Positions 1 to 64,000 of a DNA stretch of 64,000 nucleotides are shown here, piece by piece. Numbering within the stretch: the stretch's first letter is position 1; every line of letters begins with the position of its first letter. A program made the position numbers and the translations under genes. Source of the stretch: Engelhardtia mirabilis (GTDB taxonomy: Bacteria; Planctomycetota; UBA1135; GCA-002686595). The stretch covers positions 3,782,001 through 3,846,000 of the forward strand of contig CP036296.1 of assembly GCA_007751255.1 (NCBI GenBank), in the 5' to 3' direction. The notes under the pieces were generated by a model, which was given only the letters and a program-made list of their open reading frames with translations, was not told the origin of the DNA and did not search any database.

Positions 1-998
1 GATCGTCGAGAGCCGACAACCCTCTCCCTGCACCAATTCCTCCAGGCGATCCAGATCCAAAGATGAAGCCTGAGTCGTCCTCGGTGCTTCGAATGGGCCC
101 ACGACCTGCGAACGAGCCGCGATGCTCCATCTCGGAGCATCGCTAGGGTGAGGTTCGCTGGAAACAGTGGGTTCCTCGTGTTCCTCGGGGACGTGGAACG
201 AACCTTGATGTGCTGAACAAGCTGCTGCCCGAAAGCGCGATGGATTGCTCCTGGATAGGTGGATTTGAAGTCGGAGATCGCGGTAACTGCGGCCTTCGGC
301 CCGAGCCAGAGCGCGGTTCGGCGGAGCGCGGCCCGCACCGTTCGCCGTGATCCGCAGCGGCGTTCCCGGCCCACCTTCGATCCGGATACAGATTGCTTCG
401 AAGGGTCTCGTTCTCCCCTTCGAGAGCGTGCGCTCGGTCGAGGAGCCAGTGCGCCGACTTCACTCTCGTAGATGAAGAGGGATTTCGCGTCAGCAACTAC
501 GGCGACTGTGACCGGCTGCTCGAGACGATCGATCTCGAAGGTCTCGAGTTCGTCGAAGGCGATCCTCACTTCGAGCTGCCGCTCGGATGTCGACGCAGCT
601 CGGACCAGCAGCGATCGCTGGAGCGCCCTGCAGTGTTCGCCGAGCAATCGCTGGTGGCGAGCCACTGTGTCGAGCTTGGCCCCGGTGATCCGGGCGCACT
701 GCCGCATTGTGACCTTCGAGATGAAGAGCTCGAAGTGCTGCAGCAGACGGAGCGGCCTCTTGAGCCGGTAGTCCACACGGAATGTCTGCGCGGAGAAGCC
801 CTTGCCGCACACCTTGCACCGGAAGCGCGGGATCCGCCTACCATCGCACGCCCGCGGATAGGACCCCTTGGAGACGAACTCGAACGGAGAAGTACCCGTC
901 TGCGACTCACACTCCTGCGACGGGCAACTTCGGGGAATGAAGTGTTCGAGGGAGCGCCGCCTCCTCTCGGAGGATCCACGGCATTGGGAGGATTCCAT
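1..998 (-). mobile_element. Zinc-ribbon transposase, 3' end outside the window
   Basis: An open frame runs on the minus strand from an ATG at 998 to the window edge without a stop (332 codons seen). The N-terminus has a zinc ribbon: C24-x4-C29 and C60-x2-C63, the latter in CKVCGKGF, followed by a QTFRVDYRLKRP segment and a helix-turn-helix-like stretch (MRQCARITGAKLDTVARH). The middle has FDELETFE and VVADAKSLFI, and the C-terminal part has RNPLFPANLTLAMLRD and LVRRSWAHSKHRG. This order matches a transposase family common in Planctomycetota and other soil or marine bacteria, from which I infer an RNase H-like catalytic core. I do not see terminal inverted repeats, because one end is outside the window. 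It looks intact rather than decayed. Which IS family it belongs to is unsure. Confidence 0.75.
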
Positions 999-1075
999 GC
1001 CGCCAGGACCCCGCCAGGGTGCGCTTGGTTACACCCCGATTGCCGAACTAGGCACAGCGGACGGGGTCAGCATCC

Positions 1076-1369
1076 CTAGGGGTCTCCGAGGGACCAAGAC
1101 TCCCTCACACCCCCATCCCCCCCCAACTCGACCCGAACCCGATTCGGCCGACAACACACCGGACAGTCCTCGACGAAGTCCTGCGAACTCCCCATCCCCG
1201 GCTCGACCGGTATGACGATCTCCTCACCGCAGGCCCAACAAACGTAGCTCGCCTCGTCCGTCAGCCCACCGCCACCATCCGACTCGGCGTCGTCCTCTCG
1301 CCCATCCTCGTCGTCGCCGCCCCAGTCCCCACCAGCCTCCACTCCCTGCGTCAACTCGTCGTCGTCCAT
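1076..1369 (-). CDS. CPXCG-motif cysteine-rich protein
   Basis: A 97-residue protein with an acidic, glycine-rich first half (about residues 1-45) and a compact C-terminal zinc-binding segment: CWACGEEI, then about 20 residues later CPVCCRPN. This pair of CxxC knuckles is the signature of the small CPXCG cysteine-rich family, whose function is unknown but which may bind metal or nucleic acid. A longer frame upstream overlaps the S1 gene, so I chose the ATG at 1369, which lies 10 bases after that gene's stop. The two genes are therefore likely to be co-transcribed. Confidence 0.75.
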   Translation of the reverse strand: MDDDELTQGVEAGGDWGGDDEDGREDDAESDGGGGLTDEASYVCWACGEEIVIPVEPGMGSSQDFVEDCPVCCRPNRVRVELGGDGGVRESWSLGDP

Positions 1370-1379
1370 CGCCAACACT

Positions 1380-2567
1380 CTAAGCGCTGCCACCCTGATC
1401 TGTCCGTTCCCGCAGGGCCGCGTGGAGCAGCCGGCCCAGGCCATCCGATCGAAGGCTCGGGTCCACCTCGAGCCGCTCGAGATCCTCGGTCTCCAAGTGC
1501 TCTTCGGGGTCAAGCCGCGACCCATCGGCTCGGGTCAGCGAGAGCGAGAGGCGCTCGCGCTGGGCATCCAGGGCCAACACACGCACGACGACTTGATCGC
1601 CCTCTCGCGCCGCGTGGCCACTGGGCATGCCCGGGGCCAGGCCGAGTTCACTCTGATGAACGAGCCCCACCACTCCCGTCACGACGCGCACGAACAGCCC
1701 GAAGCCGACGACATCGACGACTTCGCCTCGCAGGAGCTCGCCGTGCCGCACTCGCCTCGCGAGTCCGGCCCAGGGACTCGGGAAGCGCTGCTTCAAGCCC
1801 AAGGCGACCCGCCGGCCGCCGTCGCGAATGGAGAGCACGAGTAGCTCGATCGACTCACCCACGCTCAGGTGCTCCGCGGGGTCGAGGACTCGTTCGTAGG
1901 CGATGTTGCTGCGGTGAAGCAGTCCCCGGACGCCCTGCCCGAGGTCGACGAAGGCACCGAAGGGAACCAGTTCGGCCACCCTCCCTCGGACCGTCTGTCC
2001 GGGCCGGAGCCGTGCCCCAGCGGCGGCCCGCGCCTCGGCCAAGCGGGCCAGGTAGCGCTTGTGACTCAGAGTGACCCGCTGCCGGGCGGTGTCCACATCG
2101 ACCACTTCACAGGGCAGCGCCCGCCCGAGCAGAGTCTCCGGCTTGTCCCGCCGCCCAAGTCCGCTGGCGGAAAAGGGCAGGAACCCATGCAGCTTCCCGA
2201 CTCGGGCATCGAAGCCACCGCGGGTAGCCGAGAGCAGCCTGGCTTCCACCAGATCGCCGATCTGTGCCCGTTCCCAGGATGCGAGCGGCAGGCTCGCGGA
2301 GGGGCTCAGGATCCAAAGGCCCTCCTCGCGACCGTGAAGGGTGACGTCGACCGTCTCTCCCACACTGGGCGGCTGGTCGAAGTCCTCGACCCTCAACACG
2401 CCCTGCATGCGTGGACCGAGCTCGACGAACAGGTCGCTGCGATCACGCCCGACAATGGTCCCTCGCCACACCCCCAGGGTATGTGCCCCGTGCTCGGGGG
2501 TCGGAACGGCGACCTCGGTCGAGGGGCGCTGAGCGACGCGCTGGGGCTTGGACCTGCGGCGGGCCAT
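1380..2567 (-). CDS. S1 RNA-binding domain protein (ribosomal protein S1-like)
   Basis: A 395-residue protein made of four S1 (OB-fold) repeats at about residues 32-90, 101-170, 189-260 and 277-347. The third and fourth are the clearest, with the typical patterns VPFGAFVDLGQGVRGLLH and VVGFGLFVRVVTGVVGLVH. A short basic N-terminus precedes them and an acidic C-terminal tail follows. Four-repeat proteins of this kind are usually shorter S1-like proteins that bind mRNA on or near the ribosome; the full-length rpsA has five or six repeats, so this may be a paralogue. The start is an ATG. The CPXCG gene follows 10 bases downstream. About 245 bases without a gene lie upstream and should carry its promoter. 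Confidence 0.85.
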   Translation of the reverse strand: MARRRSKPQRVAQRPSTEVAVPTPEHGAHTLGVWRGTIVGRDRSDLFVELGPRMQGVLRVEDFDQPPSVGETVDVTLHGREEGLWILSPSASLPLASWERAQIGDLVEARLLSATRGGFDARVGKLHGFLPFSASGLGRRDKPETLLGRALPCEVVDVDTARQRVTLSHKRYLARLAEARAAAGARLRPGQTVRGRVAELVPFGAFVDLGQGVRGLLHRSNIAYERVLDPAEHLSVGESIELLVLSIRDGGRRVALGLKQRFPSPWAGLARRVRHGELLRGEVVDVVGFGLFVRVVTGVVGLVHQSELGLAPGMPSGHAAREGDQVVVRVLALDAQRERLSLSLTRADGSRLDPEEHLETEDLERLEVDPSLRSDGLGRLLHAALRERTDQGGSA

Positions 2568-2813
2568 CGTGTTGTATCCGCGCCGGACCGACCCCCGCGC
2601 TCCCCGAGGCTAGGCCACTTGCGCGGGGATTTCACCCCCGGCGATCCCATCGATGGGTCCGCGGCAGCCATGCCCCCCCCGCCAGTCCGTGCACCCAGCG
2701 CTCGGACCGGCGCTCGCGCCTAGCCACCACCCGGGCCAGAACAGCGGCCAAGAACTCCCCTCACCACCGCCCCCATCACCGGCGCCGGCAGGGCCCGAGT
2801 CCGCGAACTCACC

Positions 2814-3545
2814 CTACTCGTCCTTACGCGCGATCTGGGCCCGCTGCCACGCGCCGATCCAACGCGAGACCCTGTCCTGAAGTGCCGGAAACTCGGGCGT
2901 CTTCTCCCCTTCGAACGCGCACCCGACCAGAAAGCGACGCGCCTGGGGCGAGACATGCACCACCCGCGAGATGAACCGCAGCGGCTTGGAGCCTCCCTGG
3001 AAGCTCAGGGCGGCTCGCACCTCGGCGCCAGGCAGGAGTCTCGCGCGATCCGATTGGCTCACCCCCACGCCGAAGCCGTCGACGGCCAGGTTGGCCAGGC
3101 TGGTCTCCAGGCTCGAGCCTCCACCCACCAGGCGCACCGTCACCTGACCTTGGGCGCAGGGGATCCGCAGGGTTCCGCGGCGGTTGAAGTAGCGCCACCA
3201 GGGAGTCGCCAATCGCGTGGCGAAGGTCTCGGGCTGAATGAAGCGAGTGCCCAGTAGAACTCCCTCGGGGTTCGGCGCACGCCGCACCACTTCGACGGCC
3301 ATGAGCTGGCTGTCACCCTCCCTCGAGCGCGTGAAACGCACGTGGGTGTGGGCCCCATCCGGAAAGCGCGCCGCTACCTGCGCCGACACGAGCAGCGCGC
3401 ACCCGCCAAAGCTCGTGTCGAGCACCTCGGCAGGATCCTCCTGCGCGGCGTCCACCTCTGGAATCAGCACCGCCTGAAGCTCCCCAGGGAAGCTGAATCC
3501 GGACCGGTAGTGCCGCCGTCTGTTGCCGAAGCCAAAGAGTCCCAA
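2814..3545 (-). CDS. PilZ-domain protein
   Basis: A 243-residue protein with two similar halves. The second half (about residues 118-225) has an RRGTLRIPC segment followed by a glycine-rich DGFGVGVS element, which resembles the RxxxR and (D/N)xSxxG motifs by which PilZ domains bind cyclic di-GMP; the first half (20-110) has a related TSFGGCALLV element. A tandem, YcgR-like PilZ arrangement is likely, coupling a second messenger to motility or surface behaviour. The start is probably a TTG at 3545. It is divergent from the secreted propeller gene, with about 190 bases between them. The second-messenger binding is inferred from family knowledge only. Confidence 0.6.
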   Translation of the reverse strand: MGLFGFGNRRRHYRSGFSFPGELQAVLIPEVDAAQEDPAEVLDTSFGGCALLVSAQVAARFPDGAHTHVRFTRSREGDSQLMAVEVVRRAPNPEGVLLGTRFIQPETFATRLATPWWRYFNRRGTLRIPCAQGQVTVRLVGGGSSLETSLANLAVDGFGVGVSQSDRARLLPGAEVRAALSFQGGSKPLRFISRVVHVSPQARRFLVGCAFEGEKTPEFPALQDRVSRWIGAWQRAQIARKDE

Positions 3546-3735
3546 GCGGCGGGGATTCTGGCATCCCGGCGCTTCGGTCCCACCATCCTGTCCCGTTCAG
3601 GACCCTGAGGCTCCGGATGCGGGACTTCACACCTGTCGGTTTTTTGGACGCCCCTCGCCCCCAGGAACGGGGCCCGAATCCCAGGGACGGGTATCCTTGG
3701 ACCGAGCATCGCGGCCCTTCCCGCCGCACTCAGAC

Positions 3736-6700
3736 ATGATTCCCGATCCCCACATCGCTGCCCTGACCCTCACGGGAGCCCTCCTTGCGGCCCCCTGCGG
3801 CGCCTCCCCCGCCACCCAGTCCCAGCTCGCAACGACTGTGTCAGGACAGGTCGTCGACCTGATCCGGGACAGCGACGGGCGGCTCTTGTACTGCACGACC
3901 GCAGGGGACGTGGGGCGCATCGAGGCCAACGGAAGCGTGACCCTGCTCGTCACCGCGGTCTCGGGGGCCTTCCCCAATCCACTCCGAGCCCTGCACCCGA
4001 CGCCGGACGGGCAGATCGCGGTGATCGACCAGTTCGGCGAGATCTGGCACGTGCCCCCGGGCGGCGGCGCGCCGGTCCTCGTCTACGACAACCTCTACCT
4101 GATCAACGATCCCACCGACCTGATCGTCGACGCCTCCGGCAACCACGTCGCCGCGGTCGCGACCATCTCCTCGGGCTACCGCGCCCTGGCCTGGGTCGAC
4201 GTCTCGGGTCCCGAACCGCCCAGCGCGAAGCTGTGGAGCTACTACCTGGTCGCCAACCAACCCCTGGCGATCGCGCCCGACCCTCAAACGGGCGGCCTGC
4301 TCCTGGCCGACGCCACCGCGGGCGGCTTGCTGCAAGCGCTGACCACCGGTACCGCGCCGGTGGCTTCCTTGATCGACGGTTTCACCGTCCCGGGTATCGG
4401 CTCCTCGAGCCTCGACGGAGACCTGGCCACGGAGGTGGACGGCAGCGCCTACTGGATCGCCGGCCCCAAGTTGCTGCACCACGACCGCTTCGCCGGCACG
4501 ACCAACCTGATCGAGACCGGTAGCGCCCCGCGGCGCGGCCTCGCCATCGCACCCTCGAGCTCGGGCTCGGGCAGCTCGACGGGCTTCAGCGTCTGGATCG
4601 CACAGGGCAACGGGCCCACCGAGATCCGCGAGTTGATCGACGCGGGCGCGCCTGCCCCGCTCTTCGCCGACTCCCTGGGTCAGGTTCCGAGTCCGGGCGA
4701 GCACGTCCTCTTCCACTCCGGCCTGAACGTCTTCTGCATGGCCTCCGAGCCCGACGGCTCCCTGCTGGTCGGCGGCGACCTGTGGGGTTCCCTGGCCGAA
4801 GTACGCCGCATCGACCCGGCCACCGGCACCGTCAACCTGGTGGCCAGCGACGCCAACGGACTCGACGGGCGCATCGAAGGCCTGAGCGTCCAACCGGACA
4901 GCAGCATCCTCGCGCTGACCTTCCTCGGCCGCGTGCGACGGATTCAGGAGAACCCATTGAGCGTGACCAAGCTGTTCGAGGACCCGGGCGACCAGATCGT
5001 CGTCGCCAAGGGCCTCGCCGCGGCGCGCGACGGCCGCAGCTACTTGGCCGAACGGGCCGGCTACGCCTTCGGACACATCTGGGAGGTCGAGAACGGCAGC
5101 GCCACGGTGCTCGCGACGAGCACCGATTCCCGCGGGGTCGTGGGTGACCCCTTCACCAACACCCTCCTGGCCAGCGAGTGGGGTTCGGCGGGATTCGGTG
5201 GTCGTGTGGCCGTGGTCGACGAGACCAACGGTGAGCTCGACCCATTCGGCATCTTCGACACCCTGAACTTCGCCAACGGCCACACCTGGGGCGACGGCGA
5301 CCTCCTGGTCGATTGCATGGGTGGCGTGTACACCAGTTGCGAGGACGAGTTCGCGGTCTACCGCTACGACCGCTTCACCGGGGCCAAGGTGCGTGTCGGC
5401 TCCGGCTACCTCAACCGTCCCGCGGGCATGGCCCTGGCACCCTCGCGCCCCGGCACGCCGAGTGACACGGGCTGGAGCCTCTACGTCACCGAGTGGAACA
5501 ACCTGTGGGAGATCCCCCACATGCCGGCTCCGGCGCCGTCGGTCCTGGACCGCGACGCGCCGGTGGTCGGGGCTCCGGTCGGCTTTCTACCGCCGCAGTA
5601 CGGCGCGGCACGCTTCGCCCTCGCCGATCCGGCCGGCGCTGCGGCCATCGTCGGCACGGACGCGGCCCACCTGCTGCGCCTGCCCCTGGACGGCTCACCC
5701 GCGACGATCTTGGCCGGTCCCGCCGAGGGCCTCGTAGGTGACCTGGTAGCCGGCGTCGCCCGCGCCTCAGGCGAGCTCTACATCGCCAACGCCGAGGGCA
5801 TCGTGTTCAGCATCGGAGCCGGCAGCGGTTGGCAGGCGACGGTCGCCTACTCCGACACCGGCGACCAGATCCACGACCTGCGCGGCCTGGCCCTGCGCGA
5901 CACCGGCGACATGGTGATTCTCGATCGCTCGCCCATGGCCCCCGCCGCGGCGCGCATCGGCATCGTCTCTGGTGGGTCGATCACCGATTGGGCGCGCTCG
6001 GCGGGCGGCGAGAGCCTGGCCATCAGTCCGCTCAGTGGCGACCTCTACGTCAGCCAGCAAGGCAAGCCCGGCGAAGTGCGCGGCGAGCTCTTGCGCGTGA
6101 CACTGGATACCGTCCTGGCGCGCGCGGGCCACGTGCTGCCCTCAGACCTCGGTTCCCCACGCGGCTACTCCGTCGGCGACGGCGAGGGTGAGCTGTGCTT
6201 CACGACCGACGGCATCCTCTTCGTGCTCGAGGGCGACACGGGACGGGTGCAACGCTTCGACACCGTCCTCGGCGACAGCGCGGTCTTCGCAGGCGGCTAC
6301 GCCCACCCCACCGGTCTGTTCCTCGCCCCCGGCACCCCCGGGGTCGCGGGCCCCCAGGGCACGAGCCTGTTCGTGCTCGACGGCTACGCGCTCTACGAAC
6401 ACGGCGTGAGCGGTCTACCCGTTCCCGCCCAGTCCCGCCCGACTGGCGGGGGCTCGGCCATCGACATGAACATCGCGGGCCTGGTCGACTTCGGCGGCTT
6501 CACGCCCTTCGGCATCGACCACCCGGCCGCGGCGGGCCAGACCTACTTCGTACTGCCGGGTTTCTCCGGCAAGGGCGACGGCTTCCCCTTGGCGGTCTTC
6601 GGCGACACAGCCGACCCCCGTATCCTGCCCCTGTCCCTCGATCCGCTCTGGTTCCAGTTCCTGCTGCCGCCGACCTTCGTCGACTTCCAGGGCGTCCTGG

Positions 6701-6867
6701 ACGGCGCAGGCAAGTCCCCGCCCTCCGCGGGCCTGTCGATCCCGGCCGACCCGGGGCTGCAATCGGCGGGCATCTTCATGGACATGTTCTGGATCACGAT
6801 CGACTTCAGCTCCCCCAACGGAGTGACTTCGATCGGCGGGACGACCCAGCTCTTCTTCGGACCGTGA
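3736..6867 (+). CDS. Large secreted beta-propeller protein with C-terminal module
   Basis: A 1043-residue protein. The ATG at 3736 is followed by a signal peptide (hydrophobic IAALTLTGALLAAP, likely cut near residue 22), so I start here and not at an upstream in-frame ATG that overlaps the divergent gene. The body is made of repeated blade-like units with the pattern 'DGxLLVGGD..G.. V.RIDPATG', typical of NHL/SMP-30 type propellers. The last 130 residues resemble the C-terminal module of the protein at 52234-53862 (AGQTYFVLPGFSG, then LPLSLDPL, then a closing beta-rich stretch). It is most likely secreted to the periplasm or the cell surface. The substrate is unknown and no catalytic residues are obvious. 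It stands alone, with its own divergent promoter region. Confidence 0.75.
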   Translation: MIPDPHIAALTLTGALLAAPCGASPATQSQLATTVSGQVVDLIRDSDGRLLYCTTAGDVGRIEANGSVTLLVTAVSGAFPNPLRALHPTPDGQIAVIDQFGEIWHVPPGGGAPVLVYDNLYLINDPTDLIVDASGNHVAAVATISSGYRALAWVDVSGPEPPSAKLWSYYLVANQPLAIAPDPQTGGLLLADATAGGLLQALTTGTAPVASLIDGFTVPGIGSSSLDGDLATEVDGSAYWIAGPKLLHHDRFAGTTNLIETGSAPRRGLAIAPSSSGSGSSTGFSVWIAQGNGPTEIRELIDAGAPAPLFADSLGQVPSPGEHVLFHSGLNVFCMASEPDGSLLVGGDLWGSLAEVRRIDPATGTVNLVASDANGLDGRIEGLSVQPDSSILALTFLGRVRRIQENPLSVTKLFEDPGDQIVVAKGLAAARDGRSYLAERAGYAFGHIWEVENGSATVLATSTDSRGVVGDPFTNTLLASEWGSAGFGGRVAVVDETNGELDPFGIFDTLNFANGHTWGDGDLLVDCMGGVYTSCEDEFAVYRYDRFTGAKVRVGSGYLNRPAGMALAPSRPGTPSDTGWSLYVTEWNNLWEIPHMPAPAPSVLDRDAPVVGAPVGFLPPQYGAARFALADPAGAAAIVGTDAAHLLRLPLDGSPATILAGPAEGLVGDLVAGVARASGELYIANAEGIVFSIGAGSGWQATVAYSDTGDQIHDLRGLALRDTGDMVILDRSPMAPAAARIGIVSGGSITDWARSAGGESLAISPLSGDLYVSQQGKPGEVRGELLRVTLDTVLARAGHVLPSDLGSPRGYSVGDGEGELCFTTDGILFVLEGDTGRVQRFDTVLGDSAVFAGGYAHPTGLFLAPGTPGVAGPQGTSLFVLDGYALYEHGVSGLPVPAQSRPTGGGSAIDMNIAGLVDFGGFTPFGIDHPAAAGQTYFVLPGFSGKGDGFPLAVFGDTADPRILPLSLDPLWFQFLLPPTFVDFQGVLDGAGKSPPSAGLSIPADPGLQSAGIFMDMFWITIDFSSPNGVTSIGGTTQLFFGP

Positions 6868-6908
6868 CCCGTTGAGACGCGCGCCCAGACCCGAGCGGAC
6901 CCGCCCAC

Positions 6909-7646
6909 GTGCCTGAATCACCGAACTCGCCCACTGGCCTCGCGACGACTCGGACTGTGGGAGACGTGCCCGAAGGCGGCGATACGCGCCGTGGACCGCT
7001 CCATGCCCTGCGCGGGGTGGCGGGCGCGATCCGTTGGAGCTTCGTCTTCGACCGCTTCGACGTCTTCGTCAAGCCGGTCGAGGCCGAGCACGTCGACTTC
7101 ACGCCGCCGCCCGGCTACAGCCTGCGCTTCGGATCGCCGGAGGACCTGGCCGCGTGCACCCAGCGCGACACCGAACTCTCCCCCCGCGACCGAGAGGTCG
7201 GCGCGCGCCGCTTGGAGGTCGGGCACCGCTTGGTGGTCGCGATCCCCGACGGGGACGATCCTGCCTCGACGGGGCCCGTCTTTACCATGTGGGTCAATCC
7301 CCGCAACCTCAACGTCCCAGGCAGCCTCAAGCGCGCCCTGGGTCCCGATCAGGTCTTCATCTACAAGGCCTACACCAGCCCCGAGCACCGCGGGCGCAAG
7401 CTCTACCAAGCGGGCATGCGCTTCGTCCTGGCCGATCTGGCCAGCCGGGGGGCCAAGGAGCTGGTGGGCTACGCACACGTGGCCAAGGGCGTCTCCCGAC
7501 GGGGGCTCGACGCCGTGGGATTCGGAAGCGTCGGCGGCTTCCTGACCCTGGGCTTCAAGCGCTGGCAGTGGACCCTCGCGGATGCGAAGCTGCGTCGCCG
7601 ATTTCCCCGGGCCGTGCCCCGCAGCGGCTCCGAACTCGACCGCTGA
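6909..7646 (+). CDS. Acetyltransferase-like (GNAT-fold) protein
   Basis: A 245-residue protein that probably starts at the GTG at 6909; the first 35 residues look poorly structured, so the true start may lie further in. The segment VFIYKAYTSPEHRGRKLYQAGM (about residues 150-171) has the R/Q-x-x-G-x-G/A-like acetyl-CoA loop and following helix of GNAT enzymes, and the next helix and strand (FVLADLASRGAKELVGYAHV) fit the fold. It lies between the propeller gene and the sulfatase-fold gene, 12 bases before the latter, and the FemAB-like transferase follows, so it may work with them on a cell-envelope or exported polymer. The substrate is unknown. Confidence 0.55.
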   Translation: MPESPNSPTGLATTRTVGDVPEGGDTRRGPLHALRGVAGAIRWSFVFDRFDVFVKPVEAEHVDFTPPPGYSLRFGSPEDLAACTQRDTELSPRDREVGARRLEVGHRLVVAIPDGDDPASTGPVFTMWVNPRNLNVPGSLKRALGPDQVFIYKAYTSPEHRGRKLYQAGMRFVLADLASRGAKELVGYAHVAKGVSRRGLDAVGFGSVGGFLTLGFKRWQWTLADAKLRRRFPRAVPRSGSELDR

Positions 7647-7658
7647 CTCGCGCCGCCG

Positions 7659-9869
7659 ATGCCCTTGCTCGCTCCCGCCCTTCGCACCGCCGTTCGCTCC
7701 GCCAGCCTGGCCTTCCTGATCGGAGGTCTGGTCGCTGCCGTGGAGATCACTCGCGCCATCCACGTCCTGGAGTTCCAGGCGGGCCCGCCCTCGAGCATGG
7801 GCGACCGCCTCACTGCCTGGCTCCTGAGGGCAGGTCTCGAGGGGGTGGGCTGGGGGCTGGTGGTGTTCGTGCTCGCGCTCACTGCCGGCGTCCTGGCGCG
7901 CACTCGCGCCGCCGACGACCTGGAGCGCGCTGACCGCTCACGCGGACTGTTCGTGCTGCTCGCCACGTCCCTGGGCATCTTCGCTGTCTATGGCAGCTAC
8001 TACGGGCGCGAGTTCGTGCCCTTCCTCACGCCGCTGAGCCTGACCCTCTACGACCTGGCAGGCACGGTCGGGATCCTCGTCGCCGGACTCGTGCTGGTGC
8101 GAGTCGCGCGCTGGCTGAGTGCAGCGAGGCGACCGACCCACACGGCCCTCGGCGCCGGAGCCTCCCTGGCCTTGGTCGTGTCGGCCGTCTGTGTCGAGGA
8201 GGCGCGCCTGCGCGGCCCGGGTGGACCAGCCGGCAAGCTGGCCCTGGCCGGCGGCGCAGTCCTGCTCGCGATTCCCGTCGCCATCCTCGCCACCCGGCTG
8301 TTGATGGCCGTCCTGCCCGAACCCCAGGGGGTGGACCGGCGCCCCAGCTCGCGTCTGGGGCGCGCTGCGGTGCTGGCGTCTGCCGCTTGCCTGGCCGTGG
8401 GCGTTCTGCTCTCCCGACCTGGACCCGCCCAGCTCGACAAGCACAGCAAGGCCAGCGCCAGATCGGCCGGCGATCCCGCCGCGGCCGCGTCCGCCCCCGC
8501 GGGTCCCGAGCGGCCGAACGTCGTGTACGTGGTCGTCGACACCCTGCGCGCGGACGCCCTCTCCTGCTACGGCTACCCCCGCCCCACGACGCCGGTGCTG
8601 GACGCCATCGCCGGCGAGGGCACGCGCTTCGCCGACTTCAGCTCGGCCGCGCCCTGGACCAAGCCGTCCACCGCGACGCTCTTGACCGGCCTCTACCCGG
8701 GCCGCCACGGCGCCCTGTTCCACGGCGCCTCGGTCCGCATCCCCAAGGGTGAGCGCTCCCTGGCCGAGGTCTTCCGCGACGCCGGCTACCGCACGGCGGG
8801 CTTCGTCACCAACCCCAACGTGAAGCGCGTCTTCGGCTTCGACCGCGGCTTCGACGACTTCTTCGACTCGCCGGTCGAGGACACCCTGCGCCGGGCCTCG
8901 ATCCGCGCCTCCTGGATCGGCGCCCTGGCCTCGGCCCTCAGTCGCCACCAGTTCAACTGGAAGTACGAGAACGACGTCCGCCAACTCAACCGCCACGTGC
9001 GGCGCTGGCTCGACGTCCAGGGCGACGAGCCCTACTTCCTGTACCTGCACTACATCGACCCCCACGCGCCCTACGCACCGCCGGCCGAGTTCCGGCGCAT
9101 GTTCGAGAACGACCACGGCATCGTGCTCCACAACGAGCGCAAGCGCCTGGTGGGACGCGACCTCTACGACGCCGAGATCCGCTACGCCGACACAGGTCTG
9201 GGCGAGCTGATCGAGACCCTGCGCGGCCTGGGCAAGTGGGACGAGACGCTCTTCGTGTTGACCTCCGACCACGGCGAGGAGTGGTTCGAGTTCGATGAGC
9301 AGGGCCACGGCTACTCCCTCTACCAGCCCGTGGTCGGCGTGCCCCTGATCATGCACGGTCCGGGAGTGGCCGCCGGACTCGTGGTCGACACCCCCGTGCA
9401 GATGGTCGATCTGCCGGCGACCGTCTGTGACCTGGCCGGCCTGGGCATCGAGCAGTTGGGCGATGGCAAGTCCTTCGCGGCCGCCACGACCGACGCAGCC
9501 TGGACCGACCGCGAACTGCTCTTCCTGGAGAACGAGTTCGCGATGGCCCAGACCGCCAGCGACGACTTCGTCCATACGGGCCTGCGCCAGGGCAAGTGGA
9601 AGCTGGTCCACACCCTGCGCTCGAAATTCAGGCCGAGTTCGCGCGGCTACCCGACCGAGGAGCTGTTCGACCTCGAGGCCGATCCCCACGAGCGCGAGAA
9701 CCTCTACAACGACCCGCGCTTCGAGTCCGTCGTCGAGGAGCTCGAGCAGGCCCTCGCCGACCACCTGGAGTTCCTCGAGACCAAGGGTCTGCGGGGCCAG
9801 GCCCTGGACGGCGAAGTGGACGCGGCCACCGAGCAGCAATTGCGCGCCCTCGGCTACATGGGCGACTGA
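7659..9869 (+). CDS. Membrane-anchored sulfatase-fold hydrolase or transferase
   Basis: A 736-residue protein. The first 260 residues hold about six hydrophobic segments, followed by a proline/alanine-rich link and an alkaline phosphatase-superfamily domain from about residue 284. The metal-site motif VVVDTLRAD (D294), the TSDHGEEW motif (D537, H538) and GHGYS (H550) are present. At the position where sulfatases carry the formylglycine cysteine or serine the sequence is WTKPST, with T334, P336 and S337, so the nucleophile would be a threonine, as in phosphoglycerol transferases such as LtaS. I therefore favour transfer or hydrolysis of a phosphate or phosphoglycerol ester at the membrane's outer face over sulfate ester cleavage. 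The following gene overlaps it by one base. Confidence 0.8.
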   Translation: MPLLAPALRTAVRSASLAFLIGGLVAAVEITRAIHVLEFQAGPPSSMGDRLTAWLLRAGLEGVGWGLVVFVLALTAGVLARTRAADDLERADRSRGLFVLLATSLGIFAVYGSYYGREFVPFLTPLSLTLYDLAGTVGILVAGLVLVRVARWLSAARRPTHTALGAGASLALVVSAVCVEEARLRGPGGPAGKLALAGGAVLLAIPVAILATRLLMAVLPEPQGVDRRPSSRLGRAAVLASAACLAVGVLLSRPGPAQLDKHSKASARSAGDPAAAASAPAGPERPNVVYVVVDTLRADALSCYGYPRPTTPVLDAIAGEGTRFADFSSAAPWTKPSTATLLTGLYPGRHGALFHGASVRIPKGERSLAEVFRDAGYRTAGFVTNPNVKRVFGFDRGFDDFFDSPVEDTLRRASIRASWIGALASALSRHQFNWKYENDVRQLNRHVRRWLDVQGDEPYFLYLHYIDPHAPYAPPAEFRRMFENDHGIVLHNERKRLVGRDLYDAEIRYADTGLGELIETLRGLGKWDETLFVLTSDHGEEWFEFDEQGHGYSLYQPVVGVPLIMHGPGVAAGLVVDTPVQMVDLPATVCDLAGLGIEQLGDGKSFAAATTDAAWTDRELLFLENEFAMAQTASDDFVHTGLRQGKWKLVHTLRSKFRPSSRGYPTEELFDLEADPHERENLYNDPRFESVVEELEQALADHLEFLETKGLRGQALDGEVDAATEQQLRALGYMGD

Positions 9870-10978
9870 TGGGCCGCGTGACCGCCGACGAGCTGACGGC
9901 TGAGCGCTTCGAAGGGCGCGCGGCCCTGGAGGCCCTCGAACCCGAATGGCGCGAGTTGGTCGCGGCCAGCGGCGTGGATCCGCTCTGCAACGGCTTCACC
10001 TTCGTGCGTGCCTACGCGCGAGGCTGGCTGGACGAGTCGGGCCCGGGCGCGCCCTTCGGCTGGGTCCTGCGCGATCGTGACGGACGGGCCCAGGCCCTCT
10101 TGCCCTTTCGCCGCGAGCCTGCGCGGGGTCCCCTGGCCCTGGGCCGCGCACGCCTGCTGGTCGACGGGACCTTCGACTCCGACTACCTCGACCTCCCCAC
10201 CCGACCCGGTGCGGAGCGCGCGGCGGTGGAGTGTGCGATCGAACTACTCCGGCGCGAGCGGGGCCTGCAAGCCCTGGTCCTGGCCAGCGTCCCGGCGGAC
10301 TCCACCGTGCTCGAGTGTTGGCGCCAGGTCGCCGCCGAGCGCCGCCTGCCGACGCGCGAGCGTCCCGATGCCTGTGCCGTGAGCGACCTGGCCCCGACCT
10401 TCGAGGAGCAACTCGGTCGCCTGCCCAAGCGCATGCGAAGCAAGGTGCGCCAGGCTCGACGGCGTGCCGAGGAGGCGGGGGCCACGGCCAGTTGGTGCGA
10501 CGACACGGGCCGCCTGGACGAGCACCTCGAGACGCTCTTCGAGCTCCACGCACTGCGCTGGCAGAGCGTGGGCGAAGCCGGCAGCTTCGCGCAGGCTCCG
10601 CGGCGCCGCTACTACGGTGAGCTGGCCCACGGCCTCGCGGCCGAGGGTTCCCTGCGCCTGGCGCGGCTCGACCACGAAGGCCGCGCCATCTGCCTGCAGA
10701 TCGGCGCCTTGATCGACGGCACTTACTACCAACTGCAGGAAGGCTACGACCCCGCGGTCGACGCCTTCCGTCCGGGCATCGCCCTGCGCGGATGGGCCCT
10801 GGAGCAACTGATCGGGCAGGGCGCGCGCCGCTACGACTTCATGGGCGGCGACTCGCGCCACAAGCGCGACTGGAACGCCGAGCCCCGCGACTGCCGCACC
10901 CTGGCCCTGGCCCTGCCCCGATGGCGCGGCCGCTTGGCCTATGGCCTGCGCGCCGCCGTCGACCGACTGCGCGGCTGA
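9869..10978 (+). CDS. FemAB/BioF2-like GNAT acyltransferase
   Basis: A 369-residue protein. The ATG at 9869 overlaps the stop of the sulfatase-fold gene (TGATG), which decides the start and implies translational coupling. The C-terminal half has the pattern of FemAB-like transferases and the related 'BioF2' GNAT domain: a basic helix LPKRMRSKVRQARRRAEEAG (about residues 182-201), a YYQLQEGYDPAVDAFRPG stretch (about 286-304) and YDFMGGDSRHKRDW (about 325-338), which is the conserved end motif. Relatives attach amino acids to peptidoglycan precursors or acyl groups to exopolysaccharide. Pairing with a membrane sulfatase-fold enzyme suggests envelope or polysaccharide modification. Confidence 0.75.
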   Translation: MGRVTADELTAERFEGRAALEALEPEWRELVAASGVDPLCNGFTFVRAYARGWLDESGPGAPFGWVLRDRDGRAQALLPFRREPARGPLALGRARLLVDGTFDSDYLDLPTRPGAERAAVECAIELLRRERGLQALVLASVPADSTVLECWRQVAAERRLPTRERPDACAVSDLAPTFEEQLGRLPKRMRSKVRQARRRAEEAGATASWCDDTGRLDEHLETLFELHALRWQSVGEAGSFAQAPRRRYYGELAHGLAAEGSLRLARLDHEGRAICLQIGALIDGTYYQLQEGYDPAVDAFRPGIALRGWALEQLIGQGARRYDFMGGDSRHKRDWNAEPRDCRTLALALPRWRGRLAYGLRAAVDRLRG

Positions 10979-11233
10979 GCAGACAACGTGCGGCTGCGCA
11001 CACAACGCGTGACGGGCCGTAGAACGTGCATCCTGCCGTTGATCGCTCCTTCGGCCATTGATCGTCCATCTGGCCGCTGGGGGCTCATCACGCCGTTGAA
11101 CGTGAGCTCGTGTCTGAGGGGGCGACGATCGCCGAACGCGCGCTGGTTACCGGACCCGCGTACGGACCGCTGAAGGCGCGACCGGCTCGAACTTGGGGCA
11201 GATCTTGGCGGTCGACGCGCCCTGGACGCGAGG

Positions 11234-11611
11234 TCAGTCGTGTCCGCCGCGGCGGTCGCGCTTCTTGTCGGCCTGCTTGCGCTTGGAGTCGAGGCGCTTG
11301 CGGTCGGCCGAGCGGGGCTTGCGCGTGGCGCGGCGGCGCTTGGGCTTGCGGCGCAGGGCCTCGAGCTTCTCGATCAGACGCTCGAAGGCGGCTTCACGGT
11401 TTCGGTGCTGGCTGCGATTCTCCTGGGCGACCACGGAGATGCCCGTCGGCCGGTGCGTCAGGCGCACGGCCGTTTCGGTCTTGTTGCGGTGCTGCCCCCC
11501 CGGTCCCGAGCCGCGCAGGAAGGAGATGTCGCAGTCGCGCTCGACGGACTCCCGATCCAGGGGCCCGTTCAGACCGCGTGGCTGACCGCTGCTCCCGTCT
11601 GTACCTTCCAC
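11234..11611 (-). CDS. Release factor-like ribosome-rescue protein (GGQ domain)
   Basis: A 125-residue protein with the RF-1 catalytic domain: [20 protein letters not shown] holds the GGQ motif that hydrolyses peptidyl-tRNA in the ribosome. The next stretch, [19 protein letters not shown], and the long basic C-terminal helix are typical of small codon-independent factors such as ArfB or the mitochondrial C12orf65 type; the lack of codon-recognition domains fits that. The GTG start at 11611 overlaps the 3' end of the ABC exporter gene by about 43 bases, and an internal start closer to the GGQ is possible. It probably shares that gene's transcript. Function is inferred from the family. Confidence 0.8.
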
Positions 11612-13392
11612 AAGTTCGCGTAGCTGCCGCCCGCTTCGACCAGCTCCTCGTGGCGCCCGACTTCGGCCACGCGGCCGTGCTCGAGCACGTAGATGCGGTC
11701 GGCGTGACGGATGGTCGAGAGGCGGTGGGCGATGACCAGCGTCGTGCGCCCCCGCGAGACGCGCTCGAGGGAGCGCTGGATCGCAGCCTCGGTCTCGTTG
11801 TCCACCGCGGAGGTGGCCTCGTCCAGCACCAGGATCGGCGGATCCTTGAGCACGGCGCGGGCGATCGACAGGCGCTGGCGCTGTCCGCCCGACAGCTTCT
11901 GGCCGCGCTCGCCCACGACCGTGTCGTAGCCCTCGGCCAAGCGTCCCACGAACTCGTCAGCCTCCGCGACCTCGGCCGCGCGCCGCAGCTGGTCCGCGGA
12001 CGCGTCGGGCCGCCCGTAGGCGATGTTCTCAGCCACGCTGCCGTGGAACACGAACACGTCCTGACTGACCAGGCCCACCGCGTCGCGCAGGTCGCGCAGG
12101 TCGAGTTCGCGCAGGTCGTGGCCGTCGAGGGTCACGCGCCCGCCCTGGGGCTGGTAGAAGCGCAGCAGCAGCTTGATCAGGGTCGACTTGCCGCCGCCCG
12201 TCGCGCCGACGATGGCCGTGGTCTCACCGGGACGCAGCTCCAGCTCGAGCCCCTTGAAGACCGGCGGCCCCGAGCTGTAGCCGAAGTCGACGCCCTCGAA
12301 GCGCACGTGCCCGCGCACCTCGTCGCGCGGCAGGCGCTCGGGTCCCGAGACGATCCCCGCCGGGGTGTCGATCAGGTCGAGCAGCCGCGTGGTGGACGCC
12401 ATGGCTCGCTGGTAGAGGTCGAAGGTCTCACCCAGGCGGGTCAGCGGCCAGAGCAGGCGTTGGGTCAAGAAGACCATCACGGCGTAGGAGCCCGGCGCGA
12501 TGTCGCCCCGGATCGCCGCCAGGCCACCGGCGATCATCGTCGCCGTGAAGCCGACCAGGACCACCATGCGGATCAGGGGCGAGAAGGCCGAGCTGAGCAC
12601 GATCGCGCGGGCGTTGGCCCGGCTGTACTCGAGCGAGCGCTGGCGCACGCGGTCGAGCTCGCGCTCCTCCGAAGTGAAGCTCTTGATCGTCGCGATCCCG
12701 CCCAGATTCCCGGCCAGGTCGCCGTTCAGTGCGCCGACCGTGTCGCGCACCTCCGCGTAACGCGGCGCGAGCTTGCGCTGGTAGATCACCGAGCCCCACA
12801 GGATGAAGGGCATCGGAAGCATCGCCATCCAGGCCACACCCGGATCGATCCAGAAGAAGATGCCCCCGACGGTGACCACGGTCGTGACCACCTGCAAGAG
12901 GTCGTTGGCCCCGCCGTTCAGGAAGCGCTCGAGCTGGTTGACGTCGTCGTTGAGGACGCTCATCAGGCCGCCGGTGCTGCGGTCCTCGAAGAACTCGAGC
13001 TCCAGGCCCTGCACGTGCCCGTAGGCGTCCAGGCGGAAGTCGTGCTGCAGGTCCTGGGCCAACTGGCGCCACCAGACCTTCTCGGCGTACTCCGTCAGCG
13101 ACTCGAGCACCCAGATCAGCACGGTCAACCCGCCCAGGATCCAGATCTGGGTCGCGGGCTCCGGATAGCCGAGCTGGGCGATGGCCGAGCTGCTCAGATC
13201 GCCCTGGACGCTCGCGGTGACGAGGTCCACCGCCGCGCCGATCAAGAGTGGCGGCGCCAGGTCCAGGACCTTGTTCAGCACCGAGGCGATCGACGCCAGC
13301 CAGACCCGGCCGCGGTGATCGGCGGAATAGCCGAACAGGCGCGCCAGGGGCGAGCGCACTCGGGGCGCGGAGGTCGGGGTCGGGGCAGCCAT
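11569..13392 (-). CDS. ABC exporter, fused membrane and ATPase domains
   Basis: A 607-residue half-transporter of the lipid/drug exporter class (MsbA/LmrA type) that would work as a homodimer in the inner membrane. Residues about 20-320 form six membrane helices; the ATPase domain follows from about 355, with Walker [10 protein letters not shown], the Q-loop region, the signature LSGGQRQR and the Walker [10 protein letters not shown], followed by the H-loop histidine in IAHRLST. The ATG at 13392 gives the usual length; an upstream extension reads through low-quality frame and is left out. The upstream neighbour is a 65-base gap away. The substrate cannot be told from sequence. Confidence 0.9.
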
Positions 13393-13457
13393 GTGGGCCA
13401 CAGAGGGTAGCGGGGCCGCCCCGAGGACACCCCCGCCCGCCCCGCGATTCAGTGGGG

Positions 13458-14381
13458 CTACTGGTCGCCCAGGGCGTCGGCCTCGGCGCGCGTGGCCGCG
13501 GCACGCTCGGTGAGGCCGAGCTCGTCCTCGATCGCGGCGCGCTGTCCCAGAAGCGCCGCCTGGCGCGCGCGATCTCCCGCCGCCGCCACAGCGTGGACGC
13601 AGTCGTCGCAGAGCGCGTGGGCGCGCTGCCAGCGCTCCAGACTGATGGCGGACTCGAGCGCACCCAAGGCGCAGCCGAGGGCGCTCGAGCCGAGCCCCAA
13701 CTGGTGGTAGATCTGCCGCGCCCGGACTCCGGCTGCGAGGGCCTCTTCGTGGCGGCCGAGGGTCCGCAGGGCGGCCGCCTCGAACTCGAGCCCCATCGCC
13801 GTGCCCCACCAATCGCCCAGGGGCAGGGCGCGCTCGCGGCACTCCTGGGCCGCGGCCAGGGCCACCTCGGCGTCGCCGCCGCGCAGGGCCTGGGCGGCGC
13901 GCCCGAACGCCGCTTGGCCGGCGCGGAAGTCGAGCTTCTGCACGTCGGTCCAACCCACGAAGGCGCTGGCGTAGTCACGCAGGATCGAGTTGCCGCGGGC
14001 CTCGGCCGCCACCTCCGCGCCGAACAGCGCGCGGGCGTGGAGCTCCGCAATGCCCGCTCGATCGGGCTCCTCGGGGCTCTGCTCCCAGAGCCGCAGCGAC
14101 GCTTCCAGGTCGGCGTCGATGGTGACCAGCACGCGCCCCGGATTCGCGCGCCACAGGTCGGCCAAGCCCTCGCGGTCGCGAGCCTCGAAGAAGCCGTGGT
14201 AGGCCTCGGTGACGGCCTTGGCATCCTGGACGGTCGAGGTGGGCTCGACGGCCGCTTCGGACGCGCTGGACGCGGCCCCACCGAGCGGGCCGGTGTGGAC
14301 CAGACTCTCCGCGCGAGTCGCTGCGGAAGGGACGGCGAAGGCTCCCATGAGGAGCACGAAGCTGAGCTGGGCGGTGCGCAT
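13458..14381 (-). CDS. Exported helical-repeat protein of unknown function
   Basis: A 307-residue protein starting with a signal peptide ([16 protein letters not shown], residues about 6-21). The mature part is alanine-rich and almost wholly helical. From about residue 150 it has paired helices with TPR-like spacing (for example [20 protein letters not shown] and [20 protein letters not shown]), so a solenoid that binds another protein is likely. It reads in the same direction as the ABC exporter and precedes it by 65 bases, so a shared transcript is possible. No catalytic motif is visible and I cannot name a function. Confidence 0.65.
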
Positions 14382-14443
14382 GGCGGATCTCGTGGTGACC
14401 GGATTCGGCCCAGAGCATAGCGCCGCCCGGCGCCCCCACCAGC

Positions 14444-15139
14444 TCAGACCGCTTCGTAGAAGAATCGGCCCAGGCCAACGGTGAACAGGAAGCAGCCGTA
14501 GAGGGCGTGCTCCAGCGACACCAGCCAGATCGAGCGCGTGCGCAGGTAGGTGAGGCCGAACAGGAGGCCCCCCACCAGGGTCAGGATGACCGAGATCCAA
14601 GCGCCGTAGAGCACGTGCACGTAGCCGAAGGCCACCGCCGAAAGCGCCAGGAGAACGCGCGGATCGCCCACCGCTCGGGAGTAGCGATGGAAGAAGTAGA
14701 CCCGGTAGATCAGCTCCTGGGGCAGGACCGACAGGACCGGGTAGAGCACCATCACCATGGCCCACAGCCAGGGGCGCTCGCGCGGCAGGTCGAGGAAGCG
14801 CTCGGGCCAGACCCAGGCGGTGTAGGCCATCAACACCGCCGCGCTGACGGCGAAGAAGAGCAGCACGCGCCGGCTCTCGTTGCCCAGACCCCGCAGGGTC
14901 GCTAGCACACGGCGATCGAAGTGCGGGTCACGCACCAGCATGGCCACGATGCCGGCACAGACCACCAACAGGGTCGGAACCAAGGGCAGTCGAAAGCCGG
15001 AGAGCCGGCAGACCAGCACGACGGTCGGGATGCCGAAGAAGATCAGCCCCAGCTCGATCCGCAGCCACAACCGGCTGCGCGAAGCCGCTTGCAAGCGCCG
15101 CGCGAGTTGGCTCGCCCGCGCCCGCTGCAGCCGCTGCAT
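14444..15139 (-). CDS. CPBP (CAAX-like) intramembrane protease family protein
   Basis: A 231-residue membrane protein with seven or eight hydrophobic segments. The motif PQELIYRVYFFHRY (about residues 151-164) corresponds to the EExxxR site of the family, with Q in place of the first glutamate; HVLYG and EHALYG supply the later histidines. Such proteins act as membrane proteases or bacteriocin self-protection proteins. I chose the ATG at 15139 because the frame before it reads as basic, repetitive sequence unlike a protein N-terminus. The 286 bases upstream, to 15425, hold nothing I recognise. Confidence 0.7.
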   Translation of the reverse strand: MQRLQRARASQLARRLQAASRSRLWLRIELGLIFFGIPTVVLVCRLSGFRLPLVPTLLVVCAGIVAMLVRDPHFDRRVLATLRGLGNESRRVLLFFAVSAAVLMAYTAWVWPERFLDLPRERPWLWAMVMVLYPVLSVLPQELIYRVYFFHRYSRAVGDPRVLLALSAVAFGYVHVLYGAWISVILTLVGGLLFGLTYLRTRSIWLVSLEHALYGCFLFTVGLGRFFYEAV

Positions 15140-15425
15140 CGACCCCGACCTGCGCGAAGCGCGGGGTCGCCCCACACGCAACCCGGGGTGCGCCGCGGCG
15201 CGTCGGGATCGGCTGTGGTGGCTGGAGTGCTTCAAGCTGGCGAGGTTCACTTCGACCCCCGCCTTCATCGACCGACAGCCGGCACGGGATGCAGGATCGA
15301 ACGCCGACTTCCCCGGACCGGAGAACGGCCGCCGCGCAGGCGCTGCTCGGTTGGTCCTGCCGCCCGTCGAAGACGCCCGCCGGCCCCCTGCCCAGCACGG
15401 CGGGGTCGGAGCCAGCCAGGCGGCC

Positions 15426-16955
15426 TCAGGACTTGGCAGTCGCGATCCCGCGCAGGAAGGCTCGATCCGCGGCGCCCGGGCGTCCCCAGCGCGCCCGGTA
15501 CTCGAACAGGTCCTCGGCAGTCTCGGCTCCCAACCGCCCGTCGAGGATCTCGAACTGGTCGGCGGTCACCAGGGCGGGGTGCGGATGGCCCGCCGCACGC
15601 GCCAACCAGAGCAGTTCCTTGCGTAGGGTGCGAATGTAGTTCGCCAGGCGTTCGGACTTGTGGCGGGGATCGAGGCCGCGCGCCAACCAGCGATTCTGGG
15701 TCGCCACCCCGGTCGGGCAGTGGCCCGTGTGACAGCGCTGGGCCTGGATGCAGCCGATGGCCAGCATCGACTCCCGCGCCACCGAGACCATGTCGCAGCC
15801 CAGGGCGAAGCCGAGCAGCGCCTCGACCGGGAAGCCCAGCTTGCCGGATCCGATGAAGGTCACGCGTTCGTCGACGCCGCGCTCGGCGAAAATGCGATAG
15901 ACGCGTGCCATGCCGATCTTGAAGGGCAGGGAGACGTGGTCGGAGAAGGCCAGGGGCGCAGCACCCGTCCCGCCTTCACCACCGTCGATCTGGATGTAGT
16001 CGACCCCGCGCTCCCCCGACTCCATCAGACCGGCGAGCTCCTGCCAGAAGGAGCTCTCCCCAACGGCCGACTTGATCCCCACCGGCAGTCCGGTGGCCTC
16101 GGCCAGGCGCTCCACGAAGTCGAGCATCGAGTCCGCGTCGGAGAAGGCGCTGTGAGACGAGGGACTGATGCAGTCGCGGCCTTCAGGAATGCCGCGGATG
16201 GCCGCGATCTCGGGGGTGACCTTCTTGCCCGGTAGGACCCCGCCACGACCGGGCTTGGCGCCCTGGCTCAGCTTGATCTCGATCGCGCGCACGTCGGCGG
16301 AGGCGCAATTGTCCATGAAGCGCGCCATGTCGAAGCGTCCCTGGGCGTCGCGTGCGCCGAAGTAGCCGGTCCCGAGCTGCCAGATCAGGCCCGCTCCATG
16401 GCGGTGGTGGTCGGAGATCCCGCCCTCGCCGGTGTTGTGGAGACACCCGGCGTCGGCGCAACCGCGATTGATGGCCTCGACGGCGTTGGCGCTGAGCGAG
16501 CCGAAGCTCATGGCCGAGACGTTGATCGCCGATTCCGGCCTGAAGGCACGCGCGCGGCCGCGCGGACCTCCCAGAACCTTGCCGCCCGGGAGCAGGTAGT
16601 TCGGGTCGTAGCCGGGGCCACCGACGACGGGATCGGGCCAGGGGAACGTCGCCTGCTTGAGGATCAGATAGTTCGACGACAGCTCGAGCTCGTTGTCGGT
16701 CCCGAAGCCGAAGTAGTTGTTGCGCAGCTTCGAGCTGGCGTAGACCCACGAACGACGGTCGCGGCTGAACGGTCGCTCCTCGTCGTTGCTGGTGACGATG
16801 TACTGCCTCAGCTCCGGTCCGACCGACTCCAGGATGTAGCGCAGGTGCCCGATGAGCGGGAAGTTACGCAGGATCGCGTGCTTGCGCTGCACCACGTCGA
16901 ACACGACCAGGGCGCCGAGCAGGCCCAACACGGCAGCGATGATCACCTGACCCAT
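15426..16955 (-). CDS. FMN-binding glutamate synthase-family protein
   Basis: A 509-residue protein with a single N-terminal membrane segment (VIIAAVLGLLGALVVFD) and a full glutamate synthase central (FMN) domain. The FMN and substrate site shows as SAMSFGSLSANAVEA (about residue 145) and IEIKLSQGAKPG. The three cysteines of the 3Fe-4S cluster are in CIQAQRCHTGHCPTGVA. It lacks the glutaminase domain and the small NADPH subunit, so it is a stand-alone member of the archaeal-type/GltB-like group. Some of these proteins act as FMN-dependent dehydrogenases of unknown substrate. The ATG at 16955 starts at the membrane segment. The divergent RecQ gene begins 24 bases away. Confidence 0.9.
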   Translation of the reverse strand: MGQVIIAAVLGLLGALVVFDVVQRKHAILRNFPLIGHLRYILESVGPELRQYIVTSNDEERPFSRDRRSWVYASSKLRNNYFGFGTDNELELSSNYLILKQATFPWPDPVVGGPGYDPNYLLPGGKVLGGPRGRARAFRPESAINVSAMSFGSLSANAVEAINRGCADAGCLHNTGEGGISDHHRHGAGLIWQLGTGYFGARDAQGRFDMARFMDNCASADVRAIEIKLSQGAKPGRGGVLPGKKVTPEIAAIRGIPEGRDCISPSSHSAFSDADSMLDFVERLAEATGLPVGIKSAVGESSFWQELAGLMESGERGVDYIQIDGGEGGTGAAPLAFSDHVSLPFKIGMARVYRIFAERGVDERVTFIGSGKLGFPVEALLGFALGCDMVSVARESMLAIGCIQAQRCHTGHCPTGVATQNRWLARGLDPRHKSERLANYIRTLRKELLWLARAAGHPHPALVTADQFEILDGRLGAETAEDLFEYRARWGRPGAADRAFLRGIATAKS

Positions 16956-16979
16956 TGGCCGCAGGTTAGCATCTCCCCC

Positions 16980-18788
16980 GTGTCGACCAAGCCCACCCTC
17001 GACGACGCCCGGCGCGCGCTCCAAGCGCGCTTCGGGCACAGTGCCTTCCGCGCCGACCAGGAGGCCGCCATCGATGCGGTGCTCGCCGGACGCGACGTGT
17101 TGATCACCATGCCCACCGGCGGGGGCAAGTCCCTGGTCTATCAACTGCCGGCCCTGCTGCTGGATGGCTTGACCCTGGTCGTCAGCCCGCTGATCGCCCT
17201 GATGCAGGATCAGGTCGACGCCCTGCGCGCCAAGGGCATTGCCGCCAGCTTCGTCAACTCGACCCTCTCGGGCGCGGAGCGCCGCAGTCGGCTCGAGTCT
17301 GCGGCGGCCGGCAAGCTCGACCTGCTCTTCGTCACGCCCGAGCGCTTCCGCAGTCCGGTCTTCCTCGAACTGCTGCCGCGCCTTCCGATCACGCGTCTGG
17401 CCGTGGACGAGGCCCATTGCATCAGCGAGTGGGGTCACGACTTTCGGCCGGACTACTGGCGCATGGGCGACTACCGGCGCTTGATCGGCGATCCGCCGGC
17501 GGTGGCTCTGACGGCCACGGCGACGCCACGTGTGGCCGCGGACATCCGCTCGCAACTGGGCCTGCGGGACCCGCTCGTGCTGCGCTCGGGTATCGATCGC
17601 CCAGAGCTGTTCATCGGCGCCACCCCCGTCGACCGCCCCGAGGACAAGGTCCCCCACCTGGCCGCGCGCATCGCGGCGATCGACGGCCCGGGCATCGTGT
17701 ACTCGACGCTGATTCGCGACCTGGAGCACCTGCGTGACGAGCTGCGCCGGCGCGGCATCCGCAGCCTGGTCTACCACGGCAAGCTGGGTCCCGACGAGCG
17801 GCGCCGCATGCAGGCGCGCTTCATGGCCTCCGAACGCGAAGTGGTCCTGGCCACCAACGCCTTCGGCATGGGCGTCGACAAGGCCGACATCCGCTTCGTG
17901 ATGCACGCCCAGCTGCCACGCACGATCGAGGCCTGGACCCAGGAGATCGGCCGCGCCGGGCGCGACGGCGCGCCCTCCTTCTGCGAGCTGCTGCTGGACC
18001 AGGAGGACCTGGCCGTGCAGCAGAACTTCGTGCGCTGGGCCAACCCCGACCGCGAGTACCTGCTGGGGGTTTACGAGACCCTGCGGAGCTGGGGCGAGCG
18101 CAGCGCGGTCAAGGACCTGGACGACCTGCGCGACGAGCTCCTGGTGAAGCAACGCGGCGACAACCGCGTATCGATCTGCCTCAAGTGGCTGGAAGTTCTC
18201 GGCGTCACCCAAGGTGGCTTCGAGACCGGCGACCTGCGCGTGGTGCGGCACCTGGAGCCGGGCGAGCTGCCCGCCTTCGTCGGCACCGAGGAGAAGCTGC
18301 GGAGGGATCTGGAGGGCCTGCTCGGCATGTGGCAGGCGGGCGCGCGGGACGAGCGCTGCCGGCGGGTGGTGTTGGCGGAGCACTTCGACCTCGAGCAGCC
18401 CTCGACGCCCTGTGGCGCCTGCGATCGCTGCACACCCGTCGACGCGTGGATCGACGCCCATTGTTCCGCCCGGCCCGTGGATGCCGGGCCAGGCTCGGCG
18501 CCCCGGTCCGAACCTCGGTCCCAGTCCGAGTCCGAGTCCCAGTCCGAATCCGAGTCCCAGTCCGAATCCGAGTCCGAGTCCGAGAATCCGGTTGCGAGCG
18601 AATCACGGCCGCGCTTCGAGCGCGGCGACTGGGTCCGCGTGGACGGCAGGCACTTGGGCCAGGTGGTCGGGATCGAAGGCCGCGGCAAGCGCATGACCCT
18701 GCTGGTCGAGAGCGTGGGCGACTTCCGGCGCCGCAAGGTCGACCTGCGTCGACAACGGGTCGAGCGGCTGAAAGAGGGCGAATCCTGA
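16980..18788 (+). CDS. recQ: RecQ-family DNA helicase with acidic linker and SH3-like tail
   Basis: A 602-residue helicase, start GTG at 16980. Motif I MPTGGGKS (K50), motif II VDEAHCIS (D143-H146), the 'ALTATATPRV' motif and motif VI QEIGRAGRDGAPS are all present, and the zinc-binding cysteines follow at about residues 400-485 (CGACDRC). The usual HRDC domain is missing. Instead the protein ends with a serine/glutamate linker (about residues 510-545) and a 50-residue SH3/KOW-like domain (RFERGDWVRVDGRHLGQVVG). RecQ unwinds DNA 3' to 5' in recombination repair. The unusual tail may contact other proteins or nucleic acid. Confidence 0.92.
   Translation: MSTKPTLDDARRALQARFGHSAFRADQEAAIDAVLAGRDVLITMPTGGGKSLVYQLPALLLDGLTLVVSPLIALMQDQVDALRAKGIAASFVNSTLSGAERRSRLESAAAGKLDLLFVTPERFRSPVFLELLPRLPITRLAVDEAHCISEWGHDFRPDYWRMGDYRRLIGDPPAVALTATATPRVAADIRSQLGLRDPLVLRSGIDRPELFIGATPVDRPEDKVPHLAARIAAIDGPGIVYSTLIRDLEHLRDELRRRGIRSLVYHGKLGPDERRRMQARFMASEREVVLATNAFGMGVDKADIRFVMHAQLPRTIEAWTQEIGRAGRDGAPSFCELLLDQEDLAVQQNFVRWANPDREYLLGVYETLRSWGERSAVKDLDDLRDELLVKQRGDNRVSICLKWLEVLGVTQGGFETGDLRVVRHLEPGELPAFVGTEEKLRRDLEGLLGMWQAGARDERCRRVVLAEHFDLEQPSTPCGACDRCTPVDAWIDAHCSARPVDAGPGSAPRSEPRSQSESESQSESESQSESESESENPVASESRPRFERGDWVRVDGRHLGQVVGIEGRGKRMTLLVESVGDFRRRKVDLRRQRVERLKEGES
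18522..18584 (+). repeat. 18-bp in-frame tandem repeat inside recQ
   Basis: Three head-to-tail copies of an 18-base unit (CAG TCC GA(G/A) TCC GAG TCC at 18522-18539, 18540-18557 and 18558-18575) are followed by a further half-unit. They encode the serine/glutamate linker of the helicase. Because the unit is a multiple of three, copy-number change would lengthen or shorten the linker without breaking the frame. Confidence 0.9.
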
Positions 18789-18841
18789 GCGCCGAATACG
18801 ACGAAGGCCTCCGCGAGCGCCCGATCGACGACCACCGAGCC

Positions 18842-19252
18842 ATGCATCCGATCCTCCGAGTCCTCCTGGTCTTGACCGCCCTGGCCAACCTGGCCTGGGG
18901 CCTCTTTGCCCTCGGGTTGCCGGATCGGGCAGCCGAACTGCTGGGCTTCACCCTGAACAGCCCCGAGGCCCGGGGTGAGGTTCGCGCGACCTACGGGGGC
19001 CTGATCCTCGGCCTCGGCCTGGTTCAGCTCCTGGCCCTGCGCGGACCCCGGGGGCAGGCCTGGCTGGCGGCGCTCGCGCTGGTCTTCGCCGCGCTGGGAC
19101 TGGGGCGACTGTCGAGCTTGGCGCTGGACGGCCTCAGCACCTACACCGCCGGGCTCGGGGCCGTGGAAATCGGGCTCGCGCTCCTCTTGGCCATGGGCTC
19201 CCGCAGCATGGATCCCGAGACCAACCGTTCCCGGGGCGACAGCGAAGCCTAG
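18842..19252 (+). CDS. Small four-helix membrane protein (DUF4345-like)
   Basis: A 136-residue protein with four hydrophobic segments (about residues 5-25, 48-66, 72-90 and 102-120) separated by short charged loops, including the DRAAELLGF loop after the first helix. The layout and length match the DUF4345 family of small membrane proteins of unknown role. It starts at the ATG at 18842, 53 bases after recQ, in the same direction. The last codon overlaps the 12-base motif that recurs in the repeat at 62202-62364. I cannot suggest a function. Confidence 0.7.
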   Translation: MHPILRVLLVLTALANLAWGLFALGLPDRAAELLGFTLNSPEARGEVRATYGGLILGLGLVQLLALRGPRGQAWLAALALVFAALGLGRLSSLALDGLSTYTAGLGAVEIGLALLLAMGSRSMDPETNRSRGDSEA

Positions 19253-19335
19253 TGTCCTGGATGACGGAAGCCGGACCCGTCCTCGCGTCGCGCCGGCTAC
19301 CCTCTCGGAGGACCGCCCCCCGGTCCGCACCCCAC

Positions 19336-19341
19336 AAGGAG
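19336..19341 (+). promoter_or_regulatory. Shine-Dalgarno site of the thioredoxin-like selenoprotein gene
   Basis: AAGGAG lies five bases before the ATG at 19347. It is one of the clearest ribosome binding sites in the window and fixes the start of the gene with the in-frame TGA. Confidence 0.8.
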
Positions 19342-19346
19342 TCCCC

Positions 19347-20342
19347 ATGCAGCGCACAGTCATCGCAGCGATCGCGGCCATTCCCCTGGCCGCGGCTGCC
19401 TTCGCCTTCCCCGCCCCGGTCGAGGGCGTCGAGCCCGGCGACAAGGTCGAGTACAGCTTCCGGAACCCGATCGTCGGAGCCCTGGGCCAGTCGGACATGT
19501 CCGACTTCCTCGGCAAGCCCGTGCTGATCGAGTTCTGGGGCACCAGGTGACCCTCCTGCGTCGGGGGGTCCGTGCCGGCCTCCGTCAAGTTGTCGCAGGA
19601 ATTCGAAGGCGAGCTCGTGGTGCTCTTCGTCGAGAGTCAGAACACGCCCCAGCCCGAGGCGGAGCGCTTCGTCTACGAGCGCGGTTGGATGGCCGGCAAC
19701 GGCCTGTGGACCCACGAGCGGCCGTGTAGCTCGGGCAGCGGAACCCTGCCGAGCTGCGTGCTGCTCGGCATCGACGGGAAGGTCCTGATGAAGGGCAACC
19801 CGGGCAGCATCAAGAGCGACCTCGAGGACGCCATCGCCGACCAGATCGACCTGGCGAAGGAGCTGCCCGAGGGTGCGCCGAGTTCCGCCAAGAAGGCCTG
19901 GAAGGCGTTCGCGGAGCGCGACTACATGGACGCCCTCGACGGGCTGGCGAAGATCGAGGCCAAGGGCCGTGAAGACGCCGCCGGTGCCGCGCAATTGCGC
20001 GCACAGGTCGAGGCCAAGATCGACCTCGAGCTGGCCCGCATCGATCGCCTGTTGGAACTCGGCTACCCGCTCGATGCCCTGGTGCTGGCCACCGAGCTCG
20101 ATGGACTCCTCGCGGAGCACCCGACCTTCGGTCCGCGCGCTGCCGCAGCCCTGGCGATGTTCGAAGCCGAGGACCTGCAACCCGAGCTCGAGGCCGCCCA
20201 GGCGTTCGACAAGATCTACGCCAAGGTCCGCGAGGACGGAGTCGACGACTCGCGCAAGAAGCTCGAGAAGTTCGCCGAGAAGTACGCCGGCAGCAAGGCC
20301 GCCGAGCGTGCGAGCCACCTCGCATCGATCGCCAAGGACTGA
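19347..20342 (+). CDS. Thioredoxin-fold selenoprotein (UxxC), exported
   Basis: A 331-residue frame with a single in-frame TGA at 19548-19550, read here as selenocysteine. The first 22 residues are a signal peptide (AAIAAIPLAAAAFAF). A thioredoxin/TlpA-like domain follows, with strand VLIEFWGTR, then U68-P-S-C71, then VGGSVPASVKLSQEF and the strand VVLFVESQ; LPSCVLLG carries the cis-proline. The TGA sits exactly where the family has the first cysteine of CxxC, and the same frame continues for 264 codons with normal composition, no further stop and no frameshift. Residues about 180-331 are helical, charged and of unknown role. A stem-loop follows the TGA (see next entry). It would act as a periplasmic disulfide or peroxide reductase. 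If the genome lacks selA, selB, selC and selD, a nonsense mutation or sequencing error is the alternative. Confidence 0.82.
19551..19600 (+). promoter_or_regulatory. Putative bacterial SECIS element after the in-frame TGA
   Basis: Two nested stems can form directly after the TGA. The outer one pairs TCCTGCG (19554-19560) with CGCAGGA (19594-19600), seven perfect pairs. The inner one pairs GGGGGTC (19564-19570) with GGCCTCC (19577-19583), including two G-U pairs, around the six-base loop CGTGCC (19571-19576). The apical loop with a GU thus lies 21-26 bases after the TGA, inside the range known for bacterial SECIS elements that bind SelB. An alternative 8-pair hairpin (19549-19570) that starts in the TGA itself is also possible and excludes the inner stem. 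Not verified by folding or comparison. Confidence 0.55.
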
Positions 20343-20446
20343 AGCGAGCGCGACTCGAGCCCCAGAGGCCAGGACGCCTCAGATGTCTGACCGGCGCCGC
20401 CGCCCGATCCCGATCGGTCGGTGGCGTCTCCCGTTCGTGGATCCGC

Positions 20447-21349
20447 TCAGAAGCAGACGGCCAGCTCGCACACCCGCTCAGGCTCGGCGAACAGGCTCTC
20501 GAGATCCGCGGCCGAGAAGCCCAGGTGTCGCACGGCCAGGTGACCTCGCAGCTTGCTCTCGTCGCGCGACTGCGGATCGGCGGCCCAGTGGGCCAATTCG
20601 TCGGCGAGGTGCGCGACGACCGCGGCGTCGCGATGGTCGCTGATCGCGAAGGGTCGGTGATGCAGAGCCACGGCCGTGTCGAGGTGACCGGGCAGACCCC
20701 ACTCACGAACCAGCAAGGCCCCGATGTCGCAGTGCAGCTCGTCCACGACCGAGTGGAAGACGTCGGCGGGCAGGTTCTCGCCGATGGTCTTCTCCACATC
20801 GCCGAGGAGCTGGATCACGACCGGCCGCCCGACGTCGTGTAGCAGCCCCTCGAGCATTCCGGACTCGGCCAACCCGCCGCGCAGGATCGCGATGTTCTTG
20901 GCGTAGATCCCGGCGATGGCCGAGTGCAACCACAGGCGTCGGACCATCTCCGAATGGCGGCTGGAGGCCCGGAAGACCTGGTTCTTGAGCATCAACGCCA
21001 GGGCGATCTCGGACAGGGCCCTGGCCCCCAGGCGCGTCACGGCCTGCCCCACCGTTTCGATCGCAATGGTCGGCGCGTAGGCCGCCGAGTTGGAAACGCG
21101 CAGGATCCGCGCCGCCAGGGCCGGGTCGCGGGAGACGATGCCGACGACCGCCTCGACCCTGTAGTCCTCCTCGCGACAGAGTTCCAACAGGCGCACCACA
21201 CTCTGGTTGAGCACCGGCACTTCGATCTCGCCGGAGCCCAGGCCGTGCACGAGGATCTCTGAGATCTGTTCCGCCGAGGCGTCGGCGCCGAAGTCGTCGG
21301 GGATCGGGAGCATCGCAGGGGGATTCGAGTACGGATCCACCCTCCGCAT
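20447..21349 (-). CDS. HDOD-domain signalling protein
   Basis: A 300-residue protein dominated by an HDOD domain (about residues 25-250). It has the LNQSVVRLLELC entry helix, RDPALAARILRVSNSAAY, GARALSEIALALML, the GLLHDVGRPVVIQLL segment that corresponds to the HD core, and DVFHSVVDELHCDIGALL. HDOD proteins lack most metal ligands of HD phosphohydrolases and act in signal transduction and cell-cycle or motility control. The start at 21349 has a purine-rich GGGGGCGG stretch upstream; an internal ATG at 21313 is an alternative. It follows the Mla-type operon by 52 bases and may be its last gene. Confidence 0.85.
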   Translation of the reverse strand: MRRVDPYSNPPAMLPIPDDFGADASAEQISEILVHGLGSGEIEVPVLNQSVVRLLELCREEDYRVEAVVGIVSRDPALAARILRVSNSAAYAPTIAIETVGQAVTRLGARALSEIALALMLKNQVFRASSRHSEMVRRLWLHSAIAGIYAKNIAILRGGLAESGMLEGLLHDVGRPVVIQLLGDVEKTIGENLPADVFHSVVDELHCDIGALLVREWGLPGHLDTAVALHHRPFAISDHRDAAVVAHLADELAHWAADPQSRDESKLRGHLAVRHLGFSAADLESLFAEPERVCELAVCF

Positions 21350-21401
21350 CGACCGCCCCCAGGCGGGACCTGAGGGTCGCGCCCCATAAAATCCGGGCCC
21401 T

Positions 21402-22016
21402 TCAGCGAAAGGCCGTACGAGCCACGCCGCGGGCCGCCAACTCGTCCTCGACGGCGGCCAACAGCAGCTGCACCTGGTCCGCCAATTCCGCGCCCAAGGC
21501 CCGCACCAGGGCGCCCGGATCGTCGTCGGCAACCGGCTCGGACGCGCTGAATTGCCGTTGCAACACGACCCTGCCGCGACGGTCGACGAGGGTCGCGCGA
21601 AGGCCCACTTCGGCGCGGGTGTCCGTGGCGCGCAGCTCGCCGAACTGCTCCAGGGTCACCGACAGGCTCCACTCCGCGGCGGCGGGTGCGGCGCCCACCC
21701 CCGGCGCGGCGGCGAGGGCCGCTTCGAGACCGCGGGCCAGCAGGCCAGCGGGATCTTCGCTCCAGCGCCGATCCTCGCGAAAGCCCACCTCCCCGGCCCC
21801 GTCGCGCCAAACCATGCGCTCGCGCAGGTGCCCCACCACTCGCACCGGCTGCAGCTCGATCAAGTAGACCTCGTCGGCGTCGGGCTGGGCCGCTTCGAGG
21901 TTGGCATCGAAGGCGGCGGTAGCCGAGAAGTAGCGCGGCTCGATCCCCGGCCCACCGAGGCAGGAGGCCAGGACGGCGCAGGCGAGCGCGGCGACGGTGA
22001 TCGGATAGCGGCCCAT
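21402..22016 (-). CDS. ABC-type transport auxiliary lipoprotein (PqiC/LptE-like)
   Basis: A 204-residue protein with a lipoprotein signal: LACAVLASC gives a good lipobox (L-A-S-C). The mature part has the pattern of ABC transport auxiliary lipoproteins next to MCE genes (EPRYFSATAAFDANLE, then YLIELQPVRVVGHLRERMVWRDGAGEVGFREDRRW). It would sit on the inner leaflet of the outer membrane and help the MCE protein pass lipid between membranes. The ATG at 22016 follows the MCE gene's stop; a TTG at 22037 would overlap that stop by four bases and is an alternative, so translation is coupled either way. Confidence 0.8.
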   Translation of the reverse strand: MGRYPITVAALACAVLASCLGGPGIEPRYFSATAAFDANLEAAQPDADEVYLIELQPVRVVGHLRERMVWRDGAGEVGFREDRRWSEDPAGLLARGLEAALAAAPGVGAAPAAAEWSLSVTLEQFGELRATDTRAEVGLRATLVDRRGRVVLQRQFSASEPVADDDPGALVRALGAELADQVQLLLAAVEDELAARGVARTAFR

Positions 22017-22033
22017 GGTGGATAGTCCGTTGC

Positions 22034-23029
22034 TCAAGGTTGGCGTCCGCGCAGGAGCGACGAGGGATCGCGCTCCAACAACTCGGCCAGGCGTCGAAGC
22101 GCGCCCAGCGTCTCGCCCAACTCCGAGAGCTCCACGCGCAGATCGCGGGCCAGGAGTCGGCTCTCGTCGGTCAAGGACTCCACCGAGACGCTCGCCGCGC
22201 GAATCGCCGAGCCGGTCTCGGCCAGGTCCACCCGCGCCGCGGAGGCCGCCTCGCGCGCATCGACCACCGCCGGCCCGAGGGGCTCGAGCGCGGTCGAGAC
22301 CTGCGCCGTGAGCGCGCGCACGTCCTCCACCGCCAGGCGCAGGTCCCCGACCAGCTGCGCGGTCTCCAGGGCGCTCAGGTCCTGGGCCAGGTCCCGGACC
22401 GCGCCCAGGGTCGCGCGAGTGTCGGCCCCGATGGACTCGACGTCGAGGCTCTCGAGCGCGCCGTCCAAGCGGTTGACCAGGTCGTTGGTCGACTTGAGCA
22501 GCTCCGGCATCGAGTCGAGGGTCTCGGCCAGGGTGCTGCCGAGGGACGCGAGGGTCGACTCGGTGCTCGGCACGTGGTTCCAGGGCACGGTGAAGTCGTA
22601 GACGGGCTCTGGCATGCGCTCGGTGTCGAACACGTCGGCCTCGAGGTAGGCGATGCCCGTGATCCCCGAGCGCGAGAGCTGCACCCGCAGGCCCTCGATC
22701 TCGAAGTTCAAGCCGGTGCTGACGGTCGGCAGTTGCTCGAGCAAGCCCAGGCTCTTGACCGTCTCGAAGAAGATCTCGCTGGTCACGGCCACGTCGGTGC
22801 GGTTGGGCGCGAAGCCGATCTTCTCCACCCGCCCCAGGGTCACCCCGCGGTACTTGACCGGCGACCCCACGTCGAGCCCCTCGACCGACTCGCCGAAGTA
22901 GCTGACCACTTCGAAGGTCTCGCGCGAGATCCGCTCGGCCCCGAAGTAGGTCAAGGCACCGAAGCCCATGGCGGCCGATCCCACTACGAACAGGCCCAGT
23001 TTCCAGTGGTTGGCGGGATTGACGATCAT
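22034..23029 (-). CDS. mlaD: MCE-family lipid-binding protein (MlaD-like)
   Basis: A 331-residue protein with one N-terminal membrane segment (LGLFVVGSAAMGFGALTYFG), an MCE domain at about residues 40-125 (SPVKYRGVTLGRVEKIGF is typical) and a long helical C-terminus, as in proteins that build a periplasmic lipid tunnel. Such proteins form a hexamer on the MlaE permease and hand phospholipid across the periplasm. The start at 23029 overlaps the upstream ATPase gene by four bases. The gene symbol rests on the operon and domain, and PqiB or LetB-like roles are equally possible. Confidence 0.85.
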   Translation of the reverse strand: MIVNPANHWKLGLFVVGSAAMGFGALTYFGAERISRETFEVVSYFGESVEGLDVGSPVKYRGVTLGRVEKIGFAPNRTDVAVTSEIFFETVKSLGLLEQLPTVSTGLNFEIEGLRVQLSRSGITGIAYLEADVFDTERMPEPVYDFTVPWNHVPSTESTLASLGSTLAETLDSMPELLKSTNDLVNRLDGALESLDVESIGADTRATLGAVRDLAQDLSALETAQLVGDLRLAVEDVRALTAQVSTALEPLGPAVVDAREAASAARVDLAETGSAIRAASVSVESLTDESRLLARDLRVELSELGETLGALRRLAELLERDPSSLLRGRQP

Positions 23030-23820
23030 GGCTGGACTTGCGCGGGCTGGGCGTCCGACTGGCTCGACCGAAGAGAATGCTCGGCGTGGAAGAAGGCGCG
23101 CACCCGCGGATCCTTGGACTTGTCGCGCAGGACGGTGGGACGACCGCGGGCCACGATGCCCTTCGTATCGCGGTGGAGCAACACGCAGTCGGTGCCGATC
23201 CGATAGACGCTCTGCAGCTCGTGGGTCACGATCACGACGGTGATCCCCAGGTTCCGGTTGAGGGTCAGGATCAGATCGTCCAAGGCCGCGCTCGTGACCG
23301 GATCCAGACCGGCCGACGGCTCGTCCAGGAATAGCAGCGGCGCCTCGAGGGCGATCGCCCGGGCGATGCCGGCGCGCTTCTTCATGCCGCCCGAGAGCTC
23401 CGCCGGAAGGTGGTTCTCGTAGGACTCCAGACCCACCAGGCGCAGCTTGGCGCGGGCGATGGTCTCGATCGCCCGCGGGTCCAGATCGGTCCAGCGCCGC
23501 AGGGGCAGAGCCACGTTCTCGAGCACCGTCATCGAGCCGAACAGCGCCGCCGATTGGAACAGGACTCCCAGCCGCGGCGCCTCCGGAGGCAGGTACGGGT
23601 CGGGCTCGACGCGCATGATGACCTCGCCCGACATCGGCCGGTCCAGACCGATCAGGGCGCGCAACAGGGTCGACTTGCCCGTGCCGCTGCCCCCCAGCAC
23701 GCACAGGACCGCGCCCCGCTCCACGGGCAGGTAGAGGTCCTCGAGAATCGGCACACCGCCCCAGCCGACAGTCAGTCGGCGGGCCTCGAGGATCGGGGGC
23801 GGTCGTTGGTCGACGTCCAA
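23026..23820 (-). CDS. mlaF: Mla-type lipid-transport ABC ATPase
   Basis: A 264-residue ATPase with Walker A GGSGTGKST (about residues 44-52), a Q-loop (VLFQSAALFGSMTV), the signature LSGGMKKR, Walker B LLFLDEPSAGLD and the H-loop in VTHEL. The GGMKKR signature form and SAALFGSMTV are typical of MlaF-type ATPases. It powers the permease encoded 3 bases upstream. The likely start is a TTG at 23820. It overlaps the MCE gene by four bases, so the two are coupled in translation. Confidence 0.9.
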   Translation of the reverse strand: MDVDQRPPPILEARRLTVGWGGVPILEDLYLPVERGAVLCVLGGSGTGKSTLLRALIGLDRPMSGEVIMRVEPDPYLPPEAPRLGVLFQSAALFGSMTVLENVALPLRRWTDLDPRAIETIARAKLRLVGLESYENHLPAELSGGMKKRAGIARAIALEAPLLFLDEPSAGLDPVTSAALDDLILTLNRNLGITVVIVTHELQSVYRIGTDCVLLHRDTKGIVARGRPTVLRDKSKDPRVRAFFHAEHSLRSSQSDAQPAQVQP

Positions 23821-23823
23821 GGC

Positions 23824-25044
23824 TCAGATTCCGTAGATCCGGAAGACCCAGGTCAGGGCCGCGTCGAGCAGTACCAGGTGGAAGATCGTGGTGACGACCG
23901 CCGACGTCGTGCTGCGCCCCACGCCCTCGGCTCCGCCGCTGGTGGCCAGCCCGCGCTGGCACGCTATGGCCGCGATCACCATGGCAAAGAGCACCGACTT
24001 GATCAGCCCGCCGAGGATGTCGAGGCCGCCCACGGCGCTGAGCGTCTCGTTCCAATAACTGATCAGGGTCAAGTCGAGCACGTAGATGCCGACCACCAGC
24101 CCGCCCAGGAGCCCCACGCCGTCCGCCATCAGGGTCAAGAGCGGCAGGGTCAGGATCAAGGCGATGAAGCGCGGCGCGACCAGGAAGCGGTAGGGCGACA
24201 TGCCCAGGGTGCGCAGTGCGTCGACCTCCTCGGAGACTCGCATGGTGCCGAGCTCGGCTGCGAAGGCGGCGCCGGACCGGCCGGCCACGATGATCGCGGT
24301 CATCAAGGGACCCAGCTCCCGCACCACCGACAGGCCGACCAGGTCCGCCACGAGGATCTCGGCGCCGAAGCGCTCGAGCTGGCCGGAGGCTTGGAAGGCG
24401 AGGATCAGGCCCACCAGAAAGTTGATCGCCGCCACGATCGGCAAGGCGTCCGCGCCGTGGCGTTCGGCCAGTCGGACGACGTTGCCCCAGGGCACCGTAC
24501 GCGGCGTGCGGATCGCGAGGCGCGCCTCCGCGACCAACGTCCCGATGTAGTCCGCCGCCTCACCGAGCTTGCCGAGCAGATCGTCGACCGCCGCGCCCAC
24601 CTGCTCGAAGAGGCCTACACGAGCCGGCGGGGCCTTGTCGCTGGGCTTGGGTGGGTGGGCCCCGTAGAGCTCGAGCAGACCGCGCACCTTGCCGGTCGCG
24701 CCCACGATCTCGCCCTCGGCCCCGCGCTCGCGCAGGTCGCCAATCAACTGGATCAACAGCGCCGCGCTGCCGCCGTCCATGCCCCGCACCCCGGACAGGT
24801 CGAGCTCGTAGTGACCGACCGGGCCGTCCTCGACCATCGACCGAACCCGGCGCCATGAGCGGTAGCAGGCCTGGAAGCGCAGCTCCCCTTCGAAGCGCAG
24901 CCGACGACTGCTGCCGCCGGTGCCGTCCTCGAGACGAACAGTGAAGGGCGGACCGAAGCTCGGGATGCCCGCGCCTGTCTCTCCCTCGACCCCTTGCGGG
25001 GGGCCGCTCCCGGGGTCAGCGGTCGTCGTTCTCCGCCGTTCCAC
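23824..25044 (-). CDS. mlaE: MlaE permease with fused N-terminal STAS domain
   Basis: A 406-residue protein. Residues about 40-140 form an anti-sigma-factor-antagonist (STAS) domain like MlaB, with HYELDLSGVRGMDGGSAALL where the STAS serine loop lies. The rest is a MlaE/YrbE permease with five or six membrane helices and the family motifs FQASGQLERFGAEILVADL and MRVSEEVDALRTLGMSPYRF. In Escherichia coli, MlaB and MlaE are separate; here the regulator is fused to the permease. The GTG start at 25044 overlaps the upstream gene by 29 bases. With the ATPase and MCE genes it forms an inner-membrane lipid transporter. Confidence 0.9.
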   Translation of the reverse strand: MERRRTTTADPGSGPPQGVEGETGAGIPSFGPPFTVRLEDGTGGSSRRLRFEGELRFQACYRSWRRVRSMVEDGPVGHYELDLSGVRGMDGGSAALLIQLIGDLRERGAEGEIVGATGKVRGLLELYGAHPPKPSDKAPPARVGLFEQVGAAVDDLLGKLGEAADYIGTLVAEARLAIRTPRTVPWGNVVRLAERHGADALPIVAAINFLVGLILAFQASGQLERFGAEILVADLVGLSVVRELGPLMTAIIVAGRSGAAFAAELGTMRVSEEVDALRTLGMSPYRFLVAPRFIALILTLPLLTLMADGVGLLGGLVVGIYVLDLTLISYWNETLSAVGGLDILGGLIKSVLFAMVIAAIACQRGLATSGGAEGVGRSTTSAVVTTIFHLVLLDAALTWVFRIYGI

Positions 25045-26191
25045 TGGCCTGGCCCGTCGTGGTCATGTTCTCCCAAGGTCCCGTCAGATCTTCCGACGCC
25101 TCGAAGCCGCTCAGCACGAAGCGCACGCTCTCGATGCGTTCGTCCGCACCGATGCGTACGAGCGAGCGCCGTTCCGCGAACAGGGGCAGGCCGGTCTGCA
25201 TGTCGAGCAGGTAGCGCGTCTCCTCGCGGATCGCGAACATCTCGGCCAGGGAGGGCGCGGCTTCGTTGTCCTTCAGGCGCCGGCGCAGGGCCGCCAGGTC
25301 CGTCTCCAGGATCGCGTCGGCCTGCTCGTGGACCAGCTCACGGGTCCAGCGCACTTCCATGCGGTGGTTCTCCTCGTCGTGGAACACCGGCGCGAGGACG
25401 GACAGGGCGGGCAGGGGCGCTGCCCCGACCGGGTTGACGAAGAAGTCCTCCCAGCGACGGTCCTCGTTCATGCGATAGGTCCGGCCCAAGGGCTCGAACA
25501 GGATCGTGGGCTCCTCGAGCAGGGTGTACTCGATCAGCTCGGGGGTCGCGAAGGCGCTGCGCACGGTCGAACGCGCGCGCTCCTTGATGGCGTGGAAGTA
25601 GTTCCCGGCGTCGATCTCGCGCACCGCTCGCTCCACCGCCCCCTCGGCGGCGGCGGCGGCGGCCTCGGCGTCGTCGAGAATCATCGTGCGGTACTTGGGG
25701 CTGATCACGATGTCGTAGGAGAGCCCCGTGCGCAGCTCGGCCACTCCCTTGTCGGCGGCCTGGTCGATCAAGCTGCCCGTGTTGAGCTCGCGGGTCCACT
25801 GGGCCGGCGCGGCCTGCCAGCGCAGCACCCGGTTCCCCTTGTCGTCCACCTCCAGCACCGTCATGGTCACGGCCCCGTGGTGCTCCGAGTCGGCCACGAC
25901 GTTGCCCACGTCGACCCGATAGCGCGACCAGGTCCGCTCGTAGACCAGGGGCTCGGTCGGCAGGTCCGCGGGCATCTCGATCTTGGGCGAGCGACGGTTG
26001 CTGCCCTCCTCCTGGACCGACGACACGACCGCGGCACGACCCGTGGCCGGCTCGGGCGGCGGCGCGGGGTCTGCCACGGCAGCCTGCAGCACGGGAACCG
26101 CCAGCGCAGAGGGCTGCAGTTCGGTCGAGGTGGCGGAACCACCGCCCGGAATGGACGCGGCGAGGGATACGAGCAGGGAAGCAATCAACAT
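25016..26191 (-). CDS. Exported protein of unknown function, first in the Mla-type operon
   Basis: A 391-residue protein with an N-terminal signal-like hydrophobic stretch (MLIASLLVSLAASI), a proline-rich link, and a mature beta-rich domain from about residue 85 (YERTWSRYRVDVGNVVADSE, then YRTMILDDAEAAAAAAEG). It lacks any family motif that I recognise. It begins the operon that encodes the Mla-type transporter and overlaps the permease gene by 29 bases, so it may be a periplasmic partner of lipid transport. The start is an ATG. It is divergent from the response regulator gene with 188 bases between them, which should hold both promoters. Confidence 0.6.
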   Translation of the reverse strand: MLIASLLVSLAASIPGGGSATSTELQPSALAVPVLQAAVADPAPPPEPATGRAAVVSSVQEEGSNRRSPKIEMPADLPTEPLVYERTWSRYRVDVGNVVADSEHHGAVTMTVLEVDDKGNRVLRWQAAPAQWTRELNTGSLIDQAADKGVAELRTGLSYDIVISPKYRTMILDDAEAAAAAAEGAVERAVREIDAGNYFHAIKERARSTVRSAFATPELIEYTLLEEPTILFEPLGRTYRMNEDRRWEDFFVNPVGAAPLPALSVLAPVFHDEENHRMEVRWTRELVHEQADAILETDLAALRRRLKDNEAAPSLAEMFAIREETRYLLDMQTGLPLFAERRSLVRIGADERIESVRFVLSGFEASEDLTGPWENMTTTGQASGTAENDDR

Positions 26192-26379
26192 CGGCGCAGT
26201 TCGCTGAGGGCCGGGTGGAAGGCGCGGGCGCAGGACCGACCGCGGACCCGGGAGCCTAACCGCTCGCGCCCGCGGAGTGACGTCCTGGACCGGTCTGAGC
26301 GGCGCTGCGATTCCCCCGTTACGCCCCCGTGACCGCCCCCGGTGATCCGCCGGCCGCCCCCCAGGGTTAGCATCGGACC

Positions 26380-27138
26380 ATGCCCCTTGCGAGACTGCTC
26401 GTGGTCGAGGACGACGACGCCATCCGTCGCGGTCTGGTCGACGCCCTCCAGTTCGCCGGCTACGCCGTTTCCGAAGCGCCCGACGGCCGTCGAGCGGTCG
26501 AGCTCGGCGCGACCGGTAGCCACGACCTGGTGCTGCTCGACGTGATGCTTCCGGAATTCGACGGCTTCGAGGTCCTGCGCCAGTTGCGCGCCTTCCAGCC
26601 CCTGCTGCCGGTCATCTTCCTGACGGCGAGGGGCTCGGAGGAGGATCGGGTCCGCGGTCTGCGCGGAGGGGCCGACGACTACGTGGTCAAGCCCTTCAGC
26701 ACCGGCGAGCTCCTGGCGCGGGTCGAGGCGGTCCTGCGGCGCTCGGCGGAACGCCCCCACGCGGTGCCCCAGCTGCGGGTCGCCGGGCGCACGATCGACT
26801 TCGAGCGCCGCGAGGTCTCCCTGCCCGACGGATCCCGCGCCCAACTGACCGAGCGCGAATCCGACCTCCTCCAGCACCTGGCCATCAACCGTGAGCGCGC
26901 CGTGTCGCGCGAGGAGCTCTTGCGCTGCGTCTGGGGCATCGATCCACGGGGAGTCCAGACCCGCACCGTGGACATGACCATCGCGCGCCTGCGCGAGCAC
27001 CTCGGGGACAGCGGCGGCGAGCCCGAGGTCGTCCTGACCGTGCGCGCGAAGGGCTACGCGCTGGGCAACGTCGATTCCACCACCGCCGCCGGTGCCGGCG
27101 AGCTTCCGGCGACCGACGCGGACGCATCGCCAGCCTGA
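26380..27138 (+). CDS. OmpR-family response regulator
   Basis: A 252-residue regulator. The receiver domain (about residues 5-115) has the acidic pair EDDD, the phospho-acceptor D54 in LLDVMLPEFDGFEV and the lysine in VVKPFS. A winged-helix DNA-binding domain (about 130-235) follows, with LTERESDLLQHLAINRERAVS and RTVDMTIARLREHLGD, the OmpR/PhoB recognition helix. The ATG at 26380 is clear. The histidine kinase gene begins 10 bases downstream, so the two form one operon. Confidence 0.95.
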   Translation: MPLARLLVVEDDDAIRRGLVDALQFAGYAVSEAPDGRRAVELGATGSHDLVLLDVMLPEFDGFEVLRQLRAFQPLLPVIFLTARGSEEDRVRGLRGGADDYVVKPFSTGELLARVEAVLRRSAERPHAVPQLRVAGRTIDFERREVSLPDGSRAQLTERESDLLQHLAINRERAVSREELLRCVWGIDPRGVQTRTVDMTIARLREHLGDSGGEPEVVLTVRAKGYALGNVDSTTAAGAGELPATDADASPA

Positions 27139-27148
27139 TCCAGGTGCG

Positions 27149-28765
27149 ATGAACCTCGGGCGACGCCGCTGGATCCTGCTCGCGGCCCTGACGGCCGTGT
27201 CCGTGGGGGCGCTCTTCGCTGTGAGCTGGGTCGTTATGACCTACGAGCGCCACACCCTCGACACGCGCCGCTTCAACGACCTGCAACGGGAGCTGGACGA
27301 GTCGACCTGGCGCGCCGACGCGGCCATCGCGCCACTGCTGGCGACCGAGTCCGCCCGCCCGGACGAGCACTACGAGGCGTTCTACATCACCGATCAGGCC
27401 CTGACCCGCGAGGGCGAGCCGCTCCCGGGCGGGAAGATCCTGGTTCCATCGCCGCTCTTGGTGAAGCCCGACCGCTACGCGATCCTGCACTTCGCCTGGA
27501 ACGAGGCGAGCGGCTGGACGTCGCCCCAACTCCCCGCGCCCGAGTTCCATCGGGACGCGATCGAGCGCGGCTGGACCGACGCCGCGTCGATCGAGCGGGC
27601 CGCCCTGCTCCTGCGCGACCTGGCCGATCCCGACCTGGCGACGTTCCTGATGGAACGCCTGAGCCCTTCGCGGGTCGAGGGTTCCAGCGGCCCTATCGCG
27701 GCCGTCGTCCCGCCCGGCAGGGATCAGCAGGGGCGACTTCGCCTGCTTCTCGCACGCCGCAGCGGAGACGAGCCGGCCGGCATCCAAGGCGTCTGGTTCG
27801 ACTGGCCCGCCCTGCGACAGCGCCTGCGCAACGCCACCCACTTCGACGAGCGCGAATTGCGACTGGAGCTGCTCGAGCAGCCTCGCGGCGAGATCGAGCC
27901 GGGCACCTCGCGCATGGCCAACTTGCCGGTGCTCTTGAAGCTGAACGCCGTGCCGCCACCGCCCCCCGGTTGGTCGACCACGCGCCGGGTGCTGACCCTG
28001 GCCTGGATCGGCTTCCTGGCGACGGTCGGCGCGACGGTCGTGGCCCTGTGGACCGCGTGGGAGCTCTCCGCGCGGCGAGGACGGTTCGCCTCGGCCGTGA
28101 CCCACGAGCTGCGCACCCCCCTGACGACCTTCTGCATGTACTCGCAGATGCTCGCCGACGGCGTGGTCAGCACCGACGAGGCGCGGGCTGACTACCATCG
28201 CACCCTGGTGACCGAGGCCGAACGGCTGCGACGGGTGGTCGACAACGTCCTGACCCACTCGCGCATCGAAGGACGCCGCGCGGGCCTGGCGCGCGAGCGC
28301 GTGCCGCTGCGAGCACTCTTGGACGTGATCCTGCCTCGGCTCGAGGAACGCGCGTTGGAGGGCGGACTGTGCTTCGACGCGACCGATCCGCGCTCCATCG
28401 CGCCCGAGGTCGAGTTGGTCACCGACCGGCAGGCCGTCGAGCAGATCCTCATGAACCTCGTCGACAACTCGGTCAAGTACGGCGCCAGTGGAGCCGACCC
28501 GGAGCTGAAGATCGAGCTGCAGGTCTCAGACCGTGCCGTGCGCGTTCGTGTGAGCGACAACGGTCCCGGCATCCCGCGCGACATCTCCCGACGCTTGTTC
28601 GAACCCTACGCGCGCAGCGAGCGAGCGGTCGAGTCACGAGCGCCCGGAGTGGGCCTAGGCCTGGCGCTCGCGCGGGGTCTGGCCCGGGAGCTCGGGGGGG
28701 ATCTGCGCCGACTTCCGGCCGACGTCGGCGCGAGCTTCGAACTGCGCCTGCCCCGCGCCAGTTGA
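27149..28765 (+). CDS. Sensor histidine kinase
   Basis: A 538-residue inner-membrane kinase. Membrane segments at about residues 8-30 and 282-305 enclose a periplasmic sensor domain of about 250 residues with no family that I recognise. The HisKA domain carries FASAVTHELRTPLTTF with the phospho-acceptor H319, and the HATPase domain has LMNLVDNSVKYG, SDNGPGIP and GVGLGLALARGL. It would phosphorylate the regulator encoded just upstream. The start at 27149 gives a first membrane segment at the N-terminus. Its last 111 bases overlap the opposite-strand deacetylase gene. Confidence 0.93.
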   Translation: MNLGRRRWILLAALTAVSVGALFAVSWVVMTYERHTLDTRRFNDLQRELDESTWRADAAIAPLLATESARPDEHYEAFYITDQALTREGEPLPGGKILVPSPLLVKPDRYAILHFAWNEASGWTSPQLPAPEFHRDAIERGWTDAASIERAALLLRDLADPDLATFLMERLSPSRVEGSSGPIAAVVPPGRDQQGRLRLLLARRSGDEPAGIQGVWFDWPALRQRLRNATHFDERELRLELLEQPRGEIEPGTSRMANLPVLLKLNAVPPPPPGWSTTRRVLTLAWIGFLATVGATVVALWTAWELSARRGRFASAVTHELRTPLTTFCMYSQMLADGVVSTDEARADYHRTLVTEAERLRRVVDNVLTHSRIEGRRAGLARERVPLRALLDVILPRLEERALEGGLCFDATDPRSIAPEVELVTDRQAVEQILMNLVDNSVKYGASGADPELKIELQVSDRAVRVRVSDNGPGIPRDISRRLFEPYARSERAVESRAPGVGLGLALARGLARELGGDLRRLPADVGASFELRLPRAS

Positions 28766-29818
28766 GTCCGCTCGGCCGCTGGCCCACGGGCGCGCCCCAC
28801 CCTCGATCTCCGCGAGGGTGTCGGCGAAGGAGAGGTGCGACTGGATTCGGCCCTGGAACTCGCCGCGGAACCAACCCAGGTAGCGATCCAGGCGGCCCAG
28901 CAGCTCGACCACGTCGGACTCGGTGGCGCAGTAGGGGCTGCCCCCCGGCAGGATCGACGTGGAGTGCAGCGAGAGGGTGAAGACCCGTTCCCCGTCCGCG
29001 TGGAAGCGCCGGGTCAGGGCCTGCATCTCCGCCAGGCTGAAGCCCTCCGGAGACAGACGCACGCGCTCGAGTACGGCCAATCGAGAGAGGATCGCCTCGA
29101 CCCCCAATCGCTTGGCGAGGGGCGCGTCGATGAGCGGCATGAGGACCCGGCCCAGGGACCGCAGGAGCCCCAGGTATCCGCCGGTCACCGGGAGTCCGAG
29201 CAGCTCGGGAACCCCGTCGTAGCGATAGGGACTGACCGGGAAGCGACTGAAGTCGGGACCGCCCTCGGCGCGGAAGTCGAAGGGCGGCGTCGCGCTCCCG
29301 TCGATCCGGAACCCCAGCTCGACCAGGGCCCGGAGCGTGTTCGGTCCGACGCCGTAACGACCGGCGACGTAGGTTCTGGGCGCGACGCCGATGCGCGCCT
29401 CGATCTGGGCCACCAATCGACCGAGCTTCTCACGCTCGAGCTCCGGCGGCAGGTTGCCGGCGAAGGAGTTGGTGCGGTTGACCTCTTCGACGAAGGGCGG
29501 GTTGACCCAGGGGTGCAGGTGTGCCCCGACCTCGGCGCGGCCGTCGCGGACCCAGGTCGCCAGGCCCTCGGCCATCCCGGGATGCTCTACCACCGGCCAA
29601 TCCACAGCCCAGGTCGCGGCGGTGCCGTGGGCGTCGAAGACCGCCTGCAGCCGCGGCAACTGCGGCACCGACGTCGTGGCCGTCGCTTTGCGATCGAAGG
29701 GCGCCTGCCAGTCGAACTCCTCCTCCGTGTGGACCTGCACGAGCAGCGTCGGAGGCATCCCGGCAGGCAAGTCGAGCCGCTTGCTAGGTGGTTGGAGCTG
29801 GTGGCAATGGGGAGCCAT
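28655..29818 (-). CDS. Polysaccharide deacetylase-family protein (WalW-like)
   Basis: A 387-residue protein of the NodB-homology/WalW group: VQVHTEEEFDW at the start of the domain, VGAHLHPWVNPPF with the two metal-binding histidines, then GRYGVGPNTLRALVELGF and HSTSILPG. Such enzymes remove acetyl groups from surface or cell-wall polysaccharide, though the WalW type is less studied. The ATG at 29818 is used; a second at 29758 is also plausible. The last 37 or so residues, past FADTLAEIEGG, are encoded by bases shared with the kinase gene on the other strand and are rich in arginine and proline, so the natural end may be read-through into low-quality sequence. Confidence 0.8.
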   Translation of the reverse strand: MAPHCHQLQPPSKRLDLPAGMPPTLLVQVHTEEEFDWQAPFDRKATATTSVPQLPRLQAVFDAHGTAATWAVDWPVVEHPGMAEGLATWVRDGRAEVGAHLHPWVNPPFVEEVNRTNSFAGNLPPELEREKLGRLVAQIEARIGVAPRTYVAGRYGVGPNTLRALVELGFRIDGSATPPFDFRAEGGPDFSRFPVSPYRYDGVPELLGLPVTGGYLGLLRSLGRVLMPLIDAPLAKRLGVEAILSRLAVLERVRLSPEGFSLAEMQALTRRFHADGERVFTLSLHSTSILPGGSPYCATESDVVELLGRLDRYLGWFRGEFQGRIQSHLSFADTLAEIEGGARPWASGRADSTGAGQAQFEARADVGRKSAQIPPELPGQTPRERQA

Positions 29819-29981
29819 CGAAAGGGTCCGAATTCCAGGAAGCGGGACCCGGACGGTCCTCGGCAGGGAGCATAGCGCCCCCACCTCGTCCGGCGCGCTC
29901 CCGCCGACGGCAAACACTCAAGGACCACTCGTGGTCATCCGACACCCCGGGGAGGAACCCCGCCCCGGGTCCCGCCCCCCC

Positions 29982-32900
29982 ATGGAGATCCTCCCGCTCG
30001 CCGCCGCCCTACTGGCCACCTTTGCAACCGGTGGTCTCTACTCGCTCGTGGTCCGGTCGCGGCTCCACCGCCAGGGCTCGGAGGAGACCGAGGCACGCTG
30101 GGGACGCGAGCTCGAGCGGATGCAGTCCGAGCTGGTCCGAGCCGAGGCCCAGCGGGACCAACTGGCCGCCGCCCTCGAGGGAGGTTCCGCCCCCGCGGCC
30201 GACAGTCGAGTGGTCGAGCTGGAACAGACGGTCGCGGAGTTGGGCGAGCAACTGTCCCGCTCCCGCGAGAGCCTCGCGGCGCACGCGGGCGACGAGGATC
30301 TGGGCGAGGAGCTGCGCCGCACCCGCGACGAGATCGCGCGTCTGGAGCAGGAGTTGGCCCTGGGTTCGGCCTCCGCCGCTGCGGACGAGGAGCAAGGCGG
30401 CGACCCGAGCGCGGACCGGGAGGACGCGATCGAGACTGCCGAAGACACCAGGGCTTCCGAACTCGCCGAGCAAGTCGAGGCGCTGCGCGAGCGAGCCGAG
30501 CGGGCCGAATCAGAACAGACGGCCGCGCGCGAGCTGGCCCGAGGCCTCGAGGACGAGATCGGTGAATTGCGCAGCCAGCTCGAGGCCCTGGGCCGAGCCG
30601 AGTCCGATGCCGCCGAGGTCGCCGCCCAGCTGGAGCACCGACGCAGCCGACACGCGGAGGAGGTGCGGGGCCTGCAGGAGCGCCTGGCGAGCGCCGATCG
30701 CAGCGGCGAAGTCGCGGCGCTGCGCCGCGAGATCGGCGCCCTGCGCGCCAACCACCGCGACCTCGAGCAATCCGCACGCAACAGTTGCGCCGCTGCGGTC
30801 GCGCGCCTGGCGGAGATAGACAGCGCCCTTGAACGCGCGGGCGACCTCCAAGCCCAGCTCGGTGCAGCCCGGGCACGCGCGGCCGAAGTGGAGTCGGAGG
30901 CCGCCGATCTCGCCCACGATCGCGCGCGTCTGCAGCACGAGCTCGGCGCCCTGCGCACCGAGATGCAGCAGGCCAGCGCATCGATCGGCCAGGATCTGGA
31001 ACGGGAACACGAAGCACGCGAGCACGCCGAGCAGGCCATTGCCGAGGCCGAGGAACGTGAGGCGCGACGGAGCGAGGAATTGGCGGAACTCGGGGCGCAG
31101 CTCGCTGCGGCCGAGGCCCGAGTTGAAACAGCCGCCCAGGAGGGCGAGATGCAGGCCAGAGAGCTGATCGATAGGCTCCAACAAGAGCTGGAGGCTGCCC
31201 ACGCGCAGTTGGAAACCAACCGCGCCCGAACCGCCGCCGTGGCCGAGGAGCTCTCGCAGGTGCGCGAGGTCTTCGAGACCCACGGGCGGCGGCTCGAGCA
31301 GGTGCTGGGCGAGACGCGCGCCGAGCTCGAGACGGCGCACGCGCAGCTGGAGGTCAGTCGCTCGCGTTCGGTGGAACTCGAGCAGGCCCGCACGGCTCTG
31401 GCCCTGGAGCTGGAGCTGGCCCAGGAGGAAGTCGAAGACGCCCGCCAGCGCAGCGAGCAATTCGAACAGCATCTCGCCACCGAGGCCGAGGCCCACGAGC
31501 GGGCCGCGGCCGAGGCCGAGGCAGCCCTCGCCGCCGCCCGTAGCGAGGCCGAGGACCTGGAGGTCGAGCTCGAACTGGAGCGGCATCGGGTCCGCGAGCG
31601 CGACGACCTGGTCCACAAGGTCCGCTCGGAGTTGGACGACGTGCGGGCCGAGCTCGCCACGGCGCAGGGCCGCGCGCAGGAGCTCTCCGACGCGACCGAC
31701 ATTCAGCGCGCCGAGCTGATGCGGGCACGCACCGACGCGGGTGAGCTGGGTGCCGAGTGCGCGAGCCTGGTTGAAGCACTGGACGAGGCGAAGGCGCAGA
31801 TCGCGTCGCTCGAGGAGTCCGAGCGACGGCTGCAGGCCTCGGAACAGGCGCTCCAGGCCGAACTCGAAGGCGAACGCGGCCGCACCCGCGAGCGCGAGTC
31901 CAGCACCCAGGAGATCCATGACCAGCTCGTCGAGGTACGCGCCGCACTCGCCGCGTCCGAGCTGCGAGCGCAGCAGCTCACCGATGCGCTCGATATGCAG
32001 CGCGCCGAGCTGACGCACGCTCGCGCCGAGGCCACTTCGTCGGGCGCGCAGGTGGACCGCACGACCCAGCTCCTGGAGGTGTCGAACCAACGCATCGGGG
32101 CGCTCGAGGATGCGCGCGCGACGCTCCTGGCGGAGCTCGAGTTGGCCCGCGACCGTGCCCGCGGCACGGGTCAGGTCCTGGAGCTGAAAGACAGCCGGGT
32201 GCTGGCCCTCGAGGGTGAGTTGCAGCTCGAACGGGACGCGTGCAGCGGCCTGCGCGCCCAGATCGAAGCGACGTCGCGCGACGCCCGTGACCACGCGGGT
32301 CAGCTCGAGTCCGAGCTGGGCTCCCGTGAGGCGGAACTGCAACTCGAACGGGACGCCGCTGCCGCCCTGCGGGGGCAGCTCGAGCAGCTCGAGTCCGAGC
32401 TGGGAGTCCAGCGTGCGAGTCGTGAGACGGCCGAGGCCGAGTTGGGCTCCTCCACGGAGCGGGAGCAGACACTCGGGCTGGAGCTCAGCGAGCTGCGCGA
32501 CGAGCTGACTTCGACCCGCGGACAGCTCGAGACCCTGCGCTCCGAGCTGGGCGAAACCGGTCGACAGGTGGAGTCGACGGCCGAGGAGCTGGCCGCGGCG
32601 ATGGCCCGAGCCGAGGTGGCCGAACAGGCCTCGAACCGGCGCAGCGAAGAGCTGAACCGCAGCCGCCAGGCGCTCGACGTGTTGAAGGGCGACCTCGAGC
32701 ACACCAACGCGCGCCTCGCCGACACGGCCTCCGAGCTGGAGGCCGCGACGGCCCGCGGCGAGGAGCTCGAAGCCGAGCGCGACCAGCGGACCCTCGAGCT
32801 GGGCGAGACCCGAGCGAGCCTCGAGGGCCTGCGCTCCGAGCTGGCTGAGACCCAGGCGCGCCTGGAGTCCACAGACGACCGCGTCGAGAGCACCGATCGC

Positions 32901-34406
32901 CAGTTGGGCGAAGCTCTGGCCCGGGCGCAGCAAGCCGAGGCCGGCAGCGAGGAGCAGCGGGCCGAGCTGACGCGAGCCCGGACCGAGCTGGGCGAGACCG
33001 CCGCGCAGTTGGAGGCCGTACGCCAGGAGCTACGCGCCACCACCGAGCTGCTGGAATCCACCAGCACCGAGCTCGCCCGAGCGACGGACCAGTCGACCCG
33101 ATTCGAGAACGAGCTGGCCACGACCGCGGAGCAGTCGTCGCAGGTCGAGGCCGCCCTCACGGCAACGCGCGCTCAACTCGCAGCGGCCAACGAGCGCGCC
33201 CGTAGCGTCGAAGGGGACCTCGAGTCGACCCGCAATCGACTGCTGGGCACCCAAGACCGGCTCGCCAACGCCGAGAGCCTCCTGGTCGAGGCCGGGGAGC
33301 GTGGCGACAGCATCGAGGCCACCCTGGCCTCGACGCAAAAGGAGTTGCAGGACTCGGCCCGTGAGTTGGAGCAAACCAAGCTCGAGCTGGTGCAAACGGC
33401 AGGCAAGCGAGATGGACTGAGCTCGGAGTTGGACCAGGTCCAGGAACGACTGCGCCAGACCGACGAGCAGCTCGCCGCCACCGCCGCGGAGCGCGACGAG
33501 CGCGCGGCCGAGGTGGAGCGGATCCGAGCGGAGGTCGAGCAGGTGCAATCCGCCCTGGGTTCGACGCGACAGCAACTCGGCGAGGCCAACGAGGACATCT
33601 CGACGGCCCAACGTCAGCTGACCGACACCCAGGGAGAGCTGCAGGCAACGCTCGCCCGGGCGGAGGCAGCCGAGCAGGACCGCGAGCGCCAGTCGGGCGA
33701 AGTCGCCGCCAGCCGCGAGCAGGTCTCCCGGTTGGAGCTGGATCTCGACGGGGTGCGCGGCGAGCTGTCGCAGACGCGCGGCGAGCTGGGTGCTGCCGCC
33801 ATGGACCTGCAGGCCCTGGGTCAGCAGCTCGAGCAGGCCCGTGAACGGGCCTCGGCTACCGAGCGTGAGCGCGACGATCGCGTCACCGAGCTGAACGACA
33901 CCCGCGCTGCCTTGGAGGCGGTCGAAGTCGAACTCGAGCGCAACCGCGGTGAACTGGCGGCCACGCGGAGCGATCTGGAGTCGACGAGTGCTCGCCTGGC
34001 AGCCACCCAGGCCGATCTTGATCAGTTCATCCAACAGACCCAGATGGTCAAGACCGACCGCGATCGAGCGCGTAGCTCGCTGCTCCAGGTCTCGGGCAGG
34101 CTCAAGTCCAGCGACGCCCAGTTGGACGAGCTGCGCCAAAGGGCCGCCGCTCTGGCCGCGGAGCTCGCCCACATGGGTGACCACGCGGACGAGGGCGAAT
34201 TCGCCTCTCCACTGACGCGCCTGGTGCAGCTCGCTCCGGATCTGGCGGAGGACTTCCGTGCGCTGGAACAACTGGATGGGGTCGACCCCGCTGCCCTCGC
34301 CCGCGAACTCGACGGACTGATCGACAGCTTCGAGCAAGGCGAGAGCTTGGACGATCAGGGACGGCGACAGGCCCTGGAGGCAGTCCGGACGCGTCTCACC
34401 ACCTGA
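29982..34406 (+). CDS. Giant membrane-anchored coiled-coil protein
   Basis: A 1474-residue protein. The ATG at 29982 is followed by one membrane segment (LPLAAALLATFATGGLYSLVV, about residues 4-24) with a basic edge RSRLHR, and then an almost unbroken coiled coil of E, A, L, R, Q and T from about 30 to 1390. It has heptad-like repeats such as 'ELETTRxxLexT' and 'AELxxTRAxLEAV' in many copies. No ATPase head is visible, so it is not an SMC protein. The C-terminal 80 residues turn less helical. A stretched rod of this length might reach some 200 nm, an estimate from residues alone. Proteins of this shape often act as cytoskeletal or spacing elements. The frame of the opposite strand is open too, as expected from strong base bias, and is not a gene. 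A terminator lies at 34599. Confidence 0.8.
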   Translation: MEILPLAAALLATFATGGLYSLVVRSRLHRQGSEETEARWGRELERMQSELVRAEAQRDQLAAALEGGSAPAADSRVVELEQTVAELGEQLSRSRESLAAHAGDEDLGEELRRTRDEIARLEQELALGSASAAADEEQGGDPSADREDAIETAEDTRASELAEQVEALRERAERAESEQTAARELARGLEDEIGELRSQLEALGRAESDAAEVAAQLEHRRSRHAEEVRGLQERLASADRSGEVAALRREIGALRANHRDLEQSARNSCAAAVARLAEIDSALERAGDLQAQLGAARARAAEVESEAADLAHDRARLQHELGALRTEMQQASASIGQDLEREHEAREHAEQAIAEAEEREARRSEELAELGAQLAAAEARVETAAQEGEMQARELIDRLQQELEAAHAQLETNRARTAAVAEELSQVREVFETHGRRLEQVLGETRAELETAHAQLEVSRSRSVELEQARTALALELELAQEEVEDARQRSEQFEQHLATEAEAHERAAAEAEAALAAARSEAEDLEVELELERHRVRERDDLVHKVRSELDDVRAELATAQGRAQELSDATDIQRAELMRARTDAGELGAECASLVEALDEAKAQIASLEESERRLQASEQALQAELEGERGRTRERESSTQEIHDQLVEVRAALAASELRAQQLTDALDMQRAELTHARAEATSSGAQVDRTTQLLEVSNQRIGALEDARATLLAELELARDRARGTGQVLELKDSRVLALEGELQLERDACSGLRAQIEATSRDARDHAGQLESELGSREAELQLERDAAAALRGQLEQLESELGVQRASRETAEAELGSSTEREQTLGLELSELRDELTSTRGQLETLRSELGETGRQVESTAEELAAAMARAEVAEQASNRRSEELNRSRQALDVLKGDLEHTNARLADTASELEAATARGEELEAERDQRTLELGETRASLEGLRSELAETQARLESTDDRVESTDRQLGEALARAQQAEAGSEEQRAELTRARTELGETAAQLEAVRQELRATTELLESTSTELARATDQSTRFENELATTAEQSSQVEAALTATRAQLAAANERARSVEGDLESTRNRLLGTQDRLANAESLLVEAGERGDSIEATLASTQKELQDSARELEQTKLELVQTAGKRDGLSSELDQVQERLRQTDEQLAATAAERDERAAEVERIRAEVEQVQSALGSTRQQLGEANEDISTAQRQLTDTQGELQATLARAEAAEQDRERQSGEVAASREQVSRLELDLDGVRGELSQTRGELGAAAMDLQALGQQLEQARERASATERERDDRVTELNDTRAALEAVEVELERNRGELAATRSDLESTSARLAATQADLDQFIQQTQMVKTDRDRARSSLLQVSGRLKSSDAQLDELRQRAAALAAELAHMGDHADEGEFASPLTRLVQLAPDLAEDFRALEQLDGVDPAALARELDGLIDSFEQGESLDDQGRRQALEAVRTRLTT

Positions 34407-34598
34407 CGCCCCGGTTCGGACGCTCGGCCTCGCACGCCGCGAGCCGAGCCGCCACCGGCAAAGCGCGGCGACAAAGCGCGGCCGTCGCGACGCTGGCGGA
34501 TGGCCGCTCTGCCAGCGTGGTTCCAATCCGATGGGAGTGACCGAACCTCGGACTCAGAGGCCTCGGACTCAGAGCCTCGGGCGATTGACCCAACTGGA

Positions 34599-34636
34599 GG
34601 GCCCGCCACCGCGGACAGCGGGGGCGGGCCCTTTTT
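34599..34636 (+). terminator. Rho-independent terminator after the coiled-coil gene
   Basis: GGGCCCGCC (34599-34607) pairs perfectly with GGCGGGCCC (34623-34631) over nine base pairs, followed at once by five T (34632-34636). The loop is 15 bases. The T tract lies on the plus strand, so it ends a plus-strand transcript, most likely that of the coiled-coil gene about 190 bases upstream, or a small RNA between them. Confidence 0.85.
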
Positions 34637-34790
34637 GGACTGCACAGTCCTTGAGACCCACGATCCGTGGTCACCCACTGCGCGGGTCGGGGGGAGCGAG
34701 GCGAATCGTCCGCCCGATCAGCGGCGTGGGCGCCGCGGCTCGGAGGTCTGAGAAGCCGGCGCTCCTCAGGTGTGCAGACTCCTGGAACCG

Positions 34791-34854
34791 TCACACATGG
34801 CTTCGACCACCTCCTTTCGGGGCGTTTCCCCTCCGGAGGGTGAGGTGACCCTCC
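34791..34854 (-). promoter_or_regulatory. Structured RNA element with extended Shine-Dalgarno and complementary loop
   Basis: Read on the minus strand, a hairpin GGAGGG-TCACCTCA-CCCTCC (34854 down to 34835) is followed by a second small hairpin and then GAAAGGAGGTGG (34818-34807), a near-perfect match to the anti-Shine-Dalgarno sequence, 8-10 bases before an ATG (34798). The eight-base loop of the first hairpin contains CACCTC, complementary to GAGGTG of the ribosome site. The frame from the ATG is only 10 codons (MCDGSRSLHT). A leader peptide or an RNA that controls its own ribosome binding fits the pattern, but the role is inferred. Confidence 0.4.
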
Positions 34855-35067
34855 ATCGGGCTCCATGCCAGCCCCGGCGTCCCGGGGCACGCGCGCGTCG
34901 GGGTCTTCCCCGCCGGCGGCCGCTGGCGCGAGTCGGACACGAGCGGCTCTCGGTCCGACTCCCACTGACGACGCACTCGGTTCTAGCCCCGAACGAGGGC
35001 AGGGGTCAACCCCCTGGGGAGGCAGACCCCTGCTCCGGCACCCCCCGCCCGAGGCGGACGCAGGGTC

Positions 35068-36966
35068 TTACCAGGTAACGACCGGGTCCGCCGTGACCGC
35101 CATGGGCGTGAAGGGCGGCAGGTTCTTGATGTCGTTGAAGTCCTCGTCGTAAGACCAATCGCGATTGGGCGCGGTGTAGCGGTCCCCGCCGTACTTCCAC
35201 GCGCCCGTCGCGAACTTGCTGGTCCAGGTGTTGACGAACGACCCGTTGATCTTGGCTGTCTTACCGCTCCAGCTCTCGTGGAAGCGCGGGAGGTTCTCGA
35301 GGCCACCGTTGTAGGTGTTCCCGGTCGTCTCCTGGTTGCCGGTGATCAGCGCGAGGTTGAAGGTCGTGTCCGAAGCCTTGGGCAGGCTACCCGCCGTCTT
35401 GGTGTCGTCCCAACTGTTCGAGAGCAGGTTGACGGCATCGCCGATCGCTGCCGCACTGGTCTTGTTGACCGTGTTGTAGTCGCCCTCCACGTAGATCGAC
35501 GTCTGCGAGACGATGGTCAGCGGCGCCGAGATCTCGGAGCCGTTGACCGCCTTGAGCCCGCCGGCCTCGGTGCCTTCACCCGCGAAGTAGCTACCCGCAT
35601 AGAGCAGACCGTTGGACGGGAAGTACCCGCTCGCGTTGAGCTTGCCCATGTCGACCTCGATCACCGTGACCATCCCCGACGGGTTCTCCGTGCCGTCGGC
35701 CTGGCGCGCGTCGAAGATCTCGCTCAGGTAGATCACTCCGGAGTCCACCAGGTCGTCCGTGACGTCGGCCAGCCCCTTGTAGGCCTTGAGCTCGGGCTCG
35801 CCTCCGGCGCCGGGCTCGAGCAGCAGCTTGAGCCCCGCGTTCTGGTGGAAGAAGCCCGGCTGGTAGTCTCCGCCGGCACTCGGGACGTACTTCCCGGTGA
35901 CGGCGTCGAGCTTGTAGTTGCCCTTGCCCGGATCGACTTGCTCGTACAGCTGGATCGAACCGATCCCGGGCGTCACCGCCTCACCCAGGCCGTGGTCGCC
36001 GGTCAGAACGGTGTTGCCCGACCCACCGCTGTACCCGTCGGGCTCGTCCCACATGGTCAACGAGCCCTTGATGAAGGCCGGCATGTCGCCGATGTCGTTG
36101 AAGTCCCCGTCGCCGTTGCCGTCGACGCCGAACAGGAACTTGCTGTCGTAGCCGCTGATGCTCGAGAAGCCGTAGGCTTCGAGCTCCGACTGGCTCATCA
36201 TCGGCGTGTACTTCTCGGGCTCCGTCGGATCCCACGGATCACTCACCCACTCGCGGATGTCGACCGTGCCGTTCGAGGCCGAGACGCTGTTCTTGCGGTG
36301 GCGGAAGATGCTGCCGACGGCATGGATGTAGTTGGTATCCATCGTCAGCTTCCCACCATTCGGGCTCAGGTACATGTTCCGATTCGAGTGCACGCGGCCC
36401 CCGAGGGTCATGTCCGGCCCGTTGTGGACCTCCAGATCGTTGGTGTAGAACACCGCGAACTGGAAGATCGGCGTCGCGCGGCAGTTCACCACTCGCCGCA
36501 TGCGGTAGCTGGAGTCGCCCACGTTCGCCATGGCGGTCAGCTGATAACCGATCAGGTAGTCCGTGATCCCGCTCTCGTCGGACTGCACGGCAAAGTAGCC
36601 GCTGGGCTCCATCGTGAACGGGACGGAGGTCCCGTCGATGTCGATCCAGTCGCCCTTGACCGCCGTCGGCAGGTTCCAGTTGGCAACCAGGGACTGCACG
36701 TCCTTGGTGGCGACCTCGAGCGCTCCCTCGGCCATGAACTTCGACCGCAGCTCGTCGTGGGCGACGTTGGCGTCCTTGTTCGTCGAGTGCGCGAGCGTCA
36801 GCATCACGCTGAGCAGCGCGCCCGCCGAGAAGACGGTAATCACCGCAGCGACCATCGCCACACCCCGTCGGCCGCGCTTGCGCCCCTTGCCCCCGCGGCC
36901 GAGCAGCTTGAGCCCCTCGGCCCGGCGAATCGACAGGCTCTGACTGAATCGTTCTTCGGTACTCAT
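35068..36966 (-). CDS. PilX-like pilus-assembly protein
   Basis: A 632-residue protein. The ATG at 36966 (MSTEERFSQ) is preferred to an upstream GTG. A basic stretch of about 25 residues leads into one membrane helix (VAMVAAVITVFSAGALLSVMLTL, about 37-59), with GVAMV resembling a pilin-like cleavage site. The remainder is a large, mainly beta, extracellular domain with YRMRRVVNCRATPIFQFAV and several glycine/aspartate loops (such as DGNGDGDF) that could bind calcium. Length and layout match PilX-type proteins next to minor pilins. It follows the two pilin-like genes at 37001-38121 in the same direction and so belongs to one operon for a type IV pilus or type II secretion-like pseudopilus. Confidence 0.65.
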   Translation of the reverse strand: MSTEERFSQSLSIRRAEGLKLLGRGGKGRKRGRRGVAMVAAVITVFSAGALLSVMLTLAHSTNKDANVAHDELRSKFMAEGALEVATKDVQSLVANWNLPTAVKGDWIDIDGTSVPFTMEPSGYFAVQSDESGITDYLIGYQLTAMANVGDSSYRMRRVVNCRATPIFQFAVFYTNDLEVHNGPDMTLGGRVHSNRNMYLSPNGGKLTMDTNYIHAVGSIFRHRKNSVSASNGTVDIREWVSDPWDPTEPEKYTPMMSQSELEAYGFSSISGYDSKFLFGVDGNGDGDFNDIGDMPAFIKGSLTMWDEPDGYSGGSGNTVLTGDHGLGEAVTPGIGSIQLYEQVDPGKGNYKLDAVTGKYVPSAGGDYQPGFFHQNAGLKLLLEPGAGGEPELKAYKGLADVTDDLVDSGVIYLSEIFDARQADGTENPSGMVTVIEVDMGKLNASGYFPSNGLLYAGSYFAGEGTEAGGLKAVNGSEISAPLTIVSQTSIYVEGDYNTVNKTSAAAIGDAVNLLSNSWDDTKTAGSLPKASDTTFNLALITGNQETTGNTYNGGLENLPRFHESWSGKTAKINGSFVNTWTSKFATGAWKYGGDRYTAPNRDWSYDEDFNDIKNLPPFTPMAVTADPVVTW

Positions 36967-37000
36967 GATTGGTGTCCCCACTCGTTCCCCTTCTCCGGTG

Positions 37001-37696
37001 TCACAGGCTGGTCCCGTTGCGGAGGCTGACCCAGCTCTCCGTTCGGTAGCGATACTCGCGTCCGTCGTCGTCCCTCGCTCGGAAGTAGATCTGAACGCGC
37101 ACGGCGTTCGGGGGCAGGATGGGGTTGATGGTCCAGTCCTCGACGTTGAACCGCTCCACGTCGCGGGCGATCACCCGCGAGCCGCCGTCGGTCTCGCGGC
37201 GCAACAGGGTGTTGCGTCCGTCGAGGCCGGTCACGACCGTGTAGGAGACCAGATCATCGGTGTCCCACATCAAGCTGCCGTCAGCCGGGTTGACGTCCGG
37301 CGTGCCGTTGGCGTCGATGTCCGCCGGCAACAGGAACAGGATCTCGCGGTTGGGGCCGAAGTCGAGGTCGCCCGCCTCGGCGACCTTGGTCGGCTGCTCG
37401 TGGGCGTGCTCGGGCGCGCCGTAGTTGGCGTCGGGCGTCCCGTCGAAGAAGTGCGGATAGTCGAGCGCGCCGAGCTGCACGAAGCCGCTGGTGCGAAGGT
37501 CCCGCACGATCGTGTGCAGCGCTCGCCGAGCCTGTTCCTGGAGCATGCTCTCCGTGGAGCTGGTCAGCGCCATGCGCTTCATGGACGAGGTCGACTCGAG
37601 GATCGACGCTCCCAGGATCACCAACAGACTCGCGCCGATGGTCAGCTCCAGCAGCGTGAACCCACCCCGACGCCGGTTCTTGCGTGTGTCCCTCAT
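37001..37696 (-). CDS. Minor pilin-like protein (PilW/GspJ-type)
   Basis: A 231-residue protein with the classic prepilin leader: basic MRDTRKNRRRGG followed by FTLLELTIGASLLVILG, where the peptidase would cut after GG and methylate the phenylalanine; the glutamate at position +5 is present. The mature C-terminal part is beta-rich (DVERFNVEDWTINPILPPN). It overlaps the next gene by four bases and precedes the PilX-like gene by 34 bases. It is likely to prime or cap a type IV pilus or pseudopilus. Confidence 0.8.
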   Translation of the reverse strand: MRDTRKNRRRGGFTLLELTIGASLLVILGASILESTSSMKRMALTSSTESMLQEQARRALHTIVRDLRTSGFVQLGALDYPHFFDGTPDANYGAPEHAHEQPTKVAEAGDLDFGPNREILFLLPADIDANGTPDVNPADGSLMWDTDDLVSYTVVTGLDGRNTLLRRETDGGSRVIARDVERFNVEDWTINPILPPNAVRVQIYFRARDDDGREYRYRTESWVSLRNGTSL

Positions 37697-38121
37697 CGCG
37701 TCACCACCGATGCCAAGGTCAGCGAGCGCTGGCGTCCTTCGAAGTCCGTCCACGCGCCGGTGATCTTGAAGTGCAGAGGGTCCGGCGGTTCCACGCCGGG
37801 CACGTAGCCGTCGTAGAGGGTGATGATCTTCAGGTTGTCGAGCCCGAGATCATCGTCCAACGGCGCGGTCTTGCCGTGGGCCACGACCGGGTTGGTGGGC
37901 AGGTCCTCCGGCTTCTGGGCGTGGATGTACTCCATCACCGTCTCGAGCCGCGTCAGCACCAGCTGGGTCTCCCTGCTCTGTCGCATGACCTGCTGGGTCC
38001 CGATCTGGCCACTGAACGCAGCGACCAGGCCCACCGTCATGACGGTCATGGCCAGCATCAGCTCCAGCACCGAGAAGCCCCGTCGCCGGCGCTTCGCTCC
38101 CCACATTGCCCCAATGGTCAT
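37693..38121 (-). CDS. Minor pilin-like protein (PilV/GspI-type)
   Basis: A 142-residue protein starting with basic MTIGAMWGAKRRRRG and a prepilin site GFSVLELMLAMTVMTVGLVA, including the +5 glutamate. A short mature domain follows (ITGAWTDFEGRQRSLTLASV). The ATG at 38121 is used; a second ATG five codons on is possible. It overlaps the PilW-like gene by four bases. The three genes together look like the minor-pilin part of a type IV pilus or type II secretion operon. No main pilin, ATPase or secretin gene is in the window. Confidence 0.75.
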   Translation of the reverse strand: MTIGAMWGAKRRRRGFSVLELMLAMTVMTVGLVAAFSGQIGTQQVMRQSRETQLVLTRLETVMEYIHAQKPEDLPTNPVVAHGKTAPLDDDLGLDNLKIITLYDGYVPGVEPPDPLHFKITGAWTDFEGRQRSLTLASVVTR

Positions 38122-38208
38122 CGTCGGTCTCGGATGCCCCACGCACCCGCCCCCCTGCGAAACTTCGCGATCTCGCGGTCGACCCCCAGGTCGGTCCGCC
38201 AACGAGGA

Positions 38209-38244
38209 GGCCTATCGGGCCTCGCGCGCGGCGCCGATAAGGCC
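38209..38244 (-). other. Imperfect hairpin between the acylase and pilin operons
   Basis: GGCCTATCGG (38209-38218) can pair with CCGATAAGGCC (38234-38244) with one bulged base. No T tract follows on either strand, so it is at best a weak terminator for the acylase transcript. It lies in the 137-base gap downstream of the acylase gene and before the pilin-like genes. Confidence 0.35.
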
Positions 38245-38258
38245 CGCTACGTAAAACC

Positions 38259-40622
38259 TCAGCGGAGGCGCAGGATCCGCCGTTCGGATACCTCTGGGGC
38301 CTCCCAGGGGACCGGGATGCCGGTCGCCGTGCGCCAGGCGTCGATCTGGTCGGCGTAGTGGGGATCGAACGGATGCCCGGACTGCCCGCCGGGCTGGGAG
38401 TGGCGTGACCCCGCGGGGTGGGCCGGATCGGCGACGAATCGCAGGGCGGCCGTACCGGTCACCACCAACGCATCGGCCTCCCAATGGGCCCAGATGGCGG
38501 CCACCGTGGACGAGTGACCTGGCAAGGGGATGGGCCCCCGATTCAAGCTGCCCGAGAGCCCGGGGAAGGCCGCCAGGGGGTGTTCGAGGGTCAGACTCTG
38601 GATCTGGTCCAGGCGCCAATCGGCCACGTCAGGCCCGAAGCGCGCGGCTCCGCTGGCCCAGGCCGATGCCAGGGCCGCCTGGACCACCTGCGCTCGGCCC
38701 TCGACCTCGGGAGTGCGGCGGTCGTCGAACCAGATCGGATCCAGCTCGCCCGACAGCAGCCGCACCAGCGTGTACTCCGGGCCCCGTCCGGTGGGCGCGG
38801 GCGCGCCGCCCTGCTCCCACTCGTCCGCCATGATGGCCGCCATCAACTCGCGCAGCACCAGCACGAACAACGCCCCGGGACCACGGGCCCCGACCTGACC
38901 GTCCCACTGCGACAGGGCGTCGCGCGCCAGGGTCGCGTCCCCGCTCAGATCGTCCGCGGCCAGCGCTGCCGCCAACTCCAGGCCGAACAGGGACGTCACG
39001 TCCAGTTGCAGCGCCGCCAGGTCGTCGGTGTTCCAACCCTCCCGCGACGAAAGGGCCGATTCGATGCGCCTCTGACGCTGGGGTGGCGCCCAGTCGGCGT
39101 AGAACTCCCCCACGTAGCCGGGCGGCCGAATGTCCGCATTGGCGCTGAACAAGCGTCCCGACTCGGGGTCGATCTGACGCGGGTTGGAGCTCGGCGACAC
39201 GTGCAACAGGCCGCCCTCGTCCAGCCTGCCCTCGTAGTTGCGCCAACCGTACTCACCGCTCCAAGCGGGAGCCGGAAGGCGCCCATCACCCGCCCTGCGC
39301 TGCGGGACGCGCCCGATCACCTGCAACGCCATGCGCCCATCGGCCTGGGCCACCAGCAGGTTCTGTGCCGGCGCGACGTAGGTATCCGCCGCCTCCAGGG
39401 CCACTTCCAGTGCGGGTGCCTCGACCAACGCCAGGAACAGGCGCAGGGGATCGGCAGCTTCCAGCGCGGTCCAAGCCACGCTGCGCGCCAGGCGGTCGAG
39501 GCCCTGCGCCGTCGAATCGCCGGGGAAGAACGGCCCCAGGTCGCTGCGCGCGACGGTGATCTGGCGCGTCTCACCGAAGCGCACGTGAATCTCTTCGGTG
39601 TGGCTCTCGAGCTCGAGCCAGCCGCCGGGCCGAGCGACGCGACCGCCGCCCTCGTCGACGCGCTCGAGGAACACGTCGTCGCCGTCGAGGCCGGTGTTGG
39701 TCAGGGACCAGGCGCGGTGCTCGCCGACGCCGATCACCGGCGCCGGCGTGCCCGGCAGGGTCAGCGCGAAGACCTCGAAGTCCGGCGCCGACAGGCGTGC
39801 CGCGAAGAAGCGCGAAGGCAAGCCCACGGTCAGATGCGGATCGCCGGCCAACAGGGGACCGCCGGTCGCCGTGTGCGCCCCGGTGAGGGCCCAGTTGTTG
39901 CTGTTGCCGCGCGCTCCATCGGCCTGCTCGTCGGAGGTCGGATCGGGCAGCTGCTCCAGTGCTCGGAGCAACTCCTCCGGCACGTGCAGCTCGTCCACGC
40001 CCATCAGCTCCGCGAGCCGCGGCACCCCGACGGCCGCCAACCACTGGGATCGCCGCAGCTCGGTGCGAGCGGGCTCGCCCAAGTCGTAGGCCATCAGGAT
40101 CGGGTAGGCGGCGGAGTCCACCGGACTCCAGGGTTCCGGACGCAGACCGAGCAAACGCAGTCCGGGCGGCAGGTCGTCGCCGCGGCGCTCGAGCCAAGCG
40201 TTGACACCGGCGGCGTAGGCCTCCAACCAGGCGCGCGACCGATCCGACGCCCGCGCCACGCCCTCGGCCGCGGCGCGGGCGACGCCCAGCCTCCGCATGC
40301 GCACGTCGAAGTTCACCAGCCCCTCGCCCAGGACCTCGGACAGTCGCCCGGCGGCTGCGCGCCGGCCCAGCTCCATCTGGGTCATGCGGTCATTGGCGTG
40401 CAGGAAGCCCAGGGCGCGGGCCAGGTCCAAGGCGTGCTCCGCCCGCACGTGTGGCACGCCGTAGTCGTCGAAGCGAATCTCGACCGGGCCCGCGAGGCCC
40501 GCCAGGGGCAGGTCCCCCGAACGCCACGGAAGCCCGCTGTGGGAGAGGTCTCGCAAGTACGCCAAGACGCCGAGCACCAGGGCCGCGAGGGCCATCGCCA
40601 CGGCGCCGAGCTTGCCCCCCAT
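38259..40622 (-). CDS. Penicillin acylase-family amidohydrolase
   Basis: A 787-residue N-terminal nucleophile hydrolase precursor. A membrane or signal segment (AMALAALVLGVLAYL, about residues 9-23) is followed by the alpha part, the autocleavage site and catalytic S241 in GNSNNWALTG, then ATGGPLLAGDPH and the beta part with RNYEGRLDEGGLLHVSPSSNP. The usual family motif is G-S-N-N-W, so this protein fits with one substitution (G to N). It would act in the periplasm on acylated amines such as N-acyl homoserine lactones or side-chain amides. The ATG at 40622 starts after the DinB-like gene. Confidence 0.9.
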   Translation of the reverse strand: MGGKLGAVAMALAALVLGVLAYLRDLSHSGLPWRSGDLPLAGLAGPVEIRFDDYGVPHVRAEHALDLARALGFLHANDRMTQMELGRRAAAGRLSEVLGEGLVNFDVRMRRLGVARAAAEGVARASDRSRAWLEAYAAGVNAWLERRGDDLPPGLRLLGLRPEPWSPVDSAAYPILMAYDLGEPARTELRRSQWLAAVGVPRLAELMGVDELHVPEELLRALEQLPDPTSDEQADGARGNSNNWALTGAHTATGGPLLAGDPHLTVGLPSRFFAARLSAPDFEVFALTLPGTPAPVIGVGEHRAWSLTNTGLDGDDVFLERVDEGGGRVARPGGWLELESHTEEIHVRFGETRQITVARSDLGPFFPGDSTAQGLDRLARSVAWTALEAADPLRLFLALVEAPALEVALEAADTYVAPAQNLLVAQADGRMALQVIGRVPQRRAGDGRLPAPAWSGEYGWRNYEGRLDEGGLLHVSPSSNPRQIDPESGRLFSANADIRPPGYVGEFYADWAPPQRQRRIESALSSREGWNTDDLAALQLDVTSLFGLELAAALAADDLSGDATLARDALSQWDGQVGARGPGALFVLVLRELMAAIMADEWEQGGAPAPTGRGPEYTLVRLLSGELDPIWFDDRRTPEVEGRAQVVQAALASAWASGAARFGPDVADWRLDQIQSLTLEHPLAAFPGLSGSLNRGPIPLPGHSSTVAAIWAHWEADALVVTGTAALRFVADPAHPAGSRHSQPGGQSGHPFDPHYADQIDAWRTATGIPVPWEAPEVSERRILRLR

Positions 40623-40627
40623 CGCCT

Positions 40628-41173
40628 TCAAGCGCTCCGCGCCGGCAGGGCCTCGAGGACCTCGCGCATGATCCGCAGATGGTGCTGGCCGTGCAGCCCG
40701 GCGAAGCGCAGCCAGCGGGTCGCGGACAGCACGCCCAGGTCGGCGTGCGGGATCCCACCGCGCGCCGCAATGATCGAATCCAGGTCGCCGGTCAGGCGCT
40801 CCAGCTCGGCGACGTTGCTGTGGTAGGTGTCCCGCACGACTGTCGGATCGGGCCGCGCCGGGGGCGTGACGGCGCGCGGAGCCTGGCCGACGCCGCGCGG
40901 GATGACGCCGTGGTGGACCGACAGCAGCCCGAGCAGGCTGGGTCCACCTTCGTGCACGATCCACTTGGACCCGCCGTCCACCAGCATCCGCACGTTCCGC
41001 AGGGCCAACTCGTTGGCCAGGGTGATGTGGAACAGATGGTGCCCGGCGGACCAGCCGGAGACCTCGGGCGCGGCGGCGAAGAGCAGCTCGTCCTCGAGCG
41101 CGACGATCGACTCGCACTCACGGTAGAAGTCGAACAGCCGCCGGACGTCCGCGGGCGTGTCCTCGAGCCACAT
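40628..41173 (-). CDS. DinB-superfamily protein (DUF1569-like)
   Basis: A 181-residue four-helix-bundle protein with SAGHHLFHITLANELA (about residues 42-57) and GLHGQHHLRIMREVL (about 157-171), which carry the histidines that would bind a divalent metal in DinB-like proteins. Members serve in thiol transfer, detoxification or as metal-dependent hydrolases. The ATG at 41173 overlaps the stop of the upstream thioredoxin gene by one base (TGATG), so the two are coupled. Confidence 0.75.
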   Translation of the reverse strand: MWLEDTPADVRRLFDFYRECESIVALEDELLFAAAPEVSGWSAGHHLFHITLANELALRNVRMLVDGGSKWIVHEGGPSLLGLLSVHHGVIPRGVGQAPRAVTPPARPDPTVVRDTYHSNVAELERLTGDLDSIIAARGGIPHADLGVLSATRWLRFAGLHGQHHLRIMREVLEALPARSA

Positions 41174-42030
41174 CAGACGTACATCGCCATCTGGAGCCGG
41201 CGGCGGTAGCTGTGGGCCAGGTCGCTCGACGAGCCGAGGGAGTCGAGCACCTCGACCATCGCTCGGCGGGCGGCCTGCTCGTTGTACTCGCGGTCGATCT
41301 CGATCGTCTCGAGCAGCAGGTCGAGACCCTCCTCCACTCGCCCGACACTGGCCAGAGCCCGTCCGTAGGCGATGCGCGCGTCGAGATCCTTCTCGTTCTG
41401 GGCCGCGGCCGCCAGGGCCGTGAGGTCCACGGCTTGCTCCTGCGCCAGGGCCAGGCGCGCGCGCAGGGCCCGCGCCTCGGCGCCCTCGGCAACGGACGGC
41501 GGCAGTGCGTCGAGCAGCCCGATCGCGCGCGCGCTGTCGCCAGCCTCCAGGGCGGCGCGAGCCAGCAGCAGCTTGACCTCGTCGTCGTCGGGGCGATCGG
41601 CGAAGAGGCCCTCGAGCATGGCCACCGCTCCTGCGGCGTCACCGGCCTCGAGCGCGGCCCGCGCGGGCTCCAGGGGATCTTCCACCGGACCGACGTGGGG
41701 CTCCAGGAAGCGACGGATCTCGGCCTCGGGCAGGGCGCCGACGAAGCCGTCGGCCGGCCGGCCGTCGATCACGAGCACGACTGTGGGGATGCTCTGCACC
41801 TGGAAGGCGGCGGCCAGCTCCTGCTCCTTCTCGGTGTCGACCTTGGCCAACACGAAGGCCCCGTTCAGCTCGACGGCGAGGTTCTCGAGGATCGGCCCGA
41901 GCGTCTTGCACGGCCCACACCACTCGGCCCAGAAGTCCACCAGGACCGGCACCGTCTTGGAGCGCTCGACGACCTCGAGCGCGAAGTTGGAGACGCCGAC
42001 GTCGACGACGTGGGGAGAGGCACTGGGCAT
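41173..42030 (-). CDS. Thioredoxin with C-terminal TPR domain (YbbN-like)
   Basis: A 285-residue protein. The thioredoxin domain (about residues 1-110) has DFWAEWCGPC with C38 and C41 and a cis-proline in VQSIPTVVLV. The C-terminal half is made of TPR helices (for example LEAGDSARAIGLLDALPP). The order matches the YbbN/CnoX co-chaperone family, which holds oxidatively unfolded proteins and passes them to chaperones. It is cytoplasmic, as no signal peptide is seen. It differs from the periplasmic UxxC protein at 19347, which has a signal peptide. Confidence 0.9.
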   Translation of the reverse strand: MPSASPHVVDVGVSNFALEVVERSKTVPVLVDFWAEWCGPCKTLGPILENLAVELNGAFVLAKVDTEKEQELAAAFQVQSIPTVVLVIDGRPADGFVGALPEAEIRRFLEPHVGPVEDPLEPARAALEAGDAAGAVAMLEGLFADRPDDDEVKLLLARAALEAGDSARAIGLLDALPPSVAEGAEARALRARLALAQEQAVDLTALAAAAQNEKDLDARIAYGRALASVGRVEEGLDLLLETIEIDREYNEQAARRAMVEVLDSLGSSSDLAHSYRRRLQMAMYV

Positions 42031-42150
42031 CGAGAGTTTCGGATTCGGGGTCGATCGGGGACCCGAGGGGGCGGCGGACGAGAGCTGGCAGCATAAGCCA
42101 CCCGGCGCGCGGCTCAACGCCTCGGCCCTCGGGGCGGCTATCCTCGGGCC

Positions 42151-43521
42151 ATGCCGGCCCCCCCCCGCCCGCCCGCTCCGCCGTGCCCCCGGTGGCTGGT
42201 GGTGCTGACGCTCGCGGTCGCACTCCTGTCCCAGTGGATGCTGCCGCCCTTCATGGGCGAGGACGAGCCGTGGCACCTGGAGTACGCCGAGCACGTGGCC
42301 GCGGGTCATCTGCCCAGCACCAGCATGGTCACCAGGGTCGCGGACCTGGCGACGCTCTCCCCGTCCCAGTACCAGGTTGCCGGGCGTTTCCCGGGTCTCG
42401 ACCACGGGGAGATTCGCGCGAAGCAGGCGGAGATCCTCGCAGCCCTGGACGCGAGCGACGTGTGGCGCCGCGTGGACTGGGCCGAGGATCCTTCCGGCGC
42501 GGTCAGCTTCGACGCCATCCACCCCGGAATCTCCGCAGCGGCCCAGCCGCCTGGCTACTACCTCTTGGCCGGGGCTTGGCTGCGGCTGTGCCCATTCGAC
42601 GGGACCATCGCGCGGCTGCGCTGGCTGCGGCTGCTGTCGGCACTGTGCTACGTCGCGGTCGTCGGCCTGTGTTACCACTGCGCGGGCCGGTTGGGCGGGC
42701 CCGCTCCAGCGGCGGCCGTGGGTGCCCTGGCCGCCTTGATGCCGATGCACCTGCGCCAAGCGGCCACGGTCAATCCGGATGTGCTGGCCAAGCTGGTCGT
42801 GGCCCTCGCGACCTACGTCGCCCTGCGCGGGCTGAGCGACCATCGCCGTCGGTGGCTGCTGATCGCGGCTCTGGCCGCAGGCGTCGCGCCCTGGATCAAG
42901 AGCACTGCGGTCAGCGCCGTGGTTCCCGCGGCAGTGCTGGCGCTGGTCTTTCTGCGACGACGCTTCGGCCGCACGTGGCCCGTCCTCGGCCTGGCTCTCC
43001 TTGGAGCCACGATCGCCGGCGCCGTGGCCGCCCTGCGCTCCGGCCCGGTGATCCCGGCCAACCTCTCGCGTGCGCTCGAGCGACTCCAGGACGGCTTGGC
43101 CGCGCCCAACTGGATCGAGCTCTTCCGCACCCTGCTGGGTGCTTTCGGTTGGTATGGGCGAACCGTGCCGAGCTGGTTCGCGGCGCTCGCCGTCGTTGCG
43201 TTGGTCGTCGCACTGATCGGCCTGCTGCGCGGGGTGCGGTCGGAGTCCGCGAGCACTTCGCGACCTGCCCTGTTGCTGTTGATCCTGGTCCTGTTGACCC
43301 AGTTCGCCCTGGTGGCCCTGCGCGGCGAGGCCGCGGGGCGCTACCTCTACCCGGCCCTCCCCGCCGCCACGGCCCTGGCTGCATTCGGATGGTGGAGCGC
43401 CTGGGCGGGCCGTCTGCGCCCGGCCGCGGCGCCGAGCTTCGCCTTCCTCTTGACCCTGTGGTTCGCCCTGGCCTTCTTCGACGGGGCTCTGTTGCACGAA
43501 CGGATGGCCCTGGGGAGCTGA
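42151..43521 (+). CDS. Polytopic glycosyltransferase-like membrane protein (DUF2142-like)
   Basis: A 456-residue protein with about 11 hydrophobic segments. Near the N-terminus, after the first membrane helix, it has PPFMGEDEPWHLEYAEHV, the acidic loop that in GT-C glycosyltransferases and DUF2142 proteins holds the catalytic or metal-binding acidic residues. It may move sugars from a lipid carrier to an extracellular target. The next gene starts on the last base of its stop codon (TGATG), so the two are translated together. The divergent thioredoxin gene begins 120 bases upstream. Substrate unknown. Confidence 0.65.
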   Translation: MPAPPRPPAPPCPRWLVVLTLAVALLSQWMLPPFMGEDEPWHLEYAEHVAAGHLPSTSMVTRVADLATLSPSQYQVAGRFPGLDHGEIRAKQAEILAALDASDVWRRVDWAEDPSGAVSFDAIHPGISAAAQPPGYYLLAGAWLRLCPFDGTIARLRWLRLLSALCYVAVVGLCYHCAGRLGGPAPAAAVGALAALMPMHLRQAATVNPDVLAKLVVALATYVALRGLSDHRRRWLLIAALAAGVAPWIKSTAVSAVVPAAVLALVFLRRRFGRTWPVLGLALLGATIAGAVAALRSGPVIPANLSRALERLQDGLAAPNWIELFRTLLGAFGWYGRTVPSWFAALAVVALVVALIGLLRGVRSESASTSRPALLLLILVLLTQFALVALRGEAAGRYLYPALPAATALAAFGWWSAWAGRLRPAAAPSFAFLLTLWFALAFFDGALLHERMALGS

Positions 43522-44456
43522 TGCGCGCCTCGATCCTGATCGCCGCCCTGGCCGGGCTGCTCGTGGCCGGCATCGACTTCGTCCTGCGCGCCGCCGACCT
43601 GCCCGACGTCGCCGTGCGTGACCGACCCCCGATCCTCGTCGCCGGCGATCTGCGTGGCGGGACGGCCCTGGTCCAGACCCTGCCGGTGAACGGCCAACGC
43701 CTGCGACGGGTGGAGATCGCCGTGCGCCCGGGCGCGCCCCTGGGAACCGAACTCGGGACCCTGTACGTCGAGGGAACCGCGGGCGCGCCCGCCCGGGCCC
43801 GCGGGCGCTTGGTCCAGGGTTCCTACCGCGGGTCGGCGCACCTGCGCTTCGACTTCGACTCACCGCAACTCGACGGCAGCGGCTCGCTCCGACTCGGCTT
43901 GTCCTGCCCGGACGAGGCCGCGCTCGTGCCCTGGTTGCGCGCGCGCGGTGTGACCGGAACGCGCTGGGACTTCGGCCGCAAGCCCCTCGGACCCGGCGAG
44001 CTGTGGCGCGCCGTGCGGCCCGACCTGGACCGCCTTTCGGGCTTCGCGATTCCGATGGCGAACCTACCCGCCGACGCCGGTCCCGTGGTGCTCGAGGTCT
44101 ACGCGATCCCGCTCGAACCCGAAGGGCGTGCATGGACCCGTCAACCGATTCTGTCCAGCCTAGGGCTCGAGGGCTCCGACCCGGGCAAGCACCTGCGTCG
44201 AGTCGTGCTCGAGCTGCCCCCGCCGACCATCGCCGGGCACCTCTTGCTGCGCTTCGAGCCGATCGAGCTCTCGCGCAATCACCTGTTCGCGCTCCGACTC
44301 AGCTTGCCACCGGGCGCCACCACGGTGGGCGACGTCGACGGTTTCGGCTTCGTGACCCTGCACGGAGATCCGAGCGAGTTGGCGGGTTGGTCGACGACCC
44401 GCGGTGGCCGTTCACTGGGGCCGGCGGAGCTGCACACCTGGGTGTGGACCGATTGA
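43521..44456 (+). CDS. Exported beta-rich partner of the membrane glycosyltransferase
   Basis: A 311-residue protein. The ATG overlaps the upstream stop by one base. A hydrophobic N-terminus (ILIAALAGLLVAGIDFVL) serves as a signal or membrane anchor, and the rest is beta-rich with repeated patterns like LRRVEIAVRPGAPLGTELG and AHLRFDFDSPQL, similar to carbohydrate-binding-like or jelly-roll domains found beside such membrane enzymes. I recognise no family. It is likely to bind the glycan made by its partner. Confidence 0.5.
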   Translation: MRASILIAALAGLLVAGIDFVLRAADLPDVAVRDRPPILVAGDLRGGTALVQTLPVNGQRLRRVEIAVRPGAPLGTELGTLYVEGTAGAPARARGRLVQGSYRGSAHLRFDFDSPQLDGSGSLRLGLSCPDEAALVPWLRARGVTGTRWDFGRKPLGPGELWRAVRPDLDRLSGFAIPMANLPADAGPVVLEVYAIPLEPEGRAWTRQPILSSLGLEGSDPGKHLRRVVLELPPPTIAGHLLLRFEPIELSRNHLFALRLSLPPGATTVGDVDGFGFVTLHGDPSELAGWSTTRGGRSLGPAELHTWVWTD

Positions 44457-44490
44457 GACAGCGACGGGCTGCGCGCCGGCATCACGGCGC

Positions 44491-44588
44491 GACGTTCACC
44501 GCGCGACGTTCACCGTGCGACGTTCACCGTGCGACGTTCACCGTGCGACGTTCACCGCGCGACGTTCACCGCGCGACGTTCACCGCGC
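44491..44588 (+). repeat. 14-bp tandem repeat, seven copies
   Basis: The unit GACGTTCACCG(C/T)GC is repeated at exact 14-base steps from 44491 (44491, 44505, 44519, 44533, 44547, 44561, 44575). Only the C/T position changes. The copies fill most of the gap between the gene ending at 44456 and the minus-strand thioesterase-fold gene, and the last copy contains that gene's stop codon (44580). The unit is not a multiple of three. Confidence 0.9.
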
Positions 44589-45071
44589 AGCCAGGTGCAC
44601 CACGGTCTCGATCTCCACGCAGACCTTGCCGTCCGGAGCAACTCCGGCCACGTGCAGTGCCTGCTCGAACTTCCCGCGAGCGTCCAGCGCCGACCGCGCG
44701 CGATCCACGACGTCGTCGTCGATGTGGAAGTCGTACTCGATCGACGTCGTCACTGGTGCACGGAAGCGCACCGACGCCGAGCGGGTCCAGACCCGGACCG
44801 CACGCCCTTCGCGGGCGAAGATCTGCCAGAAGAGCACCGCGTAGATCGGGTCCGCGGCGCTGTAGAGGGTCCCGCCGAAGACCGTACCGTTGAGGTTGCG
44901 GTTGAGCAGGCCGTGGCGCACTCGCACGCGGCAGCCGCGCAGGTCGGTCGCCACCGCCACCATGCGCACGCCGCCCAGGAGGTAGGGCGGGTACAGGCTC
45001 ATCAGCCAGCGGAAGCCGCGCGGTGACCATACCCGCGGCCGGTGCCTGCTCTCGCCGGAAGGTCGCCCCAT
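44580..45071 (-). CDS. Thioesterase-fold protein (DUF4442-like)
   Basis: A 163-residue protein with one hot-dog-fold domain. LLNRNLNGTVFGGTLYSAADPIY (about residues 55-77) holds the N-x-x-G-T-x-F-G/x-x motif typical of PaaI and DUF4442 thioesterases, and the rest is beta-rich with FRAPVTTSIEYDF. It would hydrolyse an acyl-CoA or act as an accessory enzyme of aromatic or fatty-acid turnover. The ATG at 45071 is clear; the class V aminotransferase is divergent, 44 bases away. The end overlaps the tandem repeat. Confidence 0.75.
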   Translation of the reverse strand: MGRPSGESRHRPRVWSPRGFRWLMSLYPPYLLGGVRMVAVATDLRGCRVRVRHGLLNRNLNGTVFGGTLYSAADPIYAVLFWQIFAREGRAVRVWTRSASVRFRAPVTTSIEYDFHIDDDVVDRARSALDARGKFEQALHVAGVAPDGKVCVEIETVVHLAAR

Positions 45072-45115
45072 CGCAGCCAGCGTAGCGGCCGAGCCCAGGG
45101 CTTACACTGGGCGCC

Positions 45116-46291
45116 ATGGAGCAGCTCCCCGCCCCCCTGCGCGCCCACGCCCGCACCCTGCTCGGACCGGGTCCCTCTGACGTCGATCCGTCGGTCCTGC
45201 GCGCCATCTCCCTGCCCACGGTCGGTCACCTCGACCCGGCCTTCCTGCAGACCATGGACGAGATTCGGTCCATGCTCGAATGCCTGCTCGGAGCCCGGGG
45301 CGGTCGCACCACGGCCCTGTCCGCGACCGGCTCGGCCGGAATGGAGGCCTGCGTCGTCAACCTGGTCGAGCGCGGCGACCGCGTGCTGATCGGCCAGTCC
45401 GGAGTCTTCGGCGGTCGCATGGCCGAGGTCGCCCGGCGGGCGGGCGCCGAGGTGACCCTGGTCGAAGCGGAGTGGGGCCGACCCCTGGAGCTCGAAGCCC
45501 TGCGCCGCGCCGCAGCCGGCCGGCAGTTCCGCTTCATTGGCCTGGTCCACGGCGAGACCTCGACCGGCGTGCTGCAACCCCTCGCGGGCCTGCGTGAGCT
45601 CGCCGACGAGTGCGGGGCGCTGCTGCTCGTGGACGCGGTGACGTCCCTCGCGGGCCACCCGCTCGACGTCCACGCGAGCGGCATCGATGCCCTCTATTCG
45701 GGCACCCAGAAGTGCCTCTCCTGCCCGCCGGGCCTCTCGCCGGTGCACTTCTCCGACCGCGCCATCGCCCGCATCGGCTCGCGCGCCTCGGCGGTGCAGA
45801 GCTGGTACCTCGACATCAACCTGATCGAGGCCTACTGGGGCGGGCCGCGGGCCTACCACCACACCGCGCCGATCAACATGCTCTTCGGGCTGCACGAGGC
45901 CCTGCGCCTGGTGCTGTCCGAGGGGCTCGAGCCGCGTTTCGCGCGCCACGAGCTCAACGCCCACGCCCTGTGGTCGGGGCTCGAGGCGCTGGGACTCGAG
46001 CTGCGCGTGGCCGAGGAGCACCGGCTCAACCCTCTGACGACCGTGAGCATCCCCGACGGCATCGACGACGCGGCGGTTCGTGGACGCCTGTTGTCGGAAT
46101 TCGGGATCGAGATTGGCGGCGGCCTGGGCCCGATGAAGGGCAACACCTGGCGCATCGGCCTGATGGGCTCGGGCAGCTCGCGCCGCAACGTGCACCTGGT
46201 GCTCAGCGCCCTGGCCACGGTCCTGGCCGACATGGGCCACCGCGCCCCCGAAAACCCGATCGCCGCCGCGGCGAGTGTCTACGACGCCTGA
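45116..46291 (+). CDS. Class V aminotransferase (alanine/serine-glyoxylate type)
   Basis: A 391-residue PLP enzyme. The TATGSAGME-like segment (LSATGSAGMEACVVNLV), the cofactor aspartate in LLVDAVTSLAG and the Schiff-base lysine K199 in SGTQKCLSCPPGL match the alanine-glyoxylate/serine-pyruvate aminotransferase group. It would use glyoxylate as amino acceptor in glycine or serine metabolism. The start ATG at 45116 fits the N-terminal HLDPAF motif. It is divergent from the thioesterase-fold gene. Confidence 0.92.
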   Translation: MEQLPAPLRAHARTLLGPGPSDVDPSVLRAISLPTVGHLDPAFLQTMDEIRSMLECLLGARGGRTTALSATGSAGMEACVVNLVERGDRVLIGQSGVFGGRMAEVARRAGAEVTLVEAEWGRPLELEALRRAAAGRQFRFIGLVHGETSTGVLQPLAGLRELADECGALLLVDAVTSLAGHPLDVHASGIDALYSGTQKCLSCPPGLSPVHFSDRAIARIGSRASAVQSWYLDINLIEAYWGGPRAYHHTAPINMLFGLHEALRLVLSEGLEPRFARHELNAHALWSGLEALGLELRVAEEHRLNPLTTVSIPDGIDDAAVRGRLLSEFGIEIGGGLGPMKGNTWRIGLMGSGSSRRNVHLVLSALATVLADMGHRAPENPIAAAASVYDA

Positions 46292-46414
46292 GCGCCGACC
46301 GCGAAGCCGGCTGATCGACGCCAGCGCTGCACCCGGATGGCGCCTGAGCGGGCTTTGGAACCCGGCGGTCGTGGATTCGAGCTGCCGCGGATCCGCGAGG
46401 AACGAGGAATACGT

Positions 46415-47068
46415 CTATGGGCGCTCAAAGACCGTGCGGCCGTCGTTGCCCTTGAGGCGCAGGCCGGGAACGCCCTGGGACGAGACCCCGAGTGAGACGC
46501 GGGTGCGCCCGTCGTCGCCGGTGAGCTCCAGGCCCGGTCGGCCGTCCTCGAGCACGCGCAGGTCGGCGCTGCCGCCGTCGCCCGGGTCCTTGACGCGCAG
46601 GCGCGTCGAGCCGTCGGCCATCAGGCCGGCCTCGAGCACGGCCTGAGCCTTGCCGTTCGCGAAGCGCAACAGCGGCAGGCCGTCCTCGGCTACCCCGATG
46701 AAGGCCCTGGGCGTTCCGAGTCGATCGGTGATCAACATGCGGGCCTCGCCCTTGGTCCCCACGAAGAACTCGGCGCGGGCGGTCTCGGATTCGTCGTAGA
46801 GACCCAGTCCGCATTCCCCGGACCCGAGCACGCCGAGCCAGACGCGCTTGCGACCCTCGGAGTCGCGCAGGATCAGCTCGTCGTTGGGCAGGCCCTCGAC
46901 CACTTCCTCCTGCGCTGCGGGAGTGGAGTCCTGTCGGGTGAAGCTGACCACCAGCAACGCCACCGCAGCCGCGGCCCCGGCGGCCGCCATGGCCCGCCCC
47001 CGACGACGCCCGCGTTCGAGCTCGGCCAGACGACGCTCGAGGCTCTCGATCTTCTGCATCGCGTCCAT
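46415..47068 (-). CDS. Membrane-anchored repetitive protein of unknown function
   Basis: A 217-residue protein with a short coiled-coil N-terminus (MQKIESLERRLAELERGRRR), one membrane helix ([19 protein letters not shown]) and an outer part of short repeats 'RxWLGVLxxGxxGLxLxDE' and 'RVSLGVSSQGVPGLRLKGNDG', a pattern typical of parallel beta or fibre-like proteins. It is the last gene of the OPT operon; its ATG follows the upstream stop by one base. No known family. Confidence 0.55.
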   Translation of the reverse strand: MDAMQKIESLERRLAELERGRRRGRAMAAAGAAAAVALLVVSFTRQDSTPAAQEEVVEGLPNDELILRDSEGRKRVWLGVLGSGECGLGLYDESETARAEFFVGTKGEARMLITDRLGTPRAFIGVAEDGLPLLRFANGKAQAVLEAGLMADGSTRLRVKDPGDGGSADLRVLEDGRPGLELTGDDGRTRVSLGVSSQGVPGLRLKGNDGRTVFERP

Positions 47069-47069
47069 A

Positions 47070-48317
47070 TCAGTTCTCCCTGCCACCCGGCGACCAGACC
47101 ACGTACTCCGCGCCACTGTCGGTGCGCGACACCGACGGCTTGCCGCCCAGGGCCTCGAGCGCGGTCTCGAAGGGTTCGATGCACTCCGCGAGGCTTTGGA
47201 CGGACTCGTCGCGGTAGCCGTCGGCCGCCGCGGACCAGGCCCGCGAGAGGCGGCGTTCGCCGGTCGAGAAGGCGGTCATCACCTGGGCGTAGACCCGTCC
47301 GCCGAGCTCCGCCCGCAGCTGCTCCTTGGCCTCGCCGAAGGCGAAGACCTGCTCGCCCAGGAGCGCGTCGCAGGAGGTCATCAGGTCCTCGCGCGACAGA
47401 CCGGCGATTGCGGCGTTCATGGCTCGAACCCGCTCGACGACGACCTTGAGCGACTCGCGCGGGCTCGCCTCGTCGCCCGCCTCCGCGGCCTGGGCCGCCG
47501 CCAGGGCCGACTCGACACGGGCGCTACGCATCAACATCACGCCGATCACCATCACCAGGAGCCCGCCTCCAAAGAACCAACGGGCACCCCAGGCGTTCAC
47601 GTCCCAGGGTGCAGCGGGAATGTTCACCGACACGTCGGCGAAGCCCAGCTCGGTCAGGCGAGCGGCCAGGTCCGCATCGACGAAGCGCCCGGCCCGTGCG
47701 ACCGAGCGCATGGTCGGGATGCCGACCACCAGGGCGCTCGATCCCATGGCGGCGAGGTCGGCCGCGGTGCCCACGACCCGCGCGCCGTCGGGCGCGCTCT
47801 CGGTGGTCACGCTGAGCTGTTCGACGCCGTCGAGGTCGGTTGTGCCGAAGACAACGCCGCCCTCCGGCAGCACTCCGGAATCGGCCTCGAAGTCGACCGC
47901 GAAGGCCTCGAGCTCGGCGGCCCGCTTCAAGCGCGAGGTCGCCTCTTCCCGACTCACTCCGGCGCCGCTCGCGATGTCGGCGTAGAGCGGCTCTGCCAGC
48001 ACACGACCCTCGCTGTCGGAGGTCGCCACCAGCTCGGACTTGACCGGCATCCGGCGCACGCGAACCGACTCGGCGCCCGCCGCTCGCAGGGCCTCCACCG
48101 CCGCACCGGTCACCGGCGCGCCGGCCTCGGCTACGACCAGCGGCTCGGCGCCCTGCTCGACCTCGCTGGTCACGTCCTGGAACAACAACGTCGCAGGATC
48201 GTCGAGGGCCACGCTGCCCAGGGGCTGCGCGATCCACGGCTTCTCCCCGGCGGCCGCAGCCAGGGAGGCGACAACGGTTCCGACGACCAGCAGCAACTGT
48301 CCGATCGAACCCTTCAC
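47070..48317 (-). CDS. Exported membrane protein of unknown function beside the OPT transporter
   Basis: A 415-residue protein with an N-terminal signal-like segment (LLLVVGTVVASLAAAA), an extracytoplasmic domain of about 220 residues, one more membrane helix (WFFGGGLLVMVIGVMLM, about 260-276) and a helical cytoplasmic end. The GTG start overlaps the OPT transporter's stop by four bases, so it is probably a subunit or a coupling factor of that transporter. I do not recognise the family. Confidence 0.55.
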   Translation of the reverse strand: MKGSIGQLLLVVGTVVASLAAAAGEKPWIAQPLGSVALDDPATLLFQDVTSEVEQGAEPLVVAEAGAPVTGAAVEALRAAGAESVRVRRMPVKSELVATSDSEGRVLAEPLYADIASGAGVSREEATSRLKRAAELEAFAVDFEADSGVLPEGGVVFGTTDLDGVEQLSVTTESAPDGARVVGTAADLAAMGSSALVVGIPTMRSVARAGRFVDADLAARLTELGFADVSVNIPAAPWDVNAWGARWFFGGGLLVMVIGVMLMRSARVESALAAAQAAEAGDEASPRESLKVVVERVRAMNAAIAGLSREDLMTSCDALLGEQVFAFGEAKEQLRAELGGRVYAQVMTAFSTGERRLSRAWSAAADGYRDESVQSLAECIEPFETALEALGGKPSVSRTDSGAEYVVWSPGGREN

Positions 48318-50212
48318 GCGGCACCCCCGAAGATGAAGGCGACTCCGGCCACGACGACGCCGACCATGCCCTCACCGACGAGCAAGCCGGCGGCGAATGG
48401 CAACCCCCAGCGCTCGGTCCAACCACGGCCCTTGACCGCGATGCAGAACATCTGGATCAGGCAGCCCAGGCCGTAAGGCAAGAGGTACATCAGCGGCAGG
48501 TACATCGACAGGCCCACCAGGACTCCCAGGCCACCGAGGCCCGAGAGGGACAGGACTACCCCGATGGCCGCGCCCATGCCGTACAGGTGAATCGGCGCGT
48601 CCCCGCCACGCATGCTCTCGATCACGGCCTGAAGCGCTACCGCCTGGGCCGCCGGCACGTCCGTGCCGTCGCCGAAGGGGACCCCGACGGTGGTCAGGTT
48701 GTTCTGGGCGATCAGGTAGACCACCAGGAGCGCGATCGCGGGTCCGATCCAGACCACCGACATCTCGACGATCTGCTGGCGGATGGGCTTCGCCCCCACC
48801 AGGTGACCGGTCTTCAGGTCCTGCATCATGTCCGCGCAAAGAGTCATCGCGACGCACACGGCGGCGCCGATCATGACCGCGGGGATGACCTGCATGTCGG
48901 TCAGGAACATGCAGATCAGCACCGTCACCAACGCGATGCCCGAGATCGGGCTCCAGTCGGTCATACCGGTGCACTGGGCGATGACGATGCCCGCGAACCA
49001 CATCCAGGCCGTCCCCATGCCGGCGATCAGAGCCGCCTGCCCCATCGAGCCATCGGTGATCGTCGAGCGGGCGGCGAAGAACAGCACGGCGAAGGCGGCG
49101 GGGATCGCGATCGCGAGCACCCACATGGGCATCTCCTCGCGACCGCGACCGGACTTGGAGGAGCTCCCGGAGGAACTGAACGCGCCGCGCATCGCCGGCA
49201 GGGCGAGCAGCAGGCCGACCAGCGCGCCACCCAGGAGCATGCCGATACCCAGGGGCCGGTTCATGGCGCCGCGCACGACCGCGGCCGCGGCCTCGGCGCT
49301 GGTTCCGAAGGCGACCCAGTCGTTGGCGAAGGCGATCGGCGTGATGACCCAGTAGGCCAGGATGCCGCCGGCGAGGACCACCAGGCCGGGTCGACCGGTG
49401 ATGAAGCCCGCGCCCAGGGCGAAGGGCGCGATGGCCCACACGAAGGTCAACTCCGGGCGCCAGAAGTCACCCAGGGCCGCGGCCATGGGAATCGTCAGGT
49501 CGATCGTCTCGTCGCCCAGGATCGGAATGCCGAGCTGGCTCAGGGTCGGCCAGTCCAGGCCGCCGAAGACCTTGTTGAGCTGAGGCACCTGGACCAGGAA
49601 GGTCACGACCATCGCCACCAGGATCCCGACCACGAGCACCAGGGACTTCTGGATCCCCTCGCCCGGCGAGCGCAGCACCGTGGCCACCGCCGTGCCGGTC
49701 GGGAAGCGCAGGCGATCGAGCTCGATCATCTGCTTGCGCGTGGGGATGATGAAGGCCACCCCCAGGATCGCGCCCGCCGCGCACGCCGCCGCCAGCCAGA
49801 CCCAGTCGGTCCAACCCCAGGTGGATTGCAGCCCCAAGAGGAACAACACCGGGACCGTGAAGATCACGCCCGAGTTGGAGGTGTTGACCGAGGAGGCGAT
49901 GGTCTGGCCGATGTTGTTCTCGACGATCGTGCCCTTGCGCAGGATTCCGCGCAGCACGCCCCAGCCCAACACCGCGGCCACCGCGCTGCCCCCGACGGTG
50001 AAGCCGATCTTCAGCCCCGAGTAGGTGATCGACGCGTTGAGCAGCGCGCCCACGACGATGCCGAAGACGATCGAGGAGATCGTCACTTCGCGGTAGGGCC
50101 CCTGCTTGCCCGGAGGCTGGGTCTCGGGCGCTCGATAGGCGCCGCCGGGGGCGATCGCGGAGGGCGAATCGCCGGGAGAAGCGGGGGGCGGGACTTGCTC
50201 GGAGTTGGACAC
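48314..50212 (-). CDS. OPT-family transporter
   Basis: A 632-residue transporter with about 16 membrane helices. YREVTISSIVFGIVVGALLN at the start of the first helix and TSNSGVIFTVPVLFLLGL are typical of the OPT (oligopeptide/metal-siderophore) family; EVTxxSIxxG and the loop with GADMMxDLKTGHLVGA-like sequence (CADMMQDLKTGHLVGAKP) are among its best-kept motifs. It could carry peptides, metals or amino acids. Two membrane-associated unknowns follow in the operon. The GTG at 50212 is preferred to an ATG 37 codons upstream, whose sequence looks random. Confidence 0.88.
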   Translation of the reverse strand: MSNSEQVPPPASPGDSPSAIAPGGAYRAPETQPPGKQGPYREVTISSIVFGIVVGALLNASITYSGLKIGFTVGGSAVAAVLGWGVLRGILRKGTIVENNIGQTIASSVNTSNSGVIFTVPVLFLLGLQSTWGWTDWVWLAAACAAGAILGVAFIIPTRKQMIELDRLRFPTGTAVATVLRSPGEGIQKSLVLVVGILVAMVVTFLVQVPQLNKVFGGLDWPTLSQLGIPILGDETIDLTIPMAAALGDFWRPELTFVWAIAPFALGAGFITGRPGLVVLAGGILAYWVITPIAFANDWVAFGTSAEAAAAVVRGAMNRPLGIGMLLGGALVGLLLALPAMRGAFSSSGSSSKSGRGREEMPMWVLAIAIPAAFAVLFFAARSTITDGSMGQAALIAGMGTAWMWFAGIVIAQCTGMTDWSPISGIALVTVLICMFLTDMQVIPAVMIGAAVCVAMTLCADMMQDLKTGHLVGAKPIRQQIVEMSVVWIGPAIALLVVYLIAQNNLTTVGVPFGDGTDVPAAQAVALQAVIESMRGGDAPIHLYGMGAAIGVVLSLSGLGGLGVLVGLSMYLPLMYLLPYGLGCLIQMFCIAVKGRGWTERWGLPFAAGLLVGEGMVGVVVAGVAFIFGGAA

Positions 50213-50552
50213 ACTCGGCTCCGTGGGTGGACCGTGACCGGCGGAGTCGAGAAATCGACACCACCTCGCCGCCCCGCACGGGGACGGCCGGTCCAGGATC
50301 GCGGTCCGTGGGGGCCGGGTCAACGACCGCGGTGGTTGAGCCGTCGGAGACTTGGCACCGATCTGTCACCGAGATCGAAGCCGAGCGCGTCCGAGCCGTG
50401 ATCCTTGCCCGCTTCCCGCCCGTGGTCGGCAACCGACGAGGCGACCCGCCCGGGGCCAGGAGCGAAGCTCCGCCGGTGGCCCGCCGGACCGGCGAGACGT
50501 CTTCGGAGCGTCGCTCGATCCCACAGGTCGCGCTCGCTGCAGGCCGCCGGGC
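50213..50552. other. Gene-free region upstream of the OPT operon
   Basis: No protein-coding frame is convincing in these 340 bases. They should hold the promoter of the OPT operon (minus strand) and the 3' end signals of the minus-strand dehydrogenase gene. I see no clear promoter boxes, terminator or repeat. Confidence 0.4.
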
Positions 50553-51632
50553 CTAGACCGGTTGGCTGGCGCGCCAGCCCCCCAGATCGCCTCGATGTAG
50601 CGTCAAGCCGGCTCCCGCGACGGACTCGAGGAACTCGGCCTCGGTCACTCGACCCAGGCACGCGCCGGCGCCCGGCTCGAGTTCTTCGCCCGCGATCAGT
50701 CGGCGGGCGAGGACACGCGCAGCCCCAGTCTCCACCACCAGGCCTGGGGTCTCACCCAGCAGGCTGACCCGCGACTCGACCGGCAGGCGCTTGTCGTTCA
50801 ACCCGCGGACCAGCACGGTCACACCGGCCAGGCGCGGCGATCCTCCCAGGGCCGCCAAGCGGCGCAGCTTGGCCAGGGCCAAGGGTCCGCGACTGCCACG
50901 CAGGGCCCACTCGGCCACGCGATTTCGCAGGCTGCCTTGGAAGGACAGCGAGACCCTGACGCTGGTGGCCTTGAGGGGGTAGCCGTTCAAGAGCTCCAGG
51001 TCGGCGCAGTCCAGATTGAAGCTGCGTTGGGCGCCCAGGGGTCGGGGATGCTCGAAGGCCCGGGCGTCGCCGAAGAACTCGCGTTCGGTCCACTCGCCCC
51101 CGAGCAGCATGCGGACCTTCTCGGGCCCGGCACCCAACCACTCGTCGGCCGTCGCCGGCCCGTAGCGCGCGCGGGCGCCAGGTGCGACGCCGACCTGGAC
51201 CTCGTTGACCCGCACCATCGGCGCCGCCGCCGCCCGGGCGAGGGCGTCGAGCCCCCCGCAGAAGAAGCCCGCCCCGGCCAGGGCCACGCGGCCGCGCTCC
51301 CGTGCCAAGTCATTGAGTCCATCCATGCCCAGCACCCAGGACCGCGCCGCGGAGACGTCCAACCAGTGAGCGCCCGCCAGGAGAGCCGCCCGAGGAAGGG
51401 CCAGATCGCGGCCGGCGAAGCGGCTCGCATCGATCACCAGCCCGACGCCCTCGAGAGCCGCGGGCCAGGTGGCGGGCTGTGCGGTGTCGAGCACGCAGGT
51501 CTCGGCGCCAGCAGTGCCAGCCTGCGCTCGGGCGTCGCGACCGCAAAGTCGCAGCGACGCGCCATCGGCAACCAGGGACTCGGCGATCGCGCGCCCGAGG
51601 GCGCCGCGGCCGCCAATGATCAGGACCTTCAT
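50553..51632 (-). CDS. Saccharopine dehydrogenase-like NAD-binding protein
   Basis: A 359-residue protein with an N-terminal Rossmann site VLIIGGRGALGRAIAESL (G-x-G-x-x-G with a substitution) and a hydrophobic, beta-rich C-terminal half as in saccharopine dehydrogenase-like or NAD(P)-dependent reductases. VLDTAQPATWPAALEGV and GAHWLDVSAARSWVLG follow the expected order. The substrate is unclear. It lies downstream of the YjbQ gene and shares its direction with a 31-base gap. Confidence 0.75.
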   Translation of the reverse strand: MKVLIIGGRGALGRAIAESLVADGASLRLCGRDARAQAGTAGAETCVLDTAQPATWPAALEGVGLVIDASRFAGRDLALPRAALLAGAHWLDVSAARSWVLGMDGLNDLARERGRVALAGAGFFCGGLDALARAAAAPMVRVNEVQVGVAPGARARYGPATADEWLGAGPEKVRMLLGGEWTEREFFGDARAFEHPRPLGAQRSFNLDCADLELLNGYPLKATSVRVSLSFQGSLRNRVAEWALRGSRGPLALAKLRRLAALGGSPRLAGVTVLVRGLNDKRLPVESRVSLLGETPGLVVETGAARVLARRLIAGEELEPGAGACLGRVTEAEFLESVAGAGLTLHRGDLGGWRASQPV

Positions 51633-51663
51633 CGGGAGAGAATCGTCGTCGAGAGGGAAGTTG

Positions 51664-52092
51664 TCAGCGGCGCCCCACCACGGTCACGTCGAGCTGGCGC
51701 CGGTGGGCGGCGAGGCGGTGCTCCCACAGGTAGAGGGCCTGCCAGGTCCCGAAGGCGCAGCGCCCGTCGCGCACGGGCACGCCGACCGAGGTCTGGGTCA
51801 GTGCCGCCCGCACGTGCGCCGGCATGTCGTCGGGGCCCTCGGCCACGTGCTGATAGAGGCCGTCGCCGTCGGGCACGAGACGCGCCAGGAACGCGTCCAG
51901 GTCGCGCCGAACGTCGGGGTCCGCGTTCTCGCTGATCACCAGACTCGCGCTGGTGTGGCGCAGGAAGACCTGGGCCAGCCCATTGCGCACTCCGGACTCG
52001 GCGACCACGTGTTGGAGCTGCGCCGTCACGTCGATCGTGCCGCGGCCGGGGGAATCGACGGTGATGCAGTCGGTGTGAAGCTCGAGAACCAT
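51664..52092 (-). CDS. yjbQ: YjbQ family protein (UPF0047)
   Basis: A 142-residue protein whose order of motifs is that of YjbQ: TVDSPGRGTIDVTAQLQHVV, FLRHTSASLVISENADPDVRRDL and GTWQALYLWEHR. The family has a trimeric beta-barrel fold; members can complement thiamine phosphate synthesis and may be secondary thiamine-phosphate synthases. The histidine in HTSASL is the conserved metal/active-site residue. The ATG at 52092 is clear. Confidence 0.9.
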   Translation of the reverse strand: MVLELHTDCITVDSPGRGTIDVTAQLQHVVAESGVRNGLAQVFLRHTSASLVISENADPDVRRDLDAFLARLVPDGDGLYQHVAEGPDDMPAHVRAALTQTSVGVPVRDGRCAFGTWQALYLWEHRLAAHRRQLDVTVVGRR

Positions 52093-52233
52093 GGCGCGGT
52101 CGGCGGATCGGGCCGACAGCATACGCCGAATGACTCGCGCCCCGACGCCGTCCCACGACTGTGTCGCGGGGCGGCGCCGGGGCGCGGGCGTCGGAGGTGT
52201 CCGTCGATCGACGAGCGACCGACGGATTCCGCC

Positions 52234-53862
<1,629 letters not shown>

Positions 53863-54018
53863 GGGTATCGATCGAGGGTTCGGGGGGTGGGAAGAGAGAG
53901 TAGTGACGGCGGGGAGCCCCCTCAGGATCCCCCGGACTGGGGGAACCGTCAATCCGGACGCTGAGGCTGCGATTCGGAGCCTTGCCCCACGGGGTCCCCA
54001 AGGCGTTCACTGGCGCCG

Positions 54019-55533
54019 ATGAGTTCCGACCGGCCGCCCGACGACACTTCCGGGCTCGAGCGAGGGCGGTGGTTCGTGGCCGCGGCGCTGATCGTCGGTG
54101 GCGTTCTGCGTCTGCGGACCGCTTCATCCCGAAGTCTGTGGTTGGACGAGTTCCACAGCCTGCACCACGCGCTCACCCCCGGGCCGAGCGCGCTGCTCTC
54201 CGGGTTGGCGGTGGACAACCACCCGCCGGCGTCCTTCCTGCTGATCCAGCAGTGGTCCCGAATCGCAGGGGAGGGCGCTGTGGCCCTGCGACTGCCGGCG
54301 GTGGTCTACGGAATCTTGACGATCTGGCTCGTGGCGAGGATCGCGGCGCGACTGGCGCCGGCGAGGCCCCGGGTGGCCGCCGCGGTGGCGGCGACCGCGA
54401 TGGCCTGCTCGGGGCTAGCCGTTCTGCTGGGCGCCGAGATCCGCATGTACTCGCTCTTGGCCCTGTGCGTGGCCGGAGTGCTCGAGGCACTGGCCGCGTG
54501 GTGCATCGACCGTGAGCGCGATTCTCAGGCTGCCCTGCCCTGGCGCACGGCGGCCTGGGTCGCCCTGGGACTTTCGACCCACTACTGGTTCCTGCACCAT
54601 CTGGCCCTGTTCGGGGCCGTGGCCCTCGGCGCCGGACTGGCGGGACTCGGTCCGCGCTGGCGGCCCCGGGACCTCGCGCCCCTGGTCCTGGGACTGGTCC
54701 TGGCGGCGCCCTGGTACCTGACGGGCTTCCGCGAGCAGTTGACCGGCCACGACCTGTGGCCCGGGGGCAGCGGCGTCAGCCTGGGGGAGTTGGCCCAGAG
54801 CTACCTGCTGCTTCTGTTCTTCAACCTCGGCACACTGCCGAGCGCCGCCAAGCTCGTCCTCGCCGCCGCCGGGGCCGCGCTCCTGGGACTCGGAGCCTTC
54901 GGGGCCGTGGTCGGCGTGGCGCGCAGCACGGGCACCAGGCGCACGGCACTGGTCGCCGTGGCAGTCACCGCGCTGCTCTTGGGCCCCTGGGGCGCCGTGG
55001 TCGCCCACCTTTTTCCACGCGCCGGCTTCAACTGGAACTACCTGGCAGGGGCGATCCCGGCCCTCGCGGTGCTGATCGGCCTGGGAGCCGCGCGCCTGCC
55101 GACCCGGCCGCGGCTGCTCGTGGTCAGTCCCCTGCTCGCCCTGCTCGCGGCAGGCGCCGTGACCCAGGCCGAATCCGTGGGCACCGAAGACCTGCGCGGC
55201 GCCGTGGATTACGTGCTCACCGACGCCCGTCCCGGTGAAGCCGTCTTGCCGGTGGAGTGGCAGCCGCCCTTCTTCCCCCACGGCCAGGCCTGGCGCTTCT
55301 ACGCCGACGGGCGCGCGGACGACCTGGTGCTGCTCGACCACGGCGCCAACTACGAGCTGCTCGAGCTGCCAGTGCCCATTCCCGAGCGAGTCCACGTCGT
55401 ACGCCGGGGCCTGCCGCTGCAGACCGCCCTCCTGGCTCAGCTCGCGGAGCTCTACGAACGCGAAGACGCCGCAGCCTTCGGCTACGGAGTCTCCGTGCAG
55501 ACCTTCTCGGGACCGCGGGCCCAGGATCGCTGA
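54019..55533 (+). CDS. GT39-like membrane glycosyltransferase
   Basis: A 504-residue polytopic protein with about 11 membrane helices. The loop after the first helix reads SRSLWLDEFHSLHHAL, with the D-E acidic pair that marks PMT/ArnT-type (GT39/GT83) glycosyltransferases. It would transfer a sugar from a lipid carrier in the periplasm. The last 130 residues are soluble. It stands alone between the PQQ-enzyme gene (divergent) and the 1552-residue protein (convergent). Confidence 0.75.
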   Translation: MSSDRPPDDTSGLERGRWFVAAALIVGGVLRLRTASSRSLWLDEFHSLHHALTPGPSALLSGLAVDNHPPASFLLIQQWSRIAGEGAVALRLPAVVYGILTIWLVARIAARLAPARPRVAAAVAATAMACSGLAVLLGAEIRMYSLLALCVAGVLEALAAWCIDRERDSQAALPWRTAAWVALGLSTHYWFLHHLALFGAVALGAGLAGLGPRWRPRDLAPLVLGLVLAAPWYLTGFREQLTGHDLWPGGSGVSLGELAQSYLLLLFFNLGTLPSAAKLVLAAAGAALLGLGAFGAVVGVARSTGTRRTALVAVAVTALLLGPWGAVVAHLFPRAGFNWNYLAGAIPALAVLIGLGAARLPTRPRLLVVSPLLALLAAGAVTQAESVGTEDLRGAVDYVLTDARPGEAVLPVEWQPPFFPHGQAWRFYADGRADDLVLLDHGANYELLELPVPIPERVHVVRRGLPLQTALLAQLAELYEREDAAAFGYGVSVQTFSGPRAQDR

Positions 55534-55564
55534 TCCAGGACCCTAGCCCGCTCGACGACCGGAC

Positions 55565-58500
55565 TCAGTTCTTGCTGAACAGCTCGAGCACGTTCGAGCT
55601 GCCTGACCCGGCCGCCAACCCGCCGCCGGCGACGAAGATGCGCGATTCGAAGAGCACCGGGTCGATGCCCTGGCGAGCAGTCGGCATGTCGCCGTCTTGC
55701 TTCCAGGTCTGCAGCACCGGGTCGAAGACGTCGACGCGCTTGAAGGCCCCGTTGATCGTCTCGGAGCTCGGCGTGTCCGTCTCGCCGCCGATCACGAAGA
55801 ACTTGCCGCCGCGGTAGACCGCGCGGCCCGCGCCGCCGCGGGCCACCGGCAGGGGCGCGATGGTCGAGCCCACGTCCAGACTGCTCTGCCAGGTGCCGGT
55901 GCCAGGGTTGTAGACGAACACGTCGGCAAAGCCGGGACCGACCCAGTTGCCGCCGCGTCGGCCACCGAAGATGTAGAAGCGCTCGCCATCGGTCCCGGCC
56001 GAGGCGTTGTTGCGGCCCCATCCGTTGGGCAGGGCGCCCAGGGTCAGCCAGGTATTGAAGACCGGGTCGTAGCGCGCGAAGTTCTCGACCGTCACGCTGC
56101 CGACGATTCCACCGGCGGCGTAGATGTAGCCGTCGATCACGGCGGTCGAGACCGCGCCGCCAGCCCAGGGCATGGGTGCGCCAGTGCTCCAGGTGCCGGC
56201 AACCGGGTCGTAGATCTGCACGCGACCCTCCGAACCCGATCCGATGCCACCGATCAGGTACAGCTTGCCGCCGAGGACCTCCGCCGAGTGATCGGCACCG
56301 GGGAAGGGCCGCACGCCGGCTGCGAAGGACCAGGTACCGGTGCGCAGGTTGTAGACGCCCGTACGGGTGTCGAAGTCGCCGACCAAGTAGAGCTTGTCAC
56401 CGATCACGGCCGACGATGTGTCACCGACGCTCATCGGCGCGTCGACCCCGGTCTCCCAGAAACCCGGCTCGTTGCCCTTGCCGAGCAGGTAGCGGAAGGC
56501 CTTGGACAGCACGTCCTGCTTGGACCCGACCGTCACGACGACGTCGAGCAGCTTCGTGGTCGGACTGGCCTTCGAGGGCAGGACCCCGACGATGCGCTCC
56601 GAGGTGACCGAAGTCAGGACCGCCGGCTTGCCACCGATCCGCACGCTCGTGTTGGCCAGGTTGCCGAAGCCTACGCCGGAGATCTCGAACCGTCCTCCAC
56701 CGCTGGCGGGAGCCCGCCAGGGGAAGATGTCTTGTACGACCAAGCCGGTCGCCGCGAGGTCATTCGGCTCCAGGACGTGAATCGCCTGGTTGAAGTGGTT
56801 GAGGGACAGGATCACGCCACCGGGGCCGATCGCGGCGCTCAAGCCCCCGGTCCACAGGCTGATCTGCAGCACCTTCGTCACCGAGCGGCCGTCGGGCGAG
56901 AGCACCACGCGGTACGGCGTGTTGGCGTACTTCTGGGTGATCAGGTTCCCGCGCAACTGGCCGCCGAAGGTGTCCGCGCGGTACTCCTGCACGCCGTTCA
57001 TCGACGAGGCCACTTCCGCCAGGGGCTTCTTGTAGGCCTCGGGCAGCTCCGCGTCGGCGGGCGCGCGGTAGTGGTTCTCGCGATCGTCGTAGCGGCCGCG
57101 GTTGCGGTTCGGCGAGCCGTAGTAGTTACCGGGCTCGACCAGCAGCACCTCGTCGGAACCGTAGGGATCGGCAGTCTCCGTGGCCGCACCGGTCGAAGCC
57201 GGCCCGAAGCCGAAGTTCGGCCCGTTGTCGGTCACGTAGACACGCCCGTTGGTGTGTAGAGCCAGGTCGAAGGCGTTGCGGATTCCGGGCGCGTGGACCT
57301 CCACGTGGGTGCCCGGAGCCAGGTCGACGACCCCGCCGAAGACCTGGTTGTTGTTGACCTGCCCCGACCCGGTCTCGACGTAGCTCAGGGCTCCGTTGAA
57401 ATCCGGACGAGAGGTCAGCGCCTTGATCATCGAGGCCGAGAGCGGCGACTCCGGGAGATCCCCGCTGTTCGGGTGGGGCACGCCCGCGTTGGTCTGGCTG
57501 CCGATGTTGATCAGCAGGTCTCCGTTGTTGTCGAAGACCAGACCGTTGACCGCGTGGTCGTGATTCGAGGTCGGCAGCTTCGTGATCAAGGCCGACGGCA
57601 CGTCGAAGTTCGGGCCGGTCAACACGCTGACCTGGCCCGGGTAGTCCGAGTAGGTCCCGGGCAAGATCTCGCTGCCGCCGTCGGCGAAGAGCTCGTTGTG
57701 GGAGACGTAGACCTTGATCGGCTGGACGCCGTCATAGGGGTTGAAGGCAAGCCCCATGATCTCGTGGTTCGAGAGGTTCGAAACGCCCGGGAAGTACTCC
57801 ACCAGGGTCGCCGTGTAGGCCTCGTCGAAGGTCACGCGCGCGAGCTGTCCATTGCGCAATCCGACGTAGAAGAGTCCGTCCGGCCCGAAGGCACCGCAGG
57901 TCGGCATCCCCGTCAGGATCACCTGCGAGGTCTGGGTGAAGTTGACCGGCACGGGGCCGTTGTCGTCGTAGTCGAACTGGCGCAGGTTCGAGAGGCCGTT
58001 GGGCGTCTGCACCGTGACGTCGATGGTCCCCGACCCGGCCGGCGACAGGAAGTGCAGCTCCGTCGGGGTGATCGAGGTGAAGTCGGACTGGTCGAGGTCG
58101 ATCGCGCCCCAGTGGACGACAACCTGCGAGGCCGGGAAGAAGCCGATGCCCTCGATGATGATGTCGTTGCCGCCCAAGCTCGTGCCCTCGGTGGGCATCG
58201 AGTTGATGGTGGGCGGAATCACGGTCTCGTCGTGGGTCAGCCACTCGTTCGGCACGCCCGTGGCGGGCCCGCCTCCGACCGTCATGGCCACCTCGAGCGG
58301 AAGGTCAGGCAGGTTCTGCACCGCGAACTCCGCGCGCACCTCGTGGGTTCCGATCCCCAGCACGCGCACGCCCGTCCACGGGCTCCCGTCCACCCACAAG
58401 CTGGAGGCTGCCCCCCCCATGATGGGGAAGTCGTAGGTCTCCGCCGTCGGAACATCGATCTCGGCCGTCAGACGCACGACGGCATCCGCGACGAGCTCCG

Positions 58501-60223
58501 ACGAGCCGATCGACCCGGTGTCGATCACCGAGAGGTCATCGAGGACCTCCACGTGCACGGGCTTGCCGAGCGGACCACCGAGGGCCGCGATCGGATTGCC
58601 TCCGCTGAAGTCGAAGAACTCCGCCATGACCCCGGGCACAGCGTCGGACGAGACGACACGCACCGAGATGCCGCTGCGCAGGGACTGCGAGGGCTGATTG
58701 CTGTCGTAGATCTCGAGCTCGACCAGGTTCTCACCGATCGGCACGGTGAAGGGCACCGTCGGGCCCGCCGCGACGAACTGGCTGTTGACGAACCAGTCGT
58801 AGCCAACCAGGGTCTTGCCCGGCTCGTGGGTGTGGGAAGTGCTGCCGTCGAAGGTGGTCGTCTCGTCGCCGTTGCCGTCGAAGTCGATCAACAGCGAAGG
58901 CGCATCGATCACCACGTGCAGGTACGGATGGCCCTGGTGCCCACCGAGACCTTGAACCTCGATCCCGTCGTCGCCGAAGTTCCCGGAGAGCTGCACCCGA
59001 GCGAACTCGAGCGCCTCGGTCTGCGGAGTGAACTCCACGGACATGGCCCGCGTCTCCATCGGCGCCAGGACGCTCGACTGGGCGAAGAGTTGATCGGTGG
59101 TAGAGCCGGCGTAGGTCTGCCCGTCCCAGGTCACCTTGAAACCCGTGGCGTCGGTGCCGTAGCCGAGTTGGATAGCCAGGCTATCGATGGTCAGATCGAC
59201 TCCGCCGAAGTTCGTCAGGTAGACCGTCTGGGTCTCGGTTCCGCCGGCGAGCACCGCTCCGAAGTCGATCGCACCCGGATCGAGATCGAGCAGCGGCACG
59301 CTGAGGACCTCCACGCCGGCCACGACGGCCTTGTCGGTGAAGCTGATCAGGTCGAGGGACAGGGTGCCGTCGGTGACCACGCTGAGGAACGACAGCTCGT
59401 ACGCGGTGTCGTGACCGGCCGCGGCGAAGACGTCGATTCCGGCGACGGCGAGGAACTCCTCGTGGAACACGTTGAAGACGCGCTGTCCCGCGGCGTGGTG
59501 CACCGGCTCGACCAGGTGCAGCGTGACCTCGTAGTAGCCCGCCGGAATCGGCAGGTTGAGCTCGAACTGGGTGCCCTCGATGTAGGTCTGGTAGATGCTG
59601 TCGTCCGTGGTGCCCGCGATCGGATCGGGCGTCGATCCGCTGGTGGTGACGGTGGTGCCGTAGCTCGGTTCCCAAGTCTTGCCGTTGCCGTCGACCAGCC
59701 CGGGGCCGCCGAGGTCGATGCGAATCTCGTCCCCCGGCTGACCGATGCCGTGACCCTTGAGCACCGAGCTGACCTCGGAGCCGTTGACCCCGAAGACCAC
59801 CTCGATCTGCGCCTTGGCCAGGCCCTTGGAGGTCGCGTCGAAGCGCACGTCGAGCACACGCTTGCCGCCGGGGCGCAGCACGAAGGCACCGGCCGGAGCA
59901 CCGAGCATTTGGAACTGCGCCGCATCGGCGCCGACCAACCGAATCTCCGACACGGTCACGGGCGCGCTGCTGTTGTTGCGCACGACGGCCTGCTTGGTCG
60001 AGGACGACTGGCCGAACTCCACGGCACCGAACGCCAGCGTGGCCGGCTCGATCGCGATCGAAGCCACCTCGACCGGTCCACCGAGACGGGCTGTCGACGA
60101 GGGGTGCTGGGCTCCACGGGGCCCTTGGGGGGCACCGGGAATCTGGGGAACGGTGGCGCCTTGCTGCGCGGCAGGCAGGGCCAAGAGGGCTGAGAGCAGG
60201 ATTGAGACGGACGCGAAAGTCAT
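55565..60223 (-). CDS. Very large secreted multi-domain protein (malectin, TIG, propeller, Kelch)
   Basis: A 1552-residue protein with a signal peptide (ILLSALLALPAA). In order: a choice-of-anchor D domain at about 50-160 (LAFGAVEFGQSSSTKQAVVR); a malectin-like sugar-binding domain at about 165-310; a second choice-of-anchor domain (about 310-430); a PKD-like stretch (448-530); a PA14-like region (531-650); a TIG domain (668-754); a propeller of glucose/sorbosone dehydrogenase type (758-1154, with NHEIMGLAFNPYDG and LYVGLRNGQLA-like blades); a second TIG (1160-1245); and Kelch repeats to the end (YLVGDFDTRTGVYNLRTGTW, KLYLIGGIGSGSEGRVQIYD). It should be exported and may bind or oxidise polysaccharide. 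Domain borders are estimates. No neighbour shares its direction closely. Confidence 0.85.
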   Translation of the reverse strand: MTFASVSILLSALLALPAAQQGATVPQIPGAPQGPRGAQHPSSTARLGGPVEVASIAIEPATLAFGAVEFGQSSSTKQAVVRNNSSAPVTVSEIRLVGADAAQFQMLGAPAGAFVLRPGGKRVLDVRFDATSKGLAKAQIEVVFGVNGSEVSSVLKGHGIGQPGDEIRIDLGGPGLVDGNGKTWEPSYGTTVTTSGSTPDPIAGTTDDSIYQTYIEGTQFELNLPIPAGYYEVTLHLVEPVHHAAGQRVFNVFHEEFLAVAGIDVFAAAGHDTAYELSFLSVVTDGTLSLDLISFTDKAVVAGVEVLSVPLLDLDPGAIDFGAVLAGGTETQTVYLTNFGGVDLTIDSLAIQLGYGTDATGFKVTWDGQTYAGSTTDQLFAQSSVLAPMETRAMSVEFTPQTEALEFARVQLSGNFGDDGIEVQGLGGHQGHPYLHVVIDAPSLLIDFDGNGDETTTFDGSTSHTHEPGKTLVGYDWFVNSQFVAAGPTVPFTVPIGENLVELEIYDSNQPSQSLRSGISVRVVSSDAVPGVMAEFFDFSGGNPIAALGGPLGKPVHVEVLDDLSVIDTGSIGSSELVADAVVRLTAEIDVPTAETYDFPIMGGAASSLWVDGSPWTGVRVLGIGTHEVRAEFAVQNLPDLPLEVAMTVGGGPATGVPNEWLTHDETVIPPTINSMPTEGTSLGGNDIIIEGIGFFPASQVVVHWGAIDLDQSDFTSITPTELHFLSPAGSGTIDVTVQTPNGLSNLRQFDYDDNGPVPVNFTQTSQVILTGMPTCGAFGPDGLFYVGLRNGQLARVTFDEAYTATLVEYFPGVSNLSNHEIMGLAFNPYDGVQPIKVYVSHNELFADGGSEILPGTYSDYPGQVSVLTGPNFDVPSALITKLPTSNHDHAVNGLVFDNNGDLLINIGSQTNAGVPHPNSGDLPESPLSASMIKALTSRPDFNGALSYVETGSGQVNNNQVFGGVVDLAPGTHVEVHAPGIRNAFDLALHTNGRVYVTDNGPNFGFGPASTGAATETADPYGSDEVLLVEPGNYYGSPNRNRGRYDDRENHYRAPADAELPEAYKKPLAEVASSMNGVQEYRADTFGGQLRGNLITQKYANTPYRVVLSPDGRSVTKVLQISLWTGGLSAAIGPGGVILSLNHFNQAIHVLEPNDLAATGLVVQDIFPWRAPASGGGRFEISGVGFGNLANTSVRIGGKPAVLTSVTSERIVGVLPSKASPTTKLLDVVVTVGSKQDVLSKAFRYLLGKGNEPGFWETGVDAPMSVGDTSSAVIGDKLYLVGDFDTRTGVYNLRTGTWSFAAGVRPFPGADHSAEVLGGKLYLIGGIGSGSEGRVQIYDPVAGTWSTGAPMPWAGGAVSTAVIDGYIYAAGGIVGSVTVENFARYDPVFNTWLTLGALPNGWGRNNASAGTDGERFYIFGGRRGGNWVGPGFADVFVYNPGTGTWQSSLDVGSTIAPLPVARGGAGRAVYRGGKFFVIGGETDTPSSETINGAFKRVDVFDPVLQTWKQDGDMPTARQGIDPVLFESRIFVAGGGLAAGSGSSNVLELFSKN

Positions 60224-60622
60224 CGTCGGCAGTTACGACCGGAGTTCCAGTTGGGCAGCACTGGTGTCTCGGAAGGGGCTCTTCCTGACTCGCGGCTGGT
60301 CGAGCTCGCAGCAAGTCGGAAACTTCTTCCCGCCGTGCCCGACGCACGGCGAGTCCCCCCCCGAGGACCCACGAATATTACCCCCAGAGAGGGGGTTGCG
60401 GCTGAACAGGACATCGGATCGCACTTCTCGCTCGGGATCCGTCGATCCGAGGGCAGTCGTCGCCGGGCTCCAGTGGCGGCGGCCGGCCTTGGAATGTCGC
60501 AGAAGGCCTCTTGAATCCCGGCTGATCCAAGTTTCGCACCGCAGCCAAGGGCGAGGTCAGGCCCGCGTCGAGGGCTCGCGCACGCGGCGCCACGGCCCGC
60601 GCACCGTCACCTCCGGTTCGGA
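60224..60622. other. Gene-free region with leader hairpin upstream of the 1552-residue protein
   Basis: These 399 bases hold no convincing gene. Read on the minus strand, GCCGTGC (60350-60344) pairs with GCACGGC (60338-60332) around a five-base loop, a perfect seven-pair hairpin about 110 bases before the ATG at 60223. An AT-rich TAATATT (60374-60380) further upstream could be part of a promoter, but no clear -35 box is seen. The part from 60425 to 60622 shows nothing that I recognise. Confidence 0.4.
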
Positions 60623-61519
60623 TCAGCGCGGGTTGGAATCGCGTGCTGCTCGATGGACCGCCGAGCCATGGAGCGACTCACCGCTCGGAGGATCCGAGCG
60701 CGGGTCGTCGTCCGGTTTGGGCGATTGACCCAGGGGCTCGAAGACCCCGGCCACCGCGCGGTGGGACCCCAGGGCCAGTTCCTTGCGATCGCCGTTCCGC
60801 AGCGGCCTGTCCGCATATCGAACGGTGGCCGTCAGCGGTCCGAACCGCCCCACCCGCAGGGCGTGCCAGACCAGGCCGACGTCGCCCCACCAACCCGCCG
60901 AGTAGGCCGTCCCACAACCACCGGCGGGCCCCACGTAACCCAGCGCCGCGGGAAGACAGGGCAGACCGGCCCGGGCGGCCGGCTCGAACAGGGCCGGGTG
61001 GAAGCGCTCCACCTTCAAGCCACGGGAGACCTGGCCCTCGGCGAAGATCACCACCGAGATCCCGGACTCGAGCAAGGCCGACATCGCGGCGCCCACGCGG
61101 ACGGCATCGCGACCGGCCCCCCGCTCGACGAAGAGCGTTCCGACGCTGCGCGCCAGGAGCCCGAAGACCGGCCAGCCGGCGATCTCCGACTTGGCTACGA
61201 AGCGGCAGTCCATCTGCGTCGCCAGCACCAGCACGTCGAGCCACGAGAGGTGGTTGGCCGGCACCAGGTAGGGGCCACCCGGGGGTCGCGGCGCCGCATC
61301 CACTCGCACGCCGAAGGCCCGCAGCGTCAGCCGGGCCCAGTGCCGTTGGACGCGGGCCGAGTAGCGCTCGGCCTGGGCCCGCCGGCCGACCGCGATCAAC
61401 GCCAGCCGACCGACCACCGCCGGGGCCAACAGCACCAAAGCCGGCACGGGGCTGAGCCCCAGGTGCAGAAGGCCCCGCAGGCGCGAGCGCGGTGGACGAT
61501 GGGCGGACGCGGAATTCAC
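60623..61519 (-). CDS. plsC: 1-acyl-glycerol-3-phosphate acyltransferase (PlsC-like)
   Basis: A 298-residue protein starting at a GTG (61519). The first 45 residues contain a hydrophobic segment (VPALVLLAPAVVGRLALIAV) that serves as a membrane anchor. The catalytic HX4D is NHLSWLD (H90, D95), FVERGAGRD is the next motif, and FAEGQVSRG corresponds to the EGT region, with Q where T is usual. It would acylate lysophosphatidate in membrane lipid synthesis. Longer frames upstream lack a hydrophobic start and are ignored. Confidence 0.85.
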   Translation of the reverse strand: MNSASAHRPPRSRLRGLLHLGLSPVPALVLLAPAVVGRLALIAVGRRAQAERYSARVQRHWARLTLRAFGVRVDAAPRPPGGPYLVPANHLSWLDVLVLATQMDCRFVAKSEIAGWPVFGLLARSVGTLFVERGAGRDAVRVGAAMSALLESGISVVIFAEGQVSRGLKVERFHPALFEPAARAGLPCLPAALGYVGPAGGCGTAYSAGWWGDVGLVWHALRVGRFGPLTATVRYADRPLRNGDRKELALGSHRAVAGVFEPLGQSPKPDDDPRSDPPSGESLHGSAVHRAARDSNPR

Positions 61520-61623
61520 CCGCGCAGTATCGCCGCCAGGATCCGCCGCGCCACCGCGCAGGGACCGTGGCCATCCCGCCGACCGCCAGAGGGAGCGGCC
61601 GGCGGGACGGACCGTCGGAAGGT

Positions 61624-61920
61624 TCAGGCGCGACCGGTGAGGAACTCCTCGAGCAGCTCCGCGGTCCGGCGGAAACCGAGTCGCGCCAAGGCGCTGTCGG
61701 CTCCGGGTTGCCAATTGGCTCCACGGTGGAGCGCATCGACCTGGGCCACGAGAAGATCGACGAAGCCGGGCAAGGCCGTCGCGGCGCGTGCCACGTCGCG
61801 GCGGGATGCCCAGCCGCTCTCCAGGAGGCGGCCGAGCTCGACCACGGGTTCCTCACGCGCGCGGCGTGCGGAGGGGACTTGGGGAAGGGTCGCGGTCGAG
61901 CTCGGCATCACCAGAGGCAT
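61624..61920 (-). CDS. Small hypothetical protein
   Basis: A 98-residue frame starting at an ATG, in the same direction as and 104 bases before the PlsC gene. It is helical, with RLLESGWASRRDVARAATAL and ARLGFRRTAELLEEFLTGRA, and is not obviously membrane-bound. Base use resembles its neighbours. No family is recognised, and a second ATG four codons on is possible. It could be real or an accidental open frame; the third-base GC bias and helical amphipathic order favour real. Confidence 0.45.
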   Translation of the reverse strand: MPLVMPSSTATLPQVPSARRAREEPVVELGRLLESGWASRRDVARAATALPGFVDLLVAQVDALHRGANWQPGADSALARLGFRRTAELLEEFLTGRA

Positions 61921-62201
61921 CGAGACAGGGGGGAAGGTCCGGCCGGATCGTCAGGGCGATCGAGCGCCGGATGGGGACAGCGCGCGATCCGATCGGTCGA
62001 CCGGTTGCGCCCCTGTCTTCGGCCACCGTCCGGCGAACTTGATCCCTGCATTCGCCAATCTCCGCCCAGCCGCCACAGCGGGACTCGCCGGTCCAAGGGG
62101 CGGGATCGGCAACCTCAGCGCGGGGCGGCCGGGGAATCAGCCGGTCGTCCGTCGGCGTTGACACGAAGCGCCCAGGGTCTGCCGCGAAGCGCCCAGGCCC
62201 C

Positions 62202-62364
62202 AGTGTCCTGGATCAGGAATTCGGCGTCACTTCCCGGAGGTCCGATCGATGCTGGCCAGGCGCGCCGACGACGCGTATCCGCTGCGCTGCTCGGAGGAGG
62301 CGCTGGCGACGCCAGCGGCGATCGGAGCCCGGGAAGTGACGCCGAATTCCTGATCCAGGACACT
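62202..62364. repeat. 163-bp element with 36-bp perfect inverted repeats
   Basis: The left arm (62202-62237) and right arm (62329-62364) are perfect reverse complements over 36 bases. Inward the match goes on with a few mismatches for about 18 more bases (TCCGATCG is common to both arms), leaving a core of about 55 bases. It can form a long hairpin. The right arm ends at the stop codon of the epimerase gene (62363-62365). The tip AGTGTCCTGGAT recurs at 19251-19262 and a 16-of-17-base match to the right end lies at 55530-55546. This size and shape fit a non-autonomous mobile repeat (MITE-like) or a large terminator-like element. No frame in it looks coding. Confidence 0.8.
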
Positions 62365-63346
62365 AGCGCGGAGCGCCCATTGACGCCGACAGGTCCGCGC
62401 AGACGTCGTCCACCAGCCGCTCCAGGGGCGTGGCCGGCTCGAAGTGGATCGCATCGCGCAGGCGCGCCAGGCAGGGCACCCGGCGGCGCGTGTCGACGAA
62501 GTCCGCCCCGAAGTCCTCGGCGTAGGGCCGCCGCTCGACCCCCACCTTGCGCCCCACCCGCTGCTGGACCAGCTCGGCGAGTTGCTCGATCGACACCTCG
62601 CGCGCCGAGCCCACGTTGAACACCTTGCCGTTCGCGCGCGGCTCGCGCATCAAGCGCACCACCGCCTCGACCGTGTCGCGCACGTGGCAGAAGCAGCGCG
62701 ACTGCTGGCCGTCGCCGTAGATCACCAAGGGCTCACCGGCCAGGGCGCGGGCGACCATGCGCGGCAGGACCATGCCCGAGTTCGGCCGCTGGCGCGGGCC
62801 GCTGGTGTTGAAGAAGCGCACGATCCGCACCTCCAGGCCGCTGGCCTCGTGGTGCGCCAGGGCGTTGCTCTCCGCGGCGGCCTTGGAGGCCGCGTAGGAC
62901 CAGCGGGGGATCTCGGGCGAGCCGTAGCCGAGCTCCTGCTCCTCGCGGTACGGCAAGCGCGGCGAGGCGCCGTAGACCTCCGAGGAGGACGCAACCAGGG
63001 TCGGACGGCCGAGCTCCGCCGCAGCCTCGAGCAGCACTTCGCTGCCACCGGCGTTGACTCGCAGGGTCTCGAGCGGCCGCTCGCAGACCCGCCGCACCCC
63101 CACTACCGCCCCCAGGTGGGCGATCAGGTCGACCTCCTCCACCAACCGGCGCACCCGCCGTCGATCCAGCACGCTGCCCTGCTCGAAGCGCAGGCGCGGA
63201 TGCCGGGCGGCCGCGCGCAGGTTCTCCACGCGACCCGTGGAGAGGTCGTCCAGGACCGTCACGGCGCCGCCCTCCGCCAGCCACCGGTCGGCGAGGTGCG
63301 ATCCGATGAAGCCCGCGCCGCCGGTGATCAGAAGGTGCTCGGTCAT
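62363..63346 (-). CDS. NAD-dependent sugar-nucleotide epimerase/dehydratase
   Basis: A 327-residue extended short-chain dehydrogenase. The nucleotide-binding motif is LLITGGAGFIGSHL (G-x-x-G-x-x-G, residues 9-16), and the active site shows as VASSSEVYG (serine near 121) and WSYAASKAA (Y151-x-x-x-K155). The end contains VFNVGSAREVSIEQLAELV, typical of UDP-glucose epimerase and dTDP-glucose dehydratase-like enzymes. It would act on a UDP- or GDP-sugar in surface polysaccharide or lipid synthesis. The ATG at 63346 is clear. The stop lies in the right end of the inverted repeat. Confidence 0.92.
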   Translation of the reverse strand: MTEHLLITGGAGFIGSHLADRWLAEGGAVTVLDDLSTGRVENLRAAARHPRLRFEQGSVLDRRRVRRLVEEVDLIAHLGAVVGVRRVCERPLETLRVNAGGSEVLLEAAAELGRPTLVASSSEVYGASPRLPYREEQELGYGSPEIPRWSYAASKAAAESNALAHHEASGLEVRIVRFFNTSGPRQRPNSGMVLPRMVARALAGEPLVIYGDGQQSRCFCHVRDTVEAVVRLMREPRANGKVFNVGSAREVSIEQLAELVQQRVGRKVGVERRPYAEDFGADFVDTRRRVPCLARLRDAIHFEPATPLERLVDDVCADLSASMGAPR

Positions 63347-63442
63347 GGAGTGCGAAGGGTAACGAGCGCCTCGGACGTCCGAGAGGCCCGGGTCTTCCCG
63401 GCGTCCGTCACCGGGCGGCCGGGCGTAGACTGTCGGGGTCCC

Positions 63443-64000
63443 ATGCGCCATCGCCACCGCCTCCATTGCGCCGTCCTGGCGGCCGCGCTCGGCGCCGCCT
63501 GCGGGTCCGAGCGGGCGCCCTCGGCCGATCCGGGCGCTGGCCCCGCCGCCGGCTCGGCCTCGGGCTCGATCGACCTGCTCGGGGTCGGCCGCGAGGCCTG
63601 GTTCGACTTCGATGCTCGCGCGCCGGGGGAACGGGTCCTGCTGGACGCTTCGACCCTGGCCGCGTCGGACTGGCACGGGTCGGTCCGGATCGCGGCCCTC
63701 GCCACCCCGGCGGAGCTGGCGGCCTTCGAACAGGGCACGGTCATCCACCCCGACGGATCGATCGAAATGCGCGCGCCGCGTGGGGCCCTGGTCCACTTCC
63801 TGGCCCTCGACGATGTCCGGGGGCCGGCCGTGACCTCCATCGAGATCTCCGGAACGATCACCACGCAGGGCCTGACCGGGCAACTGGAAGACGGCTACGC
63901 CCGCGTGGGGATCTTCCAACTCGACACGGACACTTGGCCCGGCAGCCCGGCCGGCCTGATCCCCCACATCCTCTCCAACCACTTCGACGACCCCGAGTTC
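63443..64000 (+). CDS. Lipoprotein-like secreted protein, 3' end outside the window
   Basis: An open frame starting at an ATG at 63443 runs to the end of the window (186 codons seen) without a stop. The start has MRHRHRLH and a hydrophobic AVLAAALGAAC that ends in a cysteine, a possible though weak lipobox (G-A-A-C), followed by an alanine/glycine/serine link and then a domain of VGREAWFDFDARAPGERVLL and HFLALDDVRGPAVTSIEISG. The sequence is beta-rich; I recognise no family. It is divergent from the epimerase gene with 96 bases between them. Confidence 0.65.
   Translation, partial: MRHRHRLHCAVLAAALGAACGSERAPSADPGAGPAAGSASGSIDLLGVGREAWFDFDARAPGERVLLDASTLAASDWHGSVRIAALATPAELAAFEQGTVIHPDGSIEMRAPRGALVHFLALDDVRGPAVTSIEISGTITTQGLTGQLEDGYARVGIFQLDTDTWPGSPAGLIPHILSNHFDDPEF

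Follow-up and report, generated by a model that had tools for sequence, protein, structure and literature searches.

Selenoproteins of the UxxC type, in which a thioredoxin/TlpA-like protein carries selenocysteine (Sec, U) at the active site, have been catalogued before, so the kind is known. As excerpted, PMC13188914 places a UxxC thiol-disulfide isomerase-like selenoprotein in cd02966 and PMC9312934 places it in PF13905; both list thiol-disulfide isomerase-like and redoxin-family selenoproteins, to which PMC13188914 adds UGC-TlpA, and an excerpt of PMC4807772 reports selenoproteins in two other planctomycetes. These catalogued UxxC thiol-disulfide isomerase-like and Redoxin family proteins have in common with the protein analysed here a TlpA/ResA-like fold in which Sec occupies the first redox position and Cys the second, but the excerpted tables, compared by description only, name a kind and not this particular family, and the excerpts contain no mention of a C-terminal region. 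Two NCBIfam models are also pertinent: NF041382 (VPGUxxT family thioredoxin-like (seleno)protein, type 1; 349 positions) and NF041054 (ResA-like WAxxUGC motif-containing protein; 354 positions). The ResA, TlpA and DsbE families share the domain and a CxxC-type site, although with Cys in place of Sec, and their chains, among the matches listed, have about 140–190 residues and lack the C-terminal region described below. Export and a cis-proline are features of these families that they would have in common with our protein.

The window, that is, the whole stretch of 64,000 nucleotides analysed here, contains a gene that very probably encodes a thioredoxin-fold protein with Sec at residue 68. Read with TGA as a residue, the frame 19347–20342 contains one internal TGA, at codon 68 and within the motif EFWGTR-U-PSC, and its terminal stop is also TGA. 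Translation thus confirms the single in-frame TGA in WGTR-U-PSC from which the preliminary description started, and the ribosome site that it placed before the gene corresponds to AAGGAG. The features of the locus are as follows:

19336..19341, + strand: AAGGAG, ribosome-binding-site-like, 5 nt before the ATG (from the sequence).
19347..20342, + strand: coding sequence of the very probable selenoprotein, 331 residues plus stop, with a signal-like N-terminus, a thioredoxin/TlpA-ResA-like domain and a probably helical C-terminal region.
19347..19412, + strand: hydrophobic, signal-peptide-like segment, about residues 1–22 (from hydropathy only).
19431..19856, + strand: thioredoxin/TlpA-ResA-like domain, about residues 29–170 (domain and PDB profile matches).
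19548..19550, + strand: TGA of codon 68, most likely read as Sec, which would be the first redox residue in U-P-S-C (homologue comparison).
19557..19559, + strand: Cys71, second redox residue of UxxC (Cys in 61/61 TGA rows).
19564..19583, + strand: SECIS-like hairpin with a 7-bp stem, GGGGGUC/GGCCUCC, and the apical loop CGUGCC (SECIS model scan and covariation).
19749..19751, + strand: Pro135, candidate cis-proline (nearly invariant in 28 rows).
19872..20339, + strand: C-terminal region, residues 176–331, A/E/K/L-rich, without cysteine, probably helical (alignment and composition).

We searched 101 related genomes, at least 90 of which gave a match, and aligned 73 homologues (72 of them different), comprising 33 loci (L014–L046) and 40 taken from the matches listed, best first; rows without an internal stop were included, and L047–L051 (five of eight loci, with short or weak matches) were left out. 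Because of this choice of best matches first, and of the inclusion of no-stop rows, the proportion of TGA rows should not be taken as unbiased: the column of residue 68 contains TGA in 61 rows, Cys in 6, Gln in 3, Thr in 2 and Ala in 1, with neither TAA nor TAG among the 73 homologues. Three positions downstream there is Cys in 67/73 homologues, including all 61 TGA rows; the window protein has two more cysteines, but the TGA rows do not keep these, which leaves U68-C71 as the conserved redox pair. In a 28-row alignment, a hand-picked spread of the 73 homologues, the sequences align on both sides of the TGA and up to the end of the gene, and P135 is at least 90% invariant. The preliminary description had located the TGA at the first catalytic cysteine and considered the second cysteine and the cis-proline intact, and the homologues bear this out, with P135 as the candidate for the latter. 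Judged from these sequences, the conservation of the TGA column is far beyond chance.

The TGA rows fall into two subfamilies. Subfamily A (WGxx-U-xxC, then VP) has 51 TGA rows, including the window protein, and subfamily B (mostly WATW-U-GPC) has 10, among them a paralogue from the same genome (C1:2717054) that is 29% identical to the window protein. In a quick IQ-TREE tree, with modest support at deep forks, the window protein belongs to an all-U clade of 42 rows (support 85, not starred), whose members, among the matches listed, are 31–43% identical to it; an all-TGA clade at this level of identity excludes an assembly error or a pseudogene. Both a resequencing change at the TGA and a lack of relatives with Cys or Sec at the site had been named beforehand as what would speak against the selenoprotein reading; dozens of relatives from other genomes share the TGA at that column, and 61 rows with U and 6 with C were found among the 73. 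The U/C/other label needs 7 changes on the same tree, and some Cys rows are nested in U groups, which suggests losses of Sec within the family. Six further homologues (L067, L070, L071, L072, L073 and L085) have A, T or Q at the first redox site and no Cys at the second, while the remainder of the protein is kept; from their sequences they are possible non-catalytic paralogues.

The window protein alone is below every Pfam and NCBIfam cut-off, with Redoxin and ResA as its best matches, and no NCBIfam model is over its cut-off for this protein or for the seven relatives analysed in detail. Of the 28 rows, 18 have a Redoxin match at E 0.01, 16 an AhpC-TSA match and 23 a ResA match, and general Pfam redoxin models reach some of the relatives (best E 6.9e-19). 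NF041382 is similar in length and matches 14/28 rows at E ≤0.01, but the window protein, with the motif UPSC and not VPGUxxT, obtains 10.4 bits against a cut-off of 350, over residues 276–327 only; no protein from its own genome is over that cut-off. Likewise, NF041054 shares the ResA-like domain and matches 7/28 rows at E ≤0.01, although the scores stay below its cut-off of 300 bits (38.4 bits or less in the rows analysed in detail) and its name specifies UGC, whereas the window protein has UxxC; in the own genome it matches five places, none over the cut-off and the window gene not among them. Literature word searches, limited to open-licence PMC papers and hence giving a weak absence, found no description of this planctomycete family. 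The novelty initially attributed to the gene was overstated, because the UxxC kind appears in Table 1 of PMC13188914, as excerpted, and part of the family is distantly related to NF041382 and NF041054. We regard the protein as a robust, apparently uncatalogued member of an already known kind of selenoprotein.

The window belongs to a genome of 6.95 Mb in 2 contigs, with a completeness of 90.5, that encodes the machinery for Sec. Its tRNA-Sec scores 70 bits versus a gathering score of 47, and ARAGORN reads it with anticodon tca; SelB scores 313 bits (cut-off 242), with its C-terminal end matched separately as well, and SelA 461 bits. SelD (318 bits) contains one TGA of its own, in the context CAG-U-AAK, in agreement with the UxxK motif that Table 1 of PMC13188914, as excerpted, assigns to SelD. 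The presence of Sec machinery in the genome had been suggested as a check, and tRNA-Sec, SelA, SelB and SelD are all there. SelA is present in 96/101 related genomes, and in 46/46 of those with completeness of at least 90% and contamination of at most 5%; the five genomes without it have completeness values of 64–80%.

In the window, the loop of the SECIS-like hairpin begins 20 nt after the UGA and has G at its second position, followed by U. The bSECIS model in the excerpt of PMC13188914 specifies a loop of 3–9 nt, at least 4 bp, G in the first two loop positions, a distance of 16–37 nt from the UGA and an energy of ≤−7.5; the window hairpin agrees with it, having a loop of 6 nt whose second position is G, a stem of 7 bp, a distance of 20 nt and an energy of −9.9 kcal/mol. 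Nevertheless, 18% of its own 60 synonymous shuffles reach this energy, so that the lone sequence is no proof and it is the comparison across relatives that provides it. Folded freely, this part of the window does not stand out (z −0.43) and favours a competing hairpin that includes part of the UGA; we rejected this RNAfold hairpin because the later stem is the one that covaries across relatives. A scan of Rfam over 18500–21000 gave 0 matches.

The apical loop, CGUGCC in most of the 51 A rows and with GGU in seven, is separated from the UGA by 20 nt, a distance that a codon deletion shortens to 17 nt in two rows. The 50 distinct rows form on average 6.42 of 8 standard pairs, versus 3.44 (sd 0.16) when codons are swapped for synonymous codons of the same gene, an excess (z 18.5, 2000 shuffles) that is inflated by relatedness because the shuffles treat rows as independent. 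For covariation we used 48 of the 51 A rows, dropping L044, identical to L028, as well as L055 and L062, which have a one-codon deletion before the hairpin and keep 7 of its 8 pairs. In this set 79.9% of stem cells are paired, each of the 8 pairs shows two-sided changes (shuffles average 5.4, and 3/500 reach 8) and covariation is 0.407, compared to 0.065–0.187 when the partner is slid by 1–3 columns, a control that preserves relatedness. The outermost pair is formed in only 13/48 rows, and RNAalifold, unprompted, recovered six of the pairs of the hairpin. Hairpins of ≤−7.5 kcal/mol occur in 38/51 A rows, 7/10 B rows, 0/6 Cys rows (one of which gets to −7.0 kcal/mol) and 1/6 other rows, and the rows that beat their own synonymous shuffles at 0.05 are 27/51 for A, 6/10 for B, none for Cys and one for the others. 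The mechanical SECIS scan fails for 13/51 A rows and 3/10 B rows, which may be explained in part by its permitting no bulge or mismatch. The B set is less uniform, with five hairpins at 17 nt and two at 33 nt from the UGA.

These results bear on how the TGA is read. If it were a true stop, the gene would be a pseudogene, an assembly error or two genes, a 67-residue stub and a 256-aa ORF from the GTG at 19572, which is indeed where the mechanical ORF begins; yet the TGA is kept at one column in 61/73 homologues with conserved sequence on both sides, and Cys71, which precedes this GTG, is Cys in all 61 U rows. We rejected the true stop, the two-gene reading and the pseudogene on this conservation and regard their probability as practically negligible. 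Recoding of the TGA by another tRNA, such as one for Trp or Cys, would be compatible with the fact that Sec in the protein is deduced from sequence evidence. It is nevertheless very improbable, given the tRNA-Sec and Sec genes of the genome, the Cys homologues at the site and the covarying hairpin downstream, and we rejected it, as the gene also ends in TGA. Together, the Sec genes, the homologues with TGA or Cys and the covarying SECIS-like hairpin support the original proposal of a likely selenoprotein. The parts for decoding are thus present, and Sec would be inserted at residue 68 if SelB with Sec-tRNA-Sec docks on the hairpin at 19564–19583, so that the UGA at 19548–19550 is decoded as Sec68.

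Comparison of the 28-row profile with the PDB (best 60 of 177 matches, which include ResA, TlpA and DsbE chains) retrieved as best match the redoxin domain protein 28db (positions 51–165, E 1.9e-22), followed by the putative thiol-disulfide oxidoreductase 2lja; the ResA chains 4nmu (23–151, E 2.2e-17) and 1st9 (46–160, E 7.6e-16) were also matched. The matches to redoxin and ResA chains agree with the thioredoxin/TlpA-like fold that had been assigned to the protein. Residues 176–331 consist of 63% A/E/K/L/Q/R/M, without Cys, and are probably helical. The earlier remark that this extension was undescribed needs correcting, since it is related to the C-terminal half of NF041382: in three B-subfamily rows, residues about 183–331 match positions about 194–349 of that model (E 1.8e-4, 1.2e-6 and 3e-10), so the extension is not without relatives; four other rows analysed in detail gave no NF041382 match at E 0.001. 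With start codons chosen by script, 59/61 TGA rows have a hydrophobic N-terminus and none of the 61 has a lipobox-like motif, a pattern consistent with export through a cleaved signal peptide. This is in line with the exported protein proposed earlier, and we infer that the window protein is exported.

The UxxC motif with an intact second Cys, the ResA/TlpA-like domain and the export signal argue for thiol-disulfide exchange in the envelope. If the TGA is read as Sec, a disulfide reductase of the TlpA/ResA type is the function we consider reasonably likely, probably working in the reducing direction. The protein would leave the cytoplasm via its N-terminal signal; in the envelope, Sec68 would be the nucleophile and Cys71 the resolving residue of a UxxC thiol-disulfide reductase, which a membrane thiol donor would recharge, and the C-terminal region may serve for binding of substrates or partners. 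The main rival, which concerns the function only, is a selenoprotein whose main substrates are peroxides or methionine sulfoxide, or one that works as an oxidase or isomerase. Sec suits peroxide chemistry, the best Pfam hits are Redoxin and AhpC-TSA and a redoxin domain protein heads the PDB matches; however, peroxiredoxins keep TxxC-type sites, the UxxC with its second Cys is intact in 61/61 U rows and the later PDB matches are thiol-disulfide oxidoreductases, ResA and DsbE. On balance, we consider this rival rather unlikely.

Searching the own genome of the window with the 28-row profile gave 8 matches: those at C1:3801347, 2717048 and 168720 are full or nearly full and have TGA, and the others are one nearly full without TGA (C1:2719844), one limited to the thioredoxin part with TGA (C1:780766) and three further weak ones without TGA. 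The TGA is in UGPC at C1:168720-169496 (L154), C1:2717048-2718013 (L052) and C1:780766-781149 (L157), and these further thioredoxin-fold genes indicate that the genome probably has several Sec-thioredoxins, as predicted from sequence. The member without internal stop (C1:2719844-2720692) lies about 2 kb from the TGA paralogue C1:2717048. A weak match at C1:819805-819960 (L155) has TGA in SG-U-AGC, with UxxC spacing and a family score of only 14 bits, and another weak thioredoxin-like match (E 9e-5) lies in the window at 41821-41949 (−), equivalent to G000:C1:3823821-3823949, inside an open frame of 1041 aa.

A four-row profile gave some match in at least 352 of 392 genomes drawn from the phylum. 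From the matches listed we chose 20 loci by hand, not at random, in genomes outside the order of the window; 15 of them have TGA at the motif and 5 do not, three of the latter showing Cys in WxxCxxC, in one case with a TAA or TAG within the matched stretch. TGA is likewise present in each of four additional loci, L111, L113, L121 and L126. By sequence, the family extends to genomes outside the order of the window; plasmid records gave no match. In one genome, two adjoining divergent members occur at G257:C34:18197-19147 (−) and 19510-20469 (+), one with TGA and the other without internal stop.

Among 18 loci, of up to 16 kb each, 17 share the selenoprotein gene itself, and the most widely conserved same-strand adjacent ORF is found in 4; by eye, the latter resembles NAD(P)H-hydrate epimerase. 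Two clusters of 9 loci consist for the most part of frames antisense to the selenoprotein gene. The gene neighbourhood is thus not conserved and gives no hint of the function. In the window, positions 22034-25044 (−) contain consecutive genes that, by eye, we take to resemble a lipid transport set of the MlaE/MlaF/MlaD type.

With no NCBIfam model over its cut-off and Pfam redoxin models silent on Sec, ordinary gene calling will tend to truncate such genes at the TGA or to begin them downstream of the active site. The family is well supported, worth a family model and moderately surprising, and its covarying hairpins are a useful set for SECIS work in planctomycetes. Tentatively, and with somewhat less than even confidence, we propose that these exported Sec-thioredoxins constitute a large family, uncatalogued and widespread in Planctomycetota, that has a C-terminal domain of its own; Sec would prevail in it and might be ancestral, several copies per genome would coexist with Cys copies, some paralogues would have lost the redox residues and turned into non-catalytic partners, and the family would be a main consumer of selenium in the envelope. 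Its Sec, Cys and site-less versions of one protein form a natural set for asking why Sec is kept in the thiol chemistry of the envelope.
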